Positions 1 through 64,000 of a DNA stretch of 64,000 nucleotides are shown piece after piece. Source of the stretch: Salipiger profundus (GTDB lineage Bacteria; Pseudomonadota; Alphaproteobacteria; Rhodobacterales; Rhodobacteraceae); NCBI RefSeq assembly GCF_001969385.1, contig NZ_CP014796.1, positions 1 through 64,000 of the forward strand, given 5' to 3'. Numbering within the stretch: the first letter of the stretch is position 1; each line of letters opens with the position of its first letter. The translations under genes were made by a program, and so were the position numbers. The notes under the pieces are model-generated. The model was not told the DNA's origin, ran no database searches, and saw nothing but the letters and a program-made list of their open reading frames with translations.

Positions 1-3000
1 CGGCTCCTCCTCCAGCGTGGCCGACATCGGCACGCCCGGCGGGGTGACGATCTGCACCTCGCGGGGCCCGGCGTCGTACCCGCCGCTGGCGAAGCCGCCG
101 CCGTTGGCGCGCGCCGGCAGGCTCGCCATGGCGTCGCCGCCCGAGTTGATCCACTCCAGCAGGCCACGGTTGCGCGCGGTCGCCGCCCCGTTCACGACGA
201 ACTCGCCGGAACTGATCCGGATCAGCCCGGTGTCCGCCCGGCTGCCCCCCGGGAAATACTGGTAGCCGCCATCGGCATTGGCGGGCGGCGCCTCGCCCGG
301 CGAGAAGATCGCGCCGATCAGGCTGCCGATCCAGCCGCCGCCGGCACCGCCACCCGCGCCGCCGCTGGTCAGGCTGGAGAGCACCGAGCCCAGCATGTCG
401 AAGCCGCTGCCGAGCGTGCCGAGGTTCTGCGTCGCGCCCACGGCCGTGGTGGCGAGCGCATCGAGCGCCTGCTGGGTCTGAGCGGCCGGCTGGGCCAGCG
501 ATGCGGCGGTGGGCTCGATATGCCAAGGCTCATTGTCCATGCGGTAGCCGAGCCCGAACCGACCGGCGTTCGCGTGGAACCATTCCTCGATCGAGCTCGA
601 CCCGTATTGCAGATCGGCCGCGAGCCCGAAGTTGTGGCGCGAGTTGCCCGGGGGCGCGACCCACTTCCGGGCCTCGGCCGGGTTGCCGTACTTGGCGAGC
701 GCCTTTTCCCAGAGCTGCGTCTGACGCTCGACCGAGCGATACGCCGAGTTCACCTGGACGGCGTCCGAACCGAATATCCCCTGTGCTTCGGCGATCATCG
801 CGGCGAGCGGGCCGGCGAGCTTGGGATCCATGTTGCTGATCGCGTCGGGCCGAAGTGCCCCACCCGTGGAGACGGATTTGAGGAGCGCGGCCGCCTCGGC
901 CGAGATCGGGCCTGTACTGCCCGACATCATCCCGGCCGGCGTCGCCGCCCCGCCGGCGCCGGCGAGCGCGTTGAGCCCCGGCCCGCCAATCGTCACGTTC
1001 ATCGCCGTGACCGACATCGCCGGGGTCGAGAAGGCCTCCATCGCCGAGAAGTCCGGCGTCGGCATCTCGCCGCCCGTGAGCCGGTCCCAAATCCCCTGCC
1101 AGCCGCCGAGATCCTGCATCGTCGGCAGGTCGGTGCCGAAGAGGTCGTTCTTCAGCGGGTTGAGCAGCCCGAGGTCGGTGAAGGTGCGCGAGATCTCCTC
1201 GGCGACCGAGGTCAGCGCCCCCGCGAAGTCGCGCTCCATCAGCCGGTCGAAGATGTCGTCGATCGCCTGCGTTCCGGCATTGCGGATCTCGTCCCAGGCC
1301 TGCGCCTGCCGGCCCAGCTCGCGGGTGAGCTCCGCCTCCTCGAGCACCGCCGCGCGAACCTCGTCGGCGCGGGCGCTGGTGCGGTCGAGCCCCTGCTGGC
1401 GGATCTGCACCTCCGCCTCGTAGAGTGCGAGCAGCCGGGTGCGCACCGCCTCGGTCTGGCCGAGCAGATCCTGCTCGAGGCGCAGCTTCTCGATGCGCAG
1501 ATCCGCCTGGCGCAAATAGTCGGCCGAGGCGGCGAGCGCGCCGAAGGGATCGGCCGAGGCGAGCCCGTTCGCCGCCTCCCAGGCCTCGCGCCACTGATCC
1601 TTCTGCGCCTCGGTGATGTCCTGCAGCTGCAGCATCTGTTCGAGCAGCTGACGCTGGGCCGCGATCTGCAGCCGCTTCACCTCGACGCTGTCGCGCCCGT
1701 AGGTGACGATCGCGCGGTTGATCTCCGCCTCGCTGCGCAGCTGGGCGATCTGGTTCGAGGCGCCCCGCGCCGCCTCGGCATCGCGCACCGCCTGGGCCCG
1801 GTCCAGCTCGATCCGGTTCAGCTCCAGCACCTGGTCGATGATCTGCGGAAGCCAGCCCTTTTCCTTCAGCCGGGCTTCGAGCACCTCCTGCGCCTGCTCC
1901 ACGCGCAGCGCCTCGACCTCGGCGGACTGCTCGCCATATTGCAGGATCGCCTCGGAGAGCGCGATCTCGCGCTCCAGCTCCGCCACCATCTTGCGGCGCT
2001 CAAGATAGGCCTTGCCGGCGGCGTCCGCCTGGTCGCGGATGCTTTGCGGGATCGTGGACTCGAGGCTGGGCTGCTCCTGCCCCTGCAGTTCCGCGATGCG
2101 CTCGGCCAGCGTCTCAAGCTGCTGGATCCGCGCGTTCTCGACATCGTTGACACCTTTGCTCAGCTCGGCGCCGGCCCGGTATGCCTCCAGCACCCGCTGC
2201 ACGGCCGCGAGCTGCTCCTCGGAACTGCCCTCCGCCACCGTGCCAAGCTGCTCGTAACTCGCGATCAGCTCCTCGACCACCGAACGGTTCTTTTCCAGCG
2301 CCTCCCAGCTCGGGGCCCGCAGGAGCGAGACGCCCAGCTCCTCGGCGACCGACTGCTCGTCCGTCAGCCCCTTCGACCCGGCCCCGATCCCCAGTTCCTC
2401 GAGCAGCGTCTCGATCGACTGGGTCACCCCGAGCTGCGCCGAGCGCAGCCGCGTCTCCGCCATGCCCGGCAGGAACTCCCGCGCCGCCGCAGCAGCGGAG
2501 CCGAAGCGCTCCTCGAGCTCCTTAGTGGAAGACCCCGCCAGATCCGCGTATTTGCGATACGCGTCGAGCCGCTCGCCGAGCGCGTCGAGGCTGTCGTCGA
2601 AGGTCTCGGCCGCGTCCTTCGATCCGGTGAGCCATTGCGTTACCGCCGCGCCGGCGGCGATGGCGCCCACGGTGATCAGGGTCACCGGGCTCAGCAGGCT
2701 CATGAAGGCGGAGCCGAGTGCGCGCACCGCACCGGCCGCGCCCATGGGGCCGATCACCTGGGCGATCTGCGAACCCTGCTGGACCGCGAGCTGCAGCGGG
2801 TTTTGCCCCGCTTGCATCATCACCCCGATGTCGAAGAACTGCGCCGAGAGGTTGCCCACCTGCCCCGCCGCGATCTCGGCGCTGTCGCCCGCGCCCTTGG
2901 CGCCGCCGCGCAGCCGGTCGAAGGCATCGCCGGCGCGGCGCTTCACGCTGTCGTAGGTCGCGCCCAGCCGGCCGAATATCGTGGTGTTGCGGGTGGCCTC

Positions 3001-3162
3001 GGCCCCGACGGCCCCGAGCGCCGCTTCCTCGGCACCGCTCTGGGTGGTCAGACCCTCGGTCGAGGTCTTCAGCGCATCGGTTGCGCCCTTGAGCGCGCGA
3101 ACCTCCGCCGCGGCTTCCTTGCCGCCGCGCATCGAGAGGAAAGCTGCAACCCGGAATGCCAT
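1..3162 (-). CDS. Tail tape measure protein with C-terminal peptidase M15 domain (3' end outside window)
   Basis: At least 1,054 codons are in the window; the stop lies beyond base 1. The protein sets tail length and probably acts on peptidoglycan during DNA entry. Long helical, Glu/Arg/Gln-rich segments fill residues about 190-680, and a hydrophobic stretch lies near 150-175. Residues about 800-885 match the D-Ala-D-Ala carboxypeptidase (VanY/M15) pattern, with a SRHNFGLAAD zinc-site motif near 842 and WHIEP near 881. The tail beyond it is glycine-rich. The ATG at 3162 starts 1 bp after the stop of the upstream chaperone fusion. The C-terminal part is nearly identical to the chimeric gene at 38,885-40,408, except that the hydrolase domain differs. 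Confidence 0.88.
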   Translation of the reverse strand, partial: MAFRVAAFLSMRGGKEAAAEVRALKGATDALKTSTEGLTTQSGAEEAALGAVGAEATRNTTIFGRLGATYDSVKRRAGDAFDRLRGGAKGAGDSAEIAAGQVGNLSAQFFDIGVMMQAGQNPLQLAVQQGSQIAQVIGPMGAAGAVRALGSAFMSLLSPVTLITVGAIAAGAAVTQWLTGSKDAAETFDDSLDALGERLDAYRKYADLAGSSTKELEERFGSAAAAAREFLPGMAETRLRSAQLGVTQSIETLLEELGIGAGSKGLTDEQSVAEELGVSLLRAPSWEALEKNRSVVEELIASYEQLGTVAEGSSEEQLAAVQRVLEAYRAGAELSKGVNDVENARIQQLETLAERIAELQGQEQPSLESTIPQSIRDQADAAGKAYLERRKMVAELEREIALSEAILQYGEQSAEVEALRVEQAQEVLEARLKEKGWLPQIIDQVLELNRIELDRAQAVRDAEAARGASNQIAQLRSEAEINRAIVTYGRDSVEVKRLQIAAQRQLLEQMLQLQDITEAQKDQWREAWEAANGLASADPFGALAASADYLRQADLRIEKLRLEQDLLGQTEAVRTRLLALYEAEVQIRQQGLDRTSARADEVRAAVLEEAELTRELGRQAQAWDEIRNAGTQAIDDIFDRLMERDFAGALTSVAEEISRTFTDLGLLNPLKNDLFGTDLPTMQDLGGWQGIWDRLTGGEMPTPDFSAMEAFSTPAMSVTAMNVTIGGPGLNALAGAGGAATPAGMMSGSTGPISAEAAALLKSVSTGGALRPDAISNMDPKLAGPLAAMIAEAQGIFGSDAVQVNSAYRSVERQTQLWEKALAKYGNPAEARKWVAPPGNSRHNFGLAADLQYGSSSIEEWFHANAGRFGLGYRMDNEPWHIEPTAASLAQPAAQTQQALDALATTAVGATQNLGTLGSGFDMLGSVLSSLTSGGAGGGAGGGWIGSLIGAIFSPGEAPPANADGGYQYFPGGSRADTGLIRISSGEFVVNGAATARNRGLLEWINSGGDAMASLPARANGGGFASGGYDAGPREVQIVTPPGVPMSATLEEEP

Positions 3163-3163
3163 G

Positions 3164-3816
3164 TCAACGCCCGTTCAATTCCTGTTTCGCGCCGTCTTCG
3201 ATGAGCCGCACCTCGGCCCAGAGTTCGGGGTCCGGCGCGAACCCCGCCAGCCTCAGGCCGCTCTCGCAGGCGCCGTAGTCGAGCCCCACCCAGAACGCCC
3301 CGCGCATGCCAACCTCGACACACCACTGGGTATCCACCGCGAGGAAGCGCTCGAGCGCGGGAAGGTGTTCGGGCCAGACGCCGTCCTGGTCATCGGCGCG
3401 CCGCACGAGCGCGACCGGGATCCCGAAGAAGCGCGCGTCGGCTTCCAGCTCGTCCTCGCGGCCGTCATCGTGCAGCGTGCCGGCGGCCCAGGCGCGCCCG
3501 GCCCATCTCAGTTTCCCGCCTTGGCCCGGTAGAAGCCCGTGTGATATGCGCCGAGCATCGCCCACCGCAGATCCGAGTAGTCGATCAGCTCCTCGAAGAG
3601 CGTCGAGGAGAAGCCCAGAGGCTGGTCGTGATCATCGACGAGCCCTTCCAGCCTCACAATCACCCGGCGGAGAAACTCCTTCTGCATCTCGACCCCCGGC
3701 GCATCGAACTCCTTGAGCGCCACATCGGGCAGCGCGTGGAACGTGGCGGTGAAGTCCTCATCGCCCACCTGGACGGGCACGGTGAAGGTGCGGCTCTTGG
3801 ATACGCGGAATGCCAT
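3164..3816 (-). CDS. Tail assembly chaperone fusion (GT-like), made by -1 frameshift
   Basis: This is the predicted long product of the tail-chaperone pair. Translation starts at 3816 in the short chaperone frame. It shifts back one base on the slippery heptamer GGGAAAC (3517-3511), directly before the TGA at 3510-3508, and continues in the overlapping frame to 3164. The fusion would be about 217 residues. The extension resembles DUF1799 phage proteins (it carries GLDYGACESGL and WPEHLPALERF). In lambda the equivalent gpG/gpGT pair guides tape measure and tube assembly. The slippery site and frame relation are visible directly; the frameshift itself is inferred. No separate start with a good ribosome site is seen for the second frame. 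Confidence 0.72.
3508..3816 (-). CDS. Tail assembly chaperone (G-like), short product
   Basis: A 102-residue protein directly upstream of the tape measure and downstream of the tube genes, the usual place of the tail assembly chaperone in long-tailed phages. It begins MAFRVSKSRTFTVPV and has a strand-rich N-terminal half. The last two sense codons form the slippery GGA-AAC before TGA, so a minor share of ribosomes should make the longer fusion. It has no enzymatic motif. The ATG at 3816 is preceded by an AAGGACC-type ribosome site on the minus strand. Confidence 0.75.
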   Translation of the reverse strand: MAFRVSKSRTFTVPVQVGDEDFTATFHALPDVALKEFDAPGVEMQKEFLRRVIVRLEGLVDDHDQPLGFSSTLFEELIDYSDLRWAMLGAYHTGFYRAKAGN

Positions 3817-3843
3817 TGGATCGGTCCTTTCTTGCGGGCGGGA

Positions 3844-4047
3844 TCAGGAGACAGCGGGAACTTTGACGAGGCAGATCGCCGCAACGCCCTGGCGGAAGAT
3901 CACGGTTTCCTCACCACTCGCCGAAGAGATCGAGAGTACCCCATGCTCCCGAAGCTCCTCCTCCACGTCGTCGATCGACAGATCGGGGCTCGGCACGGTG
4001 ATGACGGCGCCGCCGATCATGTGGAACTTGAGGTTGAACTTGTTCAT
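3844..4047 (-). CDS. Small phage protein between tube and chaperone genes
   Basis: A 67-residue protein starting MNKFNLKFHMIGGAV, with an AAGGACC ribosome site about 8 bases upstream of the ATG at 4047. It contains an acidic segment (SIDDVEEELREHG) followed by short strand-like stretches. No family is recognised. Its place in the tail operon suggests a minor tail or assembly role, which is inferred from position only. Confidence 0.6.
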   Translation of the reverse strand: MNKFNLKFHMIGGAVITVPSPDLSIDDVEEELREHGVLSISSASGEETVIFRQGVAAICLVKVPAVS

Positions 4048-4076
4048 CGGGACGGTCCTTTCGTCGGGTCGGGCGG

Positions 4077-5009
4077 TCAGGTGAGCGTGAGGGTCCACTG
4101 GTCGTTGCCGGAGACCGGCAGCGGCACCATGCGCAGCGGCCATTCCGCCACGCCCTGGGCCTCAGTGATCCCGGTGGGCCGCTGGATCAGTGCCTCGTCG
4201 ACGTCGAGCGTGGCGATGTTTCCGGCCCCGGTGCCGTGCACCAGCTGCAGTGGCACCGCCGCCTGGTCACGCGCGAGGGCGAAGGGATCGAGGGTGGCCA
4301 GCGGCACCGCCTTGATCTGCAGCTCGATCATGTCGGCGCGATCGGCGATGACGATCTCCTCCTCGCCGATCAGGAACCGGCCCTGGACGTCGTTGCCGAA
4401 GGCGAGCTGGAAGTTGCGCAGCACGTAAGGATCGCCGTCGATCGTGAAGGTCGGGGTGTTGGCCTTGGTCCCTGCCAGCGGCTTCTGGAACGCGGAATAG
4501 TCCGGCGTCGGAAGCGCCGCGCTCGACGGCTTCACCCAGAGACCGGTGAAGGTGAACTCGAGCTGCGGAATGCCCGAGGCGTTGACCGTCAGGTTGCAGT
4601 TGCCGCGCGCGCCCAGCAGCGAATAGAGCGTGCCGTCGATGTTGAGATAGAGCGTGACGCTCTCGAAGCTGCCCGAGATCGGGTTGTAGACCACGTCGGT
4701 CGAGGCGGTCACGGTCTCGGCCACGCCGCAGGCGCGCATCAGCGGCCCCCAGGCGGGCGCGGTCCCGGCCTCGCCGGAGCCTGCCAGCTCGACCCGGAAG
4801 GTCATCACCGAATGCACGTCGACGGGGATGGTGGCGTTGGCGCCGAGATAGGGCGTCTCGTGACCGCGATCGAGATCCGAGCCCTCCATCGGGCGGATGC
4901 TGATCTCGGTCGCGCGGATCGCGTTTGCGGCTCCGGTCGGGGTGGCGTCGGTGCCATAGGCGCTTTCGATCTTGGCGAGCAGCACCTTCTTGCGGAAGTA
5001 CAGGGTCAT
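4077..5009 (-). CDS. Major tail tube protein
   Basis: A 310-residue protein of the phage tail tube type. It opens MTLYFRKKVLLAKIES with a conserved TPTGAANAIRATEISI region, typical of siphophage tube subunits. It should polymerise around the tape measure. The start codon overlaps the stop of the preceding 53-aa gene by ATGA, indicating translational coupling. It lies just upstream of the chaperones and tape measure, the standard tail gene order. Family membership rests on recognisable N-terminal pattern and context. Confidence 0.82.
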   Translation of the reverse strand: MTLYFRKKVLLAKIESAYGTDATPTGAANAIRATEISIRPMEGSDLDRGHETPYLGANATIPVDVHSVMTFRVELAGSGEAGTAPAWGPLMRACGVAETVTASTDVVYNPISGSFESVTLYLNIDGTLYSLLGARGNCNLTVNASGIPQLEFTFTGLWVKPSSAALPTPDYSAFQKPLAGTKANTPTFTIDGDPYVLRNFQLAFGNDVQGRFLIGEEEIVIADRADMIELQIKAVPLATLDPFALARDQAAVPLQLVHGTGAGNIATLDVDEALIQRPTGITEAQGVAEWPLRMVPLPVSGNDQWTLTLT

Positions 5010-5167
5010 TCGGAGACCTCCTTCTGGTCAGCCTTCGCGGTCTTCGCGGCGGGCTTTTGCGGCGCGCGGGCGGCGCTCGCGGGCGTGGTCTGGGCGGTCA
5101 GCTTGAGCTTGCCCTTGTCGTCACGGGCGTAGCTGCCGCCGCCGGCGGGGAGTGGTCGCCTGGTCAT
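5006..5167 (-). CDS. Small basic phage protein before the tube gene
   Basis: A 53-residue protein, MTRRPLPAGGGSYARDD at its start, rich in Ala, Lys and Pro towards the C-terminus. It overlaps its neighbours on both sides by ATGA-type junctions, which argues that it is translated. Similar short proteins precede tube genes in related alphaproteobacterial Mu-like phages (from general knowledge). Function unknown. Confidence 0.6.
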   Translation of the reverse strand: MTRRPLPAGGGSYARDDKGKLKLTAQTTPASAARAPQKPAAKTAKADQKEVSE

Positions 5168-5604
5168 GAGAAGATCCTCAGCTGGTCGTTGATGGAGAAC
5201 TCGATCTGGTAGCCCAGCAGGCCGTGCTCGGTCGGGATGATCGACGCCTGGCGCAGCTCGAAGACGCCCACCTCGTCCGAGGGCGCCCAGCCGGCGAGCG
5301 TGGCGATGATCTCGTCGACGAAAGCCCCGAGCCGCGAGAGCGCGCGTTCGCCGGCCGCATCGACCGAGCGGGTCAGCAGCACGACGGCGATGGTGCGGGT
5401 GATGGGCTGGGTGAAGGCGCCGGTGACGGCATCGCCGCGCTGGCCACGAATGCCGGTGGGCAGCACGTAGGCGCGCACGCCTCCGCTGGGCAACGTCTTC
5501 GTCTCCATCATCCGCGTGAACTCGGCGGCGCCGTCGATCCGGTGCGCGAGCTCCGCGATCTCCGCCTCGAGCCGGGCAACGACCAGCTCCAGCATCAAAT
5601 CCAC
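5164..5604 (-). CDS. Putative tail terminator / gp37-like protein
   Basis: A 146-residue protein directly after the gp36-like (DUF1320) gene, where Mu has gp37 and siphophages have the tail terminator. It starts MDLMLELVVARLEAEI and has alternating strand-like segments (TRTIAVVLLTRSVD, YQIEFSINDQLRIF) typical of terminator folds. The predicted role is to cap the tail tube before joining to the head. Overlaps on both sides suggest coupling. Exact family membership is inferred. Confidence 0.62.
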   Translation of the reverse strand: MDLMLELVVARLEAEIAELAHRIDGAAEFTRMMETKTLPSGGVRAYVLPTGIRGQRGDAVTGAFTQPITRTIAVVLLTRSVDAAGERALSRLGAFVDEIIATLAGWAPSDEVGVFELRQASIIPTEHGLLGYQIEFSINDQLRIFS

Positions 5605-6023
5605 CCCTTCAGCGACTGCTCGGTCATCGGACGCTCGCGGTCGGTGACACGGGCGCCGCCGGCATCGGTGGTGCTGGAGGCTACGCCTTCGGCGTTGAGC
5701 TTCAGCGTGCCGCTGGCGATCTGCTGCAGCTGGCGGATCGCCTCCTTATAGTCGGCGGTGATCTTCTCGTTCGGCTCGTAGACGTGCAGCGTGTAGATCG
5801 CGATCTGGCGCGACAGCGGGCCGATCTGGACCGGCACCGTCGCGAACGGCAGCACGTAGCGGCCGGCGCAATAGCCATCGATCAGCGCGTCGGCCTCGGC
5901 AATGGCCCGGTCGACCACGTCGTCGTCGATCGCGCCCGTGGCGATGGCGCCGCGATCGGTCAGCTCGATCAGCAGCCGTTCGCCGTAGCGGTCGATCAGG
6001 TCGGCTTTGGTGCAATAGGCCAC
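5595..6023 (-). CDS. DUF1320 protein, Mu gp36-like head-tail connector
   Basis: A 142-residue protein with the DUF1320 pattern: YCTKADLIDRYGERLL at the start, then ADALIDGYCAGRYVLPF, and IYTLHVYEPNEKITADY in the middle. Mu gp36 is of this family and is thought to act at the head-tail connection. The start is GTG at 6023 with a GGAG ribosome site upstream. It follows a strong hairpin (6,042-6,075), so it may head its own transcription unit. Confidence 0.8.
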   Translation of the reverse strand: MAYCTKADLIDRYGERLLIELTDRGAIATGAIDDDVVDRAIAEADALIDGYCAGRYVLPFATVPVQIGPLSRQIAIYTLHVYEPNEKITADYKEAIRQLQQIASGTLKLNAEGVASSTTDAGGARVTDRERPMTEQSLKGWI

Positions 6024-6041
6024 GGCGATCTCCGGAGGGGG

Positions 6042-6075
6042 AAAAGGCCCGGCGGCATCTGCGCCGCCGGGAGGT
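6042..6075 (-). terminator. Rho-independent-type terminator between head and tail gene blocks
   Basis: On the minus strand a GC-rich stem (CCCGGCGGC / GCCGCCGGG, 6-base loop) is followed by CCTTTTCC. It lies between the stop of the FluMu-type gene (6116) and the start of the gp36-like gene (6023). It could attenuate head-gene transcripts entering the tail operon. Confidence 0.6.
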
Positions 6076-6115
6076 GAGGCACCGCCCGCCGGTCGTCAGC
6101 GGGCGAGGCAGATGA

Positions 6116-6502
6116 TCAGTCGGCCTCTCGGGTGTCGACGGTGAGGCGCGGATCGCCCAGGAGAGCGGCGACCTCGTCGTCGGAGAGATCCTCGGCCGGG
6201 ATTGTCACCGGCTCGGCCGTGAAGTGCCGGCCGGCGCGCCAGCGGCCCTTGCGCGGTCCGGTGACCACGACGACGACCGGCTTCGCGGCAGGGGCGCCGT
6301 CCTTCGCCCCCGCCGCAGCCGGGGTCCCCGCATCGGCCGTATTGGCCGCTGCGGGATCCGAGGATCCGGGCGTCGTGCCGGCGGCCTCCGCCTTCGCCAC
6401 CCGCTCGGCGAGCTTCTCGTCGCCGATGTTGGGAGCGAAGGAGACCTTGGCCGCCGTCGCCCGCGCCTCCAGCGCGATCCGCTCTGCGCTCTTCTCGGTC
6501 AT
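6116..6502 (-). CDS. Mu-like FluMu N-terminal domain protein (gp35-like)
   Basis: A 128-residue protein. The N-terminal half is charged, with an Ala/Pro-rich linker. The C-terminal half carries VVVVVTGPRKGRWRAGRHF and EPVTIPAEDLSDDEVAAL, the pattern of the FluMu/HI1506 domain found next to gpT in Mu-like prophages. The start ATG at 6502 lies 11 bases after the capsid gene stop. Its role in the virion is not established. Confidence 0.72.
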   Translation of the reverse strand: MTEKSAERIALEARATAAKVSFAPNIGDEKLAERVAKAEAAGTTPGSSDPAAANTADAGTPAAAGAKDGAPAAKPVVVVVTGPRKGRWRAGRHFTAEPVTIPAEDLSDDEVAALLGDPRLTVDTREAD

Positions 6503-6513
6503 CAGCCCGGGCC

Positions 6514-7407
6514 TTATGCCAGCCAGGGCACGACGAGCAGCTCGGCGGTGCCTTTCCACTCGTTGGTCTCGCCACCCGCCGCGTATTCGCTGTTGAGCAG
6601 CTTGCGGCCGGCGCTCTCCAGCGAGGGCGGCACCACCAGCAGGTTGGGCATGAGGCCGAGCGGACGCCCGCCGTCGCCCTTCATGTTCTGGATCGCGGTG
6701 CGGGCAGCGGCGTAGCTGGTGGCATCGAGCGTCTGCTGCGAGCCGTAGGCCATCTGCGGCACCCCGAAGCCCACGTTGCCGCGCCAGTCGGCGCCGTAGA
6801 CGTAGGTGTTGTTGAAGAACACGTTGTCGTCGTCCGGCCGGTCCTTGTAGGTGAAGGTGATCGGCTTGCGCTCCTGCAGCAGGATCGGCTTGATCGACTT
6901 GTTCGTGCAGAGCAGGAACCAGGGCGTGCCCGAGCCGCCGCCGGTGTTCGAGAAGGTCGTGGCTGCCCCGTCCTCGTCGGTGATCGGGTGATCGCTGTCG
7001 AAGAAGTTCTGGCCGTCCCAGCACTCGGTCGAGAAACCGGCCTTCAGCAGGTTCCACACCAGCGTCTCGGGATGCGCGCCGGCGGCATCGCCCAGCTCGC
7101 CGAACATCATCGAGTATTGCCCGAGGTTGTCGTCCTCGATGTCGTTGCGGTTCACCTCGACGGTCTTCTCGAAGTGCTTGTTGCGGATCGTGTACTGGGC
7201 CTCGGCGATGCCGTCGAGCTGACGGGGGCCGAGCCACTCGCGCATGCCCGACATCTTCTTGAGCCAGCCGTAGGTGCTCTCGGAGGTCGAGGAGCGCACC
7301 ACGGTCGCGACGCGATCGCGCATGGTGGGGGTGCCGTCCAGGGCCTTCTGGAACTCGGTCTTGAAGCCGACCCGGAGCGCCTGGAGTGCGGTTGCGGTGA
7401 TGATCAT
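6514..7407 (-). CDS. Major capsid protein (Mu gpT-like)
   Basis: A 297-residue major head subunit of the Mu gpT family. Typical features are the MIITATALQALRVGFKTEF start, the WLKKMSGMREWLG region, and an ENRN-like EVNRNDIEDDNLG segment near residue 90. It forms the icosahedral shell. It follows a decoration-type protein and the gpI protease/scaffold, the normal head gene order. Length matches the family. Confidence 0.9.
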   Translation of the reverse strand: MIITATALQALRVGFKTEFQKALDGTPTMRDRVATVVRSSTSESTYGWLKKMSGMREWLGPRQLDGIAEAQYTIRNKHFEKTVEVNRNDIEDDNLGQYSMMFGELGDAAGAHPETLVWNLLKAGFSTECWDGQNFFDSDHPITDEDGAATTFSNTGGGSGTPWFLLCTNKSIKPILLQERKPITFTYKDRPDDDNVFFNNTYVYGADWRGNVGFGVPQMAYGSQQTLDATSYAAARTAIQNMKGDGGRPLGLMPNLLVVPPSLESAGRKLLNSEYAAGGETNEWKGTAELLVVPWLA

Positions 7408-7422
7408 GGATCAGATCTCCTG

Positions 7423-7854
7423 TCAGGATGCGGCGGTGAGCGCTTCGTCGAAGCGGATCCAGACGCCCTGGTCGTCCACGTCCGACACGATGCCGGCGGG
7501 CGAGCGCGAGCTCGAGCCGTCGGTCTTGGCGACGGTCTGGTCGTCGACGGCGTAGGCCACCGCGCCGATGTCGGCGATGGTGATCTCATCGGTCGAAGCC
7601 GAGTTCGCCATGCGGAAGATGCCGGGGCGGACCCGGGCGGTGATGTCCCCGGCGGAGCCGCCGGAGTTGTTGGCCTCGGCATCGGCAACGCCGACACCGA
7701 CGAGCCCGGTCGCGGTCTGGCCTTCGACCAGGTAGCCGGCGGCATTGCGCATCACCATGGCGCCGGCGAAGAGCGTGGTGGACGCCGCGACGGCACCGGC
7801 GATGTAGTCACCTTCACGGCGGGGCGTCAGGCGCCCGGCGGTCAGAGCAGCCAT
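7423..7854 (-). CDS. Head decoration / cement-like protein
   Basis: A 143-residue Ala/Gly/Val-rich protein between the gpI protease and the capsid gene, where Mu-like siphophages encode a capsid cement protein. It begins MAALTAGRLTPRREGDYIAG and contains GLVGVGVADAEANNSGG, similar in style to DUF2190-type decoration proteins. Stop and start overlap with the protease gene (ATGA-like). The structural role is inferred from position and composition. Confidence 0.6.
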   Translation of the reverse strand: MAALTAGRLTPRREGDYIAGAVAASTTLFAGAMVMRNAAGYLVEGQTATGLVGVGVADAEANNSGGSAGDITARVRPGIFRMANSASTDEITIADIGAVAYAVDDQTVAKTDGSSSRSPAGIVSDVDDQGVWIRFDEALTAAS

Positions 7855-8897
7855 CAGAGGGCCTCCTTCTGCTCGGCCTTCATGGCCGCGATCATCTCGT
7901 CATCGGACAGCCCGAGCTGGCGGGCCACCTGGCGGTGCTCGGTGCTGAGCGTCACCTCGCCCTCCTTCGCGGCGGGCGGCTCGAGCACGGTGCTGGTGGG
8001 GTCGAGCTTCGGCAGCCCCGCAACCATCTTCGCGGCGCGCTCGGGGTTCTCCATGTGCAGCGCGACGTAGTCCTCGCGCGACGCCTTGACGCCGGCCCGG
8101 CGATCGCGGATCGCACCGTCGACGAAGTCTTCCGCCGCCTTGCGCTTGCCGCCTTCCTCGAGCGTCCGCACCTTGGTCTGCAGCGCGGCAAACGCCTCCT
8201 GCTGCTCGTCGGACGCCGCCTGGCGCGCCTTCGCGGTGGTGATGAGCGTGGCGAGCGAGACCTCGCCCTCCAGCCCCATCGCCGCCCCGATCTCGGAGAG
8301 CGAGGTGCTGAGCTCCTCGCTGCCCTCCCCCTTGTCCAGGCGCTTGGCCAGGGCGGCCGTGATATCGTCTTCCGAGGCGTCCTCGGAGAGGCCAAGCATC
8401 TTGGCCACCTTCGCGGAAAACATGTCGCTGTACTCCGTGCTGTTGAGCGCGAGCAGCTCGCGCAGGGCGGGATCATTGGTCAGCGAGGCGTGGGCGATCG
8501 CCAGCACCTTGCCGGTGGATTTGTCGTAGGAAAGGACGGGAGAGATGCCCCAGTAGGCGCGATCCGAGAGCAGCGCCTCACCGGTCCGGGTCCAGTCGAC
8601 CCGGCCCCAGATGCCGTCCTCGCGCTCCTCCATCTCGGTGATGTAGCCGCGCGCCGGCGCGGACATGCCGAGCTTGGCCGCCGAGCGGGTGGAATGGTTC
8701 TCGTCTACATGGATCTTCCTCCGGCGCGCGAAGCTCTCCGCGATCACCGCCTTCGCATCCTCGTAGTGCCACGGGCCGCGCCCGTCCCGCGCCTGGACCC
8801 GGCCTTTCGGCATCAGGTGGATCCATTCGGGAACGGACGGACCATCCGCCGAGGCGGGCAGTTCCATCATGGCAAGGGAGACAAGGGCGGTTTCCAT
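7854..8897 (-). CDS. Phage head protease/scaffold (Mu gpI-like)
   Basis: A 347-residue protein of the Mu I family. The N-terminal protease part (residues about 20-160) includes EWIHLMPKGRVQARDGR and HVDENHSTRSAAKLG, with a candidate catalytic His and downstream Ser. The C-terminal part is helical and acidic and is probably the scaffold. It should process or template capsid assembly. An inverted-repeat motif like a C-activator site lies 33-55 bp upstream, matching the place of the Mu PI promoter. Confidence 0.87.
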   Translation of the reverse strand: METALVSLAMMELPASADGPSVPEWIHLMPKGRVQARDGRGPWHYEDAKAVIAESFARRRKIHVDENHSTRSAAKLGMSAPARGYITEMEEREDGIWGRVDWTRTGEALLSDRAYWGISPVLSYDKSTGKVLAIAHASLTNDPALRELLALNSTEYSDMFSAKVAKMLGLSEDASEDDITAALAKRLDKGEGSEELSTSLSEIGAAMGLEGEVSLATLITTAKARQAASDEQQEAFAALQTKVRTLEEGGKRKAAEDFVDGAIRDRRAGVKASREDYVALHMENPERAAKMVAGLPKLDPTSTVLEPPAAKEGEVTLSTEHRQVARQLGLSDDEMIAAMKAEQKEAL

Positions 8898-8929
8898 GCC
8901 GCGATCTTTGCCCGCTCAGGCAGATCGCA

Positions 8930-8951
8930 AACATGCGCAACTAGTTGGTCA
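8930..8951 (-). promoter_or_regulatory. Candidate C/Mor-activator site before gene I
   Basis: The minus strand reads CCAACTAGTTGCGCATG, containing the perfect palindrome CAACTAGTTG, about 33 bases before the gpI start. A 16-of-17 match lies before the endolysin gene at 17,271-17,287. In Mu the late activator C binds imperfect palindromes before genes I, lys, P and mom. The sequence match is direct; the link to C is inferred. Confidence 0.6.
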
Positions 8952-9023
8952 GGAGGGGCGCTCGAAGGTCAGGGCGAGATTGCGCGCTGCCGCGCGCCTG
9001 GTCAATAGCGTGCCGGCGGCGGA

Positions 9024-9539
9024 TCAGCCGTCCGTGGCATCCTCGAGGTATTCGGTGATGATCTCGATGAGGCCGGTCTCGTCATCCTTCCCCACGCCCA
9101 GGAAGGGCCGGGGCGGAATGTTGCCCCAAGGGATCGGCATGAAGAAGCTGCGGCCCTTCTTGTTGGTGCCCATGCGCGCGCCGAACTCCCCCGCCTCGGC
9201 CCCGAACTGCTGGACGGCGGCGTAGATCATGTTCGAGCCCCAGAGCACCTCGTCCTCGCCCACCTCGTAGCTGATGGTACTCGACAGGCTCTTCGTCGCA
9301 CCGATCAGCGGGCGCGGGCCCGGCTTGTCCTTCCGGGCCGCGTAGGCATCGAGCGTGGCCTGCGAGCGCGGCGCCCAGGGCCGGCCGTCGGGATCGGTCC
9401 CCGAGGCGAAGTTGTCGTTGGTGCTCTTCACCATGTATTCGCCGATGTCCTGCATCAGCGGCGTGGTGTCCGTCAGGGCCCCCGACAGGCGCGAGAGCGC
9501 GGCGGTCAGCGTGTCGCTGGTGATGTCGATCCGGGGCAT
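9024..9539 (-). CDS. Virion morphogenesis protein (Mu gpG-like)
   Basis: A 171-residue protein of the phage virion morphogenesis family (Phage_tail_S / Mu G). Recognisable parts are GEYMVKSTNDNFASGTDPDG near the N-terminus, then WAPRSQATLDAY, and the C-terminal IPPRPFLGVGKDD typical of tail-completion proteins. It probably acts in head-tail joining. The ATG at 9539 overlaps the stop of the gpF-like gene. It is the last gene before the putative late promoter of gene I. Confidence 0.83.
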   Translation of the reverse strand: MPRIDITSDTLTAALSRLSGALTDTTPLMQDIGEYMVKSTNDNFASGTDPDGRPWAPRSQATLDAYAARKDKPGPRPLIGATKSLSSTISYEVGEDEVLWGSNMIYAAVQQFGAEAGEFGARMGTNKKGRSFFMPIPWGNIPPRPFLGVGKDDETGLIEIITEYLEDATDG

Positions 9540-10360
9540 CAGCCGAGCCCCGCCGCGATATCGCGCAGCATCCGGCCGAGGTCGGTGTCCTGGAAGCGTT
9601 CGGCGAGATCCGCGACAAAGGCCCGGGCGATCTCGGGCGGCAGCGTCGCCACCTTGTCGCGCACGATCCGGATCAGCTCCTCGGTCACGCTGGCGCCGGG
9701 CGCGTAGCCCCACCCCTTGCCCACGCCCTCGGGCTCGCCGGTCCTCGGGTCGATCTCCTGCCAGGTGTCGGGCAGCGGCTTCGACGGATCGCCGCCCAAC
9801 CGGCGCACCCCGGCCTCGGAACGTGCGCCGCTCACGTAGCAGCTGCAGCCCCATTCGTTTGGCGGGAAATGCTTCACCCAGAACGGATGGCCCGGCGGCA
9901 GCGCGATCCCGTTCCACGCCAGGTGCAGGATCCGCGGCTCGGCCGAGCCGCCGTGGAAGTAGATCCAGAACCGGAAGTTGCCCTCGGTCAGCTGGGCATG
10001 ACGCCCGGCCATGTAGGAGGTCCGCATGTTGGTGCGGTAGATGACGCGGGTCCGCCAGGCTTCACCGGCGGCCGTCCCCTCCCCCGTCCAGCCGTGCCAG
10101 CCGCGTTTCTCGACCGTGGCGCGGAAGTCGCGGCGGAACTCCTCGAGGCTTGTGCCCTCCGATATCGCCTTGTCCACCGCTGCCGCGAGGTCCGCCAGCA
10201 GGTCCGCCTTGGTCGCGCCGGCCACCACGAACGCCCGGTCGTGCTGCGCGTGGCGCAGGTCATCCCAGCGCGACGTCGGCACCAGGTGGCGCAGGCGCAG
10301 CCGGAACGCCGCGACCTGCTGCTTGAAGGGCCTGCGGAAGACTGCCGCCAGTTCAGCCAT
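9539..10360 (-). CDS. Minor head protein (Mu gpF-like)
   Basis: A 273-residue head morphogenesis protein of the Phage_Mu_F family. It has the central RVIYRTNMRTSYMAGRHAQ helix and the family C/H-rich region (HPFWVKHFPPNEWGCSCYV) ending near residue 185. It associates with the portal and a few copies are packaged. It overlaps the portal gene by 8 bases. Confidence 0.88.
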   Translation of the reverse strand: MAELAAVFRRPFKQQVAAFRLRLRHLVPTSRWDDLRHAQHDRAFVVAGATKADLLADLAAAVDKAISEGTSLEEFRRDFRATVEKRGWHGWTGEGTAAGEAWRTRVIYRTNMRTSYMAGRHAQLTEGNFRFWIYFHGGSAEPRILHLAWNGIALPPGHPFWVKHFPPNEWGCSCYVSGARSEAGVRRLGGDPSKPLPDTWQEIDPRTGEPEGVGKGWGYAPGASVTEELIRIVRDKVATLPPEIARAFVADLAERFQDTDLGRMLRDIAAGLG

Positions 10361-11993
10361 CGGCGGCCTCGTCCTCGATCAGCGCGCGGCCGCCAGCGTA
10401 GGCGGCGAAGAAGGCGTCGGTCATCACCGAGACCAGACCGTCGGTGGCGAGGTCCGGCCAGGCCGTCATCAGCATCTCGCGCGCCTCCTCGAGCGAACCC
10501 GCCGTCTCCAGCATCACCTCGATCTGCTCGAGCATCGTCTCGATCTCCGGCGCGGCCTCCCGGGCCAGCCGATCCGTCGCCGGGGCGAGAGGCTCTGAGC
10601 GGCTCTCTGAGGGCGTTTCCGTCTGGAGGGCGGCAGAGCCCCTCGGCGCGTCGGGGCGGGTATTGAATGGGTATTTAATGGCGCTCTCTCGGCCCATTCC
10701 GTCCCCACCGGGCGGTTGCGTTTGCGCTGGCGCGGGGGTTTCGCCCTTGGGGCGGAGGATTTCGGCATCCTTGGCGGCGTCGGACAGCCCGAACTTTTCC
10801 AGCACCTCCGAGGTCGCCACGCGCAGGCCCCGGTCGATCAGCGGGCCGACGGCATCGGAGAAGGCCTTCAGGTCCTCCGGCTCCTGCCGCTTGATGACGA
10901 TCCGAGGATACGCCGTCTGCGGCCCATACTCCAGATCGATCCACGGGCGCACCAGGTCCCGGTTCAGGATCGCCGCGAGCGCCTTGCAATCCGCCGCCTC
11001 GATATCCTGCTGCACCTCGCGGTGCTCCTTGCCCGAGCCGAGCCCGCCGGTCTCGGCATCGGTGGTCGCGGTCTGGCCCAGCACCGCCTTCGACATCTGC
11101 TTGTCGAGCCAGTCCGAGCGGCGCTCGTAGTGATCGGTGGAGGAGCCGATGCTCTTCGCCTCCACGAACTCGATCATCATGCTCTCGGGGATGATCGCCG
11201 CGCAGTCGCCGCCGATGTTCGCCACCGCCCGGAACAGCGTGTCACGCTCCTTGGCGTCGGTGCCGGGCCCGTATTTGCCCACGCGGATCGGCTGGCCGTA
11301 GGTCTGGGTGAAGATCGCCCAGTCCCGCTGCGTGTAGGCCTTGAACATCCAGTTCCAGGTCGCGAGCCGCGCGAGCCCCGAGCGCAGCGCGATCCCGCTC
11401 TTCGCCTTCAGCCGGGCGAAGATGAACTTGTAGGCCGGCAGCGCCACGTCCTGCCCGCTGTCGTCGATCATCATGGGCGTGGCCAGGTCATGCCGTGCGA
11501 AGCGGAACCAGCGCGGGTCGCGATACTCGAGCCGCGCCGGCTGCCACTGCAGCGACGAGGTGTCCCAGATGATCTCGGTGAAGCTGTAGCCCTTCCCCAT
11601 CGCGTCGAGGATGTCGAAGGTCTCGTCGGAGAGCTCGTCGCGATCGAGCCAGGTCCGCACCATCTTCGCCATGTCGAGATCGTGCTGGCTCTCGCCGCCT
11701 TCCTGGACGGTGATCTCGATCTGGCTGACCGAGCGTTTCCGGGTGCCGAGGACGCCGGCGTAATGCAGATCGCGCTCCTCGATCGTCTCGGCGAGCTCGA
11801 GGTAGCGGATCGGATCGCCGGCGTCGGCCTCGCGCAGGATCACCGCGAGCCGGTCGGGGGTCAGCCCGTCGCCCGGATAGCCGGTGATCGGCGAGCGTAC
11901 GCCCCCGATGGTGGGCGCCGCGACCTCGCGGGTCAGCTCGGCACGCTTCACGGCGCGGCCGTATTGGTCGACGAGTTGCGGACGGTTCGCCAT
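10353..11993 (-). CDS. Portal protein (DUF935, Mu gp29-like)
   Basis: A 546-residue portal of the DUF935 family. The N-terminus is MANRPQLVDQYGRAVKR; core motifs include YAGVLGTRKRSVSQIEI, GYSFTEIIWD and GKYGPGTDAKERDTL. The C-terminal 130 residues are longer than the core needs and rich in Pro/Ser/Glu. It forms the dodecameric DNA entry channel. The ATG at 11993 follows AAGGAGG at ideal spacing. Confidence 0.9.
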   Translation of the reverse strand: MANRPQLVDQYGRAVKRAELTREVAAPTIGGVRSPITGYPGDGLTPDRLAVILREADAGDPIRYLELAETIEERDLHYAGVLGTRKRSVSQIEITVQEGGESQHDLDMAKMVRTWLDRDELSDETFDILDAMGKGYSFTEIIWDTSSLQWQPARLEYRDPRWFRFARHDLATPMMIDDSGQDVALPAYKFIFARLKAKSGIALRSGLARLATWNWMFKAYTQRDWAIFTQTYGQPIRVGKYGPGTDAKERDTLFRAVANIGGDCAAIIPESMMIEFVEAKSIGSSTDHYERRSDWLDKQMSKAVLGQTATTDAETGGLGSGKEHREVQQDIEAADCKALAAILNRDLVRPWIDLEYGPQTAYPRIVIKRQEPEDLKAFSDAVGPLIDRGLRVATSEVLEKFGLSDAAKDAEILRPKGETPAPAQTQPPGGDGMGRESAIKYPFNTRPDAPRGSAALQTETPSESRSEPLAPATDRLAREAAPEIETMLEQIEVMLETAGSLEEAREMLMTAWPDLATDGLVSVMTDAFFAAYAGGRALIEDEAADG

Positions 11994-12004
11994 TTCGGCC
12001 TCCT

Positions 12005-12100
12005 TCAGTGGGGATCGTGCACGCGGCGGCCGCATGCCAGGCACACCCAGCGACCGCCGTGCAGTTGGATCAGTTCATGTGGGCAGCGAGGGCGCGGCAT
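12005..12100 (-). CDS. Tiny zinc-ribbon-like phage protein
   Basis: A 31-residue ORF between the terminase and portal genes, with a GGGGGAT ribosome site before the ATG at 12100. It contains RCPHEL and WVCLACGRRVH, giving a Cys/His pair and a CxxC pair that could bind one zinc ion. It begins 3 bases after the terminase stop, so it probably shares the late transcript. Function unknown; the tight packing favours a real gene. Confidence 0.5.
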   Translation of the reverse strand: MPRPRCPHELIQLHGGRWVCLACGRRVHDPH

Positions 12101-12102
12101 GG

Positions 12103-13515
12103 TCAGATCCCCCCGCGCAACCCGGTCCCGAGCGGCGGGCGCCACCAGGAGCGGCTCGGCGCATCATCGGCGTCGGGATCGTCGAAGCCGCCGCGTCCCG
12201 ATCCGGTGACCGGACGGTATGCGTATTCGGCAGGCGCAGCCTCGGCGGCGCCGGCGGCAAGGGCCAGGGCCCAGAAGCGGTCAGCGTGACCATCCGTGTC
12301 GCCCTCGGCCACCAGCCGGCGAATGCCGGTGGGCCCGACCCGCGAGCGAATGGCATGGAGATCCGCGCGCAGGACCGGGTCACCGCCGGGGATGGCCAGC
12401 GCCCGATCCTGCATCCGCTCCTTCAGCACCGTCGCGAGCTCGAGCTTGCGCGCGGCCGTAAAGAGCACCCCGTCGATCCGCGAATTGCCATAGCGCCGGA
12501 TCGCATCCTCCACCGGCTTCTCGCCCATGCCGGTCTGGTCGATCGCCACCCGGATCACGTTGTAGCGGTCGAAGACCGACGCCAGCAGCGCATCCTGTTC
12601 CGCGAATGAGATCCGCTTCTCGGCGATGACCTCGCGGGTCACCAACCGTTCGCCCAGGTCCTCGAGCACCCAGATCACGAACAGGTCGTTGCGGGCCGCG
12701 ATGTCGACACCGACGTAAACCTGCTTGCCGCTGTAGCGCACCGGGTCGCCCGCGAGCATCTCCTCGCAGGAGGCGATCAGGTCGTAGTCCAGCCAGCTCG
12801 ACGCGGCATCGAGCCACTGCAGCTCGAACTCCTGCGCCCAGGCGTCCTCGTCGGCCATGCCCTCGCGCAGCTCGTCGATGTCCACTTCAAGGCCCTGTTC
12901 AACGGCCTCGTAGATATCGACATGGTGGCGCGACCAGCGACTATCCTCGGCCGTCATCAGCTCGAAGAACTTGTTGCCCTTGCCGTTCGGCGTCGAGATC
13001 ACCCGGATCTTGTGCCCACCCCGTGCGGCCACGGGGAACGCGGAGCCCCAGATCCGCCGGCTGTCGCGGTGGAAGGCGAACTCGTCGAGCAGCAGGTTGC
13101 CACCGAAGCCCCGCGCCGCATCGGGCGACGCCGAGAGCGCGGTAATCCGGGAACCCCCGGGAAAGCGCACCTCGTGCGTCTTGTACGTGGCATCCAGCTC
13201 GGGCGCGTAGAACTCGCCCTCCTCGAACTCGGGCGGCACGAGCGTGGCAAGCCGATTGTAGGCCGCGAAGAAGCCCCGGACGATGGGCTTCAGGGCATCC
13301 TCCATCGCCTCCTTCGCCGTCGCCTCCGAGCGCGACAGGATCGTCCAGCGCGTCTTGCGCCCCTCGATCTCGGCCTGGAAGCAGTCGTCGGCGATCTCGC
13401 CGCAGGCCCCGAAGGTCTTGCCGCCGCGCCGGGTGAACATCCCGATCTTGAAGCGGCTTGCGTCCTGCAGCCAGCGCTTCTGGTACGGCAGGAAGGTGAT
13501 GACGGGGTTGGTCAT
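12103..13515 (-). CDS. Terminase large subunit (Mu gp28-like)
   Basis: A 470-residue DNA-packaging motor. The ATPase half has TRRGGKT (Walker A, residues 28-34) and LLLDEFAF (Walker B, about 141-148). The nuclease half has VGVDIAARND near 267 and later acidic residues in IDQTGMGEKPVEDAI, as expected of the RNase H-like fold. It cuts and packages phage DNA with flanking host DNA in Mu-like phages. Length and gene order match Mu gp28. Confidence 0.92.
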   Translation of the reverse strand: MTNPVITFLPYQKRWLQDASRFKIGMFTRRGGKTFGACGEIADDCFQAEIEGRKTRWTILSRSEATAKEAMEDALKPIVRGFFAAYNRLATLVPPEFEEGEFYAPELDATYKTHEVRFPGGSRITALSASPDAARGFGGNLLLDEFAFHRDSRRIWGSAFPVAARGGHKIRVISTPNGKGNKFFELMTAEDSRWSRHHVDIYEAVEQGLEVDIDELREGMADEDAWAQEFELQWLDAASSWLDYDLIASCEEMLAGDPVRYSGKQVYVGVDIAARNDLFVIWVLEDLGERLVTREVIAEKRISFAEQDALLASVFDRYNVIRVAIDQTGMGEKPVEDAIRRYGNSRIDGVLFTAARKLELATVLKERMQDRALAIPGGDPVLRADLHAIRSRVGPTGIRRLVAEGDTDGHADRFWALALAAGAAEAAPAEYAYRPVTGSGRGGFDDPDADDAPSRSWWRPPLGTGLRGGI

Positions 13516-13772
13516 GGCGACTTTCGCGCAGCCATGGCCGCGTTCATCGCCGCGGCTATAAACTCGGCCGTCCGCCTTTGCGCTTCGATCGCTTCGGCCG
13601 ATGAAAGGGCGAGCGCCTGTCCTCGCCCCGTGAGGTAACCCCAGCCACGGACATCCGCGACCATGCAGGGCCCACCGAACTCGTCGACGCCGAAGATCTT
13701 CATGGATCGGGGACAGGCATGGAACGGCCCACGACAGAAGGTCGGCAGGTCAGGCAGTACCGGACGGGTCAT
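13512..13772 (-). CDS. Small phage protein upstream of terminase
   Basis: An 86-residue protein starting MTRPVLPDLPTFCRG, with a central GGPCMVADVRGWGYLTGRG segment and an Ala-rich helical C-terminus. Both ends overlap neighbouring genes by ATGA. No family is recognised. Related Mu-like phages carry small genes here between the gp27-like protein and the terminase. Confidence 0.55.
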   Translation of the reverse strand: MTRPVLPDLPTFCRGPFHACPRSMKIFGVDEFGGPCMVADVRGWGYLTGRGQALALSSAEAIEAQRRTAEFIAAAMNAAMAARKSP

Positions 13773-13954
13773 GACTTGCCTCGTTTTCTGGATTTCCGGG
13801 TGATCGCACGAGCGCGCCGCTGCGCCTTCCTTGCCGCGCGCTTCTCGGGGGACGGCCCGCGCTTGGTATGTAACCGGTGCGGCAGGACGACGCGTCTGGC
13901 CGGCCGGCTTTCATCCAGGATGAACGCCCCCATGCGGAGGAGGAAGTCTCGCAT
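13769..13954 (-). CDS. Small basic phage protein
   Basis: A 61-residue, strongly basic protein (many Arg/Lys in the C-terminal half) that overlaps both neighbours. It may bind nucleic acid, judged only from charge. No family recognised. Confidence 0.5.
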   Translation of the reverse strand: MRDFLLRMGAFILDESRPARRVVLPHRLHTKRGPSPEKRAARKAQRRARAITRKSRKRGKS

Positions 13955-14094
13955 CAGCGCAGCTCCTTCCAGCCGGGATAGGTCTCGCCGAAGCTCCCCA
14001 GGACATCGCCGATCCAGTCGTCGTTGAGGATCAGCCAGATCGGGTTCCAGGGGTGATAGCAGGCGTGGATGCAGAGGCGATCCCAGAGGCTCAT
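13954..14094 (-). CDS. Small Trp-rich phage protein
   Basis: A 46-residue protein beginning MSLWDRLCIHACYHPWNP, with six Trp residues and an acidic middle. It is coupled by overlap to the genes on both sides. Unknown function. Confidence 0.5.
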   Translation of the reverse strand: MSLWDRLCIHACYHPWNPIWLILNDDWIGDVLGSFGETYPGWKELR

Positions 14095-14390
14095 CAGCAG
14101 CTCTCCCAGTATCCGCTGCGCAGCCACCCGTGCCAGCCGCAGTTGAGCTGGTGCACGGATGGGCTCAGCGTGGGCGCATCGGTGCGCCCGTTCCAGTTCC
14201 AGCTCGGGCCGGTCATATGCGGCTTGTGCTCCTGCCCTACCGTGATCCGCGCGAGGTCCCCGCAGCCGCAGGGGCAGTAGAACCACATGGCCGAGACGCC
14301 GCCATCCGCCGGTTCCGAGAACCAGAGGCTGCCGGGCAGCGCGGTGTCGCGATGCTTCGCCCGGTCCGAGAAGTAGATGGCCCGGATCAT
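14094..14390 (-). CDS. DUF6527-like zinc-binding phage protein
   Basis: A 98-residue protein with the pattern of DUF6527: WFYCPCGCGDLARITVG, then WNWNG, PTLSPSV and CGWHGWLRSGYW. The CxCGC and CGWH clusters suggest a metal site. It sits between the gp27-like gene and small terminase-proximal genes. Biochemical role is not known for the family. Confidence 0.65.
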   Translation of the reverse strand: MIRAIYFSDRAKHRDTALPGSLWFSEPADGGVSAMWFYCPCGCGDLARITVGQEHKPHMTGPSWNWNGRTDAPTLSPSVHQLNCGWHGWLRSGYWESC

Positions 14391-14947
14391 GCGAACCCCA
14401 TGATCTCGCGCGCCGCGCGGGCGGCATCGGCGTTGACGGCGCCGCTTGCGACACCGTTCTCGAGCCGGGCCTCCAGGTCGGAGCGCATTTCCTCGCGCGC
14501 CTGCTCGGCCACCCGGGCGCGCTCGTCGGCGAGGAGCTTCTCGCGCATGCCCGACGATGCCATCAGGTCCTTCAGCATCCGGCCGAGGCTCATGAGGTCC
14601 TTCGCGTCGAGGTGCTCGTCCTCCTCGCGCACCGCGCGGATCATCTGCACGGCCGAGGTGGCGATCATCTGCATCAGCACGCGGTGGATCTCGCCCTCGC
14701 GCTCGATGTCGAGATCGGAGAGGAGCTGATCGGCGATGGCGAAGGCCTCGCGCTGATCCTTCAGCGCCTTCGAGAAGTCGCCCACCGCCGACTTGCCGAT
14801 GCTAAGTTCCAGCCCCTCGGCCGCGATGCGGGCGTTGAGCGCCTCGGTCACCTCGAGGATGTCGGCGAACCCACGATCGCGCAGCTCCTCGGCCAGCCAG
14901 CGGCGGATCTCCTCGGGGATCAGGTCGAGCTTCTTCGGCGGCGGCAT
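14387..14947 (-). CDS. DUF3486 protein (Mu gp27-like, small terminase candidate)
   Basis: A 186-residue helical protein with the DUF3486 pattern: PKKLDLIPEEIRRWLAEEL at the start and the GKSAVGDFSKALK segment near residue 50. Mu gp27 occupies this place and is regarded as the small terminase or its equivalent. The C-terminal half is a long charged helix. The start lies 2 bases after the stop of the winged-helix gene. Confidence 0.82.
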   Translation of the reverse strand: MPPPKKLDLIPEEIRRWLAEELRDRGFADILEVTEALNARIAAEGLELSIGKSAVGDFSKALKDQREAFAIADQLLSDLDIEREGEIHRVLMQMIATSAVQMIRAVREEDEHLDAKDLMSLGRMLKDLMASSGMREKLLADERARVAEQAREEMRSDLEARLENGVASGAVNADAARAAREIMGFA

Positions 14948-14948
14948 C

Positions 14949-15245
14949 TCAGGCCCCCGGCCGGGGGCGCTGGACGCCCGGGTAGGTCACCACGCCCCGC
15001 GCCACCTCGACGCCGCGCACCGTCGCCGTCACCACGAGGAAGCCCGCCATATGCTCGATCGTGACCAGCCCCTGCTCTTTCAGCCAGGTGACCTCGCCCG
15101 AGACCTGGTCCCGGGTGTAGCCGATGCCGAAGGTCTGCAGCAGATCGGTCATCATCGAGACGTTGGACGTGTAGCGCGGCGCGTCCTCCAGCATGCGCAA
15201 GATCGCGATCCGGGCGTGCTCGCGCAGTTCGTCAGCGTAGCTCAT
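14949..15245 (-). CDS. Winged-helix phage protein (Mu gp26-like, VpaChn25_0724 type)
   Basis: A 98-residue protein with a compact winged-helix pattern: HARIAILRMLEDAP, then YTRDQVSGEVTWLKEQGLVTIE, and a two-strand wing. This small protein is conserved in Mu-like phages between gp25 and gp27. It may help terminase recognition or regulation; neither is proven. Start and stop overlap flanking genes. Confidence 0.7.
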   Translation of the reverse strand: MSYADELREHARIAILRMLEDAPRYTSNVSMMTDLLQTFGIGYTRDQVSGEVTWLKEQGLVTIEHMAGFLVVTATVRGVEVARGVVTYPGVQRPRPGA

Positions 15246-15598
15246 CTCTGGTTTCCCTTCAGCAGGTGGTCCTCGTGGCGGGTGACGACGCGCTCCAGCC
15301 GCTCCATCAGCTTGGTCTGCGCCTCCATCACCGCCGCGACGCGGGTCATCTCGCCGGCCAGGCGCTCGACGTGGATCTCGATGCCGTGGATGTCGTCGCG
15401 CCCTGGCAGCCCCTGCACGGTCTGCTCCAGCGTCTGCAGCCGAAGCTCGTGCCGGTCCATCCGGTCGGAGCCGGTCTTGAAGCGTTCGTCGGTGGCCTTC
15501 GAGCGGGTGGCGAAGAAGGTGAAGACCATCGACGCCACCGCGATGCAGAAGCCGAGCACCCCGGCGATCTGGTTCAGAAGCGAGACATCGACTGTCAC
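15242..15598 (-). CDS. DUF2730 protein (Mu gp25-like), membrane-anchored coiled coil
   Basis: A 118-residue protein with one N-terminal membrane segment (IAGVLGFCIAVASMVFTFF, residues 10-28) and a long helical tail with heptad-like spacing. This is the DUF2730/Mu gp25 architecture. The start is GTG at 15598. It sits within the lysis-to-packaging block, so a role at the cell envelope is possible. Confidence 0.7.
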   Translation of the reverse strand: MTVDVSLLNQIAGVLGFCIAVASMVFTFFATRSKATDERFKTGSDRMDRHELRLQTLEQTVQGLPGRDDIHGIEIHVERLAGEMTRVAAVMEAQTKLMERLERVVTRHEDHLLKGNQR

Positions 15599-15924
15599 GT
15601 CGGATACCCTTCCGGCGGCGCGGCGATCGGCTGGAAGTGTGAGCCGGCATCGAGCAGGCAAGTGAGCCCCGACGGCAGGGTCACGACAATCGACCAGGTG
15701 CCGCTGTCGTCCGAGGCGAACATCTCCATCAGCGCACCGCCTTTCGTGAGGCCCATCGCGCGCGGCGCTTCCCCGTAGCCCTTGGTAAGACGCGCAAGCA
15801 CGTCGTCACGTGGGAAACAGGGCTGCGCCAGCGCGGCCGTTGCGACCAGGCAGAAGGCGATCAGCGCACAGATGAAGAGCATCGCAGCCAGGGCGGCGCG
15901 CTGTCCCAGCACCGACCGCCTCAT
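15595..15924 (-). CDS. Secreted small protein in lysis cassette
   Basis: A 109-residue protein with a clear signal peptide (residues about 9-33, ending ALAQP) and two Cys residues in the mature part (PCFPRD, LTCLLD), which could form a disulfide. It follows the holin-like gene by overlap. It may be an envelope or spanin-associated lysis protein, but no spanin motif is evident. Confidence 0.55.
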   Translation of the reverse strand: MRRSVLGQRAALAAMLFICALIAFCLVATAALAQPCFPRDDVLARLTKGYGEAPRAMGLTKGGALMEMFASDDSGTWSIVVTLPSGLTCLLDAGSHFQPIAAPPEGYPT

Positions 15925-16316
15925 CGCTTCGCCTGCGGCTTGCTCTGTCCGCCGCCCCCGATCGTGTACGGCGGTCCGCTCACCCCCATGACCTCGCCGA
16001 GCTTGCCCTCGGCGATGCTCTCCAGCACGCCGGGCGCCGGCTTCAGCTTGCGGATCGCGTCGGGCGTGCTCTTCGTGGCATGGTCGATCGCGGTTCGGAC
16101 CGCATCCTGCCCGGAGAGGCCACGCCCCAGCGCGGCGAGAATGCCCGACATCAGCGCGGAATGCAGCGCCTCGCGGCGCCGGGCCGAGATCTCCATCCCC
16201 CAGCGCTCCCGCGCGGTGTTGGCGGCCCAGAGCAGGAACGCCGTCAGGAGGGCGCTGAGCGCCTGCAGAAGAAGCGGCATCGCCGCCGTGTAAAGCTCGT
16301 TCAACAGGGTGTTCAT
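15921..16316 (-). CDS. Holin-like protein (LLH-type)
   Basis: A 131-residue protein with a single N-terminal hydrophobic segment (AAMPLLLQALSALLTAFLLW, residues 11-30). An amphipathic helix (REALHSALMSGILAAL) and SVPDAIR-like PDAIRKLKP follow, as in LLH-type phage holins. It lies right after the endolysin gene. It would time the release or activation of the endolysin. Confidence 0.65.
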   Translation of the reverse strand: MNTLLNELYTAAMPLLLQALSALLTAFLLWAANTARERWGMEISARRREALHSALMSGILAALGRGLSGQDAVRTAIDHATKSTPDAIRKLKPAPGVLESIAEGKLGEVMGVSGPPYTIGGGGQSKPQAKR

Positions 16317-16326
16317 CGGGATCCTC

Positions 16327-17193
16327 TCAGGTCTCGGAGCAGGTGATGGGCGCGGCGTAGCGGGAGACGATCCAGCCCTCGCGGCCCGCGTAGAGCACGC
16401 GCAGCCAGTCCCGGTCGGCAAAGGTGCCCTTGCGGATCACCGGCACGATGGTGCCGTCGGGGATCGCCGCGATGACGTTCGGGTTGAAGCTCGGCCAGCG
16501 CCGCATGTTGAGCGTGTCGCCATGGGTCTCGACCTGGACTAGGTCACCGCCGCAGGTCTCGGACCCCTCCTCTGCCTCGATCTCGGCGGGATCGTTGCGG
16601 CCGAGGATCCGCGCGCGGATGCGCTCGAGCGGGAACAGCGGGTTGGTGTCGACCTTGCGGCCGGGGCTCACGTACCAGTGGGTGGTGATGTCGGTGAGCG
16701 TGGGGATGTCCCGGAACAGCACCTCGAGAAGCGCGACCAGGGCGTCGATCTGCGCCTCGGTGTAGCCCATCCAGACCCCGGCGCCGTGCTCGGGTGTCTC
16801 GACGTGTTCGAGGTCGAATTCATCACCGGCCGCGAAGGTCTCGCCCCACCAGGCCCGGGCCGACTGGACCGTGCCGGTCATCTTGCCCGGGTTGACGATC
16901 TCGATGCCGATGGAGAAGCTGTTGCACCAGTCGCGGCCGTGGAAGCTCGACTTGCCGGCGTGGTTCGCGCGGCGGTTCGTCGGCACCAGCTGGGTGATCG
17001 TGCCGTCGCGCTCGAGCACGAAGTGCACGCTGACCTTCCCGCTGTTGTTCGACGCGAGGTAGGCGGCGGAATTGCCGGTCTCGAGACGCCCGGCGGTGTC
17101 GTGCAGAATGACGATGCTCGGCGTGATCTCACCGCCGATGTGATGGGCCTTCTGGAAGGTCAGACCCTCGACCTTGTGCCGCTTGACCTGCAT
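16327..17193 (-). CDS. Endolysin: N-acetylmuramoyl-L-alanine amidase with SH3 domain
   Basis: A 288-residue lysis enzyme. Residues about 20-190 form an Amidase_2 domain: VILHDTAGR (first zinc His), HFVLERDGTI (second region), NHAGKS, SIGIEIVNPG, and THWYVSPGRKVDTNP with the final zinc/catalytic residues. Residues about 220-285 form a bacterial SH3 wall-binding domain (LNMRRWPSFN, GWIVSRY). It has no signal peptide, so it relies on a holin. A C-type activator motif lies about 80 bp upstream. Confidence 0.9.
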   Translation of the reverse strand: MQVKRHKVEGLTFQKAHHIGGEITPSIVILHDTAGRLETGNSAAYLASNNSGKVSVHFVLERDGTITQLVPTNRRANHAGKSSFHGRDWCNSFSIGIEIVNPGKMTGTVQSARAWWGETFAAGDEFDLEHVETPEHGAGVWMGYTEAQIDALVALLEVLFRDIPTLTDITTHWYVSPGRKVDTNPLFPLERIRARILGRNDPAEIEAEEGSETCGGDLVQVETHGDTLNMRRWPSFNPNVIAAIPDGTIVPVIRKGTFADRDWLRVLYAGREGWIVSRYAAPITCSET

Positions 17194-17267
17194 GCAATCC
17201 CCGGATGGTTCGGGCCGGGCGATGCGCCCTGGCCTTCGGGGTCAGAATGCCGAAGCCGCGCGCGCAC

Positions 17268-17291
17268 GATCATGCGCAACAAGTTGGCAAG
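17268..17291 (-). promoter_or_regulatory. Candidate C/Mor-activator site before lysis genes
   Basis: The minus strand contains CCAACTTGTTGCGCATG, matching the motif before gene I in 16 of 17 positions. It lies between the Mor/C-type activator gene and the endolysin, the place of Plys in Mu. The core CAACTTGTTG is a near-perfect palindrome. Confidence 0.6.
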
Positions 17292-17300
17292 GTCGCGAGA

Positions 17301-17690
17301 TCAGAAGAGGGAGAGCTGCCGATCGTCGTCGTCGCGGGGCGGCGGGCCCGAGGAATTGTCGGGCGGCTGGCGCAGGTACTTCGAGACGGCGACGTCGGTC
17401 ACGTGCAGCATGCGGGCGATCTGGTTCACAGGCAAGCCCTTCCTGCGCAGGGAGTGGGCAAGCCAGGGCCGCGCGGTCGGAACCCGGGTCACCTCCCGGG
17501 CGCGCATCGAGGCCAGCGCGCGCAGTTTCTCGGCCCCGACGAGCGCCTCCGCTTCGCTGCGCCCCTTCGGATCCTGCGCCCAGTAAAGCCGCGAGCCGCC
17601 GAACTTCAGCAGAAACTCGACGGCGAGATCGTGGCCGAGCGCCTCGACGTAAGGCGCGACATGGGAGGGAGCGCGGGGCGCATCAGCCAT
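17301..17690 (-). CDS. Mor/C-family late transcription activator
   Basis: A 129-residue protein of the Mor transcription activator family. The N-terminal dimerisation part includes ALGHDLAVEFLLKFGGSRLYW. The C-terminal helix-turn-helix is GLPVNQIARMLHVTDVAVSKYL. In Mu, Mor turns on the middle and C the late promoters. Its position just upstream of the lysis cassette matches gene C. The ATG at 17690 with GAGGT upstream is preferred over an earlier GTG. It is the likely factor acting on the two motifs at 8,930 and 17,268. Confidence 0.85.
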   Translation of the reverse strand: MADAPRAPSHVAPYVEALGHDLAVEFLLKFGGSRLYWAQDPKGRSEAEALVGAEKLRALASMRAREVTRVPTARPWLAHSLRRKGLPVNQIARMLHVTDVAVSKYLRQPPDNSSGPPPRDDDDRQLSLF

Positions 17691-17949
17691 CGTCGACCTC
17701 ACGGCGGCGTGGCTTCATGTGCCCGCGCTCCGGACGGCTCACGCGCATGACAGTGGCCACCACGCCCTCGGGCGTGATGCGGTAGCGGTGCCCCTCGATC
17801 ACCACGGCGCTCGCCCCCTCGTTGCCGGCGAGGGCGCTGTCCACCCGGTGACCGATGGCCATGCGCAGGGCGTCGATATCGATGCCCTGCACCCGTTCAA
17901 GATAGCGCAGGACCGCATGGTCGGAGACGTGATGCAGGGGCTTCTTCAC
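17683..17949 (-). CDS. Small phage protein of unknown function
   Basis: An 88-residue protein starting MKKPLHHVSDHAVLRYLERV, a His-rich opening also seen in small toxin-like or processing proteins of phages. It overlaps GemA upstream and the Mor/C gene downstream. No function can be assigned. Confidence 0.55.
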   Translation of the reverse strand: MKKPLHHVSDHAVLRYLERVQGIDIDALRMAIGHRVDSALAGNEGASAVVIEGHRYRITPEGVVATVMRVSRPERGHMKPRRREVDDG

Positions 17950-18389
17950 GTGCGGCCCTCCCAGTCGAGCAGGATCCCGGCGCGATCCGCCCAGGACTTC
18001 AGCGCCTGGATCACGTCGTCGATCTGTTTCCAGTCACGCAGCATGTCGACATCGGCGGGAACCGAGCCCCAGCTGCCTTCGAAGCGGCGCCGGATGAAGG
18101 CGTTGAGCCCGTCGCGACCGGGCTTGTCGAGCTCGCCCGCCTTGCCGAGCTCGGCCCAGAGCACATGGATCAGACGCAGATCCTTGCGCGGCGCCTTCGG
18201 GCGCTTGCCGCTCTTCGGCCGGAAGCCGTCCTGTTTCAGTCGGTTCACTATCAGCGTCAGCTCCGCCTCCGACATGTCCGCCAAGCTGTCCTTGCCGGTC
18301 ACTGAAAGCTGGAGCGCATGGCGCGCCTCGCGATCAAGCCCCAGCTCCCGGCACCCGACGTGGATCATTTTCTGAAGCGAGCGGCTCAT
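17946..18389 (-). CDS. gemA: GemA-like regulatory protein (DUF1018, Mu gp16)
   Basis: A 147-residue protein with the DUF1018/GemA pattern: MIHVGCRELGLDREARHALQ, then TGKDSLADMSEAELTLIVNRL, and KQIDDVIQALKSW at the end. In Mu, GemA modulates host gene expression and DNA supercoiling. It lies between DUF3164 and the Mor/C gene as in Mu-like phages. Confidence 0.85.
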   Translation of the reverse strand: MSRSLQKMIHVGCRELGLDREARHALQLSVTGKDSLADMSEAELTLIVNRLKQDGFRPKSGKRPKAPRKDLRLIHVLWAELGKAGELDKPGRDGLNAFIRRRFEGSWGSVPADVDMLRDWKQIDDVIQALKSWADRAGILLDWEGRT

Positions 18390-18404
18390 TTCGATATCCC
18401 CAGC

Positions 18405-19025
18405 TCAAACGCTTGCGAGATCGAGCGCGATCGGAAGCCGCGCGCCCGTATCGGGATCGGTTTCGTAGAAACGGACGTAGGTCTTGCTACCCGACACGCG
18501 GATGGCCTCCGAGATCGCATCCATCGCCCGCAGCCATTCCTCGTCGTCGATCGCCAGCCGCCGCAGACCAAGGACGCGGTGCGTGTCGATCCGGCCCGCC
18601 TTGTTGACCTGAAAGGCATCCATCACCAGCACGCGGATATTGTCGTCGCCGCCCTCGGCCCACCGCTCGATGCAGTTGTCGATCAGTTCCTTCGCCGCCT
18701 TCAGCTGAGGGCCGAAGCTGAGCTGCTCGCTCACCGCGACCTGCACCTCGATCGAACCATCGAAGCTACGCAGGGTCATGTTGCCTTTGGCACCGCCTTT
18801 CATCGCCCCGTATTTCTCCGCGACCAAGGCCTTGAACGCCTGCGTCTCTCCCATCGCGAGAGACTTGAGTGCCACGAGTTGCTCATGGGCCCCCCGCGCC
18901 ACGGCATGAAGTTGGCGCACAAGCTCATCCTCGAGCTTGTCCTCCTCCTTCACCTTGGCCTGCGGGATGAGCTCTCCGCGGGCGTTCTGCCAAAAACCTT
19001 CGGGTATCTGCACTTGGCTATTCAT
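18405..19025 (-). CDS. DUF3164 family phage protein
   Basis: A 206-residue early/middle protein of DUF3164, conserved in Mu-like phages near gp10-gp16. Marks are EGFWQNARGELIP at the start, KGNMTLRSFDGSIEVQVAV in the middle, and YVRFYETDPDTGA near the end. Function is unestablished. The stop is 16 bases before the GemA start. Confidence 0.8.
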   Translation of the reverse strand: MNSQVQIPEGFWQNARGELIPQAKVKEEDKLEDELVRQLHAVARGAHEQLVALKSLAMGETQAFKALVAEKYGAMKGGAKGNMTLRSFDGSIEVQVAVSEQLSFGPQLKAAKELIDNCIERWAEGGDDNIRVLVMDAFQVNKAGRIDTHRVLGLRRLAIDDEEWLRAMDAISEAIRVSGSKTYVRFYETDPDTGARLPIALDLASV

Positions 19026-19240
19026 TTCAGAAGCTCCTCGTAGCGCGCCAGGCTCAGGCGCGGGTTTTCGTGGATCATGGACATGGCGAAGCTGGAGATG
19101 GTCGCGAGGAACGCGGCCGCGTCCTTGGGGCCCCGCTCCTTATCGATGCGACACATCGCGACCCCGATCATTCCCGCCGCCTTCTCCTCGGCCCATTTCG
19201 CGGTGCCGTCGTCGGGCGCGTCGATCTCGGGCACGCTCAC
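19022..19240 (-). CDS. Small early phage protein
   Basis: A 72-residue protein with a GTG start at 19240 and GGAGGT five bases upstream. It has Asp/Ala-rich N-terminal and helical C-terminal parts (AFLATISSFAMSMIHEN). Overlaps both neighbours. No family recognised. Confidence 0.55.
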   Translation of the reverse strand: MSVPEIDAPDDGTAKWAEEKAAGMIGVAMCRIDKERGPKDAAAFLATISSFAMSMIHENPRLSLARYEELLK

Positions 19241-19473
19241 AGCGCACCTCCCGCCGCGCGGGCCGCGTCCTGCGCTGCCCCGAGCCGGGCGTGATAGGCC
19301 TGCTGGCAGGCGATGCCGCCGCCGGTGCATTCGACATAGGCGGCGAGCGCCTCGATCTCCTCGAAGGTCACCTTCTCGGTGCCCCGCCGCTCGCGCGTGT
19401 CGATCTTCGCGATCGCCGAGCCGCAGAGGGCGAGCATCTCGTGTTCGGTAAAGCGGGTGGGTCCGTTAGACAT
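19237..19473 (-). CDS. Small early phage protein
   Basis: A 78-residue protein starting MSNGPTRFTEHEMLALCG, helical, with three Cys residues. The stop overlaps the GTG start of the next gene. Function unknown. Confidence 0.5.
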   Translation of the reverse strand: MSNGPTRFTEHEMLALCGSAIAKIDTRERRGTEKVTFEEIEALAAYVECTGGGIACQQAYHARLGAAQDAARAAGGAL

Positions 19474-19511
19474 CGGTCGCTCCTCGTTTGTCTGGATAAT
19501 TGAGCGTCGGA

Positions 19512-19892
19512 TCAGCTGAGCTTTAGATCGACGGTGATCACAGCGCCGCCGAAACCCATCTCGCGAAGCGTGCTAACCGGATCTTTGTCGTCGGCCAGAA
19601 CACCCTTCAGAGCGGGATCAAGCTCCATCGTGTCACCCCACTTCTGGATCTCGCGGTCGCGAACCTGCTTCCAGTTTTCGCTGGTCGCTTCGCTGGGCAA
19701 CTCCGGATGGCAGGTCAGCAGCGCTGCCCGCACGCCTTTTCCGTAATGCACCAGCTCATGGGTGTATGCTGGCCGATCGAGCAGGTAGGAAACCACGTGA
19801 TAAAGTGCGAGGATATCGCCCATCAGTATTCCGGTCGTGGCACTGAGAACGCCATGGGTTTCAAAGGGCATCTGCGTCATCTCTTCACTCAT
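19512..19892 (-). CDS. Early phage protein of unknown function
   Basis: A 126-residue protein starting MSEEMTQMPFETHGVLS. It has a His/Tyr-rich middle (LALYHVVSYLLDRPAYTHELVH) and a final GFGGAVITVDLKLS strand. It lies in the block of small early genes after MuB and overlaps the HTH gene. Base composition is slightly lower in GC than its neighbours. No confident family. Confidence 0.55.
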   Translation of the reverse strand: MSEEMTQMPFETHGVLSATTGILMGDILALYHVVSYLLDRPAYTHELVHYGKGVRAALLTCHPELPSEATSENWKQVRDREIQKWGDTMELDPALKGVLADDKDPVSTLREMGFGGAVITVDLKLS

Positions 19893-20256
19893 CGATTTGC
19901 TCTCCCTTGCACCTTGGGCAGCGGTTGCAGGCCCGGTACATCGTGACGCTATGGGCGTTGACGTTCTCGAAGTGGCCGGCCTTCCGCCGCCACTTGAGGC
20001 AGACATGCTTGCCGATCTCGCCCAGCACCGGGCAGGCCACGGTCTCGGACATGATCGTGCCGCGCACGACCTCCTCCGCTGCCGTCAGGCTTGCCTCGTA
20101 GCGCTTCCGCAGGATGTTGCTGACAAAGGACGCGCTGCGGCCGAGCCGCTTTGCGGTGCGGTTCTGCGAGGTGCGGTCGCATTCCTGCGCCAGCGCCTCG
20201 ATCCAGTCGGGGATCCCCTCGCCCCAGGCGTCGCGGGCGGTGTCGACGGCGCTCAT
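19885..20256 (-). CDS. HTH protein with C-terminal zinc ribbon
   Basis: A 123-residue protein. Residues about 20-60 form a helix-turn-helix (NRTAKRLGRSASFVSNILRKRY), and the end has CNRCPRCKGE, a CxxC pair likely to bind zinc with earlier Cys residues. The pattern is common in early regions of alphaproteobacterial Mu-like phages. Probably a DNA-binding accessory or regulator. Confidence 0.65.
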   Translation of the reverse strand: MSAVDTARDAWGEGIPDWIEALAQECDRTSQNRTAKRLGRSASFVSNILRKRYEASLTAAEEVVRGTIMSETVACPVLGEIGKHVCLKWRRKAGHFENVNAHSVTMYRACNRCPRCKGEQIDE

Positions 20257-20810
20257 CGTCCCACCTCCCCGAAGGCCGGCACGAAGCTCTGCTCGTTGGG
20301 ATCGAGCACCCCGGTCATGCGCGTGGTGCGCGGCGGCAGCGGCCCGGTGTCGCGGATCAGGCTGTAACGCGCCTCGCGCTTGCCCGGGATCGCGGTCACG
20401 CGCACCTTCAGATACTGGGCGCCCAGCAGCTGGCGGCAGTACGCCCGCGCCTTCTCGATGCTCACCTCCACGCCGCCGGCGTTGGAATGCGCCGCGAGAT
20501 CCGTCGGCGTGAAGCTCCCGAGCCGGCGCATCGCGCGCCACATGTTGCCCTCGGGCGTGGGCGTCTGGCCCTCGACCGGCGAGCTGTGATCGACGGGGGT
20601 GACACGCGCGGCATGCACGAAGATCTTCCGGTTCTGCTTGTCGCGGTGCGAGACCCGGATCCGCCCTTCCCGCTCCCAGCGCAGCAGGAAGGTCTTCGCG
20701 GTGGTCTCGGCGATGCCCTTGGCGGCAAGATCGGACCAGTGGATCTCGTCGAGATCCTTCACGATGCCCCAGGCGGTCTTTTCCATCTTGGATCGGAACG
20801 ACTGTGTCAT
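20253..20810 (-). CDS. Early phage protein with winged-helix-like segments
   Basis: A 185-residue protein. The N-terminal half (SDLAAKGIAETTAKTFLLRW then GRIRVS) and the middle (GSFTPTDLAAHS...) look like two winged-helix units. It follows MuB by an ATGA overlap. Role unknown; DNA binding is inferred from the fold pattern. Confidence 0.6.
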   Translation of the reverse strand: MTQSFRSKMEKTAWGIVKDLDEIHWSDLAAKGIAETTAKTFLLRWEREGRIRVSHRDKQNRKIFVHAARVTPVDHSSPVEGQTPTPEGNMWRAMRRLGSFTPTDLAAHSNAGGVEVSIEKARAYCRQLLGAQYLKVRVTAIPGKREARYSLIRDTGPLPPRTTRMTGVLDPNEQSFVPAFGEVGR

Positions 20811-21577
20811 GCGCGTTTCGCCTTTCCGCGCAGGCTCACGACACTCGGACGGAAGTCGTCGACCCGGCGCAGCTCGGGCGGCTGCCCGGTCTGGAAGGCG
20901 CGGTCGCCCCAGAACGCGAGGTCGGCTGAACGGCGCCCGGCGGTGCGCGCCAGCTCCTGGACGCGGGCGAGGTTCGTCGAGACCCGGCGGATCGAACCGT
21001 TCGAGGCCTCGACGATCGCCGCCAGCAGGTCGGGCTCGACCTCGACGCCCCGGCAATAGATCCCGACGAGCTGCTCGGCGTCCGAGACGTCGCAGGGCAG
21101 CGCCGGCTCCCAGGCGAGCTGGCGGTTGTGGATGTTCTCCCAGCGGGTCAGGTCCTGCGGCAGCTTCTCCTCCCCCACGAGGATCACAGGCGCCTGGCTG
21201 CTCTCGTAGATGTCGCGGGCCAGCTCGATCATCCGCTTGCGCAGCAGGTACTGTGCATCGTCGATGATCAGCGGCCGGTCGGTCCGCGCGAGCTGCGCGC
21301 CGATGGCGTCGACCATCGCCGGCACGCCCCGCACGACCGGTGCGCCGATCTCACGCATGATCGCCTGCGCGAGATAGGTCGGCGTCCAGCAATCCTTGAC
21401 CTGGACGACATGCGCCTGGAACTCGTTGCCTGCGAAGGTGACGGCGGTGGTCTTGCCCCAGCCCGAGGGGCCGTAGAAGGTCGCCATCCCCGGCAGGCCG
21501 AACGCGCGGTTCTGCACGCGATCGACGAGACCGACGAGAGCGGCGACATTGCGCAGGGGCGCGATGGACGGTGTCAT
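20807..21577 (-). CDS. MuB-like AAA ATPase, transposition target selector
   Basis: A 256-residue ATPase of the MuB type. Walker A is GPSGWGKTT (near residue 37-45) and Walker B LIIDDAQ (near 104). A C-terminal helical domain follows. MuB binds target DNA, activates MuA and gives target immunity. The gene lies 18 bases after the transposase stop, as in Mu. Confidence 0.9.
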   Translation of the reverse strand: MTPSIAPLRNVAALVGLVDRVQNRAFGLPGMATFYGPSGWGKTTAVTFAGNEFQAHVVQVKDCWTPTYLAQAIMREIGAPVVRGVPAMVDAIGAQLARTDRPLIIDDAQYLLRKRMIELARDIYESSQAPVILVGEEKLPQDLTRWENIHNRQLAWEPALPCDVSDAEQLVGIYCRGVEVEPDLLAAIVEASNGSIRRVSTNLARVQELARTAGRRSADLAFWGDRAFQTGQPPELRRVDDFRPSVVSLRGKAKRA

Positions 21578-21595
21578 GCTCTGCTCCTTTTCTCG

Positions 21596-23701
21596 TTATT
21601 CGTCTTCGCCGAAGGCCCGGCGCATGCGCGCGAACCCCCGGTATTCTGCGGATTGCTGGTACTCGGCGAGCCAGGTGGCCTGCTCGACGGTCATCGGCTG
21701 GCCCTCGGCCTGCATCGCCTCCAGCGTCATGGCGCGGTCGAACCGGCCGCGCGGATCATCCTCGACCGGCGCCGCACGGCGCTCGGAGATCCGCGTGATC
21801 TGCGCGTCGAGCCGCGCGGCGTTCTCGATCTGGTCGGTGCTCTGCCGGCCCCGGCGCGCGGGCTTCGGCGCTTTCGGATGGGCGGGCACGAGGCGCACGA
21901 CCTCGGCCTCGGGCAGCTCGTCCTCGACCTCCTTGCCGGCGGCACGCAGCCGCGCGGCGATCTGGTGGTGGTCGAGCTCGCGCTCGGCCTTTGCGAGGTC
22001 CTTCGTCGCCCGGATGAACTGGTTGCGCTTGCGGGCGTGGGTGCGTGCGTCCTCGACGCTGAGGAACGGCGCCGCCTCCATGCAGGGCGCATGACCGAGG
22101 TAGGATCCGGACAGGTCATAGACGTGCAGACCGGCGTGCAGATCGTCCTGGTCGAACCGGGCCGCGATCTTCTTGCCGGCGATGCGATACATCCACTCCG
22201 CCCAGTAGCGGGATCCGTGCAGCTTCAGCTCACCGTTCTTGCTGTCTCCGCGCAGCCCTTCGACACGCAGGAGCCAGAGGCGGCGCTGCTCGTCCGTTGC
22301 CCGGCTGATGGCGGCACGCTGGTAGCCCTCGTTGAACACGTCGTTGAACGACCGTCCAAAGGCCACTTCGCTGCGCCGCGCCGGCCGGGCGTTGTGGGCC
22401 TCGATCTCCTCGGCGACCACCGCCCGGAACTCCTCGAGCGGGATCGCCCGGCTGCCGTAGTTCTCGGGCTTCGCATCCGGGCGGTTGCCGGTATAGGCGC
22501 CCTCAAAGGCCGGATGCTTGGCCACGCGGTCACAGAGATCGCGGAAGGCGCGCTCGATCGGCTTCGACTGGCCGGAATACGGCGTCGCCCAGATCACGTT
22601 GATGCCGAGCAGCGGCAGCAGCCCCGGAATGTCCTCGTCGTCGATCTTGAACCGGAAGCGCGTCGGCGTCCCGCCGGTGATCGCCTTGGCGGCGAACTCG
22701 CGGCCGTTGTCGAGAAGCGCCTGCTGCGGCACCCCGTAGCGCTCGATCAGATCACCGATGGCGAGCTGCACCGTGTGGCTGTTCGCCGTGGTGTCGAGAC
22801 GCCACGCGAGGATCTTGCCGGAATAGACGTCCGAGAAGACCACCGCCTGCACCCGCACCGGGTCCTTCTCCCCGGGCCAGCGGACGAAGACGTCGAACTT
22901 GTGATAGTCGCCCTGGACGCACTCCAGCGGCACCATCGCCGACTTGTCGCGCGTCTGGTGCGGATAGAAGCGGCGGAGCGCCTCGACGCCCTTGCGCCAA
23001 TAGATCTCGGTGGGCTCCGAGACGCTTGCCTTGTACCAGCGCCGCACCTGGTGGATCGGCGGCACCGCGAGGCCTTCTTTCTTCGCGATCCGCGCGGCGC
23101 GGTCATAGCAGGAGGTGAACGAGGGCTGCGACTGGCGCAGGAAGTCGCTCTTCACCAGCGTGCAGAAGTCCGCGCTGGGTGCCGCCGGCGCGGCCTTCTT
23201 CCGCGTCCCGCGCCGATCGACGAGATAGGCGAGGCGATCCGCATGGGCGATGCCTTCGACCCGGTCGAGCCAGTTCCAGATGGACTTGGCCGAGGCGCCC
23301 GAGCGCTCGGACACGGTGGTGACCGCGAGCGACCGGGTCATGCCCGCGACCTCGATCTCCTCGACCTGGTTCAGCACCGCGAGGCGGTCGCGCGCCTTCT
23401 TCTGCGCGGCCCCGGTCGCGGCCTCGAACTGCGCCCAGGCCTCGTCCCGGCCGATCTTCGGCGCGGGCTCATCCTCGACCGGCTCGGACAGCGCAAGCCG
23501 CGCACGCACCGGCAGCAGGGACCAGTGGTATTCCCAGCCACCGCCGGTGCGGTTCCGACGGCGGGACTTGCCCGGCTGCGCCTTCCAGCCCTCGCGCGCG
23601 GCCATGTCGTTGACCTTGCGCTTGCTGCCCGGCACATCCGGCAGGCCCGCTGCGGCGATCTCGGCCGCGCTCCACCATTCCTGGCGCGGGGTCTCAGCCA
23701 T
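21596..23701 (-). CDS. MuA-like DDE transposase
   Basis: A 701-residue transposase, slightly longer than Mu MuA. The N-terminal Mu-type DNA-binding region has WWSAAEIAAAGLPDVPGSKR. The catalytic core has D in QGDYHKFD (about 265), D in LLDNGREFA (about 330) and E in KPIERAFRDL (about 383), spaced as in MuA (269, 336, 392). The Mu C-terminal domain follows. It should act on the ends seen at 30,638 and left of the window. The ATG at 23701 overlaps the ParB-like gene by 8 bases. Confidence 0.93.
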   Translation of the reverse strand: MAETPRQEWWSAAEIAAAGLPDVPGSKRKVNDMAAREGWKAQPGKSRRRNRTGGGWEYHWSLLPVRARLALSEPVEDEPAPKIGRDEAWAQFEAATGAAQKKARDRLAVLNQVEEIEVAGMTRSLAVTTVSERSGASAKSIWNWLDRVEGIAHADRLAYLVDRRGTRKKAAPAAPSADFCTLVKSDFLRQSQPSFTSCYDRAARIAKKEGLAVPPIHQVRRWYKASVSEPTEIYWRKGVEALRRFYPHQTRDKSAMVPLECVQGDYHKFDVFVRWPGEKDPVRVQAVVFSDVYSGKILAWRLDTTANSHTVQLAIGDLIERYGVPQQALLDNGREFAAKAITGGTPTRFRFKIDDEDIPGLLPLLGINVIWATPYSGQSKPIERAFRDLCDRVAKHPAFEGAYTGNRPDAKPENYGSRAIPLEEFRAVVAEEIEAHNARPARRSEVAFGRSFNDVFNEGYQRAAISRATDEQRRLWLLRVEGLRGDSKNGELKLHGSRYWAEWMYRIAGKKIAARFDQDDLHAGLHVYDLSGSYLGHAPCMEAAPFLSVEDARTHARKRNQFIRATKDLAKAERELDHHQIAARLRAAGKEVEDELPEAEVVRLVPAHPKAPKPARRGRQSTDQIENAARLDAQITRISERRAAPVEDDPRGRFDRAMTLEAMQAEGQPMTVEQATWLAEYQQSAEYRGFARMRRAFGEDE

Positions 23702-24596
23702 GGCGCTCGTCCCTCCGCGGCAGGAAGGTGACGGTGTTCTCAGCGCCCGAAGCCGCGTCCAGATCGTCCAGCACCTCGCGCACGGCATCGCCCCGCCCTT
23801 CAAGGAACCGCTTGCGCGCCGCCTTCGGCGCCCGGTCCCAGGCGTCGAGCAGACGCGTATAGGCTTGATCGGTCGGCGACATCGGCGCGGGGGCCTGCCC
23901 CCGCTCGGCCTTCCAGAGCTTGCGCGCGGCCGAGGCGTTCCGGGCCTTCCCCTCCACGAGGCAATCGACGACGTGATACCGCTCGCCGGTCTCACTGATC
24001 TTGCTGATGTCCTGCAGGTCCTTGAGCGTCACCGGGCGCGGCGCGGTCCGCAGGCGGCGCACCTCGTCGGGGCCGAGCTTCGAACCGGATGCGATAATCC
24101 GCTCGACCTGACGCCGGGACATTCCGAACTTCTCGGCGGTGGATGTGGTGAACGACATGATGTCGCTCGCCAGCTTTCCCGTGTGCTGGTTGCCCTTGAA
24201 GGTCTCAGCACGCGTCTCAGGGTGAAGCTTTTCATAGAGCCGTTTGCGCTCGGCCAGAAAGATCGCCGTGTCGAGCGCGTTCATCTCCGCGCCCGCGAGG
24301 TTGTCGTCGATTTCCATCAGGCGGGCGAAGTCGTCTGTGCAGTTCCAGCAGGTGACCTTGATGGTCTCCCAGCCAAGCTGCCGCGCCGCCGTGAGCCGGT
24401 GCGCGCCTGCCATCAACTGGAACTCGCCGCCACGGTGCTTCACTTTCCGGACGTGCACCGGGTCCTTCATGACCCCCATCTCGGTGATCGAGGCGACCAG
24501 CGCCGAGACACCGGCCTCGGACACCGGACGCAGGCGGTCGCGGATCACGATCTGATCGACCGGCAGTTCCGTAATGGATTGAATAATGTCTGCCAT
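23694..24596 (-). CDS. ParB-like nuclease-domain protein
   Basis: A 300-residue protein with an N-terminal ParB/Srx fold: LPVDQIVIRDRLRPVSE, VMKDPVHVRKV and QLMAGAHRLTAARQLGW, then an HTH (AEKFGMSRRQVERII). Such proteins are common between the early regulators and MuA in alphaproteobacterial Mu-like phages. It may mark DNA or help transposition or replication; this is not established. Confidence 0.78.
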   Translation of the reverse strand: MADIIQSITELPVDQIVIRDRLRPVSEAGVSALVASITEMGVMKDPVHVRKVKHRGGEFQLMAGAHRLTAARQLGWETIKVTCWNCTDDFARLMEIDDNLAGAEMNALDTAIFLAERKRLYEKLHPETRAETFKGNQHTGKLASDIMSFTTSTAEKFGMSRRQVERIIASGSKLGPDEVRRLRTAPRPVTLKDLQDISKISETGERYHVVDCLVEGKARNASAARKLWKAERGQAPAPMSPTDQAYTRLLDAWDRAPKAARKRFLEGRGDAVREVLDDLDAASGAENTVTFLPRRDERHG

Positions 24597-24606
24597 GCTC
24601 GCCCCA

Positions 24607-24888
24607 TCAGCGATGCCGCGTACCATTGCGCGACGGGACCGGGGCCTCGGGCGGAAGCGCGCTGCTGCGGGTCCGGCAATGCCCGCAAAGGCGGTTGTGC
24701 GGCCCCTCGCTGGTGAACGTCGTGCCGCAGCACATGCAGGGCCGCCGCTTGTTCCGGCCGGCCTGCTCGAGCCGCTGCACGACGCGCTCCGCGACGGCAT
24801 AGCTGCTGCTCAGCCCTCCGACCTGGGTGCCGGCTTCATTCAGGATGGCGTAGCCACCACGGCTTCGGATGATACGGAACTGGCTCAT
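24607..24888 (-). CDS. Small zinc-finger-like early protein
   Basis: A 93-residue protein with a basic region then CMCCGTTFTSEGPHNRLCGHC, giving CxxC pairs that could coordinate zinc. It overlaps the upstream membrane-protein gene. Probably nucleic-acid binding; function unknown. Confidence 0.6.
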   Translation of the reverse strand: MSQFRIIRSRGGYAILNEAGTQVGGLSSSYAVAERVVQRLEQAGRNKRRPCMCCGTTFTSEGPHNRLCGHCRTRSSALPPEAPVPSRNGTRHR

Positions 24889-25367
24889 TGCAGCCCCCAC
24901 AGGATGATCGAGAGGCCGAACAGCGCGCCCAGGGCAAAGACCCCGGCGAGCGCATCGCCCCAGATGCTGTCGGAAAACCGCCGCTCGGCGGCACGAAACC
25001 TCGCCCAGGCCACGCTCAAGGGGGAGAGACGGCGCGACCTGGGCGTCCCGGCGGTGCCTCGGGCCACCGGGGAGACGGTCGCGGACTGGTCCGTGAGTGA
25101 AGCGACCGTCGTGTGTTCGGTTTGGCCTTCCACGACGCGCATGGCGTCGGAAAGGAGCGCGTTGCCGTGGCCCTGCACGATGCGCGCGGCATCGCGGACC
25201 ACCAGAAAGCTCTCGGGCTCGGAGATCGAGCGGATCAGCTCGACCGCGACCGCCGCGCGCTGTTCGGCCGGGAGCCCCCGGCTCACCTGCGCGGCATAGT
25301 GCTTTACGTCGGCGGGGCAGATCAGCGGACCGGGGCGACGGACGGCATGGGGCGTGGCATGGATCAT
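24885..25367 (-). CDS. Early protein with C-terminal membrane segment
   Basis: A 160-residue protein starting MIHATPHAVRRPG. The middle is helical and a single hydrophobic segment lies at the C-terminus (ALAGVFALGALFGLSIILWG). The ATG at 25367 overlaps the preceding stop, which favours it over upstream starts. It may be a tail-anchored membrane protein expressed early. No family recognised. Confidence 0.6.
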   Translation of the reverse strand: MIHATPHAVRRPGPLICPADVKHYAAQVSRGLPAEQRAAVAVELIRSISEPESFLVVRDAARIVQGHGNALLSDAMRVVEGQTEHTTVASLTDQSATVSPVARGTAGTPRSRRLSPLSVAWARFRAAERRFSDSIWGDALAGVFALGALFGLSIILWGLQ

Positions 25368-25744
25368 GATGCATCCTCGCTCTGGGGGTTGCGGGTCGCC
25401 GGGCGCGGCGTTGCGATCGGCCATTCAAGATCGTCTGGCCACGCTTCTGAAAACTTGGTCAGCGCCTTTTCGTAGGTGTCCGTGCGGGGGTTGGCGCCCT
25501 TCTCCAGCCTGCTGAAGAAGTCACCCTTGCCGAACAGCCGCATGGAGATTGCCCAATGCGTGACGCCTTCGTGAGCAGTCAGGCTCCGAACCAGCGTCAG
25601 CAGGTTCGCCCGGGCCGATCCCTCAGAGATCACAAGTCCAGCAGCGTCAGCTTGAGCGATGGCGGACCGAAGGTTGATGAAGGCCTGCCGGGTGCTGCTC
25701 AGCAGCTCGATCAATTCAGGGCGCAGTTGAACGCTCTGCATCAT
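25364..25744 (-). CDS. HTH-type early regulator (Ner-like candidate 2)
   Basis: A 126-residue protein with a putative helix-turn-helix (VTHWAISMRLFGKGDFFSRL) and the C-terminal motif FSEAWPDDLEWP, shared with the gene just upstream. It lies at the head of the early operon where Mu has Ner. The overlap with both neighbours indicates coupled translation. The two proteins look like diverged duplicates. Confidence 0.62.
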   Translation of the reverse strand: MMQSVQLRPELIELLSSTRQAFINLRSAIAQADAAGLVISEGSARANLLTLVRSLTAHEGVTHWAISMRLFGKGDFFSRLEKGANPRTDTYEKALTKFSEAWPDDLEWPIATPRPATRNPQSEDAS

Positions 25745-25995
25745 GCTGCCCCCCGATTTTTCGAGACCTGGCAAGGTCTCGAAATGTCTTCCGGCCATTC
25801 AAGATCTTCCGGCCAGTTCTCCGAGAACCACTCCAAGACGCGCTCACTACGCCTGCTCGTGATGTCTCCCTTGTTGGTTCGGATGGCACGGAGACGCTTC
25901 CCGTCATTCATCGCATAGGAAGAAACCGTCGACTCTTTCAGACCGGTATGGGCGATGTATGCCGCCGCCAGTCTCGTTATAGTTGTTGCGCTCAT
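25741..25995 (-). CDS. HTH-type early regulator (Ner-like candidate 1)
   Basis: An 84-residue protein, the first gene of the leftward early operon, divergent from the repressor. The middle (GLKESTVSSYAMNDGKRLRAI) fits a helix-turn-helix and the end has FSENWPEDLEWPE, shared with the next gene. In Mu the small Ner protein at this place turns down early transcription. The role is inferred from place and fold. Confidence 0.65.
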   Translation of the reverse strand: MSATTITRLAAAYIAHTGLKESTVSSYAMNDGKRLRAIRTNKGDITSRRSERVLEWFSENWPEDLEWPEDISRPCQVSKNRGAA

Positions 25996-26083
25996 AGCTC
26001 GACCTCGGTAACGTTACCTGTATATAAAAAGGTATCGTTACCAATCGTCAACCATTTTCTTTATCGGTATCACTACCGATGAC
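25996..26083. promoter_or_regulatory. Divergent early/repressor promoter region with three operators
   Basis: Three related 12-mers lie between the early operon and the repressor: GGTAACGTTACC (26,007-26,018, a perfect palindrome), GGTATCGTTACC (26,031-26,042) and GGTATCACTACC (26,066-26,077). On the minus strand TTGACG and TTTATA stand 17 bases apart, making a good early promoter whose spacer and flank are covered by the operators. The repressor or Ner-like proteins are the likely binders. Confidence 0.75.
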
Positions 26084-26776
26084 ATGGATACGCCAATGGA
26101 ATTCATCCGCTGCATCGAGCAACGCTTGGAGGAACTCGACCTAAGACCGTCGAGCGCCGAGCAACGCTTTGACCTGCCTGCGGACACAATCCGCAACGTT
26201 TTGAGAAGCGCTGCGAACAAGGACCGAAAAAATGCAGGACCGACTCTTTCGAAGGTCAAAGAGATCTGCGATGCGCTAGGCCTCGAGCTCTACTTCGGCC
26301 CCCCGCGCAGCGTACCTGAGGACGTGACTGCTGACCGCGAGCGCTTCGCTACCGTCGCAAGATACGCCGCGAGCGCGGCTGCTGGGGGAGGAACGATCAA
26401 CCTAGACGCTGAGCCAGTCGATCACCTCGCTTTTTCAAGGGATTGGCTCATAAAAGGGGGCATTCAGCCGGAACACTGCATCCTGATCACCGCGCGCGGC
26501 GACAGCATGGCCCCAGCGATCTCAGACGGCGACCTGGTGATGATTGATCGACGCAAGACCGAGATCCAGTCGGGCAAGGTCTACGTCTACAACGACCCGA
26601 CCGACGGCACCCGCGTGAAGCGGCTTGAGGTCATTCCTGGTTCAGCGGTCATCGTGCGCAGCGACAGCCACGATCAGAAGAGCTTTCCACCGGAGTTCCA
26701 CACCGGCGATGCGATGAACACCATCTCACAAAATGTGCTGGGCGAGGTGATCTGGTCCGGCCATACTTGGAAGTAA
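26084..26776 (+). CDS. S24-family phage repressor (LexA/CI-like)
   Basis: A 230-residue repressor transcribed away from the early operon. The N-terminal part (residues about 5-75) is an HTH domain (QRFDLPADTIRNVLRSAA). The C-terminal S24 peptidase domain has ARGDSMAPAISDGD with Ser141 and GKVYVYN with Lys165, the catalytic dyad. It therefore should self-cleave with activated RecA and be inducible by DNA damage, unlike Mu c. The operators next to it are its probable targets. Confidence 0.9.
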   Translation: MDTPMEFIRCIEQRLEELDLRPSSAEQRFDLPADTIRNVLRSAANKDRKNAGPTLSKVKEICDALGLELYFGPPRSVPEDVTADRERFATVARYAASAAAGGGTINLDAEPVDHLAFSRDWLIKGGIQPEHCILITARGDSMAPAISDGDLVMIDRRKTEIQSGKVYVYNDPTDGTRVKRLEVIPGSAVIVRSDSHDQKSFPPEFHTGDAMNTISQNVLGEVIWSGHTWK

Positions 26777-26810
26777 CGCGACACCCCAAGACCCTTCATG
26801 GAGGTCGGAA

Positions 26811-27416
26811 ATGCGGCATTTCACCGGACTACTTTTGGCAGCTATCGTACTTGGTCAGAGCGCTTCTGCTGGAGAGACGTTCACCCCGAATGACCATGAA
26901 ATCGCTATTATTCAGACTGCGGTCGCCCAAAGAATGCTAGACCCTGCAAGCACAATCATCTCGGAGGTTGTTGCAGCGGACGATGTAAGCGACGATGGCG
27001 TGATCACTTGGGTGTGCGGGAATGTTCGCGGCCGAAACAGCTATGGAGGCTATGCTCAACCCACGCCCTTCTTTGGCGGTCTCACTGATTCACCGAATTT
27101 TGGCCGGAGCTTCATCGTAATCTCAATCGCGGGCCCCTCTGCGAGAGAGCACCTCAACGTCCAGACCGCCTGCCAAAAATCTCTCCGCGAAGCCCGACCA
27201 TTCGGCGATGATCCGGAAGTTCAGCTGCTACTGGATCAGTTTCGTAGCCTCGACACGGCTTGCCGTAGTCAACCAACGGCTAGTCAAAATCAGGCCTGCG
27301 ACGACCGAAACACCGTTTCGGCAAAGCTTGACGACAAAGGGTGGTGCTTCGGACGAGAAGGCGAAGCTGGATACCAACATAGATGGCACCTCTGCGGCCC
27401 AGTTTCTCTTCACTGA
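26811..27416 (+). CDS. Secreted phage-cargo protein of unknown function
   Basis: A 201-residue protein with a signal peptide (residues 1-20, ending ASAGE) and six Cys in the mature part. It carries VCGNVRGRNSYGGYAQPTPFFGG, a pattern (CG.V..+NS.GGY...PF) seen in small exported proteins near phage repressors (from general knowledge). Moderate GC unlike the late genes. The start is 34 bases after the repressor stop with GGAGGTCGG upstream. It may be made in the lysogen. Confidence 0.62.
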   Translation: MRHFTGLLLAAIVLGQSASAGETFTPNDHEIAIIQTAVAQRMLDPASTIISEVVAADDVSDDGVITWVCGNVRGRNSYGGYAQPTPFFGGLTDSPNFGRSFIVISIAGPSAREHLNVQTACQKSLREARPFGDDPEVQLLLDQFRSLDTACRSQPTASQNQACDDRNTVSAKLDDKGWCFGREGEAGYQHRWHLCGPVSLH

Positions 27417-27419
27417 CCA

Positions 27420-27596
27420 TCACCCTGCCCGCCTGCGCCTGGCGATCGCGCGGCGCATGATCTTGTGACGCTCCGCAAGCAGCTCTTCCAGCGCCTTGTT
27501 TTTCATTTCAACGCGGCGCTCTATCGTCTCAAGCCGTTGTATTTCTTCGTCTTTCAGATGGTCACGCCACGGCGCGTCGCCCTTTCCCCGGTGCAC
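27420..27596 (-). CDS. Small helical phage protein (possible)
   Basis: A 58-codon frame with GTG start at 27596, reading MHRGKGDAPWRDHLKDEE and then a charged helix ending RRAIARRRRAG. Codon pattern and amphipathic helix look real, and small proteins with this opening occur in Rhodobacterales phages (from memory). It follows the membrane-protein gene by 31 bases and ends 3 bases from the stop of the convergent secreted-protein gene. No clear ribosome site is seen, which limits confidence. Confidence 0.45.
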   Translation of the reverse strand: MHRGKGDAPWRDHLKDEEIQRLETIERRVEMKNKALEELLAERHKIMRRAIARRRRAG

Positions 27597-27627
27597 AACA
27601 CGTCATGTGTCATCGTGAGCGCCAGAT

Positions 27628-29052
27628 CTATTCGTCTTGAGATGAACCGTCGGCCGGTGCAGGTTGCGTTTCGACAGCAGTGGAAGTGGAACTCTCGAAA
27701 TTGACAGGGAACAGACCAGCCGCCGCAAGCACGATGCAGGCCAAGCTGATAGAAAATACTGCGCTGAGGCCCAGCACCCCCCACACCTTGCACTGAACCT
27801 GCTTGAGAGGCCTCGTGTAAAGGTTGCGGAAATCATCGTCGTGCACAAAATGGTAGAGACGTTTTCGAACCGGCCCGCTCTCCTTGGCGACTGCGCCGAA
27901 AACGCCGGAAATATTCAGGAGGTTCACGGAAAAGCTCACAACCAGGTAGGCGATCACGGCTAAGGCAGCATACTCGGGTATTTTGGTCGACATGCGTAGA
28001 ACGATGAAGCCGGCGCCAATCGCGGTATCGCGCCAGATCGCACTCTGCATCGCAGATATTAAGTTACTCATCTTACTTGCATCGTCGGAAAGCGCCTTCC
28101 GCAGAGTTCCCATCTGTTCGAGTGCGTCAGATCCGAGCTCATGAAGATGGATTGAGTAAGCAGCTTTGGCGTTACTCAATGCGAACTCCAGCCGGCTTCT
28201 AAGTCCGGTGAACCAAGGTAGCTGAGGCTCCCACTCCCTTGCCAATTCTGAAGCAAGGAGGCCGTGACGCAGGTCTGCATCCTTCTCACTTGTGAAAACC
28301 CACTCAGATGCTGACGCAAGTGGCCGAAGGAGCTGGAGGGTGGAGGCAACGTCGTCGGGAAGTTCGGCACTTAATTTTTGTGCTCGCGCACCTCTAATAT
28401 ACACCTCCAGCTCCCCGGCGGAGTTCTGCTGCAGCTCTGGAGCCAAGGCTCTGCCAAGCTGTGATGCGAACAGGGTGCCGAAGCAGGGTGGGATAGTGTC
28501 CAGATCCGTGTCCCTCGGTATCCACGCCAAAGCATTGTTCGGACAGATCAAGGTACTCGAAAGCTTGACGATGCGGCGTGGGCTGGTTCCCTCGGGCGGA
28601 GCTTTCCGCTGGCCACAAACAAGCGGCCGCTCCTGATCCCAAGGAGCGAACTCACAGCAGATCGTTCTGAACTTCGCCTCCAGCTCGGCAATCAGGAACT
28701 CGCGAGTGGCTTCAAACCTATCCGTGTGTAGCCCACTCCACTCACATGCGGAGCTCAACGAGAAAAAGGCACGTACACCCGGCGGAAGATCAGGCTTTTT
28801 CACGATCAGAGTTCGGCTTGCACCGACTAGACCAGGATCACCAAGGTGGTTCGCTTCGTCAAAATCTTCAGTGCTGCTCGCTGCCCAACGAAGCTCGGCT
28901 CCTAGCTCTCGGATCGCGGTATTAAATCGCTCGATCGCGTTGAAAGCGGCCTGATCGACTTCAAGCTCCATGCGCAACACACTTTCATCCTCGCGGCACG
29001 TTGCCTTGAAGCTTGAAAGATGTTGAAAGGTCTGTCTGACATCAGTCAACAT
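27628..29052 (-). CDS. Membrane-anchored cargo protein paired with NA37-like gene
   Basis: A 474-residue protein of unknown family. Residues 1-330 look soluble and mixed alpha/beta. Then come about three membrane segments (near 345-360, 368-392 and 430-452, the last VFSISLACIVLAAAGLFPV) and a short polar tail. It overlaps the upstream NA37-like gene by 11 bases, so the two are probably co-translated. GC is clearly below that of the phage structural genes. A large cytosolic sensor-like part plus membrane segments is a common effector layout in two-gene phage-defence systems, but no known effector domain is recognised. Confidence 0.65.
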   Translation of the reverse strand: MLTDVRQTFQHLSSFKATCREDESVLRMELEVDQAAFNAIERFNTAIRELGAELRWAASSTEDFDEANHLGDPGLVGASRTLIVKKPDLPPGVRAFFSLSSACEWSGLHTDRFEATREFLIAELEAKFRTICCEFAPWDQERPLVCGQRKAPPEGTSPRRIVKLSSTLICPNNALAWIPRDTDLDTIPPCFGTLFASQLGRALAPELQQNSAGELEVYIRGARAQKLSAELPDDVASTLQLLRPLASASEWVFTSEKDADLRHGLLASELAREWEPQLPWFTGLRSRLEFALSNAKAAYSIHLHELGSDALEQMGTLRKALSDDASKMSNLISAMQSAIWRDTAIGAGFIVLRMSTKIPEYAALAVIAYLVVSFSVNLLNISGVFGAVAKESGPVRKRLYHFVHDDDFRNLYTRPLKQVQCKVWGVLGLSAVFSISLACIVLAAAGLFPVNFESSTSTAVETQPAPADGSSQDE

Positions 29053-30094
29053 CGCGTTGGAAAATTTCGCCAGATGTCACGACGGTTATGCGCTGGTTGC
29101 CGTTCGGATCCTTAGAGACCTCAACTCGGCCAGAGTCCATATCTTGCTGCGAGTAATTCACAGTGATCCCTTCCTCTGTCCGCAGGGTGCGCCGTGACGG
29201 GCGGCGCAGCTTGCCTTTCGAAAGCTTGGTGGTTTCGTCAGCGACGTGCTCCTTGCGGAGCGCATCAGAGACCATGCCCAACAGCGCTTCGTTCTTTGTT
29301 TCACGCGGCATCAACCGGCTTAGAAACGCGGCCCGGCCCGCCTCGTCGCCCAAGTCTACCTCTTCCCTACCCTCGACGATATCGAAAAAATTTGTCTTCC
29401 AGGAACGATGTGTCTCCTCATCAGCCTGAACATCTGGCCGGTTGAAGGTATTCTTCAACGCTTTATGAATGGCCTCAGTAGCTTCTTCTTCCGTGAAGTA
29501 GGGCGACACGTGCAGCCAGTTGCGCACGAAGCCAGCAACGTTTCGATTACTTCTATCGTGAATGTAGATGCTGTCTTCGGCAGAAAGGCCCCAGAACAAA
29601 ATCGACTTCTGGAGCGCCTTGTCGTCTTCGACGATAGTGTGCTCGACACCTTTAATGTGAGCGACACGTTTTTCTTCACCCTCGCCACGGACGTTGAACT
29701 GCAACACATTCATCTCATCATACTTGTTGAGGAGATAGTGGCTCCGGCCGTTGACCGTCACATTGGCGAACAGGAGAATGCCAGGCGCGGCATTTCCCCT
29801 GTGCATGTCATGGAACTCAGCCGCAAGAACCTTTGAGGCATCGAGGAAGCTGATGGCATCGTCGACTTCCTGGTCAATCCGCGACAACAACCCATGCAGA
29901 CCAGCTGTTGCATTCCATTTGAACTTCTTGCCTCTGGCAGCCGATGTAAGCAGTTGGCGGAACGTTCCAACGTGTTCATCTGGGACGACGACTTCGTCGA
30001 AAAGAGTAGGCTCTTCGGCTCCACCAACAACGTGGAAAATCATCTGAGAGACCTGAAGTGTACTCAACTCATCCGGGGAAAAAATCGCTGCCAT
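29042..30094 (-). CDS. NA37/YejK-like nucleoid-associated protein in phage cargo
   Basis: A 350-residue protein. The pattern resembles the 37-kDa nucleoid-associated family: QMIFHVVGG near the start, a central APGILLFANVTVNGRSHYLLNKYDE strand-rich core, and a final GITVNYSQQDMDSGRVEV segment like the family's C-terminal GLTINFD region. Family proteins bind the nucleoid; phage forms are uncharacterised. The ATG at 30094 has GGAG upstream. First gene of the pair with 27,628-29,052, in the cargo slot next to the phage end. Family call is by pattern only. Confidence 0.55.
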   Translation of the reverse strand: MAAIFSPDELSTLQVSQMIFHVVGGAEEPTLFDEVVVPDEHVGTFRQLLTSAARGKKFKWNATAGLHGLLSRIDQEVDDAISFLDASKVLAAEFHDMHRGNAAPGILLFANVTVNGRSHYLLNKYDEMNVLQFNVRGEGEEKRVAHIKGVEHTIVEDDKALQKSILFWGLSAEDSIYIHDRSNRNVAGFVRNWLHVSPYFTEEEATEAIHKALKNTFNRPDVQADEETHRSWKTNFFDIVEGREEVDLGDEAGRAAFLSRLMPRETKNEALLGMVSDALRKEHVADETTKLSKGKLRRPSRRTLRTEEGITVNYSQQDMDSGRVEVSKDPNGNQRITVVTSGEIFQRDVD

Positions 30095-30638
30095 ACTCGC
30101 TCCACCTGAAATTCCCGGCCATTTCGCAAAGATTCGCGCCGTAGAGTCAATGTGTCCCTTGGCGCCATTGCACCGAGCACCAGCGCAGCAACTGAACGGC
30201 GATCAAATATCTAGGGGGGTCGGAGTACAAATCGGGTCCCACTTGGCGGTGCCTTTGATACAGGCACATCCCGACCCATGTGTCTGTTTCTCTTGAGGTA
30301 ATCACTAAGTGGGACGGGTCGGCGTCCACTGGGTGCGGCCCGTCCCACTTCCGAGGTAGGCCGGAGGCCTCAAAAGCCCTCAGAATGACCCATTGAAAGC
30401 GTCGTTGAACGCTTATTCACAAGGCCTTGCGCGATTTCGTACCGGCTGCGCTGTATCAAAGCGCAGACGCGCCGAAACGCCTCCTGCGGCCACTTTCACG
30501 GCCTACTGCAAAACACGCCTGTTTCTGCAAAGCTCTCGGCGCCACCCCATCAACGCCTTGATTTTACGGCCTTCCGGCTTCCTCCGAGAACCTCGGGCCT
30601 CTTCCGGTATCCACTGTAAGAATGAGTGTCACCCAACA
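30095..30638 (-). other. Prophage 1 repressor-side terminus and end region
   Basis: A non-coding stretch between the cargo pair and the phage end. Bases about 30,255-30,638 are homologous to 52,630-53,002, and the match stops exactly at CA (30,637-30,638). It holds three copies of AAGTGGGAC or its complement (30,236; 30,307; 30,342), an inverted repeat (30,260-30,287), and TTRCAGTR-type motifs near the tip. Read inward from the end it begins TGTTGGGTGACAC, matching the opposite-end type TGTAGCGTGACAG. No gene is seen. Confidence 0.75.
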
Positions 30639-30643
30639 GTTGT
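30639..30643. other. 5-bp spacer (target duplication remnant) between the two prophages
   Basis: The five bases GTTGT separate the CA end of prophage 1 from the TG end of prophage 2. Mu-type transposition duplicates 5 bp of target, so this is probably one target copy. The 5 bases beyond the far end of prophage 2 (CTGAG) differ. Confidence 0.6.
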
Positions 30644-30700
30644 TGTAGCGTGACAGCGAAGTTTGCAGTGAATTACAGCGAAGTTTACAGCAACGCGATT
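30644..30700 (+). repeat. Prophage 2 fibre-side end with transposase-site repeats
   Basis: Starts TGTAGCGTGACAG. The 16-mer acagcgaagtttgcag (30,653-30,668) recurs as acagcgaagtttacag (30,675-30,690), exactly 22 bases later, the spacing of adjoining MuA sites. The gtttRcag core also appears in the opposite-type ends at 30,611-30,625 and 52,976-52,990 (reverse strand). These are probable transposase binding sites. Confidence 0.7.
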
Positions 30701-30903
30701 TTCGCGCTGGGCGTTTGAAGGGGGCCTTGAAGCCCCGTTCAACCACTTTTCCTCAGAACGCCCCGACCGCCCATCGCTCGCCACCTCCTCGGTGCCCGCG
30801 AGGTTGGTGTGGTTGCGCTTGAACCCCTGTCCGCCGATCACCGCGGCGAGCATCCAGACGTTATCGCCCAGCCAGGTTGTCAGGTGCTTCATCCCACCCC
30901 CAT

Positions 30904-30930
30904 GCAAAAAAGCCCGCCGGAGCGGGTCAG
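30904..30930 (-). terminator. Rho-independent terminator at the end of the fibre operon
   Basis: On the minus strand CCCGC-TCCG-GCGGG is followed by CTTTTTTG. It lies downstream of the last fibre gene (stop at 31,129) and before the phage end. The 30,700-30,900 stretch beyond it has no convincing gene. Confidence 0.75.
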
Positions 30931-31096
30931 AACTTGAGCAGCGCAGAGGTTTTCCCGCGCTGCGGTCGAGCGATGTCTTGAGACTATCGTGGAGCTGCGC
31001 CATGCGTTGCAGCAGATCAGCGCGGGTTACGCATTGCGCGCTGGTCAGCCGTCCGGTCGGGCGGCATCCTCTGACGAGTGCTCGGTTGTGTGGCCA

Positions 31097-31124
31097 CCGC
31101 CCTGCCCCATGCGGGGCGGTGGCG
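31097..31124 (-). terminator. GC-rich hairpin directly after the LamG-like gene
   Basis: The stem CCACCGCCC / GGGCGGTGG with an 8-10-base loop begins 5 bases after the stop at 31,129. It lacks a T-run, so it may slow polymerase or protect the mRNA end, with the proper terminator 180 bases further on. The 30,931-31,096 stretch between holds no convincing gene. Confidence 0.45.
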
Positions 31125-31128
31125 AGGG

Positions 31129-31914
31129 TCACGCGACGAAGCGCCCGTCGGTCACCGCCCACTCCGCTGCCGCAATGTCCGCGACGGTGAGCTCCGTGGA
31201 CGCGAGGTCGTGGCCGATGCAGCGGCAGATCTTGCCGATCCAGTAAGGCGCGGTTTCGTCGTCCGAACTTTCACCGAGCGTCGGGGTCGTCGTGTCGGTC
31301 GGGGTGTTGAGGGTCGCGTTGTCCGCATCCGCTTCTTGATCAAGGGTGCCATCGACGTAGAGCTTGCACTTGTAGCCGTCGCCCTCATCGGCCCATGACA
31401 GCGTGAAGGTATGCGGCCCCGTCCCGAACGTTGCGATTGTGTAGCTCGATGGCATCACCTGCCCGTTGATGACGAAGTAGAAGCGACCGTTCGCTGTATA
31501 GAGCCCCCATGCCCCGGTATTGTCCGAGCCGTCGAAGTAGCCGCAGATCCTGCTCTTCGCAGCCTGTGTCTGCGTCTCGATGGTGATGACGACCGAGACC
31601 ACGAAGCCCGTCGACGCTGCAAACTTCGTCTCGTCTGGAAGGTCGATGACTTGGTCCGTTGCGCCGACATTGTAGCGGAAACCGTCATCGAAAAAGCCGA
31701 TTGCAGGGCCGGATGTGTTCACGAAGGCAGAGCCGCCGCTGTCGATCAGGTTGATGAACTCGCTGCCGTCCGGCGCGCTCGCCTGGTCCGGCCAGCAGTA
31801 GGTGTCCGCGAAGTCGAACGCGAAGAGCGTGCCATCGTTCACTGCCGGGTCGCGCCCGAGAATCTGACCGATGCCGGTGCCGGGCGCTCTGATGAGGACG
31901 GGTGCTAGAGCCAT
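31129..31914 (-). CDS. LamG-like phage tail accessory protein
   Basis: A 261-residue protein. Residues about 70-230 follow a concanavalin-like/LamG sandwich: GFVVSVVITIETQ, CGYFDGSDNTGAWGLY, FTLSWADEGDGYKCKLYVDGTL. The end (ELTVADIAAAEWAV) looks like a helical cap. The ATG at 31914 overlaps the stop of the fibre gene. It probably binds host surface glycans as a fibre accessory or second receptor binder. Confidence 0.65.
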   Translation of the reverse strand: MALAPVLIRAPGTGIGQILGRDPAVNDGTLFAFDFADTYCWPDQASAPDGSEFINLIDSGGSAFVNTSGPAIGFFDDGFRYNVGATDQVIDLPDETKFAASTGFVVSVVITIETQTQAAKSRICGYFDGSDNTGAWGLYTANGRFYFVINGQVMPSSYTIATFGTGPHTFTLSWADEGDGYKCKLYVDGTLDQEADADNATLNTPTDTTTPTLGESSDDETAPYWIGKICRCIGHDLASTELTVADIAAAEWAVTDGRFVA

Positions 31915-33623
31915 TGGGAGGCCTCCATGAAGTCGATGTAGTCCTTGATGATCTCGGCCACGACGCCGTAGCCCGTATTGTTCAGGTGCGTGCTGTCGGC
32001 GCGCAGGCTGGTCGGGATCACGTCGTTGGCGATGTCGGTCAGGTCTTGCGCGGTCGGCGTGATCCCTGCTCGGGCCAGGCCCTGCTCGATCAGCATCTTG
32101 CGGATCGGGATGACGTTCTTCGGGAACCGCTGCATGAGCGCGGCATTGAAGGCCACGATGTTGGTGTGCGCGGCGGTGCCAGAGGTCTCGGCGGCGTTGT
32201 TCAGCACATCGAGCAGGAGGAAGCGCTTCTGCGTCGTCGGGATCGCTTCGACCATGCGCTCGTAGCGCGCCAGGAGAGCGGTTCCGTCGTTGCTCGACCA
32301 GCCGTCGTTCCGGCCCAGCCACATGAGCCAGATGCGGAGCCAGACTGCGCTGACGTCCGGGACAAAGTAGTCCGTTGCCAGGACAGCCTTGGCAGTGCCG
32401 CTGGTGGTCCGTGTGAACGACGATGCGGACAGGGTGCCGTGAATGCCCCCGATCCAGCCCGGCCACGACTTCGAACCGCCGGCATAGTAGGTGATGTTGG
32501 GCGTGATACTGTTGACCGTGACCGCCCCGCTCGCCGGGATCTCGGCGCCGTCCACCTCGACCAGCACGGCCTCGGCACCGAAGCGCCCCGCGATCTGGTC
32601 GGACGACTGCCCGCCGACGCCCCGGTTCGCTGTCGCGCGCGCGTCCGAGTAGAGATCGGACAGCTGCGCCGGCCACGAGAAGCTGGTGGAAGACGCGCCG
32701 GATCCTTCCGTCAGGCTGTCGCCGATGCAGAGAAACCCGGTGTTTTGGGCCTGGCGGGCTTCAAGCGTGTCAAACTGCGTCTGAAGCGTCCCGTCGATTG
32801 CATCGGTGACATCCACGTCGCCGAAGTAGATACGGCCGGCGTTGTCGACCCAGAGGCTGCGTTTACCATCTTCATGGACAATGGCCCAAGCGGCGCCAGA
32901 GCGCTCATACCCCTCACCGTCGAACTTGCTGTCCAGCGCAGCGAACTCGGCGTTGGACGGCACATCCAGATTGCCTCTGGCGACTTCCGGATCACCGAGG
33001 TCGGAGAGGTTGTTGCTCGCCTCGAGCTTGCCGCCGATTTGACTGTTCACGTAGTCCAGCACGGACTGCGCATCACCGACCTTCTTCGCGCCGATGTCGT
33101 CCGTGCCCAGTATGAAGGTATCCGGGTCGGCGACAACGAACTTCCAAGTCTCGCCGCCGTAGGTCACGCCGCCGTTGACGAAGGTCGTCGACAGGTTGAT
33201 CTCGTCGGCGGCGTCCATCTCGGCGACGCGCGACCAGGCGCCAGAGGAGGTGTCATAAACACCGTTCAGGGACTTGTCCGTCTTCCCGATCACAGCCACC
33301 CGCGATGTACTGGTGAGCGTGCCGTCGATGGTCTGCTCGCCGGAGAGCGTGATGTCGCTGTCGGCGAGCAGATCGACCGGGTCCATCCAGACCGCACCAG
33401 AGGTGACGATGGTCTCAAGCGACGTGACCCGATTGCCGAGCGCATCGGTCGTGGTGACATCCGCCTTGAGGCCCAACGCATCCGCGAGCGGCCCGGACGC
33501 CGCCAGCAAGGTGCCGAGGGCGCTCGTCGTCAGCAGCCCGGTCGTGCCTTCGTAATTGGCCAGAACCGCCTCGGCCCCGGCAACCTCGCCCAGTTCCGTC
33601 GTGGGAACACCACCATCGGCCAT
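31905..33623 (-). CDS. Tail fibre with SGNH/GDSL esterase domain (fibre 1)
   Basis: A 572-residue fibre. The N-terminal part is a shaft with a VGDAQSVLDYVNSQIGGK helix. The C-terminal half is an SGNH hydrolase: GDSLTEG (Ser near residue 300), GVGGQSSDQ, LMWLGRNDGW (block III, near 435), and DSTHLNNTG (Asp/His near 544). It likely deacetylates surface polysaccharide during adsorption. The ATG at 33623 follows AAGGAGAG. The same leader and ribosome site precede fibre 2 at 43,717. Confidence 0.82.
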   Translation of the reverse strand: MADGGVPTTELGEVAGAEAVLANYEGTTGLLTTSALGTLLAASGPLADALGLKADVTTTDALGNRVTSLETIVTSGAVWMDPVDLLADSDITLSGEQTIDGTLTSTSRVAVIGKTDKSLNGVYDTSSGAWSRVAEMDAADEINLSTTFVNGGVTYGGETWKFVVADPDTFILGTDDIGAKKVGDAQSVLDYVNSQIGGKLEASNNLSDLGDPEVARGNLDVPSNAEFAALDSKFDGEGYERSGAAWAIVHEDGKRSLWVDNAGRIYFGDVDVTDAIDGTLQTQFDTLEARQAQNTGFLCIGDSLTEGSGASSTSFSWPAQLSDLYSDARATANRGVGGQSSDQIAGRFGAEAVLVEVDGAEIPASGAVTVNSITPNITYYAGGSKSWPGWIGGIHGTLSASSFTRTTSGTAKAVLATDYFVPDVSAVWLRIWLMWLGRNDGWSSNDGTALLARYERMVEAIPTTQKRFLLLDVLNNAAETSGTAAHTNIVAFNAALMQRFPKNVIPIRKMLIEQGLARAGITPTAQDLTDIANDVIPTSLRADSTHLNNTGYGVVAEIIKDYIDFMEASQWL

Positions 33624-33633
33624 GCGGCTCTCC

Positions 33634-36600
33634 TTAATAAATCGTGGCAGAGAATGCGGGCGTCGGATCGCCCGCGACATTGTCAACGTTTTGCGGGACC
33701 AGGACGTAGTCCCAGGTCCCGGCCGGCGCGCAGGCGACGGTCTCGCGGTAGAGCACCACGCGGCTCACGGCGCCGTCGAAGTCGCTGCTTGCCGCCAGAT
33801 CGAGCGTGTCGTTGCCGGTGGCAGCCGTCAGTTCGAGGAAATGGGTGCCGTCGGCGTCGAGCGCGGCGGCGCTTGCCGGGGTGCCGCCGGTGAAGGACAG
33901 CGTGAGCGTGCCGGCGGTGCGTCCGGTGATCTCCACCGCGAGCCGGTAGGTCGCGCCGGCGCTGAGCGCGACCGGCTGGGTCAGCGCATCGGCGGTGCCG
34001 GCCGTGTGGCTGGCGTCGCCGCCGGCGATGGTCCAGGCGGTGCCCGTCGTCCAGGGGCCTGCGTCGTTGAAGTCGCCGCCGCCGACGAGGCTGGTCCGCG
34101 TGGCGTCGCCGTCGGTGATCGTGGTGGTGAGCCCCGGCGTCACCGGCAGGGGCGCGCCCACCGCGTCCGTCGCGGTGTCGAGCGTGTCGCCGGCGGGCAC
34201 CCGGTAGAGCTGCACGAAGGCCGTTTCGGTGTCGGTCACCGCCAGCGCGATCACCGCGTGGCCGAGCCCGCCCGTCACCGTGATCGCCTCGCTGTCGAGC
34301 GCCGCCGCCAGCGCCGCCGCGTCCGCGCCCACCGTATGGGTCACGACGGCGGTGTAGCTGCCCTCGGTCGCATCCAGCGCCACCGCCACCGCCTGCAGCT
34401 CGATGACATCGCCCCGCGCGTAGGTCTCGAGCTGCGTGCCGGCGTCGGCCGCCCAGATCAGCAGCTCGGTCCAGCTGCCCGCCCCCTGCAGCCGGTGGAA
34501 CAGGCGGTAATGCGACAGCAGCGCCGTCTCGCCCTCTCCCGGCGCGAGCCGGATGATCACGTAAGGGTCCTGCAGCGCGCCGAGCGCCTCCACGATATGG
34601 GCCGGCCCGGGATCGTCGACCCCCGTGAAGTTGTCGCTCTCGATGCCGGTGAAGCGCGGCGCCAGCGGCGGGGTGGCGCTGACGCTGATCGGATCGCCCA
34701 CGCTCGCTTCCCAGTCCGGAACGACCTCGGCATCCGCCAGGTCCTCGATCTCCGGCGCCGCCAGCTTCAGCGTCAGCCGCGCCCCGAAGCTCTTGCCCGG
34801 CTCGATGCCGGTGACGATCATCTCGTGGCTCTCCTCGCCCCGCAGCCCGAAGTGCACGGCCGCGCCCACCTCGGGCACGTCGGTGACCGACAGGAGCCGC
34901 AGGAGCCGGGTGGTGCCTTCGACGCAGGCCACGGCGGCGACCTGGGCGGCGCCGGTGCTGTCTTCGGCGTCCTCGTAGACCCGGTAACCCAGCCCGTAGG
35001 CGCTGCCGGACTCCATGGTCACCGGCGCGTCGAGCTCGACGAGCGTGCCCTCGACCCGCCGCACCCGGGCCGCGACCTGCGTGCGGCTCAGCACGTAATG
35101 CGAGACCAGCACCAGGTCGCCGCGCGTGGCGGTGCGCGCGGCCCCGTCCTGGAAGCAGGTGAAGGTGTCGGCGCGGTAGAGCGTCTCGTACATCCGCCGG
35201 CGGGTCTCGATCCAGATCTCGTTGGGATGCGTCTTGCCCGGGTGCGTCATCGCTTCGGTGAGCGAGATCGGCCCCGCGTAATCCGGCCAGCGAATGATCC
35301 GCTCCGCCTCCGCCCAGTCGTCGGTCTCGTCGTTGAACTTGACCCGCACCGCATGCGGCGGGTCGAGGTAGTCGCGGCGCCAGCGGAAGTCCGAGCAGGT
35401 GCGCGGCGAGAGATGGTCGATGGCCTGGTCGCGCCTGCGGTCGATGACCACCGTCCAGCGGATCCCGTCGTGGCGCGGTGCGGCTCGCCCGGCGCCGGCG
35501 ATCGCCTGCAGCATCTCGCCCAGCGTCTCGCCCTGCTCGTGGATGCGATCGTAGCGCAGCCCCTTCGCGGCGCAGAAGGCGTGCCAGTCCTGCAGGGTCT
35601 CCCAGTCGATCTCGGCGTCGGTGGCCGGATAGGGATTGCAGGGCCCCTTCAACGTGGCAATGAACGCCGAGGCCGGGTTGCGCGGCAGCCCCTCCACCCA
35701 CGCCTCGCCATCCCAGTCGTCGGCATGGCGCTCCACGATGCCGTTGAGAGTGTCGAGCTGGCCGTTCAGCTGGTAGGTCGCCCGGATCCGGATCGCGGTC
35801 AGCGCCAGCGGCTTGTCGAAGTTCAGCGGATACTCGGGCCGGATCGACTGCAGCGCCGCCAGCATGACCTTGTCGAAGTAGCGCCGGTTCGTGCGCTCCT
35901 GCGTCATCCGGGTGATCTCGATCTGCCAGCGCCCGCGCGAGGGCAGCTGCCAGGCGAACTGGCGAAAGAACGGATCGGATCGCTTCGCCACCAGCCGCAG
36001 CGTCGTCACCTCCTCCCACTCGTCCGCATCCGAGAGCCGCTGGCGAATCCGCACGTCGACGCGCAGGCTCTTCTCCCTGTCGCCCTCCCGGTTGAGCCGG
36101 TAGAGCCCCGTCGGGAACCAAAGGATCACCGACGCGATCTGCGTCACGCTGGCGGTGGTGCGCACCACCGGGGTCTCGATCGCCGCGCCCGAGGTCACCT
36201 CGCCGGTGTCGTCGCGCGGCAGTGGGCGGACCAGCTCGACGCTCTCGGCGTCCTCGATCACCTGCCGGGGATAGAGCGAGACCGGGTCGTCGCCGGCGAC
36301 GCCCTCTCGGTGCTCGATCTCCACCTCGTCGTAGTCGTCGATCGAGGTCTCGCCGATCCGCAGGTCGGAGATCTTCAGCCGCCCGTAGCCCCAGACGAAG
36401 AGCGCCACGACGAACTGCTCGTCGCCGATGATCTGGGTGTAGGAGCGCGCGGCGAAGGGCGGCGCGTAGCGATGGCGGCCGAGCGGCCAGGGCACCGGCT
36501 CGTCGGGGCGCAGCTCGTTGGTCCAGCCGCTGAGCGTGTAGCGGTTCTTGCGCTCCTTCTCATCGGGCGTGACCGGCGGAATGAGGCTGCCCACCAGCGC

Positions 36601-36795
36601 CGCGCCGAGGAAGTTGAGGCCGAGCCCCACGAGGCTCAGCTGGGTGGCGGAATAGCCGGCGCCGAAGAGCGCGGTGGCGACGGTGGGCGCCAGCGCGATC
36701 GCGGCGATCGAGACCACCGCAAGCAGCACCGAGCCGACACCCTCGTTGCCCGGCACGAGCCGGATCACCACCCGCACGCCCGGGTTCGGGCGCAC
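33634..36795 (-). CDS. Tail tip / host-specificity protein (J-like), copy 1, body
   Basis: A 1,053-codon frame from GTG at 36795. The start region has two hydrophobic segments (LLAVVSIAAIALAPTVATAL and LVGLGLNFLGAALVGSLIPP) and the J-type LSGWTNELRPDEPVPWPLG. Later come tip-domain segments and fibronectin-like repeats. It lies between NlpC/P60 and the fibre, the normal tip position. In the same frame upstream the reading continues through a TAG (36,808-36,810) into the 61-codon frame at 36,993, so the gene seems split by an amber codon; see findings. Confidence 0.82.
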   Translation of the reverse strand: MRPNPGVRVVIRLVPGNEGVGSVLLAVVSIAAIALAPTVATALFGAGYSATQLSLVGLGLNFLGAALVGSLIPPVTPDEKERKNRYTLSGWTNELRPDEPVPWPLGRHRYAPPFAARSYTQIIGDEQFVVALFVWGYGRLKISDLRIGETSIDDYDEVEIEHREGVAGDDPVSLYPRQVIEDAESVELVRPLPRDDTGEVTSGAAIETPVVRTTASVTQIASVILWFPTGLYRLNREGDREKSLRVDVRIRQRLSDADEWEEVTTLRLVAKRSDPFFRQFAWQLPSRGRWQIEITRMTQERTNRRYFDKVMLAALQSIRPEYPLNFDKPLALTAIRIRATYQLNGQLDTLNGIVERHADDWDGEAWVEGLPRNPASAFIATLKGPCNPYPATDAEIDWETLQDWHAFCAAKGLRYDRIHEQGETLGEMLQAIAGAGRAAPRHDGIRWTVVIDRRRDQAIDHLSPRTCSDFRWRRDYLDPPHAVRVKFNDETDDWAEAERIIRWPDYAGPISLTEAMTHPGKTHPNEIWIETRRRMYETLYRADTFTCFQDGAARTATRGDLVLVSHYVLSRTQVAARVRRVEGTLVELDAPVTMESGSAYGLGYRVYEDAEDSTGAAQVAAVACVEGTTRLLRLLSVTDVPEVGAAVHFGLRGEESHEMIVTGIEPGKSFGARLTLKLAAPEIEDLADAEVVPDWEASVGDPISVSATPPLAPRFTGIESDNFTGVDDPGPAHIVEALGALQDPYVIIRLAPGEGETALLSHYRLFHRLQGAGSWTELLIWAADAGTQLETYARGDVIELQAVAVALDATEGSYTAVVTHTVGADAAALAAALDSEAITVTGGLGHAVIALAVTDTETAFVQLYRVPAGDTLDTATDAVGAPLPVTPGLTTTITDGDATRTSLVGGGDFNDAGPWTTGTAWTIAGGDASHTAGTADALTQPVALSAGATYRLAVEITGRTAGTLTLSFTGGTPASAAALDADGTHFLELTAATGNDTLDLAASSDFDGAVSRVVLYRETVACAPAGTWDYVLVPQNVDNVAGDPTPAFSATIY

Positions 36796-36807
36796 CTGGG
36801 GCCACCA

Positions 36808-36993
36808 CTACGGCAGGATCATCGCCGTGCCCCGCTCCGAGACCAGCGTCACGCGCACATGTGCACGGTCCGCCGGCGCGATCCCCGGCAGCGCCTCCGC
36901 CACGATCTGCGCGAGCGTGAGCCCCTCGGGCATCTCGATCTCCTCGCGGGCGAGACCGGGATCGAAGAGCGGCGCTGCGAGCACCCGGGTCAT
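36808..36993 (-). pseudogene. 5' part of tip gene, cut off by an in-frame TAG
   Basis: A 61-codon frame starting MTRVLAAPLFDPG and ending GTAMILP, then TAG, then WWPQVRPNPGVRVVIRL in the same frame. In related J-type tip proteins the stretch before the R-P-x-P-G-x-x-V-V-I-R motif is part of the protein (from general knowledge), so the two frames were probably one gene. The start overlaps the NlpC/P60 stop by ATGA. Confidence 0.65.
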
Positions 36994-37391
36994 GCGCGCC
37001 CCCGGAAGCGCCAGGCGCCTTCGAAGCGGGACCGCCAGCGCGGCGCGGTGATGTCGGCGAGCGCCGAGCCGGTCTCGGGGCTGTGCAGCATGAAGCGGGC
37101 ATCCACGACGAGACCGATGTGGCTGCGGTAGCCGCCCCGGCGGAAGACCAGCACGTCGAAGGCCTCGGGCCGCGCCACCTGCACCCAGTCCCCGCCGATC
37201 ACGGCCGTGCCGATCAGCGCCTCGATCTCCGCCTCTTCCAATGCGCAGGCGCGCGCGGGCGCGTAGGCCGGCAGGTCGATCCCGAGCTGCTCGCGGTAGA
37301 CAAGGCGCACAAGCCCCCAGCAGTCGCAGCCGTCGCGCTCCCGCCCGAAAGCGACATGCGGCAGGCCGATGTAGGCGTTGGACCAGCTCAT
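36990..37391 (-). CDS. NlpC/P60 peptidoglycan hydrolase, tail-tip assembly (lambda K-like)
   Basis: A 133-residue cysteine peptidase. The catalytic Cys is in DGCDCWGLVRLVY (near residue 24) and the His in YRSHIGLVV (near 92). It acts at the tail tip on murein during infection, as lambda gpK or GTA equivalents. Full-length for phage forms. It immediately precedes the tip gene. Confidence 0.85.
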   Translation of the reverse strand: MSWSNAYIGLPHVAFGRERDGCDCWGLVRLVYREQLGIDLPAYAPARACALEEAEIEALIGTAVIGGDWVQVARPEAFDVLVFRRGGYRSHIGLVVDARFMLHSPETGSALADITAPRWRSRFEGAWRFRGRA

Positions 37392-37465
37392 GAGGAAAGC
37401 CCTTGCGCAGCCAGCGGTCGAGGCGTCGAATGGGGCGCATCGATAATAACAAGAGGATTATTCGA

Positions 37466-37825
37466 ATGGGCCATACCTGGCGCAGTATCCGTGGAGCAAA
37501 GGTGGTGGACGGCGACGAGGCCATTCATCTGGAGGTCACCACGGCCGACGGTCGAGACCGCGACGTCGAGATCGCGCCCGAACTCGTCACGCAGCTGGTG
37601 GCTGAACTGCTCAGCGCAAGATCGAAGGCCATCGTAAAGAGTTCGGGTCCTCGGGAAGCCCGAGATCCTTCCCGCATGCAGGATCCGATCCTGGCGCAGG
37701 AACTCAGGCAAACCGACTATATCGACCGCGGCCGTTCCCTGATCCAGATCATCCTGTCCGGGGGCGGTGTGATCGAGGCTTTGATCCCGCTCGGTCGCAA
37801 CCATCAGCAGGAGATTCGGGGCTGA
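37466..37825 (+). CDS. Opposite-strand gene (moron candidate) inside the tail operon
   Basis: A 119-residue frame on the plus strand between the NlpC/P60 gene and the DUF1833-like gene, both on the minus strand. It starts MGHTWRSIRGAKVVDGDEA, with AAGAGG about 9 bases before the ATG at 37466, and has a strand-rich then helical composition with a final LIQIILSGGGVIEALIPLG. No family recognised. GC is lower than its neighbours. It is probably an independently expressed insert. Confidence 0.5.
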   Translation: MGHTWRSIRGAKVVDGDEAIHLEVTTADGRDRDVEIAPELVTQLVAELLSARSKAIVKSSGPREARDPSRMQDPILAQELRQTDYIDRGRSLIQIILSGGGVIEALIPLGRNHQQEIRG

Positions 37826-37944
37826 GCGTCCCGCACGGTTCGAACGACGTTCCGTACTGCCAAAGCAACTGCGCCGTGACGAACTCTGGATCGTCCGCCG
37901 TTTGCGTATAGCCCTGCGGTTCAACAGGCATTTGAACACTCCAT

Positions 37945-38469
37945 TCATCGGTGAAGCCCCGGAAAGCGGTCTCGGGTCATGCGGTCCATGGGGGCGTATT
38001 CCTCCTCGATCGGCTGGCGGGACATGGAGATCGAGACCTCGGCGGCGTCGCCCTCGGCCGAGATCATCTTGTGATGGCGGAACTCCACCTCGACCACGTC
38101 GGGGGTCGAGGCGAGCACCACCGCCATGTGCACGGTCGCGCGGGTGCGGATCGCGCGGAGTTGGGCGGCGATCTCGTTGGTGACATTCTCGAGCACGATG
38201 GTCGCGGCGGCCGGCGCGTCCTCCTGGTCGCCGGGGATCTCGGCCGAGGCGAGCACGAACAGGTAGGGCTCCGTGGCCGGGTCCGCGCCCATCCAGGCCG
38301 AGCGCGTGCCGTAGATCAGCGGGTCGGTCGAGAGCCGCGTGGTGGGATCCGTCGACAGCAGGATCGGCTGCGCCAGCGAGGCATGCTCGAAGCGGAAGAG
38401 CGCCACCTCGACCTCGCCGCTCAGCTCCGCGTCGAACGCGCGCCGCGCGTTGATCGAGACCCGCCTCAT
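37945..38469 (-). CDS. DUF1833-like tail protein
   Basis: A 174-residue protein. The pattern fits DUF1833: FRFEHASLAQPILLSTDPT, then PGDQEDAPAAATIVLENV, THMAVVLAS-like VHMAVVLASTPDVVEVEF, and the closing RFPGLHR. Such proteins lie before the NlpC/P60 gene in siphophages and gene transfer agents and form part of the distal tail. Overlaps the preceding gene by ATGA. Confidence 0.72.
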   Translation of the reverse strand: MRRVSINARRAFDAELSGEVEVALFRFEHASLAQPILLSTDPTTRLSTDPLIYGTRSAWMGADPATEPYLFVLASAEIPGDQEDAPAAATIVLENVTNEIAAQLRAIRTRATVHMAVVLASTPDVVEVEFRHHKMISAEGDAAEVSISMSRQPIEEEYAPMDRMTRDRFPGLHR

Positions 38470-38888
38470 GGCATCACCCAGACGCTGAAGGAGACGGTGA
38501 AGCTCATGCCGCGCAGCGTCTCGCTGGGCACCTCGTCGCCGAACACGCAAAGCAGGCGCGCCGACAGTAGGATCCGCTGCCCCTCCGGCGTGAGCAGGTA
38601 TTGCCCCTCGGGGGTGAGCAGCGGCCAGCCGTCGGTGACCGGATCGGGCATCCAGAAGGGCGTGGTGCCGAAGCCCGTGGTCTCGGTGTGGAAGGTGTCG
38701 AAGACCGCCTTCTGCGCCCGGCTGAGCACCAGCGAGAGCTGCAGGCCGCGCGCGACCGAGGAATAGCGGCGGCGATAGGCCGGCACCGGCGCATCCTGGG
38801 CACGCTTCAGCCGCGGATCGGTGGCGCTCGCCCGGTAGCTCGAGCGCAGCGGCCGTGGCAGCGCGGTGGGCCAGCTCGGCACGGTCAT
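38466..38888 (-). CDS. Distal tail protein, unnamed family
   Basis: A 140-residue protein with PSWPTALPRPLRSSYRAS at the start, a YRRRYSSVARGLQLSLVLS core and PFWMPDPVTDGWPLLTPEGQ. This is a conserved unnamed protein after the tape measure in D3112/B3-like phages. It carries a tandem YLLTPEGQ-type repeat near residue 95-108. Overlaps flanking genes. Confidence 0.65.
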   Translation of the reverse strand: MTVPSWPTALPRPLRSSYRASATDPRLKRAQDAPVPAYRRRYSSVARGLQLSLVLSRAQKAVFDTFHTETTGFGTTPFWMPDPVTDGWPLLTPEGQYLLTPEGQRILLSARLLCVFGDEVPSETLRGMSFTVSFSVWVMP

Positions 38889-40408
38889 CGCAGCGCCCCC
38901 TTCGGGCGGACGCCGAAGGCGTTGCGCATGGTGCGCCGCGCGGCGCCGCCGGGCATCGACAGCGCGCCGCCGACCATCTCCGCCAGCACGTAGCGCTCGC
39001 GCCGGCCACCGCCGGGCATCGGCTCTTCCTCGAGCGTGGCCGACATCGGAACGCCCGGCGGGGTGACGATCTGCACCTCGCGGGGGCCGGTGTCATACCC
39101 GCCGCTGGCGAAGCCGCCACCGTTGGCGCGCGCCGGCAGGCTCGCCATGGCGTCCCCGCCCGAGTTGATCCATTCCAGCAGGCCCCTGTTGCGCGCCGTC
39201 GCGGCCCCGTTCACGACGAACTCGCCGGAGCTGATCCGGATCAGCCCGGTGTCCGCCCGGCTGCCCCCCGGAAAATACTGGTAGCCGCCATCGGCATTGG
39301 CGGGCGGCGCCTCGCCCGGCGAGAAGATCGCGCCGATCAGGCTGCCGATCCAGCCGCCGCCGGCACCGCCGCCCGCGCCACCGCTGGTCAGGCTGGAGAG
39401 CACCGAGCCCAGCATGTCGAAGCCGCTGCCGAGCGTGCCGAGGTTCTGCGTCGCGCCCACGGCCGTGGTGGCGAACTGACCCAGCGCGGCTTCCGCCGAC
39501 GACAGTCGCGTGTCCCAGCCATGCGCCCCGGTCGGGTTCATCGCCGACCAGCCCTGCGGGCGCTCGAAGCCCACGAAGGCCTCGGTCGCCGCGCGCACAT
39601 CCGTCGAGGCGAGCAGCTTCTGCAGCACGCCGTTCTCGCCGGTGAGCAGCTCCTGCCAGACGTAGTCGAGCTGCGCCTGCACGTCGCCCAGGCCGTCCAT
39701 CCCGCCGACGGCGCCGAGCAGCCCCTGCCCCCGCCCGGCGTGGTGCTGGAACAGACCGAAGGAGGTCCCGCCGTCGCCCACCGCGAGCGGGTTGAACGCG
39801 CTCTCCGCCGAGACGTTGCCCATGATCGCCGCGATCTGGTGCGGCTCCAGCCCCTTGCCGGCGAAGAAGCTCCAGATCTGCTGCTGCACGTCCGACGAGC
39901 CGCCGAGGCTCGCCCCGCCAGAGATCATCCCGGCCGGCGTCGCCGCCCCGCCAGCGCCGGCGAGCGCGTTGAGCCCCGGACCGCCGATCGTCACGTTCAT
40001 CGCCGTGACCGTCATCGCCGGAGTGGAGAAGGCCTCCATCGCCGAGAAGTCCGGCGTCGGCATCTGATCCCACCACGTCCGGACGACGAAGTCGGACTGA
40101 ACCGCCATCGGCATCACCTCCGGGCCCACGACCATCGCGTCCGGGCACACCTCGAGCCAGCGCCAGATCTCGACCTTCAACGCCTCGCACTGCGCGGCCG
40201 AGGGTTGCGCGCCGTCGTAGGTGACCAGGATCGACGCGGCATTGATCCACTCATCCTCGTCGGTGCCCGGCAGGAGGTCACGGGGCGCGATCTCGTCGCC
40301 GGACGGTGCGTCGTTGATCGAGGCATCTCCGTCAGTCGAGATGTGGGTATGCCCCGGCTCTCCGAAGAGCGGGGACACGACGATGTTTTTGACGTCTGCG
40401 AGCTTCAT
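38885..40408 (-). CDS. Chimeric gene: fibre-linked small protein fused to tape-measure C-terminus with tail lysozyme
   Basis: A 507-residue frame. Residues 1-112 (MKLADVKNIVVSPLFGEPG...) are a separate small protein normally expected after a fibre gene. From MPTPDFSAMEAFSTP onward it matches the tape measure at 1-3162 (junction near 40,065). Residues about 165-290 are a phage tail lysozyme domain (IMGNVSAESAFNP with the catalytic Glu near 201, SFGLFQHHAGRG), replacing the M15 domain of prophage 1. The glycine-rich C-terminus is nearly identical to that of prophage 1. It cannot be a working tape measure. Confidence 0.8.
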   Translation of the reverse strand: MKLADVKNIVVSPLFGEPGHTHISTDGDASINDAPSGDEIAPRDLLPGTDEDEWINAASILVTYDGAQPSAAQCEALKVEIWRWLEVCPDAMVVGPEVMPMAVQSDFVVRTWWDQMPTPDFSAMEAFSTPAMTVTAMNVTIGGPGLNALAGAGGAATPAGMISGGASLGGSSDVQQQIWSFFAGKGLEPHQIAAIMGNVSAESAFNPLAVGDGGTSFGLFQHHAGRGQGLLGAVGGMDGLGDVQAQLDYVWQELLTGENGVLQKLLASTDVRAATEAFVGFERPQGWSAMNPTGAHGWDTRLSSAEAALGQFATTAVGATQNLGTLGSGFDMLGSVLSSLTSGGAGGGAGGGWIGSLIGAIFSPGEAPPANADGGYQYFPGGSRADTGLIRISSGEFVVNGAATARNRGLLEWINSGGDAMASLPARANGGGFASGGYDTGPREVQIVTPPGVPMSATLEEEPMPGGGRRERYVLAEMVGGALSMPGGAARRTMRNAFGVRPKGALR

Positions 40409-40417
40409 GGGAATTCC

Positions 40418-43400
40418 TTAGCTGAGGATGGTTCTGTCGGTGACGCTCTTCCACGTCGGAGAGCCCGACACCGAGTAAAGTTGCCACAGCTTGTCGCCGT
40501 TCGACGCGCCGGAGATGTGGGCAGTGGCGCCGATGTCATTGCCGTTGGCCGAGGACACGATCGCCTGCGCCTGCGCCACCGTCAGCGGCCGCAGGTAGGC
40601 GATCTGCATCCCGAGATTGCCGTAGCCGGTCGGCTCCGACGTATCGAGATACTTCCGTATCGTGAGGGCGCCGAGTGACCCGCGCTCCATGGAACGGCCC
40701 GAGCCTTCCGATCCAAGATCCGGCTCTTCCGGCATGACGTCCGGTGCGCTGATCGTGCCGTTCCCGAGCTGGAACCGCACAACGCCGTTGGCATCCCTCA
40801 TCTTCAGCGAGTTGAAGTAGGACAGGATCAGCCCATACGTCCCGTCCGGAACGAACTTGAGAACCGTGGAACTGGCGTTCCGCACGATTGAGTTCACGCC
40901 AATGACCTTCGGCACCAGGGAGCGGCTTGCACGCGCAACCGGCATGGCGGCGATGATGCGTGCGACCTTGTGATAAACCCCGAGGCTGCCCGCCAGCGTC
41001 CAGTGGGTGCCGGTTGCATCCCGCCAGTCCGTCGTGCCGATCATGTTCTCGGACGCCGTCTGAGCCCGTTCCGGGTCGCCGTCGATCAGGTAGCTGTCGT
41101 AGGGGTTCACGTAGAAGGACGGGTAGCCGTTCTCGAAGTATTGGTCGGCGTAGAACTCCAGCAGCGTGTTCTGGTCCAGAACGCCGGTGTCATTGCCGTT
41201 TGTCTCATCGAAGATCGGCAGGCCGCCGATGGTCAGCACGTCACACTCCGAGGTCGCCGTGAATATGTCGTTCAGAATGAGAGGGAAGTAGGTCTCGACC
41301 AGAGAGGCGTTGGCGCGGTCGTGATAGGTGATGAGCGCCGGGTTGATCCGCCCCACCACGGTGCGGAAGTTGGCGCGGCAATCCGCCTCGGACCAGCCGT
41401 CCTCGAGCCCGGTGCCGCCCTTGCGGAAACGTGCGTGGCGCACCAGCCGGTTCACGTCCGTCCGCTCGCCCCAGGCATGCACGACATACACCGAACCGCC
41501 CGTGATCGTCAGATCGAGCTCCACCCGCGTATTGCCGTTCGGGTTCGTCACCTCCCAGATCGAGGCCCGGTTCTCCGTCAGCGTTGACGTGTCGAGATCA
41601 GCGGCTGCCGGCGCCCCATCGACGGAGGCGCTGATCCTGCCGCCACCGACGGCACCAATGATCGCAAAGACCGCAGTGGCCCATGTGTTCATGATGTTCA
41701 GGGGGACCGTGTAGGTGCCTGCGGGGATCTCGATCAGCTCGCCTGTCGGCCAGACATCCCAGCGGTTCGTCGCAACGGTTGCCCCACTCAGCGACTGGAC
41801 CGCGAGATCGGCGAGCCCCTGGCTCCCTGCGCTCGCCTCGATCCACGGCTCAATGGCGGCATCGGTGTCGTCCGGCACCATGTCAGCAAGGATCGGCGCA
41901 ATCGCGGTCCAGGGCTGGTTGCTGGTGCTGTCGAGCAGGGCGATCACCGGCAGATCGCCGGTCACGGCCTCCTCGTCGTAGAAGCCATACGCGGCCTGCA
42001 TGCGCGCGATGCGATACGGCAGATGCCGCATGACCGCATCCCGGCGGGTGCTGTTGCCCTGCCAGACGCGCACGAAGTCGAAGGTCGACCCGTTCCACTG
42101 GTAGATCGCGACCTTGTTCTCGCGATCCTCGTCTGCCCAGACGACCACGTAATCGTCCGCGCTGAGCCCGGTGCCATCGAGATCCGCTGCCGCGTCGAAG
42201 GCCGCCGCGAAGATGGTCAGGTCCGAGCTTGCCTGCGACTGGTCGCGCGCGGTCTCCGCGCTGCTCTGCGCCGACAGGGCCGCCGCCTCCGCCGTCTCCG
42301 CCACGCTGGCGCTGGCATCCGCTTCGCTTGCCGACAGCGCGGCCGCCGCCGCACTCGCCGCCGCTGCCGCCTCGATGGCCGTGGCCGATGCCCCGGTCGT
42401 CAGGCGGTAATCAGCGCCGTCCCAACGGAAGTCGAGCAGCATGCCGGGCAGCAGGTAGTCGGCCTGCAGCGCCGCGCCGCTGTTGAGCAGGAGGTCTTTC
42501 GCGGTCTCGCCCCCGATGGACATGGTGACGGCGCCGGTGTTCGCCGATGCCACCTCCATGACGAAGAGAGTGGCGAAGGGCTCGTCCGAATAGCGCCGGT
42601 CGGCGGTTGCCGTGATGGCGTCTGCTGTCCCGCCCGCCTCCAGCACGACGGTATCCGAGGCCAGCGCCCCGCCCCCGCCGCGCCATTCGATCAGCTCGGC
42701 ATCGGTCACCCCATCGCTGCCGAACGGATGCAGGAAGGGCACCGCGTGCACCGCGCCAGCCGGCCACCCGAAGTCCACGCCCGCCACATCCGCGTCCTCG
42801 CCAATGACGACGGTCACGAACTGCCGCCCATCCGCGACCGTCGGTGTCAGGTCGAGGCTGGCATCGGTCAGCTGCCCGACGCTGGCGAAGTCCTCGTCGA
42901 GCCACTGGATACCAAGCCGCACGGTATCGCCGTTCGGATCGGTCGGGTTGGTGGAGCGCGCGAAGGCCCAGGCGATCTCGTAGAAATCCCCCGGCGACAG
43001 CGCGAAGCGTTCGCGCGTTGCCAGCACCTCACCGCCAGCCAGCCGGCGCACGGCGCCCCTGGCGGTCGTCACGGTCGTGCCGGGAGCCACGGCCGCCGCC
43101 GCATGACCGCCAGTCAGTGTCTCGGTGTAGCGCTCCGGGTAGGCACCGGGTCGGCCCTGCATCGCCATGCCGGCGGCAATGAAGTCACCGCTGGCAGCCG
43201 TCGCGGCGGAGCCGAGACCGAGGGCTCCGCGTTGCGCCTCGGCATCCTCGGCTGTCAAAAGGGCGCGGCCAGCCGCCGAGCTGTCGCTGATCTGGTCGGC
43301 CGTGTGCGTGTGCCCGACGTCGGACTTGGCCGAGAGCCCGGTGTCGCTGATCCGCACCCAGCGGCCCCAGCCCAGGTTCCACGCATACCGGCCCGCGTTA

Positions 43401-43717
43401 TCCACCGTTGCACCGTCATAGCCCGTCGCCGAGGCCGCGCTGTGCGTTCCCGTGTCGGCGTCCATGACCTCCGCGCCCACCCCATCCGTCGCGGGGGTGT
43501 AGGTCTGAAGGTCCGTCCAGGTTGCCGCCCAGATCACGTCGGATGTCACCTGCGCTGTGGCCTCGGCAATCGCGTCGGCCACCGGACCGGACCCGACCAG
43601 CTGTGTGCCAAGGACAGAGATCCGCACCCGCCCGACAGCGCCGTCGCGATGCCCCAGCAGGTCGTCCACTGCCGCCAGTTCGTCCGTGTTGATGCTCTCT
43701 ACACCGTTGTCAGCCAT
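40418..43717 (-). CDS. Tail fibre 2 with SGNH-like domain
   Basis: A 1,099-residue fibre. The N-terminal 60 residues share the style of fibre 1. An Ala/Ser-rich helical coiled region follows (near residues 440-490), then a hydrolase-like region: VIALLDSTSNQPW (possible nucleophile Ser) and, near residue 920, DATGTHWTLAG (possible His), a divergent SGNH pattern. A LamG-like or helical C-terminal cap ends it. The ATG at 43717 follows AAGGAGAG. Its receptor specificity should differ from that of fibre 1. Confidence 0.78.
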   Translation of the reverse strand: MADNGVESINTDELAAVDDLLGHRDGAVGRVRISVLGTQLVGSGPVADAIAEATAQVTSDVIWAATWTDLQTYTPATDGVGAEVMDADTGTHSAASATGYDGATVDNAGRYAWNLGWGRWVRISDTGLSAKSDVGHTHTADQISDSSAAGRALLTAEDAEAQRGALGLGSAATAASGDFIAAGMAMQGRPGAYPERYTETLTGGHAAAAVAPGTTVTTARGAVRRLAGGEVLATRERFALSPGDFYEIAWAFARSTNPTDPNGDTVRLGIQWLDEDFASVGQLTDASLDLTPTVADGRQFVTVVIGEDADVAGVDFGWPAGAVHAVPFLHPFGSDGVTDAELIEWRGGGGALASDTVVLEAGGTADAITATADRRYSDEPFATLFVMEVASANTGAVTMSIGGETAKDLLLNSGAALQADYLLPGMLLDFRWDGADYRLTTGASATAIEAAAAASAAAAALSASEADASASVAETAEAAALSAQSSAETARDQSQASSDLTIFAAAFDAAADLDGTGLSADDYVVVWADEDRENKVAIYQWNGSTFDFVRVWQGNSTRRDAVMRHLPYRIARMQAAYGFYDEEAVTGDLPVIALLDSTSNQPWTAIAPILADMVPDDTDAAIEPWIEASAGSQGLADLAVQSLSGATVATNRWDVWPTGELIEIPAGTYTVPLNIMNTWATAVFAIIGAVGGGRISASVDGAPAAADLDTSTLTENRASIWEVTNPNGNTRVELDLTITGGSVYVVHAWGERTDVNRLVRHARFRKGGTGLEDGWSEADCRANFRTVVGRINPALITYHDRANASLVETYFPLILNDIFTATSECDVLTIGGLPIFDETNGNDTGVLDQNTLLEFYADQYFENGYPSFYVNPYDSYLIDGDPERAQTASENMIGTTDWRDATGTHWTLAGSLGVYHKVARIIAAMPVARASRSLVPKVIGVNSIVRNASSTVLKFVPDGTYGLILSYFNSLKMRDANGVVRFQLGNGTISAPDVMPEEPDLGSEGSGRSMERGSLGALTIRKYLDTSEPTGYGNLGMQIAYLRPLTVAQAQAIVSSANGNDIGATAHISGASNGDKLWQLYSVSGSPTWKSVTDRTILS

Positions 43718-43727
43718 GCGGCTCTCC

Positions 43728-46215
43728 TTAGTAAATCGTGGCAGAGAATGCGGGCGTCGGATCGCCCGCGACATTGTCAACGTTTTGCGGGACCAGAACG
43801 TAGTCCCAGGTCCCGGCCGGCGCGCAGGCGGCGGTCTCGCGGTAGAGCACCACGCGGCTCACGGCGCCGTCGAAGTCGCTGCTTGCCGCCAGTTCGAGGG
43901 TGTCGTTGCCGCTGGCGGCGGTCAGCGCGAAGACGTGGGGACCGTCGGCGTCGAGCGCGGCGGCGCTCACCGGGGTGCCGCCGGTGAAGGACGGCGTGAG
44001 CGTGCCGGCGGTGCGTCCGGTGATCTCCACCGCGAGCCGGTAGGTCGCGCTGGCGCTGAGCGCGACCGGCTGGGTCAGCGCATCGGCGGTGCCGGCCGTG
44101 TGGGTGGCTTCGCCGCCGGCGATGGTCCAGGCGGTGCCCGTCGTCCAGGGGCCTGCGTCGTTGAAGTCGCCGCCGCCAACCAGGCTGGTCCGCGTGGCGT
44201 CGCCGTCGGTGATCGTGGTGGTGAGCCCCGGCGTCACCGGCAGGGGCGCGCCCACCGCGTCCGTCGCGGTGTCGAGCGTGTCGCCGGCGGGCACCCGGTA
44301 GAGCTGCACGAAGGCCGTTTCGGTGTCGGTCACCGCCAGCGCGATCACCGCGTGGCCGAGCCCGCCCGTCACCGTGATCGCCTCAGCGTCGAGCGCCGCC
44401 GCCAGCGCCGCCGCGTCCGCGCCCACCGTATGGGTCACGACGGCGGTGTAGCTGCCCTCGGTCGCGTCCAGCGCCACCGCCACCGCCTGCAGCTCGATGA
44501 CATCGCCCCGCGCGTAGGTCTCGAGCTGCGTGCCGGCATCGGCCGCCCAGATCAGCAGCTCGGTCCAGCTGCCCGCCCCCCTGCAGCCGGTGGAACAGGC
44601 GGTAATGCGACAGCAGCGCCGTCTCGCCCTCCCCCGGCGCGAGCCGGATGATCACGAAGGGATCCTCGGCCGCGATCTCGAGATGGACGTAACCGGGATC
44701 GTCGAGACCCGCGAAGTTGTCGCTCTCGATGCCGGTGAAGCGCGGCGCCAGCGGCGGGGTGGCGCTGACGCTGATCGGATCGCCCACGCTCGCTTCCCAG
44801 TCCGGAACGACCTCGGCATCCGCCAGGTCCTCGATCTCCGGCGCCGCCAGCTTCAGCGTCAGCCGCGCTCCGAAGCTCTTGCCCGGCTCGATGCCGGTGA
44901 CGATCATCTCGTGGCTCTCCTCGCCGCGCAGCCCGAAGTGCACGGCCGCGCCCACCTCCGGCACGGCGGTGACCGACAGGAGCCGCAGGAGCCGGGTGGT
45001 GCCTTCGACGCCGGCCACGGCGGCGACCTGGGCGGCGCCGGTGCTGTCCTCGGCGTCCTCGTAGACCCGGTAGCCCAGCCCGTAGGCGCTGCCGGCCTCC
45101 ATCGTCACCGGCGCGTCGAGCTCGACGAGCGTGCCCTCGACCCGGCGCACCCGGGCCGCGACCTGCGTGCGGCTCAGCACGTAATGCGAGACCAGCACCA
45201 GGTCGCCGCGCGTGGCGGTGCGCGCAGCCCCGTCCTGGAAGCAGGTGAAGGTGTCGGCGCGGTAGAGCGTCTCGTACATCCGCCGGCGGGTCTCGATCCA
45301 GATCTCGTCGGGATGCGTCTTGCCCGGGTGCGTCATCGCCTCGGTCAGCGAGATCGGCCCCGCGTAATCCGGCCAGCGGATGATCCGCTCGGCCTCCGCC
45401 CAGTCGTCGGTCTCGTCGTTGAACCTGACCCGCACCGCATGCGGCGGGTCGAGGTAGTCGCGGCACCAGCGGAAGTCCGAGCAGGTGCGCGGCGAGAGAT
45501 GGTCGATGGCCTGGTCGCGCCTGCGATCGATGACCACCGTCCAGCGGATGCCGTCGTGGCGCGGTGCCGCCCGCCCGGCGCCGGCGATCGCCTGCAGCAT
45601 CTCGCCCAGCGTCTCGCCCTGCTCGTGGATGCGATCGTAGCGCAGCCCCTTCGCCGCGCAGAAGGCGTGCCAGTCCTGCAGGGTCTCCCAGTCGATCTCG
45701 GCGTCGGTGGCCGGATAGGGATTGCAGGGCCCCTTCAACGTGGCAATGAACGCCGAGGCCAGGTTACGCGGCAGCCCCTCGACCCACGCCTCGCCATCCC
45801 AGTCGTCGGCATGGCACTCGACGATGCCGTTGAGAGTGTCGAGCTGGCCGTTCAGCTGGTAGGTCGCCCGGATGCGGATCGCGGTCAGCGCCAGCGGCTT
45901 GTCGAAGTTCAGCGGATACTCGGGCCGGATCGACTGCAGCGCCGCCAGCATGACCTTGTCGAAGTAGCGCCGGTTCGTGCGCTCCTGCGTCATCCGCGTG
46001 ATCTCGATCTGCCAGCGCCCGCGCGAGGGCAGCTGCCAGGCGAACTGGCGGAAGAACGGCTCGGTCCGCTTCGCCACCAGCCGCAGCGTCGTCACCTCCT
46101 CCCACTCGTCCGCGTCCGACAGCCGCTGGCGGATGCGCACGTCGACGCGCAGGCTCTTCTCCCTGTCGCCCTCCCGGTTGAGCCGGTAGAGCCCCGTCGG
46201 GAACCGAAGGATCAC
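43728..46215 (-). pseudogene. Tail tip protein copy 2, 5'-truncated and frameshifted
   Basis: Nearly identical to the tip gene at 33,634-36,120 but lacking its first third: the match begins at about 46,215 (LRFPTGLYRLNREGD). A run of six C (44,576-44,581) replaces five C in copy 1 (34,482-34,486) and shifts the frame, so the product splits into two overlapping frames (46,215-44,383 and 44,483-43,728). One short segment differs between copies (44,655-44,710 versus 34,565-34,625). Not functional as such. Confidence 0.85.
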
Positions 46216-46216
46216 C

Positions 46217-46340
46217 GAGCACCGCCGCGCGAACCTCGTCGGCCCGGGCGCTGGTGCGGTCGAGTCCCCGCTGGCGGATCTGCACCTCCGCCTCGTAGAG
46301 CGCGAGCAGCCGGTTGCGCACCGCCTCGGTCTGACCGATC
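46217..46340 (-). pseudogene. Tape-measure fragment
   Basis: A 124-bp piece matching the tape measure of prophage 1 at about 1,346-1,470 (QTEAVRNRLLALYEAEVQIR). On one side it joins the truncated tip gene (46,216) and on the other the IS5 remnant (46,340). It marks a deletion that removed the rest of a tape measure, the distal tail genes and the start of the tip gene. Confidence 0.8.
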
Positions 46341-46657
46341 AGGCGGCCACGCCCCCCTTTGTTCACGCCCATGCTGATCGCTGTTCGGTGCGCCTAGAGG
46401 TCGGTCGCGTCGATCATCACGGTCTTTTCTTCAACGTGCTCGGCAGCCAGGCCGGCCAAGATCCGCGCGAAGATGCCCCGCTCATGGCTGCACTCGGACC
46501 AGTGGCGTTTGCCACTCACCTCCACCGCTTCCAACGGTTGTAGAGCGTTCTCTGATTGCGGCCTCGTCAAGAGTGAGGGCTGTCCGTCCGGGGTCATGGT
46601 TCTCTCCGAGGTCGCATTGAGCGCCTCATGATGGTTTTCGGCGGCGGGTCGTCTCCA
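46340..46657 (-). pseudogene. IS5-family (IS427-like) transposase remnant, middle part
   Basis: Reads LYNRWKRW in one frame, then AEHVEEKTVMIDATDL, an in-frame TAG, and AHRTAISMGVNKGGRGRLIG, the central region of IS5/IS427-type transposases (normally ...MIDATYLKAHRTASSL...). A foreign or scrambled stretch of about 125 bp breaks the frame near 46,540-46,650. Its N-terminal part lies beyond the IS110 element at 47,890-48,066. Confidence 0.78.
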
Positions 46658-46670
46658 ATGTCTTGTGCGG

Positions 46671-47889
46671 GGTGTGGCGCCTGGCCATCCCATACTCTAC
46701 AGCGAGATCGATCAACCTCCGTCCCGTTGGGACTGCGCTCCCCGCTTCAGGGCGGGAACTCAGATCAGGCGGTGGCCTCCTTTGTCCATTGATAGTCGGT
46801 TCCATTTTTCCAGAGCGTCAGCATCAGCACGGCGATTTTGCGAGCGGTCGCGACCGCCGCCTTGCGGAAGCCGCGCCGTCCGGCCAGTCGCACGGCCCAG
46901 CTTTTGAGCGGCGAGAAACGTTTCACCTGACCAATCATGCAAGACGCCGCCTCGAACAGTAGCCCTCGCATCGCGCCGTCACCGCATTTCGAGACGCGCC
47001 CAGACCAATCCACCTCGCCAGACTGATGTCGCTTTGGCGTCAGCCCGAGGAAAGCGCCCACATCTGACGTTCGGCTGAACCGACCGGGATCATCAACCAG
47101 GGCTATGAAGCTGAGCGCGTTGACGGGGCCGACACCGGGGATGGTCATCAGACGGCGCGCAACAGGATGGGCCTTGGCCCTTTTCTTCACTGCCTTGTCT
47201 AGGTCGTCAGCCACTTTGCACAGGGTGGCATGGGCACTGATGAAGCCATCGGCTATGGCTCGCAGAACCGGGTCGGTCGCGCCCGCTGCCGCCAGTTGAT
47301 CGCGGAACGCCTGCCTCTGCCGCCCCTCGCCGATACCGACCATGCGGATGCCGAAGGTTTTGAGGACGCCACGGATGTGACCTTCGAGGTCCTTGCGCAA
47401 CCGGATCGACCTCTCACGGGCACCGACAAGGCACCGCAGCCGGTCGGCCTCTTCGCTGCGGATATGCACCTCGGTAAACCAGCCAGTTCGGGCGAGCTGC
47501 GCCAACCCCTCGGCATCGGAGGCGTCAGACTTGTTGAGCCGGGCCGAGAGGCTTTTGTGCGCCTTGCGTGCATCGATACAGGTGGCCGGAAGCCCGAGTC
47601 GCGTCATTCCGCGCTGCAGCCAAATCGACAAGTTCCCACTCTCATGTACAATCCGGCGCGGCATGAGCGAGCGGTTTCGAAACCAGCCTGCCACACCCTC
47701 CGGATCGGACGGGCAAGCGCCGCGTGCGATCATCTTACCATCACGATCCACAACACAGATCGAAATCTCTTTCAGCGAAACATCCAACCCCGCATAGTGT
47801 TCCATAGGTCGTTCTCCTCACGGCATTTATCCATGAGGCCAGTATACCGGACCTCGTTCGCCCCGGAGAGCGACCGCCGCAATCACACC
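46671..47889 (-). mobile_element. IS110-family insertion element
   Basis: About 1,219 bp between two copies of atgtcttgtgcgg (46,658-46,670 and 47,890-47,902). Both copies encode the P-H-K-T of the interrupted IS5 transposase. It carries one complete transposase gene and no obvious long terminal inverted repeats, as usual for IS110. Confidence 0.72.
46765..47805 (-). CDS. IS110-family transposase
   Basis: A 346-residue DEDD-type recombinase. The N-terminal RuvC-like part has YAGLDVSLKEISICVVD (first Asp) and KSDASDAEGLAQLA. The C-terminal Transposase_20 part has TIPGVGPVNALSFIALVDDPGRFSRT and AFLGLTPKRHQSGE, with a conserved Ser further on. Length is typical and the frame is intact, so the element may still move. 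Confidence 0.92.
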   Translation of the reverse strand: MEHYAGLDVSLKEISICVVDRDGKMIARGACPSDPEGVAGWFRNRSLMPRRIVHESGNLSIWLQRGMTRLGLPATCIDARKAHKSLSARLNKSDASDAEGLAQLARTGWFTEVHIRSEEADRLRCLVGARERSIRLRKDLEGHIRGVLKTFGIRMVGIGEGRQRQAFRDQLAAAGATDPVLRAIADGFISAHATLCKVADDLDKAVKKRAKAHPVARRLMTIPGVGPVNALSFIALVDDPGRFSRTSDVGAFLGLTPKRHQSGEVDWSGRVSKCGDGAMRGLLFEAASCMIGQVKRFSPLKSWAVRLAGRRGFRKAAVATARKIAVLMLTLWKNGTDYQWTKEATA

Positions 47890-48066
47890 ATGTCTTGTGC
47901 GGGCCGTATTCAACAGGCGCGTCACGCCAACGCAACCCATTGCGATTGATGAAATAATCCCGCTCAGCACACGCCTATCATCGACGCACGGCCGGCCGTG
48001 GGACTTCGGGAAATAGGGCTCAAGACGCGCCATCTGCGTATCTGTCAGCCAGAAGATATCAGACAT
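47890..48066 (-). pseudogene. IS5-family transposase remnant, N-terminal part
   Basis: Starts MSDIFWLTDTQMARLEPYF, then FPKSHGRPCVDDRRVLSGII, then after a one-base shift NGLRWRDAPVEYGPHKT, where the IS110 element interrupts it. This is the start of an IS427-group IS5 transposase. The frameshift shows decay independent of the insertion. Confidence 0.82.
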
Positions 48067-48185
48067 GTTCACCGCTCATTTTCTGGCGGTGACTCATGCA
48101 CGCTCAACGAAAATCAATGGATCCTGACTCGACATCGGCCCCCACGCGAGCCGATCAGCGAAAGGGATGTAATACAGGAGAAGCG

Positions 48186-48626
48186 CGTACAGCTCCCTCA
48201 CTATTCCCCCGCCATGATATCAGACGAAGGATACCTGGACCTCGACGCATAACCTGACGAACACATGGCATTCTCACGGGAATGGTTTGCCGAGGCCATT
48301 TGAGCGCAAAGCACTGCGCGCTCATGACCGCGATTGGAAACAGCATGGCACCGTCGACCTGGGACGGGGACCTGGTGATGATAAACCGTCGAAAGAGGAA
48401 GCCCATCCCCGGCAGGGTCTGCGCCTTTCACTCGATCGAGGACGGTACCATCATACGTAGGTTCGAACTTATCCCTGGAAACGCGCTGCTAGCACGTTGC
48501 GACAATCCCGACCAAAGGTTGTTCCCACCACTACTCCACACGGAGCTGGGAAAGCTCGAAGACAGGGTCTTGGGCGAGGTCACTTGGACAGGTCATATCT
48601 GGTATCTGGCCGGGCCGAAGCGGTGA
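48186..48626 (+). pseudogene. Degenerate S24 phage repressor of prophage 2
   Basis: Reads SDEGYLDLDA, a TAA stop, PDEHMAFSREW, a frameshift, then HCALMTAIGNSMAPSTWDGDLVMINRR and VLGEVTWTGHIWYL. This follows the prophage 1 repressor (INLDAEPVDHLAFSRDW; GDSMAPAISDGDLVMIDRR; VLGEVIWSGHTWK) along its length. The N-terminal HTH part is missing. A late frame of 114 codons from 48,282 stays open but has no DNA-binding domain. Confidence 0.8.
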
Positions 48627-49127
48627 TTACTCTTTCAACGGGCCCAAGAATCCGGTGACCTTCAGCACTGCCAGAATAGCCTGATTCGCTTAAGGACGCG
48701 GATGTTGGAGCGTTTGACCTGCGACACTCCTTATGCCGGTCTCTTTTTTCTGGGGATTTTTTGAGCAACGATATTGCGCAGGTTGCTTAGGACAGAACAT
48801 CTCTAGCGCGAAACGTATAATAAAATGAAAATATAATTCATGTCTTTGAATAACCTAGGAAGTACCTAATTTCCAGATATTCGAGACCCTACTTCAAGTC
48901 GTCATCAGCCTACTGCAGCACAGCCGATAAGTTCCAAATTCTGAATGAGTTAGGCCTTCTGCTTTGCCTGGCAAGCTCCGTTTTCATTTGCTGGCACAAC
49001 AAAACAAACATTAAGTTAACGGTGCGGACAAACAGTCGGGGGAGGTCAACGCGTCACTCTCACTCCAATTCGCGAATACGAACAGTCGAACTGACGACCT
49101 AGTTGCACCGAATTCGGAGGGCACATT
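48627..49127. other. A+T-rich non-coding stretch before the RTX gene
   Basis: About 500 bases between the dead repressor and the RTX gene, clearly richer in A/T than the surroundings (especially 48,800-49,020). It probably carries the RTX promoter, but no unambiguous -35/-10 pair or operator could be assigned. No gene seen. Confidence 0.5.
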
Positions 49128-52100
49128 TTGCCGCTTACTGGACGGAATCCCGCGTACGACCTCATCAACGGCACAAATGAAACACGGAGGATCTCCGAGA
49201 TCGTTGGCACCGCCTCGATCGCTGGAGAAACAGATCGCATGATGCCCGGGGGCGTGAAATCTCCCGCCGTCAGAGCGTCGAGCGCGGACCGCGCCGTCAT
49301 TCCCGGAGGAACTGGCGATGACAGCCTGCCGGGCACGCCTGAAGCGGACTCCATCGCCGGCGGAGACGGGCATGATACGCTGGATGGCGCCGGTGGAGAC
49401 GACTACCTGGTCGGCCAGAGAGGCGACGACAGCCTGCTCGGCGGCGATGGGAACGACCGTCTCTACGGGGGACGCGGGGCCGATACGCTGCTGGGCGGCG
49501 CCGACGATGACACGCTGACCGGCGGGGCGGGGAACGACAGCCTCGAGGGCGGTCTTGGCAACGATTATCTCAGCGGCGGTGACGACGACGACGAGCTTTC
49601 CGGCGGTGACGGCTTCGACTCCCTCTACGCGGGCGCCGGCAACGACATTGTGCAAGGCGATGCAGGCGACGACACGCTGCACGGCGGCGATGGCAACGAT
49701 ACGATGCACGGCGGAGGCGAAAACGACTACCTTGCCGGCAATAGTGGTGACGACAGCCTGACCGGCGGCGACGGCGACGACCGCATCTACGGAGGGCGCG
49801 GCGCCGATACCATCCAAGGCGACGCGGGCAATGACACGCTGGCCGGAGGTGGTGGTGACGACATTCTCGAAGGCGGAGATGGCAACGACTATCTCGGCGG
49901 AAATGGCGGAGCGGATACACTCCATGCCGGTGCGGGAGACGACCTTGCCTACGGTGGTGCCGGCGACGACATCCTCCACGGAGACGATGGCGCCGACCTT
50001 CTCAGCGGCGAGGACGGGAACGACACGCTCGACGGTGGCACCGGGGACGACACGCTTCTCGGCGGGGATGGCATCGACACCGCGGATTTCTCCGGCGCCA
50101 CCGGAAATTCCTTTTTCGACTACGCGTTCGAAACGGTCACGACCGGCGACGGCGAGACGGCCCTCCAGGTCACCTACATCGGGACAACGGGCGTCGATAC
50201 CGGCACCGACCTTCTGTTCGACATGGAGTTCGGCACATTTGCCGAGGGCACCTTCCACATCGACGGCACGAACAACGCCCCGGTCCTCGGCGACGACACC
50301 ATCGTCGTGAATGAGGACAACATCTTCTCCTTCGGGGATGCCCTGACCGGAAACGACTTCGACCCGGACAACTCGCTGCCGCGATCGGGCGACATCACCC
50401 TGCCCCAGACGACGGTCGACACCACCGGGACGATCGGCCTCGTGACCGCACCGTCGATCCTTACGCAGGGCTCCTACGACCCGAACGGCCAGTTCGACTG
50501 GCTCGGCGAAGGCGAAACCGCCACGGACAGTTTCCAGTACACGGTCAGTGACGGCAACGGCGGTGTCACCACCGCGACCGTGACCGTCACGATCGAGGGG
50601 CAGAACGATGCCGAGGTGGCGGTCGGCCAGACCGTGACCGGGGTCACGCCGACTTTGATTGCCAATTACGATTCTGACTATGACACGATGATCTACTCGT
50701 TGGACTACCATGTCCCGCTGAGCGTGCTTCTGGCGGAAAACACGGGCGACAGCTCGGACATCGCGGCGAATTTCCAGATTTACACCAGGAATGCTTTCCT
50801 CGTGACGCAGGACGGGCTCGATGGCACGACGACTTATGGAGGCGCCGCAGTCATCGATGGAGACGAACTGGTCGTCACCTACGATCTCGCCGATCTGGCA
50901 GCGTCCGGCAGCGGTGGAGCGATTTCCGACAGCATCCTCATGGGCTATCACAACGTTATCGTCAACGGCGCCGTCACCCAGTATTTCGACTCGGTGGACA
51001 CCTATGAGCTGTGGAATGCCAGTATCCTGACGGGCCGGAACTATGGCGACCCGCTCGAGCTGGCAACAGCCGACTACCTCGATGGAGGCCAGGGCGAGTG
51101 GGGTGGCGAGGGGGTCAACACGGATTGGGGCTGGGGCATCATAGGACACGATGGCACCGACGGGGCGGTTGGCGCCGACGGCAACGACTGGGGCGGCGCA
51201 TTGCTCGGGACCGATGCGGATGAAATCCTTGTCGGGCTCGACGCCCCCGACGCCGGGGACGGTGGAACCGGTGGCCGGAGCGGCGACGGCGCGGATGGCT
51301 ACTTTCTATGGACCCAAACAAGAGCGGGACCAGTCCCTCTGCCGCAGACAGGATTCAACGGCGGTGATGGCGGTGACGGAGGTGCAGGGGGCGATTCGAC
51401 ATATCTACTCGCGGCGGAAGGCGGTGATGACACCATCGTCAGCGGAGCCCCCGGAGCCGGCGGAGATGTCGGCAGCGCCGGAGGCTATGGAACCGACGGC
51501 GAGCGACGTGAAGCACCAGGTATCCTCACTGACTATTTTGCGGACGGAGGGAGCGCCGGGGAGCAAGGTTCCGGCGGACCTGGCGGGTTCGCGGAGTACC
51601 TGATATACGCCGGCGATGGAAACGATGTCGTCTATGCCGCAGACCTGCGCGACGTGGCGGGCTTGCCAGGCGCCTACGAGATCGACGGGGGCGCGGGCAA
51701 CGACCATATCTACTTCTTCTCCCGCACGCTTCCGGAGTCCGATCACTTCGATTTCGCTATTCGCGGCGGAGCAGGGGATGATGTCATAGAGCGGTCTCTG
51801 GGGGCGATTCTGGATGACGTGACCTACGCGGGCTACTCACGCACTTACGTGGACGGGGCTGGAGCGGCCGGCTCCACGGGTACCATCGATGGCGGCGCCG
51901 GGTTCGACCAGTTCGTCTGGTACGGCATCGGAGGGCTCGAGTTCATTTCCCTAGTCATGCGGGAAATCTCACTGGATGGCCTCATGAACATGGAGCGGAT
52001 CTCGTTGGAATTCAGAGGCACGATCAATCTTCAGCTGACGCCACAAGCCGTCGCCGCGGCGAGCGGCGATAATGTCCTGTTTATCGATGACGGGGATGAG

Positions 52101-52280
52101 GGTTTTGCCGACCAAATTACCCAACAAGTGACGCTGGGGGGCAGCCAGCTGTGGCTGCAGACCGGCTCCGGTTTCGAAGGCGAGGATGGCACGGTCTACG
52201 ACATCTACACCTCGGTTGCGGATTCCACGTTCCCCGTCTCGACGACAGTCTACATCGAAACGACGTTCGAAATCGCATGA
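49128..52280 (+). CDS. RTX calcium-binding, VCBS-domain exported protein (prophage cargo)
   Basis: A 1,050-codon frame from a TTG at 49128 with CGGAGGG upstream; an ATG at 49,240 is the alternative. Residues about 60-315 hold many GGxGxDxLxG nonapeptides (for example [20 protein letters not shown]), which fold as calcium beta-rolls. Residues about 385-505 are a cadherin/VCBS-type repeat ([37 protein letters not shown]). The C-terminal 540 residues are Gly/Asp-rich and not recognised. Such proteins leave by type I secretion as adhesins or matrix proteins; no secretion genes are adjacent. It lies between the repressor and the end of prophage 2. Confidence 0.8.
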
Positions 52281-52318
52281 CCTTGCGCGGACTGTCTGAC
52301 GGTCTGCGCAGCGCAGCA

Positions 52319-52629
52319 TCCTGACCGGGGCCACGGTGAAGACGTCCATGGACGGGCGCGGTGGGTGGATGGAAAACGTCATGATCGAACGGCTATGGCG
52401 ATCCTTGAAGTATGAATGCGTCTATCTGCACGCCTTCGAAACCGGGTCAGCGGCCCGGGATGGCATCGGCAAGTGGATCGACTTCTACAACACCGAGCGC
52501 CCGCATTCCGCACTCGGGGGGAAGAACACCGGTCGAGGCCCATCAGGGCCCTGACCTACAGGCGCCAGCATGATCAATAGGCAAGCCAAGAAGCGCCGCA
52601 AACCTGTCCGAAAAATGGGGGCCACCTAA
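52319..52629 (+). pseudogene. IS3-family transposase remnant with element end
   Basis: The C-terminal part of an IS3 OrfB integrase: TSMDGRGGWMENVMIERLW, then FYNTERPHSALGG, with a frameshift in the following G-run (TPVEAHQGP in the next frame). The right end TGTCCGAAAAATGGGGGCC follows at about 52,605-52,627. The 5' two-thirds are absent. Confidence 0.82.
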
Positions 52630-53002
52630 AACCGACAGGCACATGTTCAAACATGTGCCTGTTTCTGTTTGGAAATCCACAAGTGGGACGGCTGAAAGAG
52701 AAGTGGGCTGGGAGGGCCCCACTTCCTGGACCTCTCGAACACTTCAAACGCGCCTTTCAACCCCCCCTCCAGAGCGCCTTAAACGCAAATTCAAAAGGGC
52801 TCGCGCATCCCGGCCCATGACTCGCCCAAATCGCCCAGATCGCGTCATACCACCCAGTTTGCCGCTCTACTGTAAAACTCGATTGACCTTGCGACGCGCA
52901 CGGCACCTCCCCTTCCATGCCTTGATTTCATGGCCGTCCGGCTCCCTCCGGGAACCTCGGACCTCTTCCGGTATCCACTGCAAGAATGAGTGTCACCCAA
53001 CA
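52630..53002 (-). other. Prophage 2 repressor-side terminus and end region
   Basis: Homologous to 30,255-30,638, with the last 27 bases differing at only one position and the match ending at CA (53,001-53,002). It includes a perfect 13-bp inverted repeat ACAGGCACATGTT with a 2-base loop (52,635-52,662), followed by tttctgttt. It also has AAGTGGGAC-type motifs at 52,681, 52,701 and 52,716 (reverse), and TTRCAGTR-type motifs at 52,868 and 52,976. The IS3 remnant abuts it at 52,629. No gene is seen. Confidence 0.75.
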
Positions 53003-53142
53003 CTGAGCCCATCGCCGAGATGGGTCGCTCTGCAGCGCCGGGTGCCAATACAAAGGGCGCGTGAGACAGCATCTCCGCTACATCGCGCTCAGCCCCGGAC
53101 CGCTGCACCGAATGAAAATCGCATCTTCATGCCGGGAGGCCT

Positions 53143-54408
53143 TCAGCTTTCGCCGGCATCCGCGGTGTCGTTTTCGGAATGCTCCGCCGCCCATGCGCCG
53201 GCGGCCTCGACGGCAACGGCCGAACTCGAGGGCAGCACGTTGAGGTAGCGCTCGGTCTCGTCCGAGGGCGTCGCCGCACGTTGCGTCATGCGATAGAGCG
53301 CATAGGCCGATATCACGACGAAGGTCGCGCCCAGGAACAGCCAGAAACCGTTGGGCCCCAGCCACTGCATGGCCCAGCCCGTCACGAGCGGGCCCGCGAT
53401 GGCGCCGAGGCCGAAGGTGAACACCAGCCCGCCCGAGGCGGCGGGCATTTCATCGGCAGACAGGGCGTCATTGGTATAGGCCAGGAAGAGCGCGTAGAGG
53501 GGCGTCGTCACGCCCCCGGCGAGAAAGGCCGCAGCCATGACGAACCAGATGTCCCCCGAGACCAGCCAGCCGAAGCCGCAGGCCACCGCCCCGAGGGCCG
53601 CCGCACCGAAGATCACCTTGCGCCGGTCGATCTGGTCCGACAGCCAGCCGATCGGATATTGCAGCACCAGCGCCCCGGCAAAGAGCATCGCCACGAAAAG
53701 CGAAATCTGCGAGGCGCTCAGCCCGATCTGGGTGCCGAAGACCGCCCCCATGCCCGACTGCGTGGCATAGACGCTTCCGAGCAGGAATATCCCGACCGTC
53801 CCGAGCGGAGAGCCACGGAAAAGCTCGCGCAGCGCCATCGGGCGGGCCACCTCGACGACCGGGACGGGTGAGACCGAGAGAAGGATCGGGGCAAAGGAGA
53901 CCGAGACCAGGATCGAGGCCCCGATGAAAAGCGCGGAGGTCGCGGCGTCTCCAAGCGTGAGCAGGCCCTGCGCACCGATGATCCCGATGGTCTGGGCCAG
54001 CATGTAGGCGGACAGGATCTTGCCCCGCGTTTCGTTCGTGGCCGCGTGGTTCAGCCAGCTTTCGGCAGTCACGTAGACCCCCGACATGCAGAATCCGATC
54101 AGGACACGCAGCAGCGTCCACGCCCAGGGTTCGGTGATCAGCGGCAGCGCGATCAGCCCGGCGGACATGAAGCTTCCCAGGGCGGCGAACACGCGCACGT
54201 GACCGACCCGGCGGATCAACTGCGGCGTGATGCGTGCGCCGGACAGGAAGCCGACGAAGTAACCGGAGGTCACGACGGCGAGCTCTGAGGCCGAGAAACC
54301 CTCCACGTCTCCTCGCAGGCCGATGAGCGTGAAATGCATCCCGTTCCCGAGCATCACGAGAACGATTCCGAGCAGCAGTGCCCAGACGCCGGAGAGGACA
54401 GTGATCAT
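53143..54408 (-). CDS. MFS transporter (YcaD-like)
   Basis: A 421-residue membrane protein with 12 predicted helices. The first half has GFCMSGVYVTAESWLNHAA, and the loop before helix 9 has YPIGWLSDQIDRRKVIF, the major-facilitator signature. It resembles the YcaD/UMF subfamily; substrate unknown. It is the first chromosomal gene after the phage end, 141 bases away, and appears intact. Confidence 0.85.
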   Translation of the reverse strand: MITVLSGVWALLLGIVLVMLGNGMHFTLIGLRGDVEGFSASELAVVTSGYFVGFLSGARITPQLIRRVGHVRVFAALGSFMSAGLIALPLITEPWAWTLLRVLIGFCMSGVYVTAESWLNHAATNETRGKILSAYMLAQTIGIIGAQGLLTLGDAATSALFIGASILVSVSFAPILLSVSPVPVVEVARPMALRELFRGSPLGTVGIFLLGSVYATQSGMGAVFGTQIGLSASQISLFVAMLFAGALVLQYPIGWLSDQIDRRKVIFGAAALGAVACGFGWLVSGDIWFVMAAAFLAGGVTTPLYALFLAYTNDALSADEMPAASGGLVFTFGLGAIAGPLVTGWAMQWLGPNGFWLFLGATFVVISAYALYRMTQRAATPSDETERYLNVLPSSSAVAVEAAGAWAAEHSENDTADAGES

Positions 54409-54828
54409 GGTGCGCTCTTCCGCAGGCCGTGGTGGACAACAGGAGCATAAGCCGACCCCGCTCCTGCGCGTGGCGCACCTGCGGCGAAAAAGGAGCGAAT
54501 GACGACAGATTGCTCCTCATTGCGGCCCCTGCCCCCAGCGCTTCCCGGAAAAGCGGCACCACCGGAAACGAGCTTCCTCGGTCCGGGCCGCTTCAAGGTG
54601 CGCCAAGCGACCATGACGAACGATCTTCTCCGCGTTCGCAGGTTCGCCCGCACTTCCGTCCGCCGCCTCGCAGACCACCTGCGGACGCTGTCCCGCAGCC
54701 GCGAACAGGTGCCTGCCTGCCGAAAGCTGGCCAAGCTGCCATGCCGAACGCAAAAGACCCGCGGGATCGATCAGATCCGCGGGTCCCGTTTGATGTCGCC
54801 TCAAAGCGGCGGTGGCCGGCGCCCCGGC
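54409..54828. other. Non-coding region upstream of the MFS gene
   Basis: About 420 bases holding the MFS promoter region and, at its far end, the terminator of the next minus-strand gene. Open frames here are not supported by codon pattern or ribosome sites. Confidence 0.5.
54751..54788 (-). terminator. Rho-independent terminator after the acidic-protein gene
   Basis: On the minus strand a 12-13-bp stem (GACCCGCGGATC / GATCCCGCGGGTC) is followed by TTTTG. It begins 41 bases after the stop at 54,829. Confidence 0.8.
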
Positions 54829-55731
54829 TCAGGCCAGTTCGAAGTCCTCTTCCGGCGCAGCGGCCTCCTCGAGACTCTCCTCTTCGGGCTCCTCGTCGGT
54901 GTCGAGGCTGAGAGCGGCCATCAGTTCGAGGCTTTCACCCTCGGCACCGTAGAGGTCGAGCGCGCCGGCCTCGATGGCCGCATCATAGGCGTCGAGAACC
55001 TCGTCGGCGTTGGCAAACCCGCCTTCGGGCGCCTCGATGCTGAACAGCTCTTCGGGATATCCCTCGTCGTTGAACTCATAGAAGACGATGGATTGAATCG
55101 AGGGGATGTCGTAGGCGTCGTCGTCGATCTCGTTCTCGTAGTAGTTCAGGTAATTCTCGAAGGTCGCCTCCTGCCCCTCGGGAAGCGAGTCGGGATACCC
55201 CTCAATCGGCTCGCCGGTGATGAAAATCCCGTTCACGGGCTCGCCCTCTGCGGAAACGCCGAAGAACACCTTCTCGAAGGTCGGCTCGTCGCCGGGCTCC
55301 TCCGGCTCTTCCGGGTCGTCGGAAACCGCCTTGATGGACCCCTCTTCGGTCGTGGTCGACGTTGCGCGGATGCCGAAGACGTCGATGGCGTCGAGGCTAT
55401 CGACGTCCAGTTCGAGGGTCAGCGTATCGCCCTGCGACACATAGGACTGCTTGTCTTCGCCCTCGGTTCCGAGACCCGGGTCGCTCACCTTTTCGGCGTC
55501 GTCCCACTGAATGGCCTCGCCGTCGAGCTGGGCGCCGTTCATGTTGAGAGGACCGCTGAGAGACACGCTGTCCCCGGAGAAGTCGTCGTCTCCGATGTAG
55601 ATGGCGTTCACGTCCATGGCGCCGTCGAGCACTTCGATGTCCGCGTAGAATTTTCCATCTGCTTCATACAGGCTAACCGTGTAGGAAAGTCCTTCGGTCT
55701 CGTAGGTGAAAACTTTCGAATAATCAGGCAT
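54829..55731 (-). CDS. Very acidic protein of unknown function
   Basis: A 300-residue protein from ATG 55731 (MPDYSKVFTYETEG); an ATG at 55746 would add five residues. It is extremely rich in Asp and Glu, with a Pro-Glu linker (EEPEEPGDEP) near residue 145 and an acidic C-terminus (EEAAAPEEDFELA). It has no signal peptide or membrane segment. Composition resembles type I-secreted or halophilic calcium-related proteins, and the neighbour is an RTX gene on the same strand. No domain recognised. Confidence 0.7.
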   Translation of the reverse strand: MPDYSKVFTYETEGLSYTVSLYEADGKFYADIEVLDGAMDVNAIYIGDDDFSGDSVSLSGPLNMNGAQLDGEAIQWDDAEKVSDPGLGTEGEDKQSYVSQGDTLTLELDVDSLDAIDVFGIRATSTTTEEGSIKAVSDDPEEPEEPGDEPTFEKVFFGVSAEGEPVNGIFITGEPIEGYPDSLPEGQEATFENYLNYYENEIDDDAYDIPSIQSIVFYEFNDEGYPEELFSIEAPEGGFANADEVLDAYDAAIEAGALDLYGAEGESLELMAALSLDTDEEPEEESLEEAAAPEEDFELA

Positions 55732-56020
55732 TGCAGTAAATCCCATCGCTCAAGAACACATTCCGGCTGGCGCGATCATCCCGGCGGCCGGGGATCGAGG
55801 CACAGTCCGTCGCGCCCATTTGATACCATGTTGCTGCCCACATCGTGCCACAAAAGCGCGAATGCCCTAGAAACAGATTGTTTCCGAACGCGTGGCGGCG
55901 GTGCCGCGTGACGCATCCGGCAGCTCGCGCATGTCTCTTTGGAACAGGGAGCGACCGCGCGCAGCACCTCTCCTGGAGTCCGATCAAGAAGGGTTCAGTC
56001 TGGGCATCAGAAGGAGGCGA

Positions 56021-56047
56021 GGCGGACGACCGGATGCGCCGTCCGCC
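56021..56047 (-). terminator. Hairpin after the second RTX gene
   Basis: A GGCGGACG / CGTCCGCC stem lies 9 bases downstream of the RTX stop at 56,056 on the minus strand. It has no T-run, so termination may be weak. The rest of 55,732-56,020 shows no gene and probably carries the acidic-protein promoter. Confidence 0.5.
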
Positions 56048-56055
56048 CCCAAGTC

Positions 56056-57411
56056 TCAGACGAAAAGGAAATCGTCCTGGGTCAGGTCGCTCGCATCGAC
56101 GCCGTACACCTCGATGACCTGGCCGCCCACCGAGATCTCGGAGCTGACGCCGTCCTGGGTGATGGTCAGGTCGTCGTAGGTGACGCCCCTCATCTGGATC
56201 ACGTCCAGACCGTCCTCAAAGTCCGAGATCCGGTCTGTCTCGCCCACGGTGAAGGTGTTGAACACGAAGGTGTCCGCCCCCGCGCCACCGACCATCGTGT
56301 CGTCGCCACCACCGCCCGACAGCATGTCGGCGCCAGCGTTGCCGAGAAGGTAGTCGTTGCCTGCCTCGCCGAACATCGCGTCGTTGCCGCCGCCGCCCGC
56401 AATCGTGTCGGACCCCGTGCCGCCCTGGATCGTGTCGAAGCCACGCCCGCCGTAGAGCCGGTCGTTGCCGTCCTCGCCCCGCAGCAGGTCCGAGCCGTCA
56501 CGTCCGAGCAGCAGGTCGTCGTCATCGCCGCCGTAGAGTTCGTCGGCCTCGGCGCCACCTTCGACGGTATCGTTGCCGGAGCCCCCGAACAGGGTATCGC
56601 GGCCCTCGTCGCCAAGCAGGTAATCGTCGCCGGCCTCACCGTAGATCGTGTCATCCTCGTATCCGCCGGCGATCGTGTCCGATCCCTCGCCCCCGGTGAT
56701 GGAATCCTGCCCGCGTCCGCCGTAGATGCGGTCGGCTCCGTCTTCACCGGACAGCGTGTCATCGCCAAGCTGCCCTGCCAGGAAGTCGTTTCCGCTGCCG
56801 CCGCTGGCAAAATCGGCGCCATCGCCGCCGTAGAGATCGTCATCGCCGGTGTTGCCCGTCATGACGTCGTCGCCCTCGTCGCCGTAGAGCGTATCGGCGT
56901 CGGAACCGCCGAACATCCGGTCATCGCCTCCGCCGCCTTCGAGGCGGTCATCGCCCTGCCGGCCGGTCATCGTGTTGTCAAAGAAGTCACCGACGTAGAT
57001 GTCATCGGCCGTGGTCCCCTCGTAGGGGTTCGGGAAGACCTCTCCCGGCGTGTCTTCGATATCGAGGATCAGGGCGACGATCCCGGTCACGAAGGGCTCG
57101 CCCTCGGGGTAGTGGAAATAGGTGGCGCCATTGGCCTCGAAAACGATCACCGGCACAGGAGTTCCGAGTGGCACGATCACCCCGAGCGCCTCCACCCCGG
57201 GCTGCGCCGTGCCGGAGCCGACATAGGTGATGTCGTCGCCCTCGAACGTGCTTTGCGTATCGTCGCTTCCGAGCGTGCCATCGTTGTCGGCCAATGTGCC
57301 TTCCATCTCCCCGGAGAAGGCGGTCAGTAGCAAGGTCGGATCGTCGGTCAGCAGGTTCGCATTGGCCAGCGAACCAACATACTCACGCACTGTAATGTCT
57401 TGAGTTGGCAT
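56056..57411 (-). CDS. RTX calcium-binding protein (hemolysin-type repeats)
   Basis: A 451-residue protein from ATG 57411 with GGAGGAG upstream. Residues 1-140 form an N-terminal domain with no recognised family. Residues about 145-400 are RTX nonapeptide blocks (GGRGQDSITGGEGSDTIAGG). The C-terminus (GETDRISDFEDGLDVIQMRG) is the type found in peptidase M10-like serralysin C domains and serves as a type I secretion signal. It is a different protein from the 1,050-aa RTX protein at 49,128, sharing only the repeat type. Confidence 0.82.
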   Translation of the reverse strand: MPTQDITVREYVGSLANANLLTDDPTLLLTAFSGEMEGTLADNDGTLGSDDTQSTFEGDDITYVGSGTAQPGVEALGVIVPLGTPVPVIVFEANGATYFHYPEGEPFVTGIVALILDIEDTPGEVFPNPYEGTTADDIYVGDFFDNTMTGRQGDDRLEGGGGDDRMFGGSDADTLYGDEGDDVMTGNTGDDDLYGGDGADFASGGSGNDFLAGQLGDDTLSGEDGADRIYGGRGQDSITGGEGSDTIAGGYEDDTIYGEAGDDYLLGDEGRDTLFGGSGNDTVEGGAEADELYGGDDDDLLLGRDGSDLLRGEDGNDRLYGGRGFDTIQGGTGSDTIAGGGGNDAMFGEAGNDYLLGNAGADMLSGGGGDDTMVGGAGADTFVFNTFTVGETDRISDFEDGLDVIQMRGVTYDDLTITQDGVSSEISVGGQVIEVYGVDASDLTQDDFLFV

Positions 57412-57739
57412 ATCGAATTTCTCCTCCACAGTCTGCGGCAACACCGCATATGAAAAAGCTTCGCCGAAAATATAGGTTTTTCAACTGTAACCCTCGCGAC
57501 ACAACACAACCTATTGCAGATCAAGAAAAAGAATCTTTTCTCAGATTTGATCAAATTTCAATTTTTGTTGGAAATACCCGTTATGCGGGAATCACTCACG
57601 CGCCGTCGACAGCTGGCCCGACGCAGCGCTGCGACGCTGCAACGGGGCGCCCGGTCCGTGCAGCCGGAACACATGCGCCGGACCGGGTCGCCCCGGCACC
57701 CAAGACGTCTCTTGCGCGGCGGGCGCCGCTTCAGTATCC
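57412..57739. other. Non-coding region between RTX gene and B12 riboswitch
   Basis: About 330 bases. The first 150 (to about 57,570) are A/T-rich and probably hold divergent promoters for the RTX gene and the B12 operon. No gene is supported. Confidence 0.5.
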
Positions 57740-57906
57740 CGGCGACATTCTGGTTCCGGCATCCCCGGAGAATAGGGAACGCGGTGCAAACCCGCGACTG
57801 CCCCCGCAACTGTGAGCGGCGAGCGTCATCGGCAACATGCCACTGGGTGAAAGCCCGGGAAGGCCCGAGCGACGCAACGACCCGCAAGTCAGGAGACCTG
57901 CCAGGA
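57740..57906 (+). promoter_or_regulatory. Cobalamin (B12) riboswitch
   Basis: The conserved B12 elements follow in order: tggttcc with ggagaatagggaa, cgcggtgcaaacccgcg, the core actgcccccgcaactgtgag, gccactgggtgaaagcccggg-type P6 arm, aacgacccgcaagtcaggagacctgcc at the end. It lies about 160 bases upstream of btuB and should turn down the operon when adenosylcobalamin is plentiful. Confidence 0.93.
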
Positions 57907-58064
57907 TGATCACCCTCCCCTCGCGCGGGGCGCGCCACGGGGAACGGTCTGTCCGTTCGTGGTGACGTTCGCATCGTTCGCGGCGGGACCACAGGCCCTT
58001 TCCGTGAACAAATCTCACCACCGCCCTGCCGCTTGCGGGGATCGGTCAGGAAAGGAAGACAGGC

Positions 58065-59927
58065 ATGAGACATGCCCTCGCCTCGGTCTCGGCGCTCGCG
58101 CTGACCACCGCTCCCCTCTTCGCACAGGAAGATGTCTACGAACTTCCCACCCTTCTGCTCGACGTGGGCTACGAGGCCACGACACCGCTGCAGACCGGCG
58201 TTGCGGTCGAGGTCATCACCGAGGAAGAGCTCGAGGAAGACGGCGACACCCGCGTGCTCGACATCCTCGCGCGGCAGCCGGGCGTGTCGATCCGCTCGAA
58301 CGGGCCGCTGGGCACCAACGCCGGCGTGTCGATCCGGGGCGTGTCGCAGCAGAACATCGCGGTGCGGGTGGATGGCATCGACGTGTCGGACCCTTCGGGC
58401 ACGCAGGTCGCCTTCGACTTCGGCGGGCTCACCGCCGGCGACATCAGCCAGATCGAGATCGTGCGCGGCTCGCAGTCGGCCCGCTACGGCTCCGAGGCGA
58501 TCGGCGGCGCCATAAACATCACCACCAAGCGCGCCAGCCGCGACGGGCTGAGCGCCGAGGCCTTCGCCGAATACGGCAGCTACGAGACGCTTCGCAGCGC
58601 GGTGACGCTGTTCAACCGTGGCGAAGGTCACGAGACCGCGGTCACGCTCTCCTACGTCCGCTCCGACGGCTTCTCGGCGGCCGATGAGAACGACGGCAAC
58701 GACGAGGAAGACGGCTTTGAGGCCCGCCGCCTGAGCTTCTCGGGCACCTACGATCTTGGCGACGGCGCGGCACAGCTCGAGCTTTCGGGCTTCACGCAGG
58801 AAGCGCAATACGACTACGACGAAGCCATGAGCGGCATGGTCTACGACGGCTCGCCCGACGACGTGACCGACGTCGAGGACCACGGCCTGCGTGCCGCGCT
58901 GTCGTTTTCGACCGGGCTCTTCGACCACGAGGTCTCGGCCAGCTGGTACGACATCACCCGCACGCTGACAGGCACCTCTTCGGGCAGCGATTTCCGCTAC
59001 CGCTACGAGGGCACCCGGCACGAGTACCGCTACCAGGCGGGCTTCGACCTGTCGCCCACCACCCGCGCGGTCGCGGGCATCGAGCGCACCATCGAGGATT
59101 ACGCCGACAACACCCGCTTCGGCACCTTCCCGGCGTCGTCGCAGGAACAGGACAGCACGGTCGACTCGCTCTTCGCCGAGCTTACCATGAAGCCCACGTC
59201 GGACATCGACCTGAGCCTGACGGTGCGCCACGACGACCACTCCGAGTATGGCGGCTTCACCACAGGGCGGCTGTCGGGCGTCTGGCGGATCCGGCCCGAC
59301 CTGAGCCTGCGCGCCAACCTCGCCAACGGCTACCGCGCGCCGTCGAACTACGAGCTCTACGACGTCTATTCCGGCAACAGCGGGCTTGATCCCGAGACCT
59401 CGAAAAGCTTCGACATCGGCATCGAGAAAAGCTGGGGCGACGCCGCCTGGCTGAGCGCCACCGCCTTCGTGATCGAGGCCGAGGACATCATCGACTACTC
59501 CTACACGTCCTATGCCTACGTCCAGCGCGACGGCACCAGCACGCGGCAAGGGGTCGAGCTTTCGGGCGGCACCGAGCTGCGCCCGGGGCTGACGCTCGAC
59601 GGCAGCTACACCTGGACCGACAGCTGGTCGACGGCCTCGCTCGACAGTTCCGGCTGGCAGTCCTCGGTGCCCGAGCACAGCCTCGCGCTGGGGCTGCACG
59701 CCGATCTCACCGACCGGGCGCGGCTCTCGGTCACCGGCCGCTACGAGGCCGACCGTTCGGGCCTCGACGACTACGGGTTGGTCAACAGCACCGTCACCTA
59801 CGACGTCACCGACAGCACGCAGGCCTACCTGCGGGTCGAGAACCTGTTCGACGAGGAATACCAGACCGTTCCCGGCTACGGACAATCCGACCGGGCATGG
59901 TATTTCGGGGTCCGTGCAAGCTTCTAG
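58065..59927 (+). CDS. btuB: TonB-dependent vitamin B12 outer-membrane receptor
   Basis: A 620-residue receptor with a signal peptide (cleavage near LFAQED). A plug domain follows at about 40-150 (GVSIRGVSQQNIAVRVDGIDV, then EIVRGSQSARYGSEAIGGAINI), then a 22-strand barrel ending in Phe (AWYFGVRASF). The riboswitch and the downstream B12 ABC genes identify cobalamin as substrate. The ATG at 58065 has GAAGGAAG upstream. Confidence 0.93.
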   Translation: MRHALASVSALALTTAPLFAQEDVYELPTLLLDVGYEATTPLQTGVAVEVITEEELEEDGDTRVLDILARQPGVSIRSNGPLGTNAGVSIRGVSQQNIAVRVDGIDVSDPSGTQVAFDFGGLTAGDISQIEIVRGSQSARYGSEAIGGAINITTKRASRDGLSAEAFAEYGSYETLRSAVTLFNRGEGHETAVTLSYVRSDGFSAADENDGNDEEDGFEARRLSFSGTYDLGDGAAQLELSGFTQEAQYDYDEAMSGMVYDGSPDDVTDVEDHGLRAALSFSTGLFDHEVSASWYDITRTLTGTSSGSDFRYRYEGTRHEYRYQAGFDLSPTTRAVAGIERTIEDYADNTRFGTFPASSQEQDSTVDSLFAELTMKPTSDIDLSLTVRHDDHSEYGGFTTGRLSGVWRIRPDLSLRANLANGYRAPSNYELYDVYSGNSGLDPETSKSFDIGIEKSWGDAAWLSATAFVIEAEDIIDYSYTSYAYVQRDGTSTRQGVELSGGTELRPGLTLDGSYTWTDSWSTASLDSSGWQSSVPEHSLALGLHADLTDRARLSVTGRYEADRSGLDDYGLVNSTVTYDVTDSTQAYLRVENLFDEEYQTVPGYGQSDRAWYFGVRASF

Positions 59928-60747
59928 GCTCATATCCGCTGCCGCCGCCCTGCTCTTCGCGGGGGCGGCGGCGCTTGCCGGTGCGGCACCGGAGCGGGTC
60001 GTCTCGCTCAACGTCTGCACCGACCAGCTGGCGCTGCTGCTCGGCGCGCCGGGGCAGCTTGTCTCGGTGTCGCCGCTGGCCCGCGATCCGCGCAGCTCGG
60101 CGATGGCCGAGGCGGCGCGCGCGGTGCCCGTCAACAAAGCCGCCGCCGAACAGATCGTGCTGCTCGAGCCCGACCTCGTGCTCGCCGGCAGCTACACCGC
60201 CCGCGCCGCCACCGACATGCTCGAGACGCTGGGCTACCGCGTCGAACGGTTCGAGCCCGCCCGCTCGCTCGAGGATGCGCGCGACAACATCCGCCGCATG
60301 GGCCGGCTGCTGGGCCGCGAGAACCGCGCCGCCGAGGTGCTGGCGGCCTTCGACGCCCGCCTGTCGGACCTGCGCGACGACCCGAAGGAGCGCCCCGTCG
60401 TGGCCTATTACATGCCGTTCAACGAGACCGCGGGCAGCGAGAGCCTGACCGGAGACATCCTGGAGGCCGCCGGCATGACCACCCTCGCCGAGGCGCAGGG
60501 CATGCCCTACGGCGCCCGGCTGCCGCTCGAGGCGCTGGTGCTCGCCGATCCGGACCTGATCCTCGTGAGCAAGCCCTACGACAGCCCGGCTCAGGCCACC
60601 GAGCTTCTGCGCCACCCGGCCCTGCAGGCGACCGGCGCGCTGCGGCAGGTCGTCGACAGCCCGAACTGGATCTGCGGCGCCCCCGCCGCGCTTGATGCCG
60701 TGGCCGCGATGCGCGCGATGCGCCGCGATTGGCAGGCCGCGCGATGA
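59914..60747 (+). CDS. btuF: Periplasmic cobalamin-binding protein of the ABC importer
   Basis: A 277-residue binding protein with a signal peptide (LLFAGAAALAGAAPE) and the periplasmic-binding fold of BtuF/FhuD type: PERVVSLNVCTDQLALLLG, then EQIVLLEPDLVLAG. The GTG at 59914 lies inside the end of btuB, so the genes are coupled. It passes B12 to the BtuC/D complex. Confidence 0.87.
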   Translation: MQASRLISAAAALLFAGAAALAGAAPERVVSLNVCTDQLALLLGAPGQLVSVSPLARDPRSSAMAEAARAVPVNKAAAEQIVLLEPDLVLAGSYTARAATDMLETLGYRVERFEPARSLEDARDNIRRMGRLLGRENRAAEVLAAFDARLSDLRDDPKERPVVAYYMPFNETAGSESLTGDILEAAGMTTLAEAQGMPYGARLPLEALVLADPDLILVSKPYDSPAQATELLRHPALQATGALRQVVDSPNWICGAPAALDAVAAMRAMRRDWQAAR

Positions 60748-61721
60748 GGCTGGCGCTCTCCCTCTCGACGCTGGTCTGCGCGCTGCTGCTGGCCTCGCTC
60801 TCGCTCGGCTACGCGCCGCTGCCCCTGCCGGCCGTGCTGGGCGGGCTGCTGGGCACCGGCGACCCGCTGAACGTCATGGTCATGCAGGAGATCCGCCTGC
60901 CGCGCACCGCGCTCGCGGCGCTGGTCGGCGCGGCGCTGGGGCTTTCCGGCGCGGCGATGCAGGGCTACCTGCGCAACCCGCTGGCCGAGCCAGGGCTGAT
61001 CGGCGTGTCGGGATCGGCGGCGCTCGGGGCCGTTGCCGCGCTGCAGACCGGCCTCTCGGCCGCCTTTGCGCTGGCGCTGCCGCTGATGGCGCTGCTCTTC
61101 GCGCTTGGCGCGGTGGCGCTGATCCTGCTGCTCGCCGGGCCACGCGGCGGCTCGCTGACGCTGATCCTCGCAGGCATCGCGGTCTCGGCGCTGGCCGGCG
61201 CGCTGACCTCGCTGGCGCTCAACCTGTCCTCGAACCCCTACGCCACCTTCGAGATCGTCTTCTGGATGATGGGCTCGGTCGCCGACCGCTCGCTTACCCA
61301 TCTCGCGCTTGCCGCGCCGCTCGTGGCGCTCGGTGGCGCGGTGCTGCTGACGCTGGGGCGCGGGCTCGACGCGCTGACGCTGGGCGAGGACGGCGCCGAG
61401 GCGCTCGGCATCTCCATGACCGGCCTGCGGCTCCGGCTGCTCTTTGGCACCGCCGCCGCCGTGGGCGCGGCGACCGCCGTCGCCGGCGCCGTGGGCTTCG
61501 TCGGCCTCGTGGTGCCGCACCTGCTGCGCCCGCTCTGCGGCGCGCGGCCCTCGCGGCTGCTCTGGGCGAGCGCGCTGGGCGGTGCCGCGATGCTGCTCGC
61601 CGCAGACATCGCGGTGCGGCTGATCCTGCCCGAGCGTGACCTCAAGCTCGGCGTGGTCATGGCGCTGATCGGCGCGCCGCTGTTCCTGCACCTCATCTAC
61701 AAGACGCGGAGGGGCGCATGA
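60744..61721 (+). CDS. btuC: Cobalamin ABC importer permease
   Basis: A 325-residue FecCD-family permease with about ten membrane helices. Signature parts are LRNPLAEPGLIGVSGSAALGA and GAVGFVGLVVPHLLRPLCG. The ATG at 60744 overlaps the btuF stop by ATGA and is preferred over an earlier start at 60729. Confidence 0.92.
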   Translation: MRLALSLSTLVCALLLASLSLGYAPLPLPAVLGGLLGTGDPLNVMVMQEIRLPRTALAALVGAALGLSGAAMQGYLRNPLAEPGLIGVSGSAALGAVAALQTGLSAAFALALPLMALLFALGAVALILLLAGPRGGSLTLILAGIAVSALAGALTSLALNLSSNPYATFEIVFWMMGSVADRSLTHLALAAPLVALGGAVLLTLGRGLDALTLGEDGAEALGISMTGLRLRLLFGTAAAVGAATAVAGAVGFVGLVVPHLLRPLCGARPSRLLWASALGGAAMLLAADIAVRLILPERDLKLGVVMALIGAPLFLHLIYKTRRGA

Positions 61722-62467
61722 GCCTGCTCGACCTCGACGCCCTGACGGTCCGGCGCGGCCAGTGCCCGGTGGTCGACGGCGTGTCGCTGACCATCGAACC
61801 GGGCGAATGCGTCGGGCTGATCGGCCCCAATGGCGCCGGCAAGACCACGCTGATGCGCGCGGCCCTCGGCCTCCAGCGCCACGCCGGCCGCTCGTCGCTC
61901 ACCGAGCTGCCCGCCAGCGCCCGCGCCCGTGCCGCCGCGTGGCTGCCGCAGGCGCGCGAGATCGCCTGGCCCGTCACCGTCGAGACGCTGGTGGCGCTCG
62001 GCCGCCTGCCCCACGACAGCCGCGCCGGCAAGCTGCGGTCGCAGGCGGTCGACAGCGCGCTGGCCCGCATGGGGCTCGAGGCGTTCCGCGACCGCAAGGC
62101 CACCGAGCTCTCGGGGGGCGAGCAGGCCCGTGTCCTGATCGCCCGCGCGCTGGCGCAGGAAGCCCCCCTGCTCATCGCCGACGAACCCATCGCCGGGCTC
62201 GACCCGGCAGCACAGATCGCCACGCTGCGGGTGTTCGAGAGCCTCGCCGCCGAGGGCCACGCGGTGCTCACCTCTCTGCACGACCTGACGCTTGCGGCGC
62301 GCCATTGCACCCGGCTTCTGCTGCTCGACCGGGGGCGCCTTGCCGCCGACGGCCCGCCCCTCGAGGTGCTGACCGAGGAGAACCTCGCACGCGTCTTCCA
62401 CCTGCGCGCGCATCTCCTGCAGACCGACAACGGCCCCCTGCTGCAACCTCTGGACGTGCTGCCATGA
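61718..62467 (+). CDS. btuD: Cobalamin ABC importer ATPase
   Basis: A 249-residue ABC ATPase: Walker A GPNGAGKTT, a Q-loop in AAWLPQAREIAWPV, signature LSGGEQARVLIARALA, Walker B LLIADEPIAGLDP and a switch His in SLHDLTLAA. Overlaps btuC by ATGA. Confidence 0.93.
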   Translation: MSLLDLDALTVRRGQCPVVDGVSLTIEPGECVGLIGPNGAGKTTLMRAALGLQRHAGRSSLTELPASARARAAAWLPQAREIAWPVTVETLVALGRLPHDSRAGKLRSQAVDSALARMGLEAFRDRKATELSGGEQARVLIARALAQEAPLLIADEPIAGLDPAAQIATLRVFESLAAEGHAVLTSLHDLTLAARHCTRLLLLDRGRLAADGPPLEVLTEENLARVFHLRAHLLQTDNGPLLQPLDVLP

Positions 62468-63249
62468 GCTATCCCGAACGCATCGTCTGCCTCACCGAGG
62501 AAACCGTCGAAACGCTCTACCTGCTGGGCGAGGAGGACCGCATCGCCGGGGTTTCCGGCTATGCCGTCCGTCCGCCCCGGGTGCGCCAGGAGAAACCGCG
62601 CGTCGGCGCCTTCACCTCGGCCGACATCCCGAAGATCCTCGCGCTCGAGCCCGATCTGGTGCTGACTTTCTCGGACCTGCAGGCCGGGATCGCCGCCGAG
62701 CTCATCCACGCCGGGGTCGAGGTCCACGCCTTCAACCAGCGCAACGTCGCCGGCATCCTGCGGATGATCCGCACGCTCGGCCGCATGGTCGGCGCCACCG
62801 AGCGCGCCGAAACGCTTGCCACCGGCTACGAGGCGCGCATCGCGGAATTGCGGGCCGAGGCTCCCGCCCACCGGCCTCGCGTGTTCTTCGAGGAATGGGA
62901 CGAGCCGCTGATCTCGGGGATCGGCTGGGTCTCGGAACTGATCGGTATCGCCGGCGGCGAAGACTGCTTCGCCGAGCTCGCGGGCGAACAGGCGGCAAGC
63001 AACCGCATCGTACCGCCCGAGGCGGTGATCGGCATGGCGCCCGACATCATCATCGGTTCGTGGTGCGGCAAGAAGGTGCGCCCCGAGCGCATCGCCGCAC
63101 GCCCCGGCTGGGACGGCATCCCCGCCGTCCGGACCGGCGCCATCCACGAGATCAAGTCGCCGCTGATCCTCCAGCCCGGCCCCGCCGCGCTGACCGACGG
63201 GCTCGACGCGCTCACCGCGATCATCCGCGGCCACGCAACCGGCGGCTGA
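62464..63249 (+). CDS. Second cobalamin-binding-type protein without signal peptide
   Basis: A 261-residue protein of the BtuF-like binding-protein fold: PERIVCLTEETVETLYLLGEEDRIAGVSGY, ILALEPDLVLTFSDLQAGIA, then FFEEWDEPLISGIGWVSELI. It has no N-terminal signal peptide. Overlaps btuD by ATGA. It is a common partner in alphaproteobacterial B12 operons; it may act in the cytoplasm in cobamide handling, which is not proven. Confidence 0.75.
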   Translation: MSYPERIVCLTEETVETLYLLGEEDRIAGVSGYAVRPPRVRQEKPRVGAFTSADIPKILALEPDLVLTFSDLQAGIAAELIHAGVEVHAFNQRNVAGILRMIRTLGRMVGATERAETLATGYEARIAELRAEAPAHRPRVFFEEWDEPLISGIGWVSELIGIAGGEDCFAELAGEQAASNRIVPPEAVIGMAPDIIIGSWCGKKVRPERIAARPGWDGIPAVRTGAIHEIKSPLILQPGPAALTDGLDALTAIIRGHATGG

Positions 63250-63377
63250 CCCGCCCCCGCGCGCGGCCTCTTTCCTGACCGCCGCGCCGCGTTCACGGGC
63301 CGGTGACCCGCAGCCCCGCGCCCATCCGCTTGACCCTCCCTGCGGCTTCCCCGATACCGGGCCCAAAGGACACGCAC

Positions 63378-64000
63378 ATGACCACCGCTTTCATCACCGA
63401 CAGCCACTGTCATCTCGACTTCCCCGATTTCGACGAGGAACGCCCCGAGGTCATTGCCCGCGCGCTCGAGGCGGGGGTGCACCGGATGGTGACGATCTGC
63501 ACGAAGCTCCGGCAGGAGCCGCAGGTGCGCGCCATCGCCGAGGCCAACGACCCGGTGTTCTACGCCGCCGGCACCCACCCGATGAGCGCCGCCGACGAAC
63601 CGCTGGTCACCGTGGACGAGCTCAAGGCCCTGACCGTGCATCCGAAATTCGTGGGCATCGGCGAGACCGGGCTCGACTACCACTACACCGCCGACAGCGC
63701 CGAGATCCAGAAGACCTCGCTGCGGGTGCACATCGAGGCAGCGCAGGAGACCGGCCTGCCGCTCATCATCCACGCCCGTGCGGCGGATGACGACATGGCC
63801 CGGATCCTCACCGAGGCATGGCGCGCGCAGCCCTACGACTGCGTGATGCACTGCTTCTCGTCGTCGGCCGAACTCGCCCGCGCGGCGCTCGATTGCGGCT
63901 TCTACCTGTCGATGTCGGGCATCGCGGCCTTCCCCAAGTCCAAGGACCTGCGCGAGATCTTCGCGGCCGCCCCGCTCGATCGTATCCTCGTCGAGACCGA
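63378..64000 (+). CDS. TatD-family metal-dependent DNase (3' end outside window)
   Basis: At least 207 codons. TatD motifs: ITDSHCHLDFPDFDEE (metal HxH), GTHP, GIGETGLDYHY (metal Glu) and IIHARAADDD (metal His), then VMHCFSSS. This is a beta-barrel hydrolase acting on DNA 3' ends or on peptides or tRNA in related proteins. The ATG at 63378 has AAAGGA upstream. It follows the B12 operon by 128 bases and may be separate. Confidence 0.9.
   Translation, partial: MTTAFITDSHCHLDFPDFDEERPEVIARALEAGVHRMVTICTKLRQEPQVRAIAEANDPVFYAAGTHPMSAADEPLVTVDELKALTVHPKFVGIGETGLDYHYTADSAEIQKTSLRVHIEAAQETGLPLIIHARAADDDMARILTEAWRAQPYDCVMHCFSSSAELARAALDCGFYLSMSGIAAFPKSKDLREIFAAAPLDRILVET

Follow-up and report, generated by a model that had tools for sequence, protein, structure and literature searches.

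NA37 proteins bind DNA and YejK is a nucleoid protein, the role of which is, to our knowledge, not yet settled. Other NA37 proteins are found on mobile elements: according to the parts of the published accounts covered here, the YejK-family protein NdpA2 of PAPI-1 acts on transfer genes together with TprA, a ribbon-helix-helix DNA-binding protein (PMC8565334), and NdpA/YejK occurs in two P. protegens phages (PMC10305613). A DNA-binding protein is combined with a membrane protein in RexAB of phage lambda and in RexAB-pp of P. putida, both of which, like the gene pair described here (genes A and B), are cargo of temperate phages (PMC12894663, PMC11077077), and the RexAB-pp case demonstrates that a membrane effector can be set off by a protein that binds DNA (PMC12894663). 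The two-gene Kiwa system (KwaA-KwaB), as presented in the review passages covered, has a similar plan, with a DNA-binding and an inner-membrane protein (PMC12904381). In the 2026 DefensePredictor screen, one of the E. coli units validated as protecting against phage contains a 'YejK nucleoid-associated domain' (PMC13092281, main-text parts). No other report was found in which a YejK-type domain protects against phage, and E. coli also carries the A and B pair; the genes of the unit are not named in the main-text parts covered, and by its domain it may correspond to A and B.

The window analysed here is the whole stretch of 64,000 nucleotides from Salipiger profundus (contig NZ_CP014796.1, positions 1 to 64,000). 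Positions 9045-30638 of the window (21,594 bp compared) match vB_ThpS-P1 (KT381864) at 100 % identity. This temperate Thiobacimonas phage, obtained by induction, has the host Thiobacimonas profunda JLT2016, and in the phage table of that publication, as far as covered, ORFs 51 and 52 are entered as hypothetical (PMC5488378). The pair lies inside this phage, between its repressor and the point where the record stops, and the features of the region are as follows:

26084..26776, + strand: phage repressor, one border of the cargo slot (Peptidase_S24, E 6.2e-14 in Pfam; annotated as a Cro/CI regulator in KT381864)
27628..29052, - strand: gene B, ORF of 474 amino acids, predicted membrane protein, second gene of the pair
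29042..29052, - strand: overlap of the A stop and the B start, 11 bp
29042..30094, - strand: gene A, the first of the two; ORF of 350 amino acids, putative NA37/YejK-type protein of divergent sequence
30638: second border of the cargo slot, where the phage record ends (from the alignment to KT381864)

The two overlapping genes, their low GC content and their position between repressor and phage end had been pointed out in a preliminary description of the window, and all three were confirmed. The GC content of the pair is 0.546, compared with 0.682 for window positions 1-26000 and 0.669 for 30700-64000, and the 11 bp overlap suggests that translation of the two genes may be coupled. Their status as cargo, claimed in the same description, is likewise supported. 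In the record of the sister phage vB_PeaS-P1, which is labelled partial, 491 bp separate the regulator from the end of the record, and the pair is absent at that place.

The A protein of the window alone (P0001) matched no family in a Pfam scan, and PADLOC and NCBIfam scans with it gave nothing useful. Among 30 relatives of A, 24 matched PF04245 at E 0.01 (best 7.9e-21), with many members scoring above the curated cut-off, and five matched the NCBIfam YejK model (best E 5.2e-5); membership of PF04245 is seen at the level of the A family but not in the window protein by itself. In a profile-profile comparison A and NA37/YejK were aligned over 283 columns with an E value of 3.1e-6, the 18 rows of this analysis including can_L075, for which a wrong reading frame was probably picked. 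The only significant PDB match of the AlphaFold2 model of A was YejK (9be2), the fold of which is predicted over the length of A. Three KwaB entries (9mrx, 9mtn, 9nyu) were also listed for the model, with residues 1-194 of A in register with KwaB 3-196, and no RexA or RdgC entry was among the best 50 matches listed per search. The resemblance to NA37/YejK, originally proposed from the letters of the sequence, was thus recovered by profile and by structure, and A is classed, on family profiles and the predicted model, as a divergent NA37/YejK protein. In a tree the A family formed a branch separate from chromosomal YejK, with support of 88/92, which is below the starred level; the YejK rows of this tree include can_L075 and par_L083, with very long branches, for which wrong reading frames were probably picked. 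An ordinary YejK is also present in most of the Pseudomonas carriers of the pair. The fold that A is predicted to have in common with YejK is no proof of a common function, and A differs from NA37/YejK in its membrane partner, its own branch and its mobile-element setting. Extra NA37 paralogues with intermediate scores (147-169 bits) were seen besides the chromosomal YejK in G753:C113 and G771:C22.

In the predicted structure of B, an alpha/beta part (approximately residues 1-253) is followed by a helix of 76 residues (280-355) and by helices 360-399 and 405-444. The family-mean hydropathy has three peaks, at residues 334-352, 361-379 and 429-447, in keeping with the earlier suggestion of about three membrane segments; for the window protein alone only 361-379 and 429-447 exceed the stricter single-sequence threshold. 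The long helix that joins the soluble domain to the three predicted transmembrane segments is strongly conserved. Hydropathy and model together predict that B is anchored in the membrane and has a large soluble domain. No Pfam family was common to most members of the B family, no PADLOC match was obtained, and no known pore or effector domain was recognised by Pfam or by the PDB fold search. No PDB fold matched the B model at E 0.001, and a VIA comparison returned only general three-helix and ferredoxin-like arrangements.

Relatives were gathered by tblastn, profile and degenerate-pattern searches, protein-homologue searches having listed no more than 2, 2 and 3 proteins. Starting from A, B was found adjoining in 7/7 viral contigs, one of which is vB_ThpS-P1 itself, and directly after A in all six plasmid records inspected out of eight; in the remaining two the search with B placed it at the adjoining position. 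Starting from B, A was adjoining in all 31 genomic loci (in L049 split in two frames) and in 6/6 viral contigs, five of which repeat the set found with A. The pair was present in 22 of 298 Pseudomonas genomes, with A next to B in all 22, some copies being damaged. The genes overlapped in 46 of 47 pairs, as judged from longest-ORF starts, and the exception has a damaged A; 12 loci (window copies, duplicate viral contigs, L020, L021 and L058) were dropped from this set. The pairwise distances of A and of B were correlated (r 0.894 over 30 non-redundant pairs; 0/5000 permutations as high), a correlation which also owes something to the shared descent of whole elements; L049, with its damaged A, was left out of the correlation and of the tree. 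Departures from the pairing were a truncated B without A (L061 8013-8969) beside IS26 on a Klebsiella plasmid, and an intact A followed by a broken B in Sinorhizobium. An Enterobacter record shows the same match as the Klebsiella fragment, and damaged copies of the pair were noted at L049, L063, L138 and L139, a pattern that points to gain and loss of the system. A and B are a real unit, an almost obligate overlapping operon, and neither a missing NA37 match nor a consistent separation of the homologues was found, either of which would have spoken against the preliminary description.

The presence of the pair is sporadic. A match to A was found in 2 of 385 genomes in a survey of the class and in 6 of 398 in a survey of the phylum, the own genome being counted in both and the latter including L020 and L021, which at approximately 25 bits are canonical YejK (ordinary NA37) without B and were excluded from the pair loci. 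The pair occurs on prophages, plasmids and islands, the plasmids including those of Rhizobium, the IncC plasmid pKAZ5, Pantoea plasmids, where it lies near an integrase, and a Methylocystis plasmid, where a phospholipase D-like protein annotated as anti-phage is encoded nearby. An E. coli island at tRNA-Leu contains an integrase, A, B, a retron-type HNH protein and an N-6 methylase, and was found in 2 of 5426 genomes, most of the other matches listed for this query being to its integrase part. A second E. coli form gave a partial blastn match in 32 of the 5426 genomes (54 % of the query in the matches listed), and each of the 10 matches listed for it overlaps genes annotated as 'nucleoid-associated protein' and as hypothetical protein. 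Two copies of this form were inspected; both match the A and B profiles and are located in Rac-type prophages, in reversed orientation between the antiterminator Q and the late genes, 5.3-5.5 kb from sieB.

Within 5 kb of the pair, the largest gene matched PADLOC at E 1e-10 in 7 of 17 loci, compared with 1 of 10 control regions from the same contigs, the latter being the 10 of 17 control regions that were scanned singly. The matching neighbours in the seven loci were Septu (L043, L047), HamB-like (L038), type IIG restriction (L026) and NERD-UvrD (L028) proteins, a GajB-like helicase and a partial PbeA. Counted by models matched, the difference was 244 (147 neighbours, 17 loci) to 46 (148 control proteins, 17 regions), which overstates the enrichment because dozens of models are matched by a single Septu or helicase protein, and the locus-level count of 7/17 versus 1/10 is the fairer measure. 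L024 and L035, with short ORFs, were left out of the comparison together with their matching controls, and the control set also contains single type I and type II methyltransferase matches and two mad2 matches. The enrichment by locus is modest, the sample is small, and several of the Pseudomonas loci are at one site; the trend fits a role in defence.

The preliminary description knew of no described system with such a pair. This does not quite hold: DefensePredictor has reported a defence unit with a YejK domain, and RexAB and Kiwa already combine a DNA-binding with a membrane protein in defence, albeit with sequences that A and B do not match. In hhalign comparisons the 46-sequence profile of A gave a probability of 0.1 with lambda RexA (E 0.48, 38 columns) and B a probability of 0.2 with lambda RexB over 14 columns, no profile match in either case, and membership of RexAB was rejected on these values. 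Lambda RexB has 144 amino acids, compared with the 474 of B with its large soluble domain. PADLOC-DB holds Kiwa models, and A and B matched no PADLOC family at E 0.1, and so neither a KwaA nor a KwaB model. By sequence A and B are neither RexAB nor Kiwa, both of which are similar in plan. No paper describing an NA37 protein with a B-type membrane partner, and no experiment on the pair, was found in the open-licence literature (supplements excluded). Since copies of the pair occur in E. coli, the DefensePredictor unit may belong to the same family, and the pair is then possibly not wholly new. It is probable that A and B represent a new variant of phage defence by a DNA-binding and a membrane protein.

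We consider it very probable that A and B serve defence or exclusion. This is based on the linkage of the two genes, the NA37 fold, the membrane part and the sporadic presence, together with the defence-gene context and the protection reported, in the main-text parts covered, for the E. coli YejK-domain unit (PMC13092281). The modest enrichment, the lack of a known pore or effector domain in B and the Klebsiella B without A argue against it. Somewhat favoured is the fuller reading, in which A and B form an anti-phage system of two genes that acts from A to B, by superinfection exclusion, and is cargo of a temperate phage of the Mu-head type, located apart from the lytic gene block of the phage. 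In such a system A would bind DNA in the cytoplasm, recognise a DNA state or replication complexes created by an invading phage and pass a signal to the soluble domain of B, the conserved helix and membrane part of which would open or disturb the membrane, so that growth would stop before the intruder phage matured. The triggering of a membrane effector by a DNA-binding protein has its precedent in RexAB-pp (PMC12894663). The direction itself, with A sensing and B acting, is tentative, its chances being slightly short of even. The preliminary description had likewise proposed a DNA- or nucleoid-sensing component coupled to a membrane effector, possibly excluding other phages; its observations stand and its interpretation is partly supported.

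In the reverse order, B would be a membrane sensor of phage entry and A an effector that coats incoming DNA and blocks replication or transcription, which would agree with the DNA binding of NA37 proteins and with the KwaB entries in register with the A model; this order appears rather unlikely. Kiwa itself operates in this way, according to the review passages covered (PMC12904381). The presence of two overlapping genes on plasmids, islands and prophages would also suit a toxin-antitoxin-like or addiction unit stabilising its mobile elements, but both proteins are large, no antitoxin family was matched in Pfam, and a truncated B, which may be dead, persists without A on the Klebsiella plasmid, making such a role improbable. 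That A controls genes of its own element, with B as an accessory, would parallel the action of NdpA2 and TprA on the transfer genes of the ICE PAPI-1; however, TprA is, in the parts of the report covered, a DNA-binding and not a membrane protein (PMC8565334), and the pair occurs in unrelated elements, so that regulation of this kind is very improbable. A DNA-binding-type fold tied to a nearly obligate membrane partner could in principle tether nucleoid to membrane and so serve to segregate the element or control its copy number, but the pair is also found in chromosomal prophages and islands, where partition is unneeded, and this is the least probable of the explanations considered.

If A and B are a defence system, RexAB and Kiwa would be joined by a third way of combining DNA-binding and membrane proteins against phage. 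With its YejK fold coupled to a single membrane partner in mobile elements, the family offers a direct way to ask what this fold reads on DNA, and the copies in E. coli prophages make the pair testable in a standard strain. A more speculative and rather doubtful extension is that the housekeeping fold of YejK has been recruited as the DNA-reading half of an immune system coupled to the membrane, with B as a new type of membrane effector, and that the NA37-B pair and Kiwa are perhaps even distant branches of one class of DNA-binder-plus-membrane systems, RexAB being convergent.

Some further observations concern the surroundings of the pair. In GenBank KT381864 (L002 752-1597) the start of gene A is placed 69 codons late, giving a product of 281 amino acids from which the conserved N-terminal part is lost. 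An ORF of 201 amino acids between the repressor and the pair (window 26811-27416) has a similarly low GC content (0.55) and gave no match in a Pfam scan; it may be further cargo. Several GTCCCACTT / AAGTGGGAC repeats, possibly transposase or repressor sites, are located between gene A and the phage end (window 30230-30350). Alignment of the prophage locus L008 to the window also revealed a direct repeat of 2.5 kb, 96 % identical, at window positions 33616-36132 and 43710-46218.
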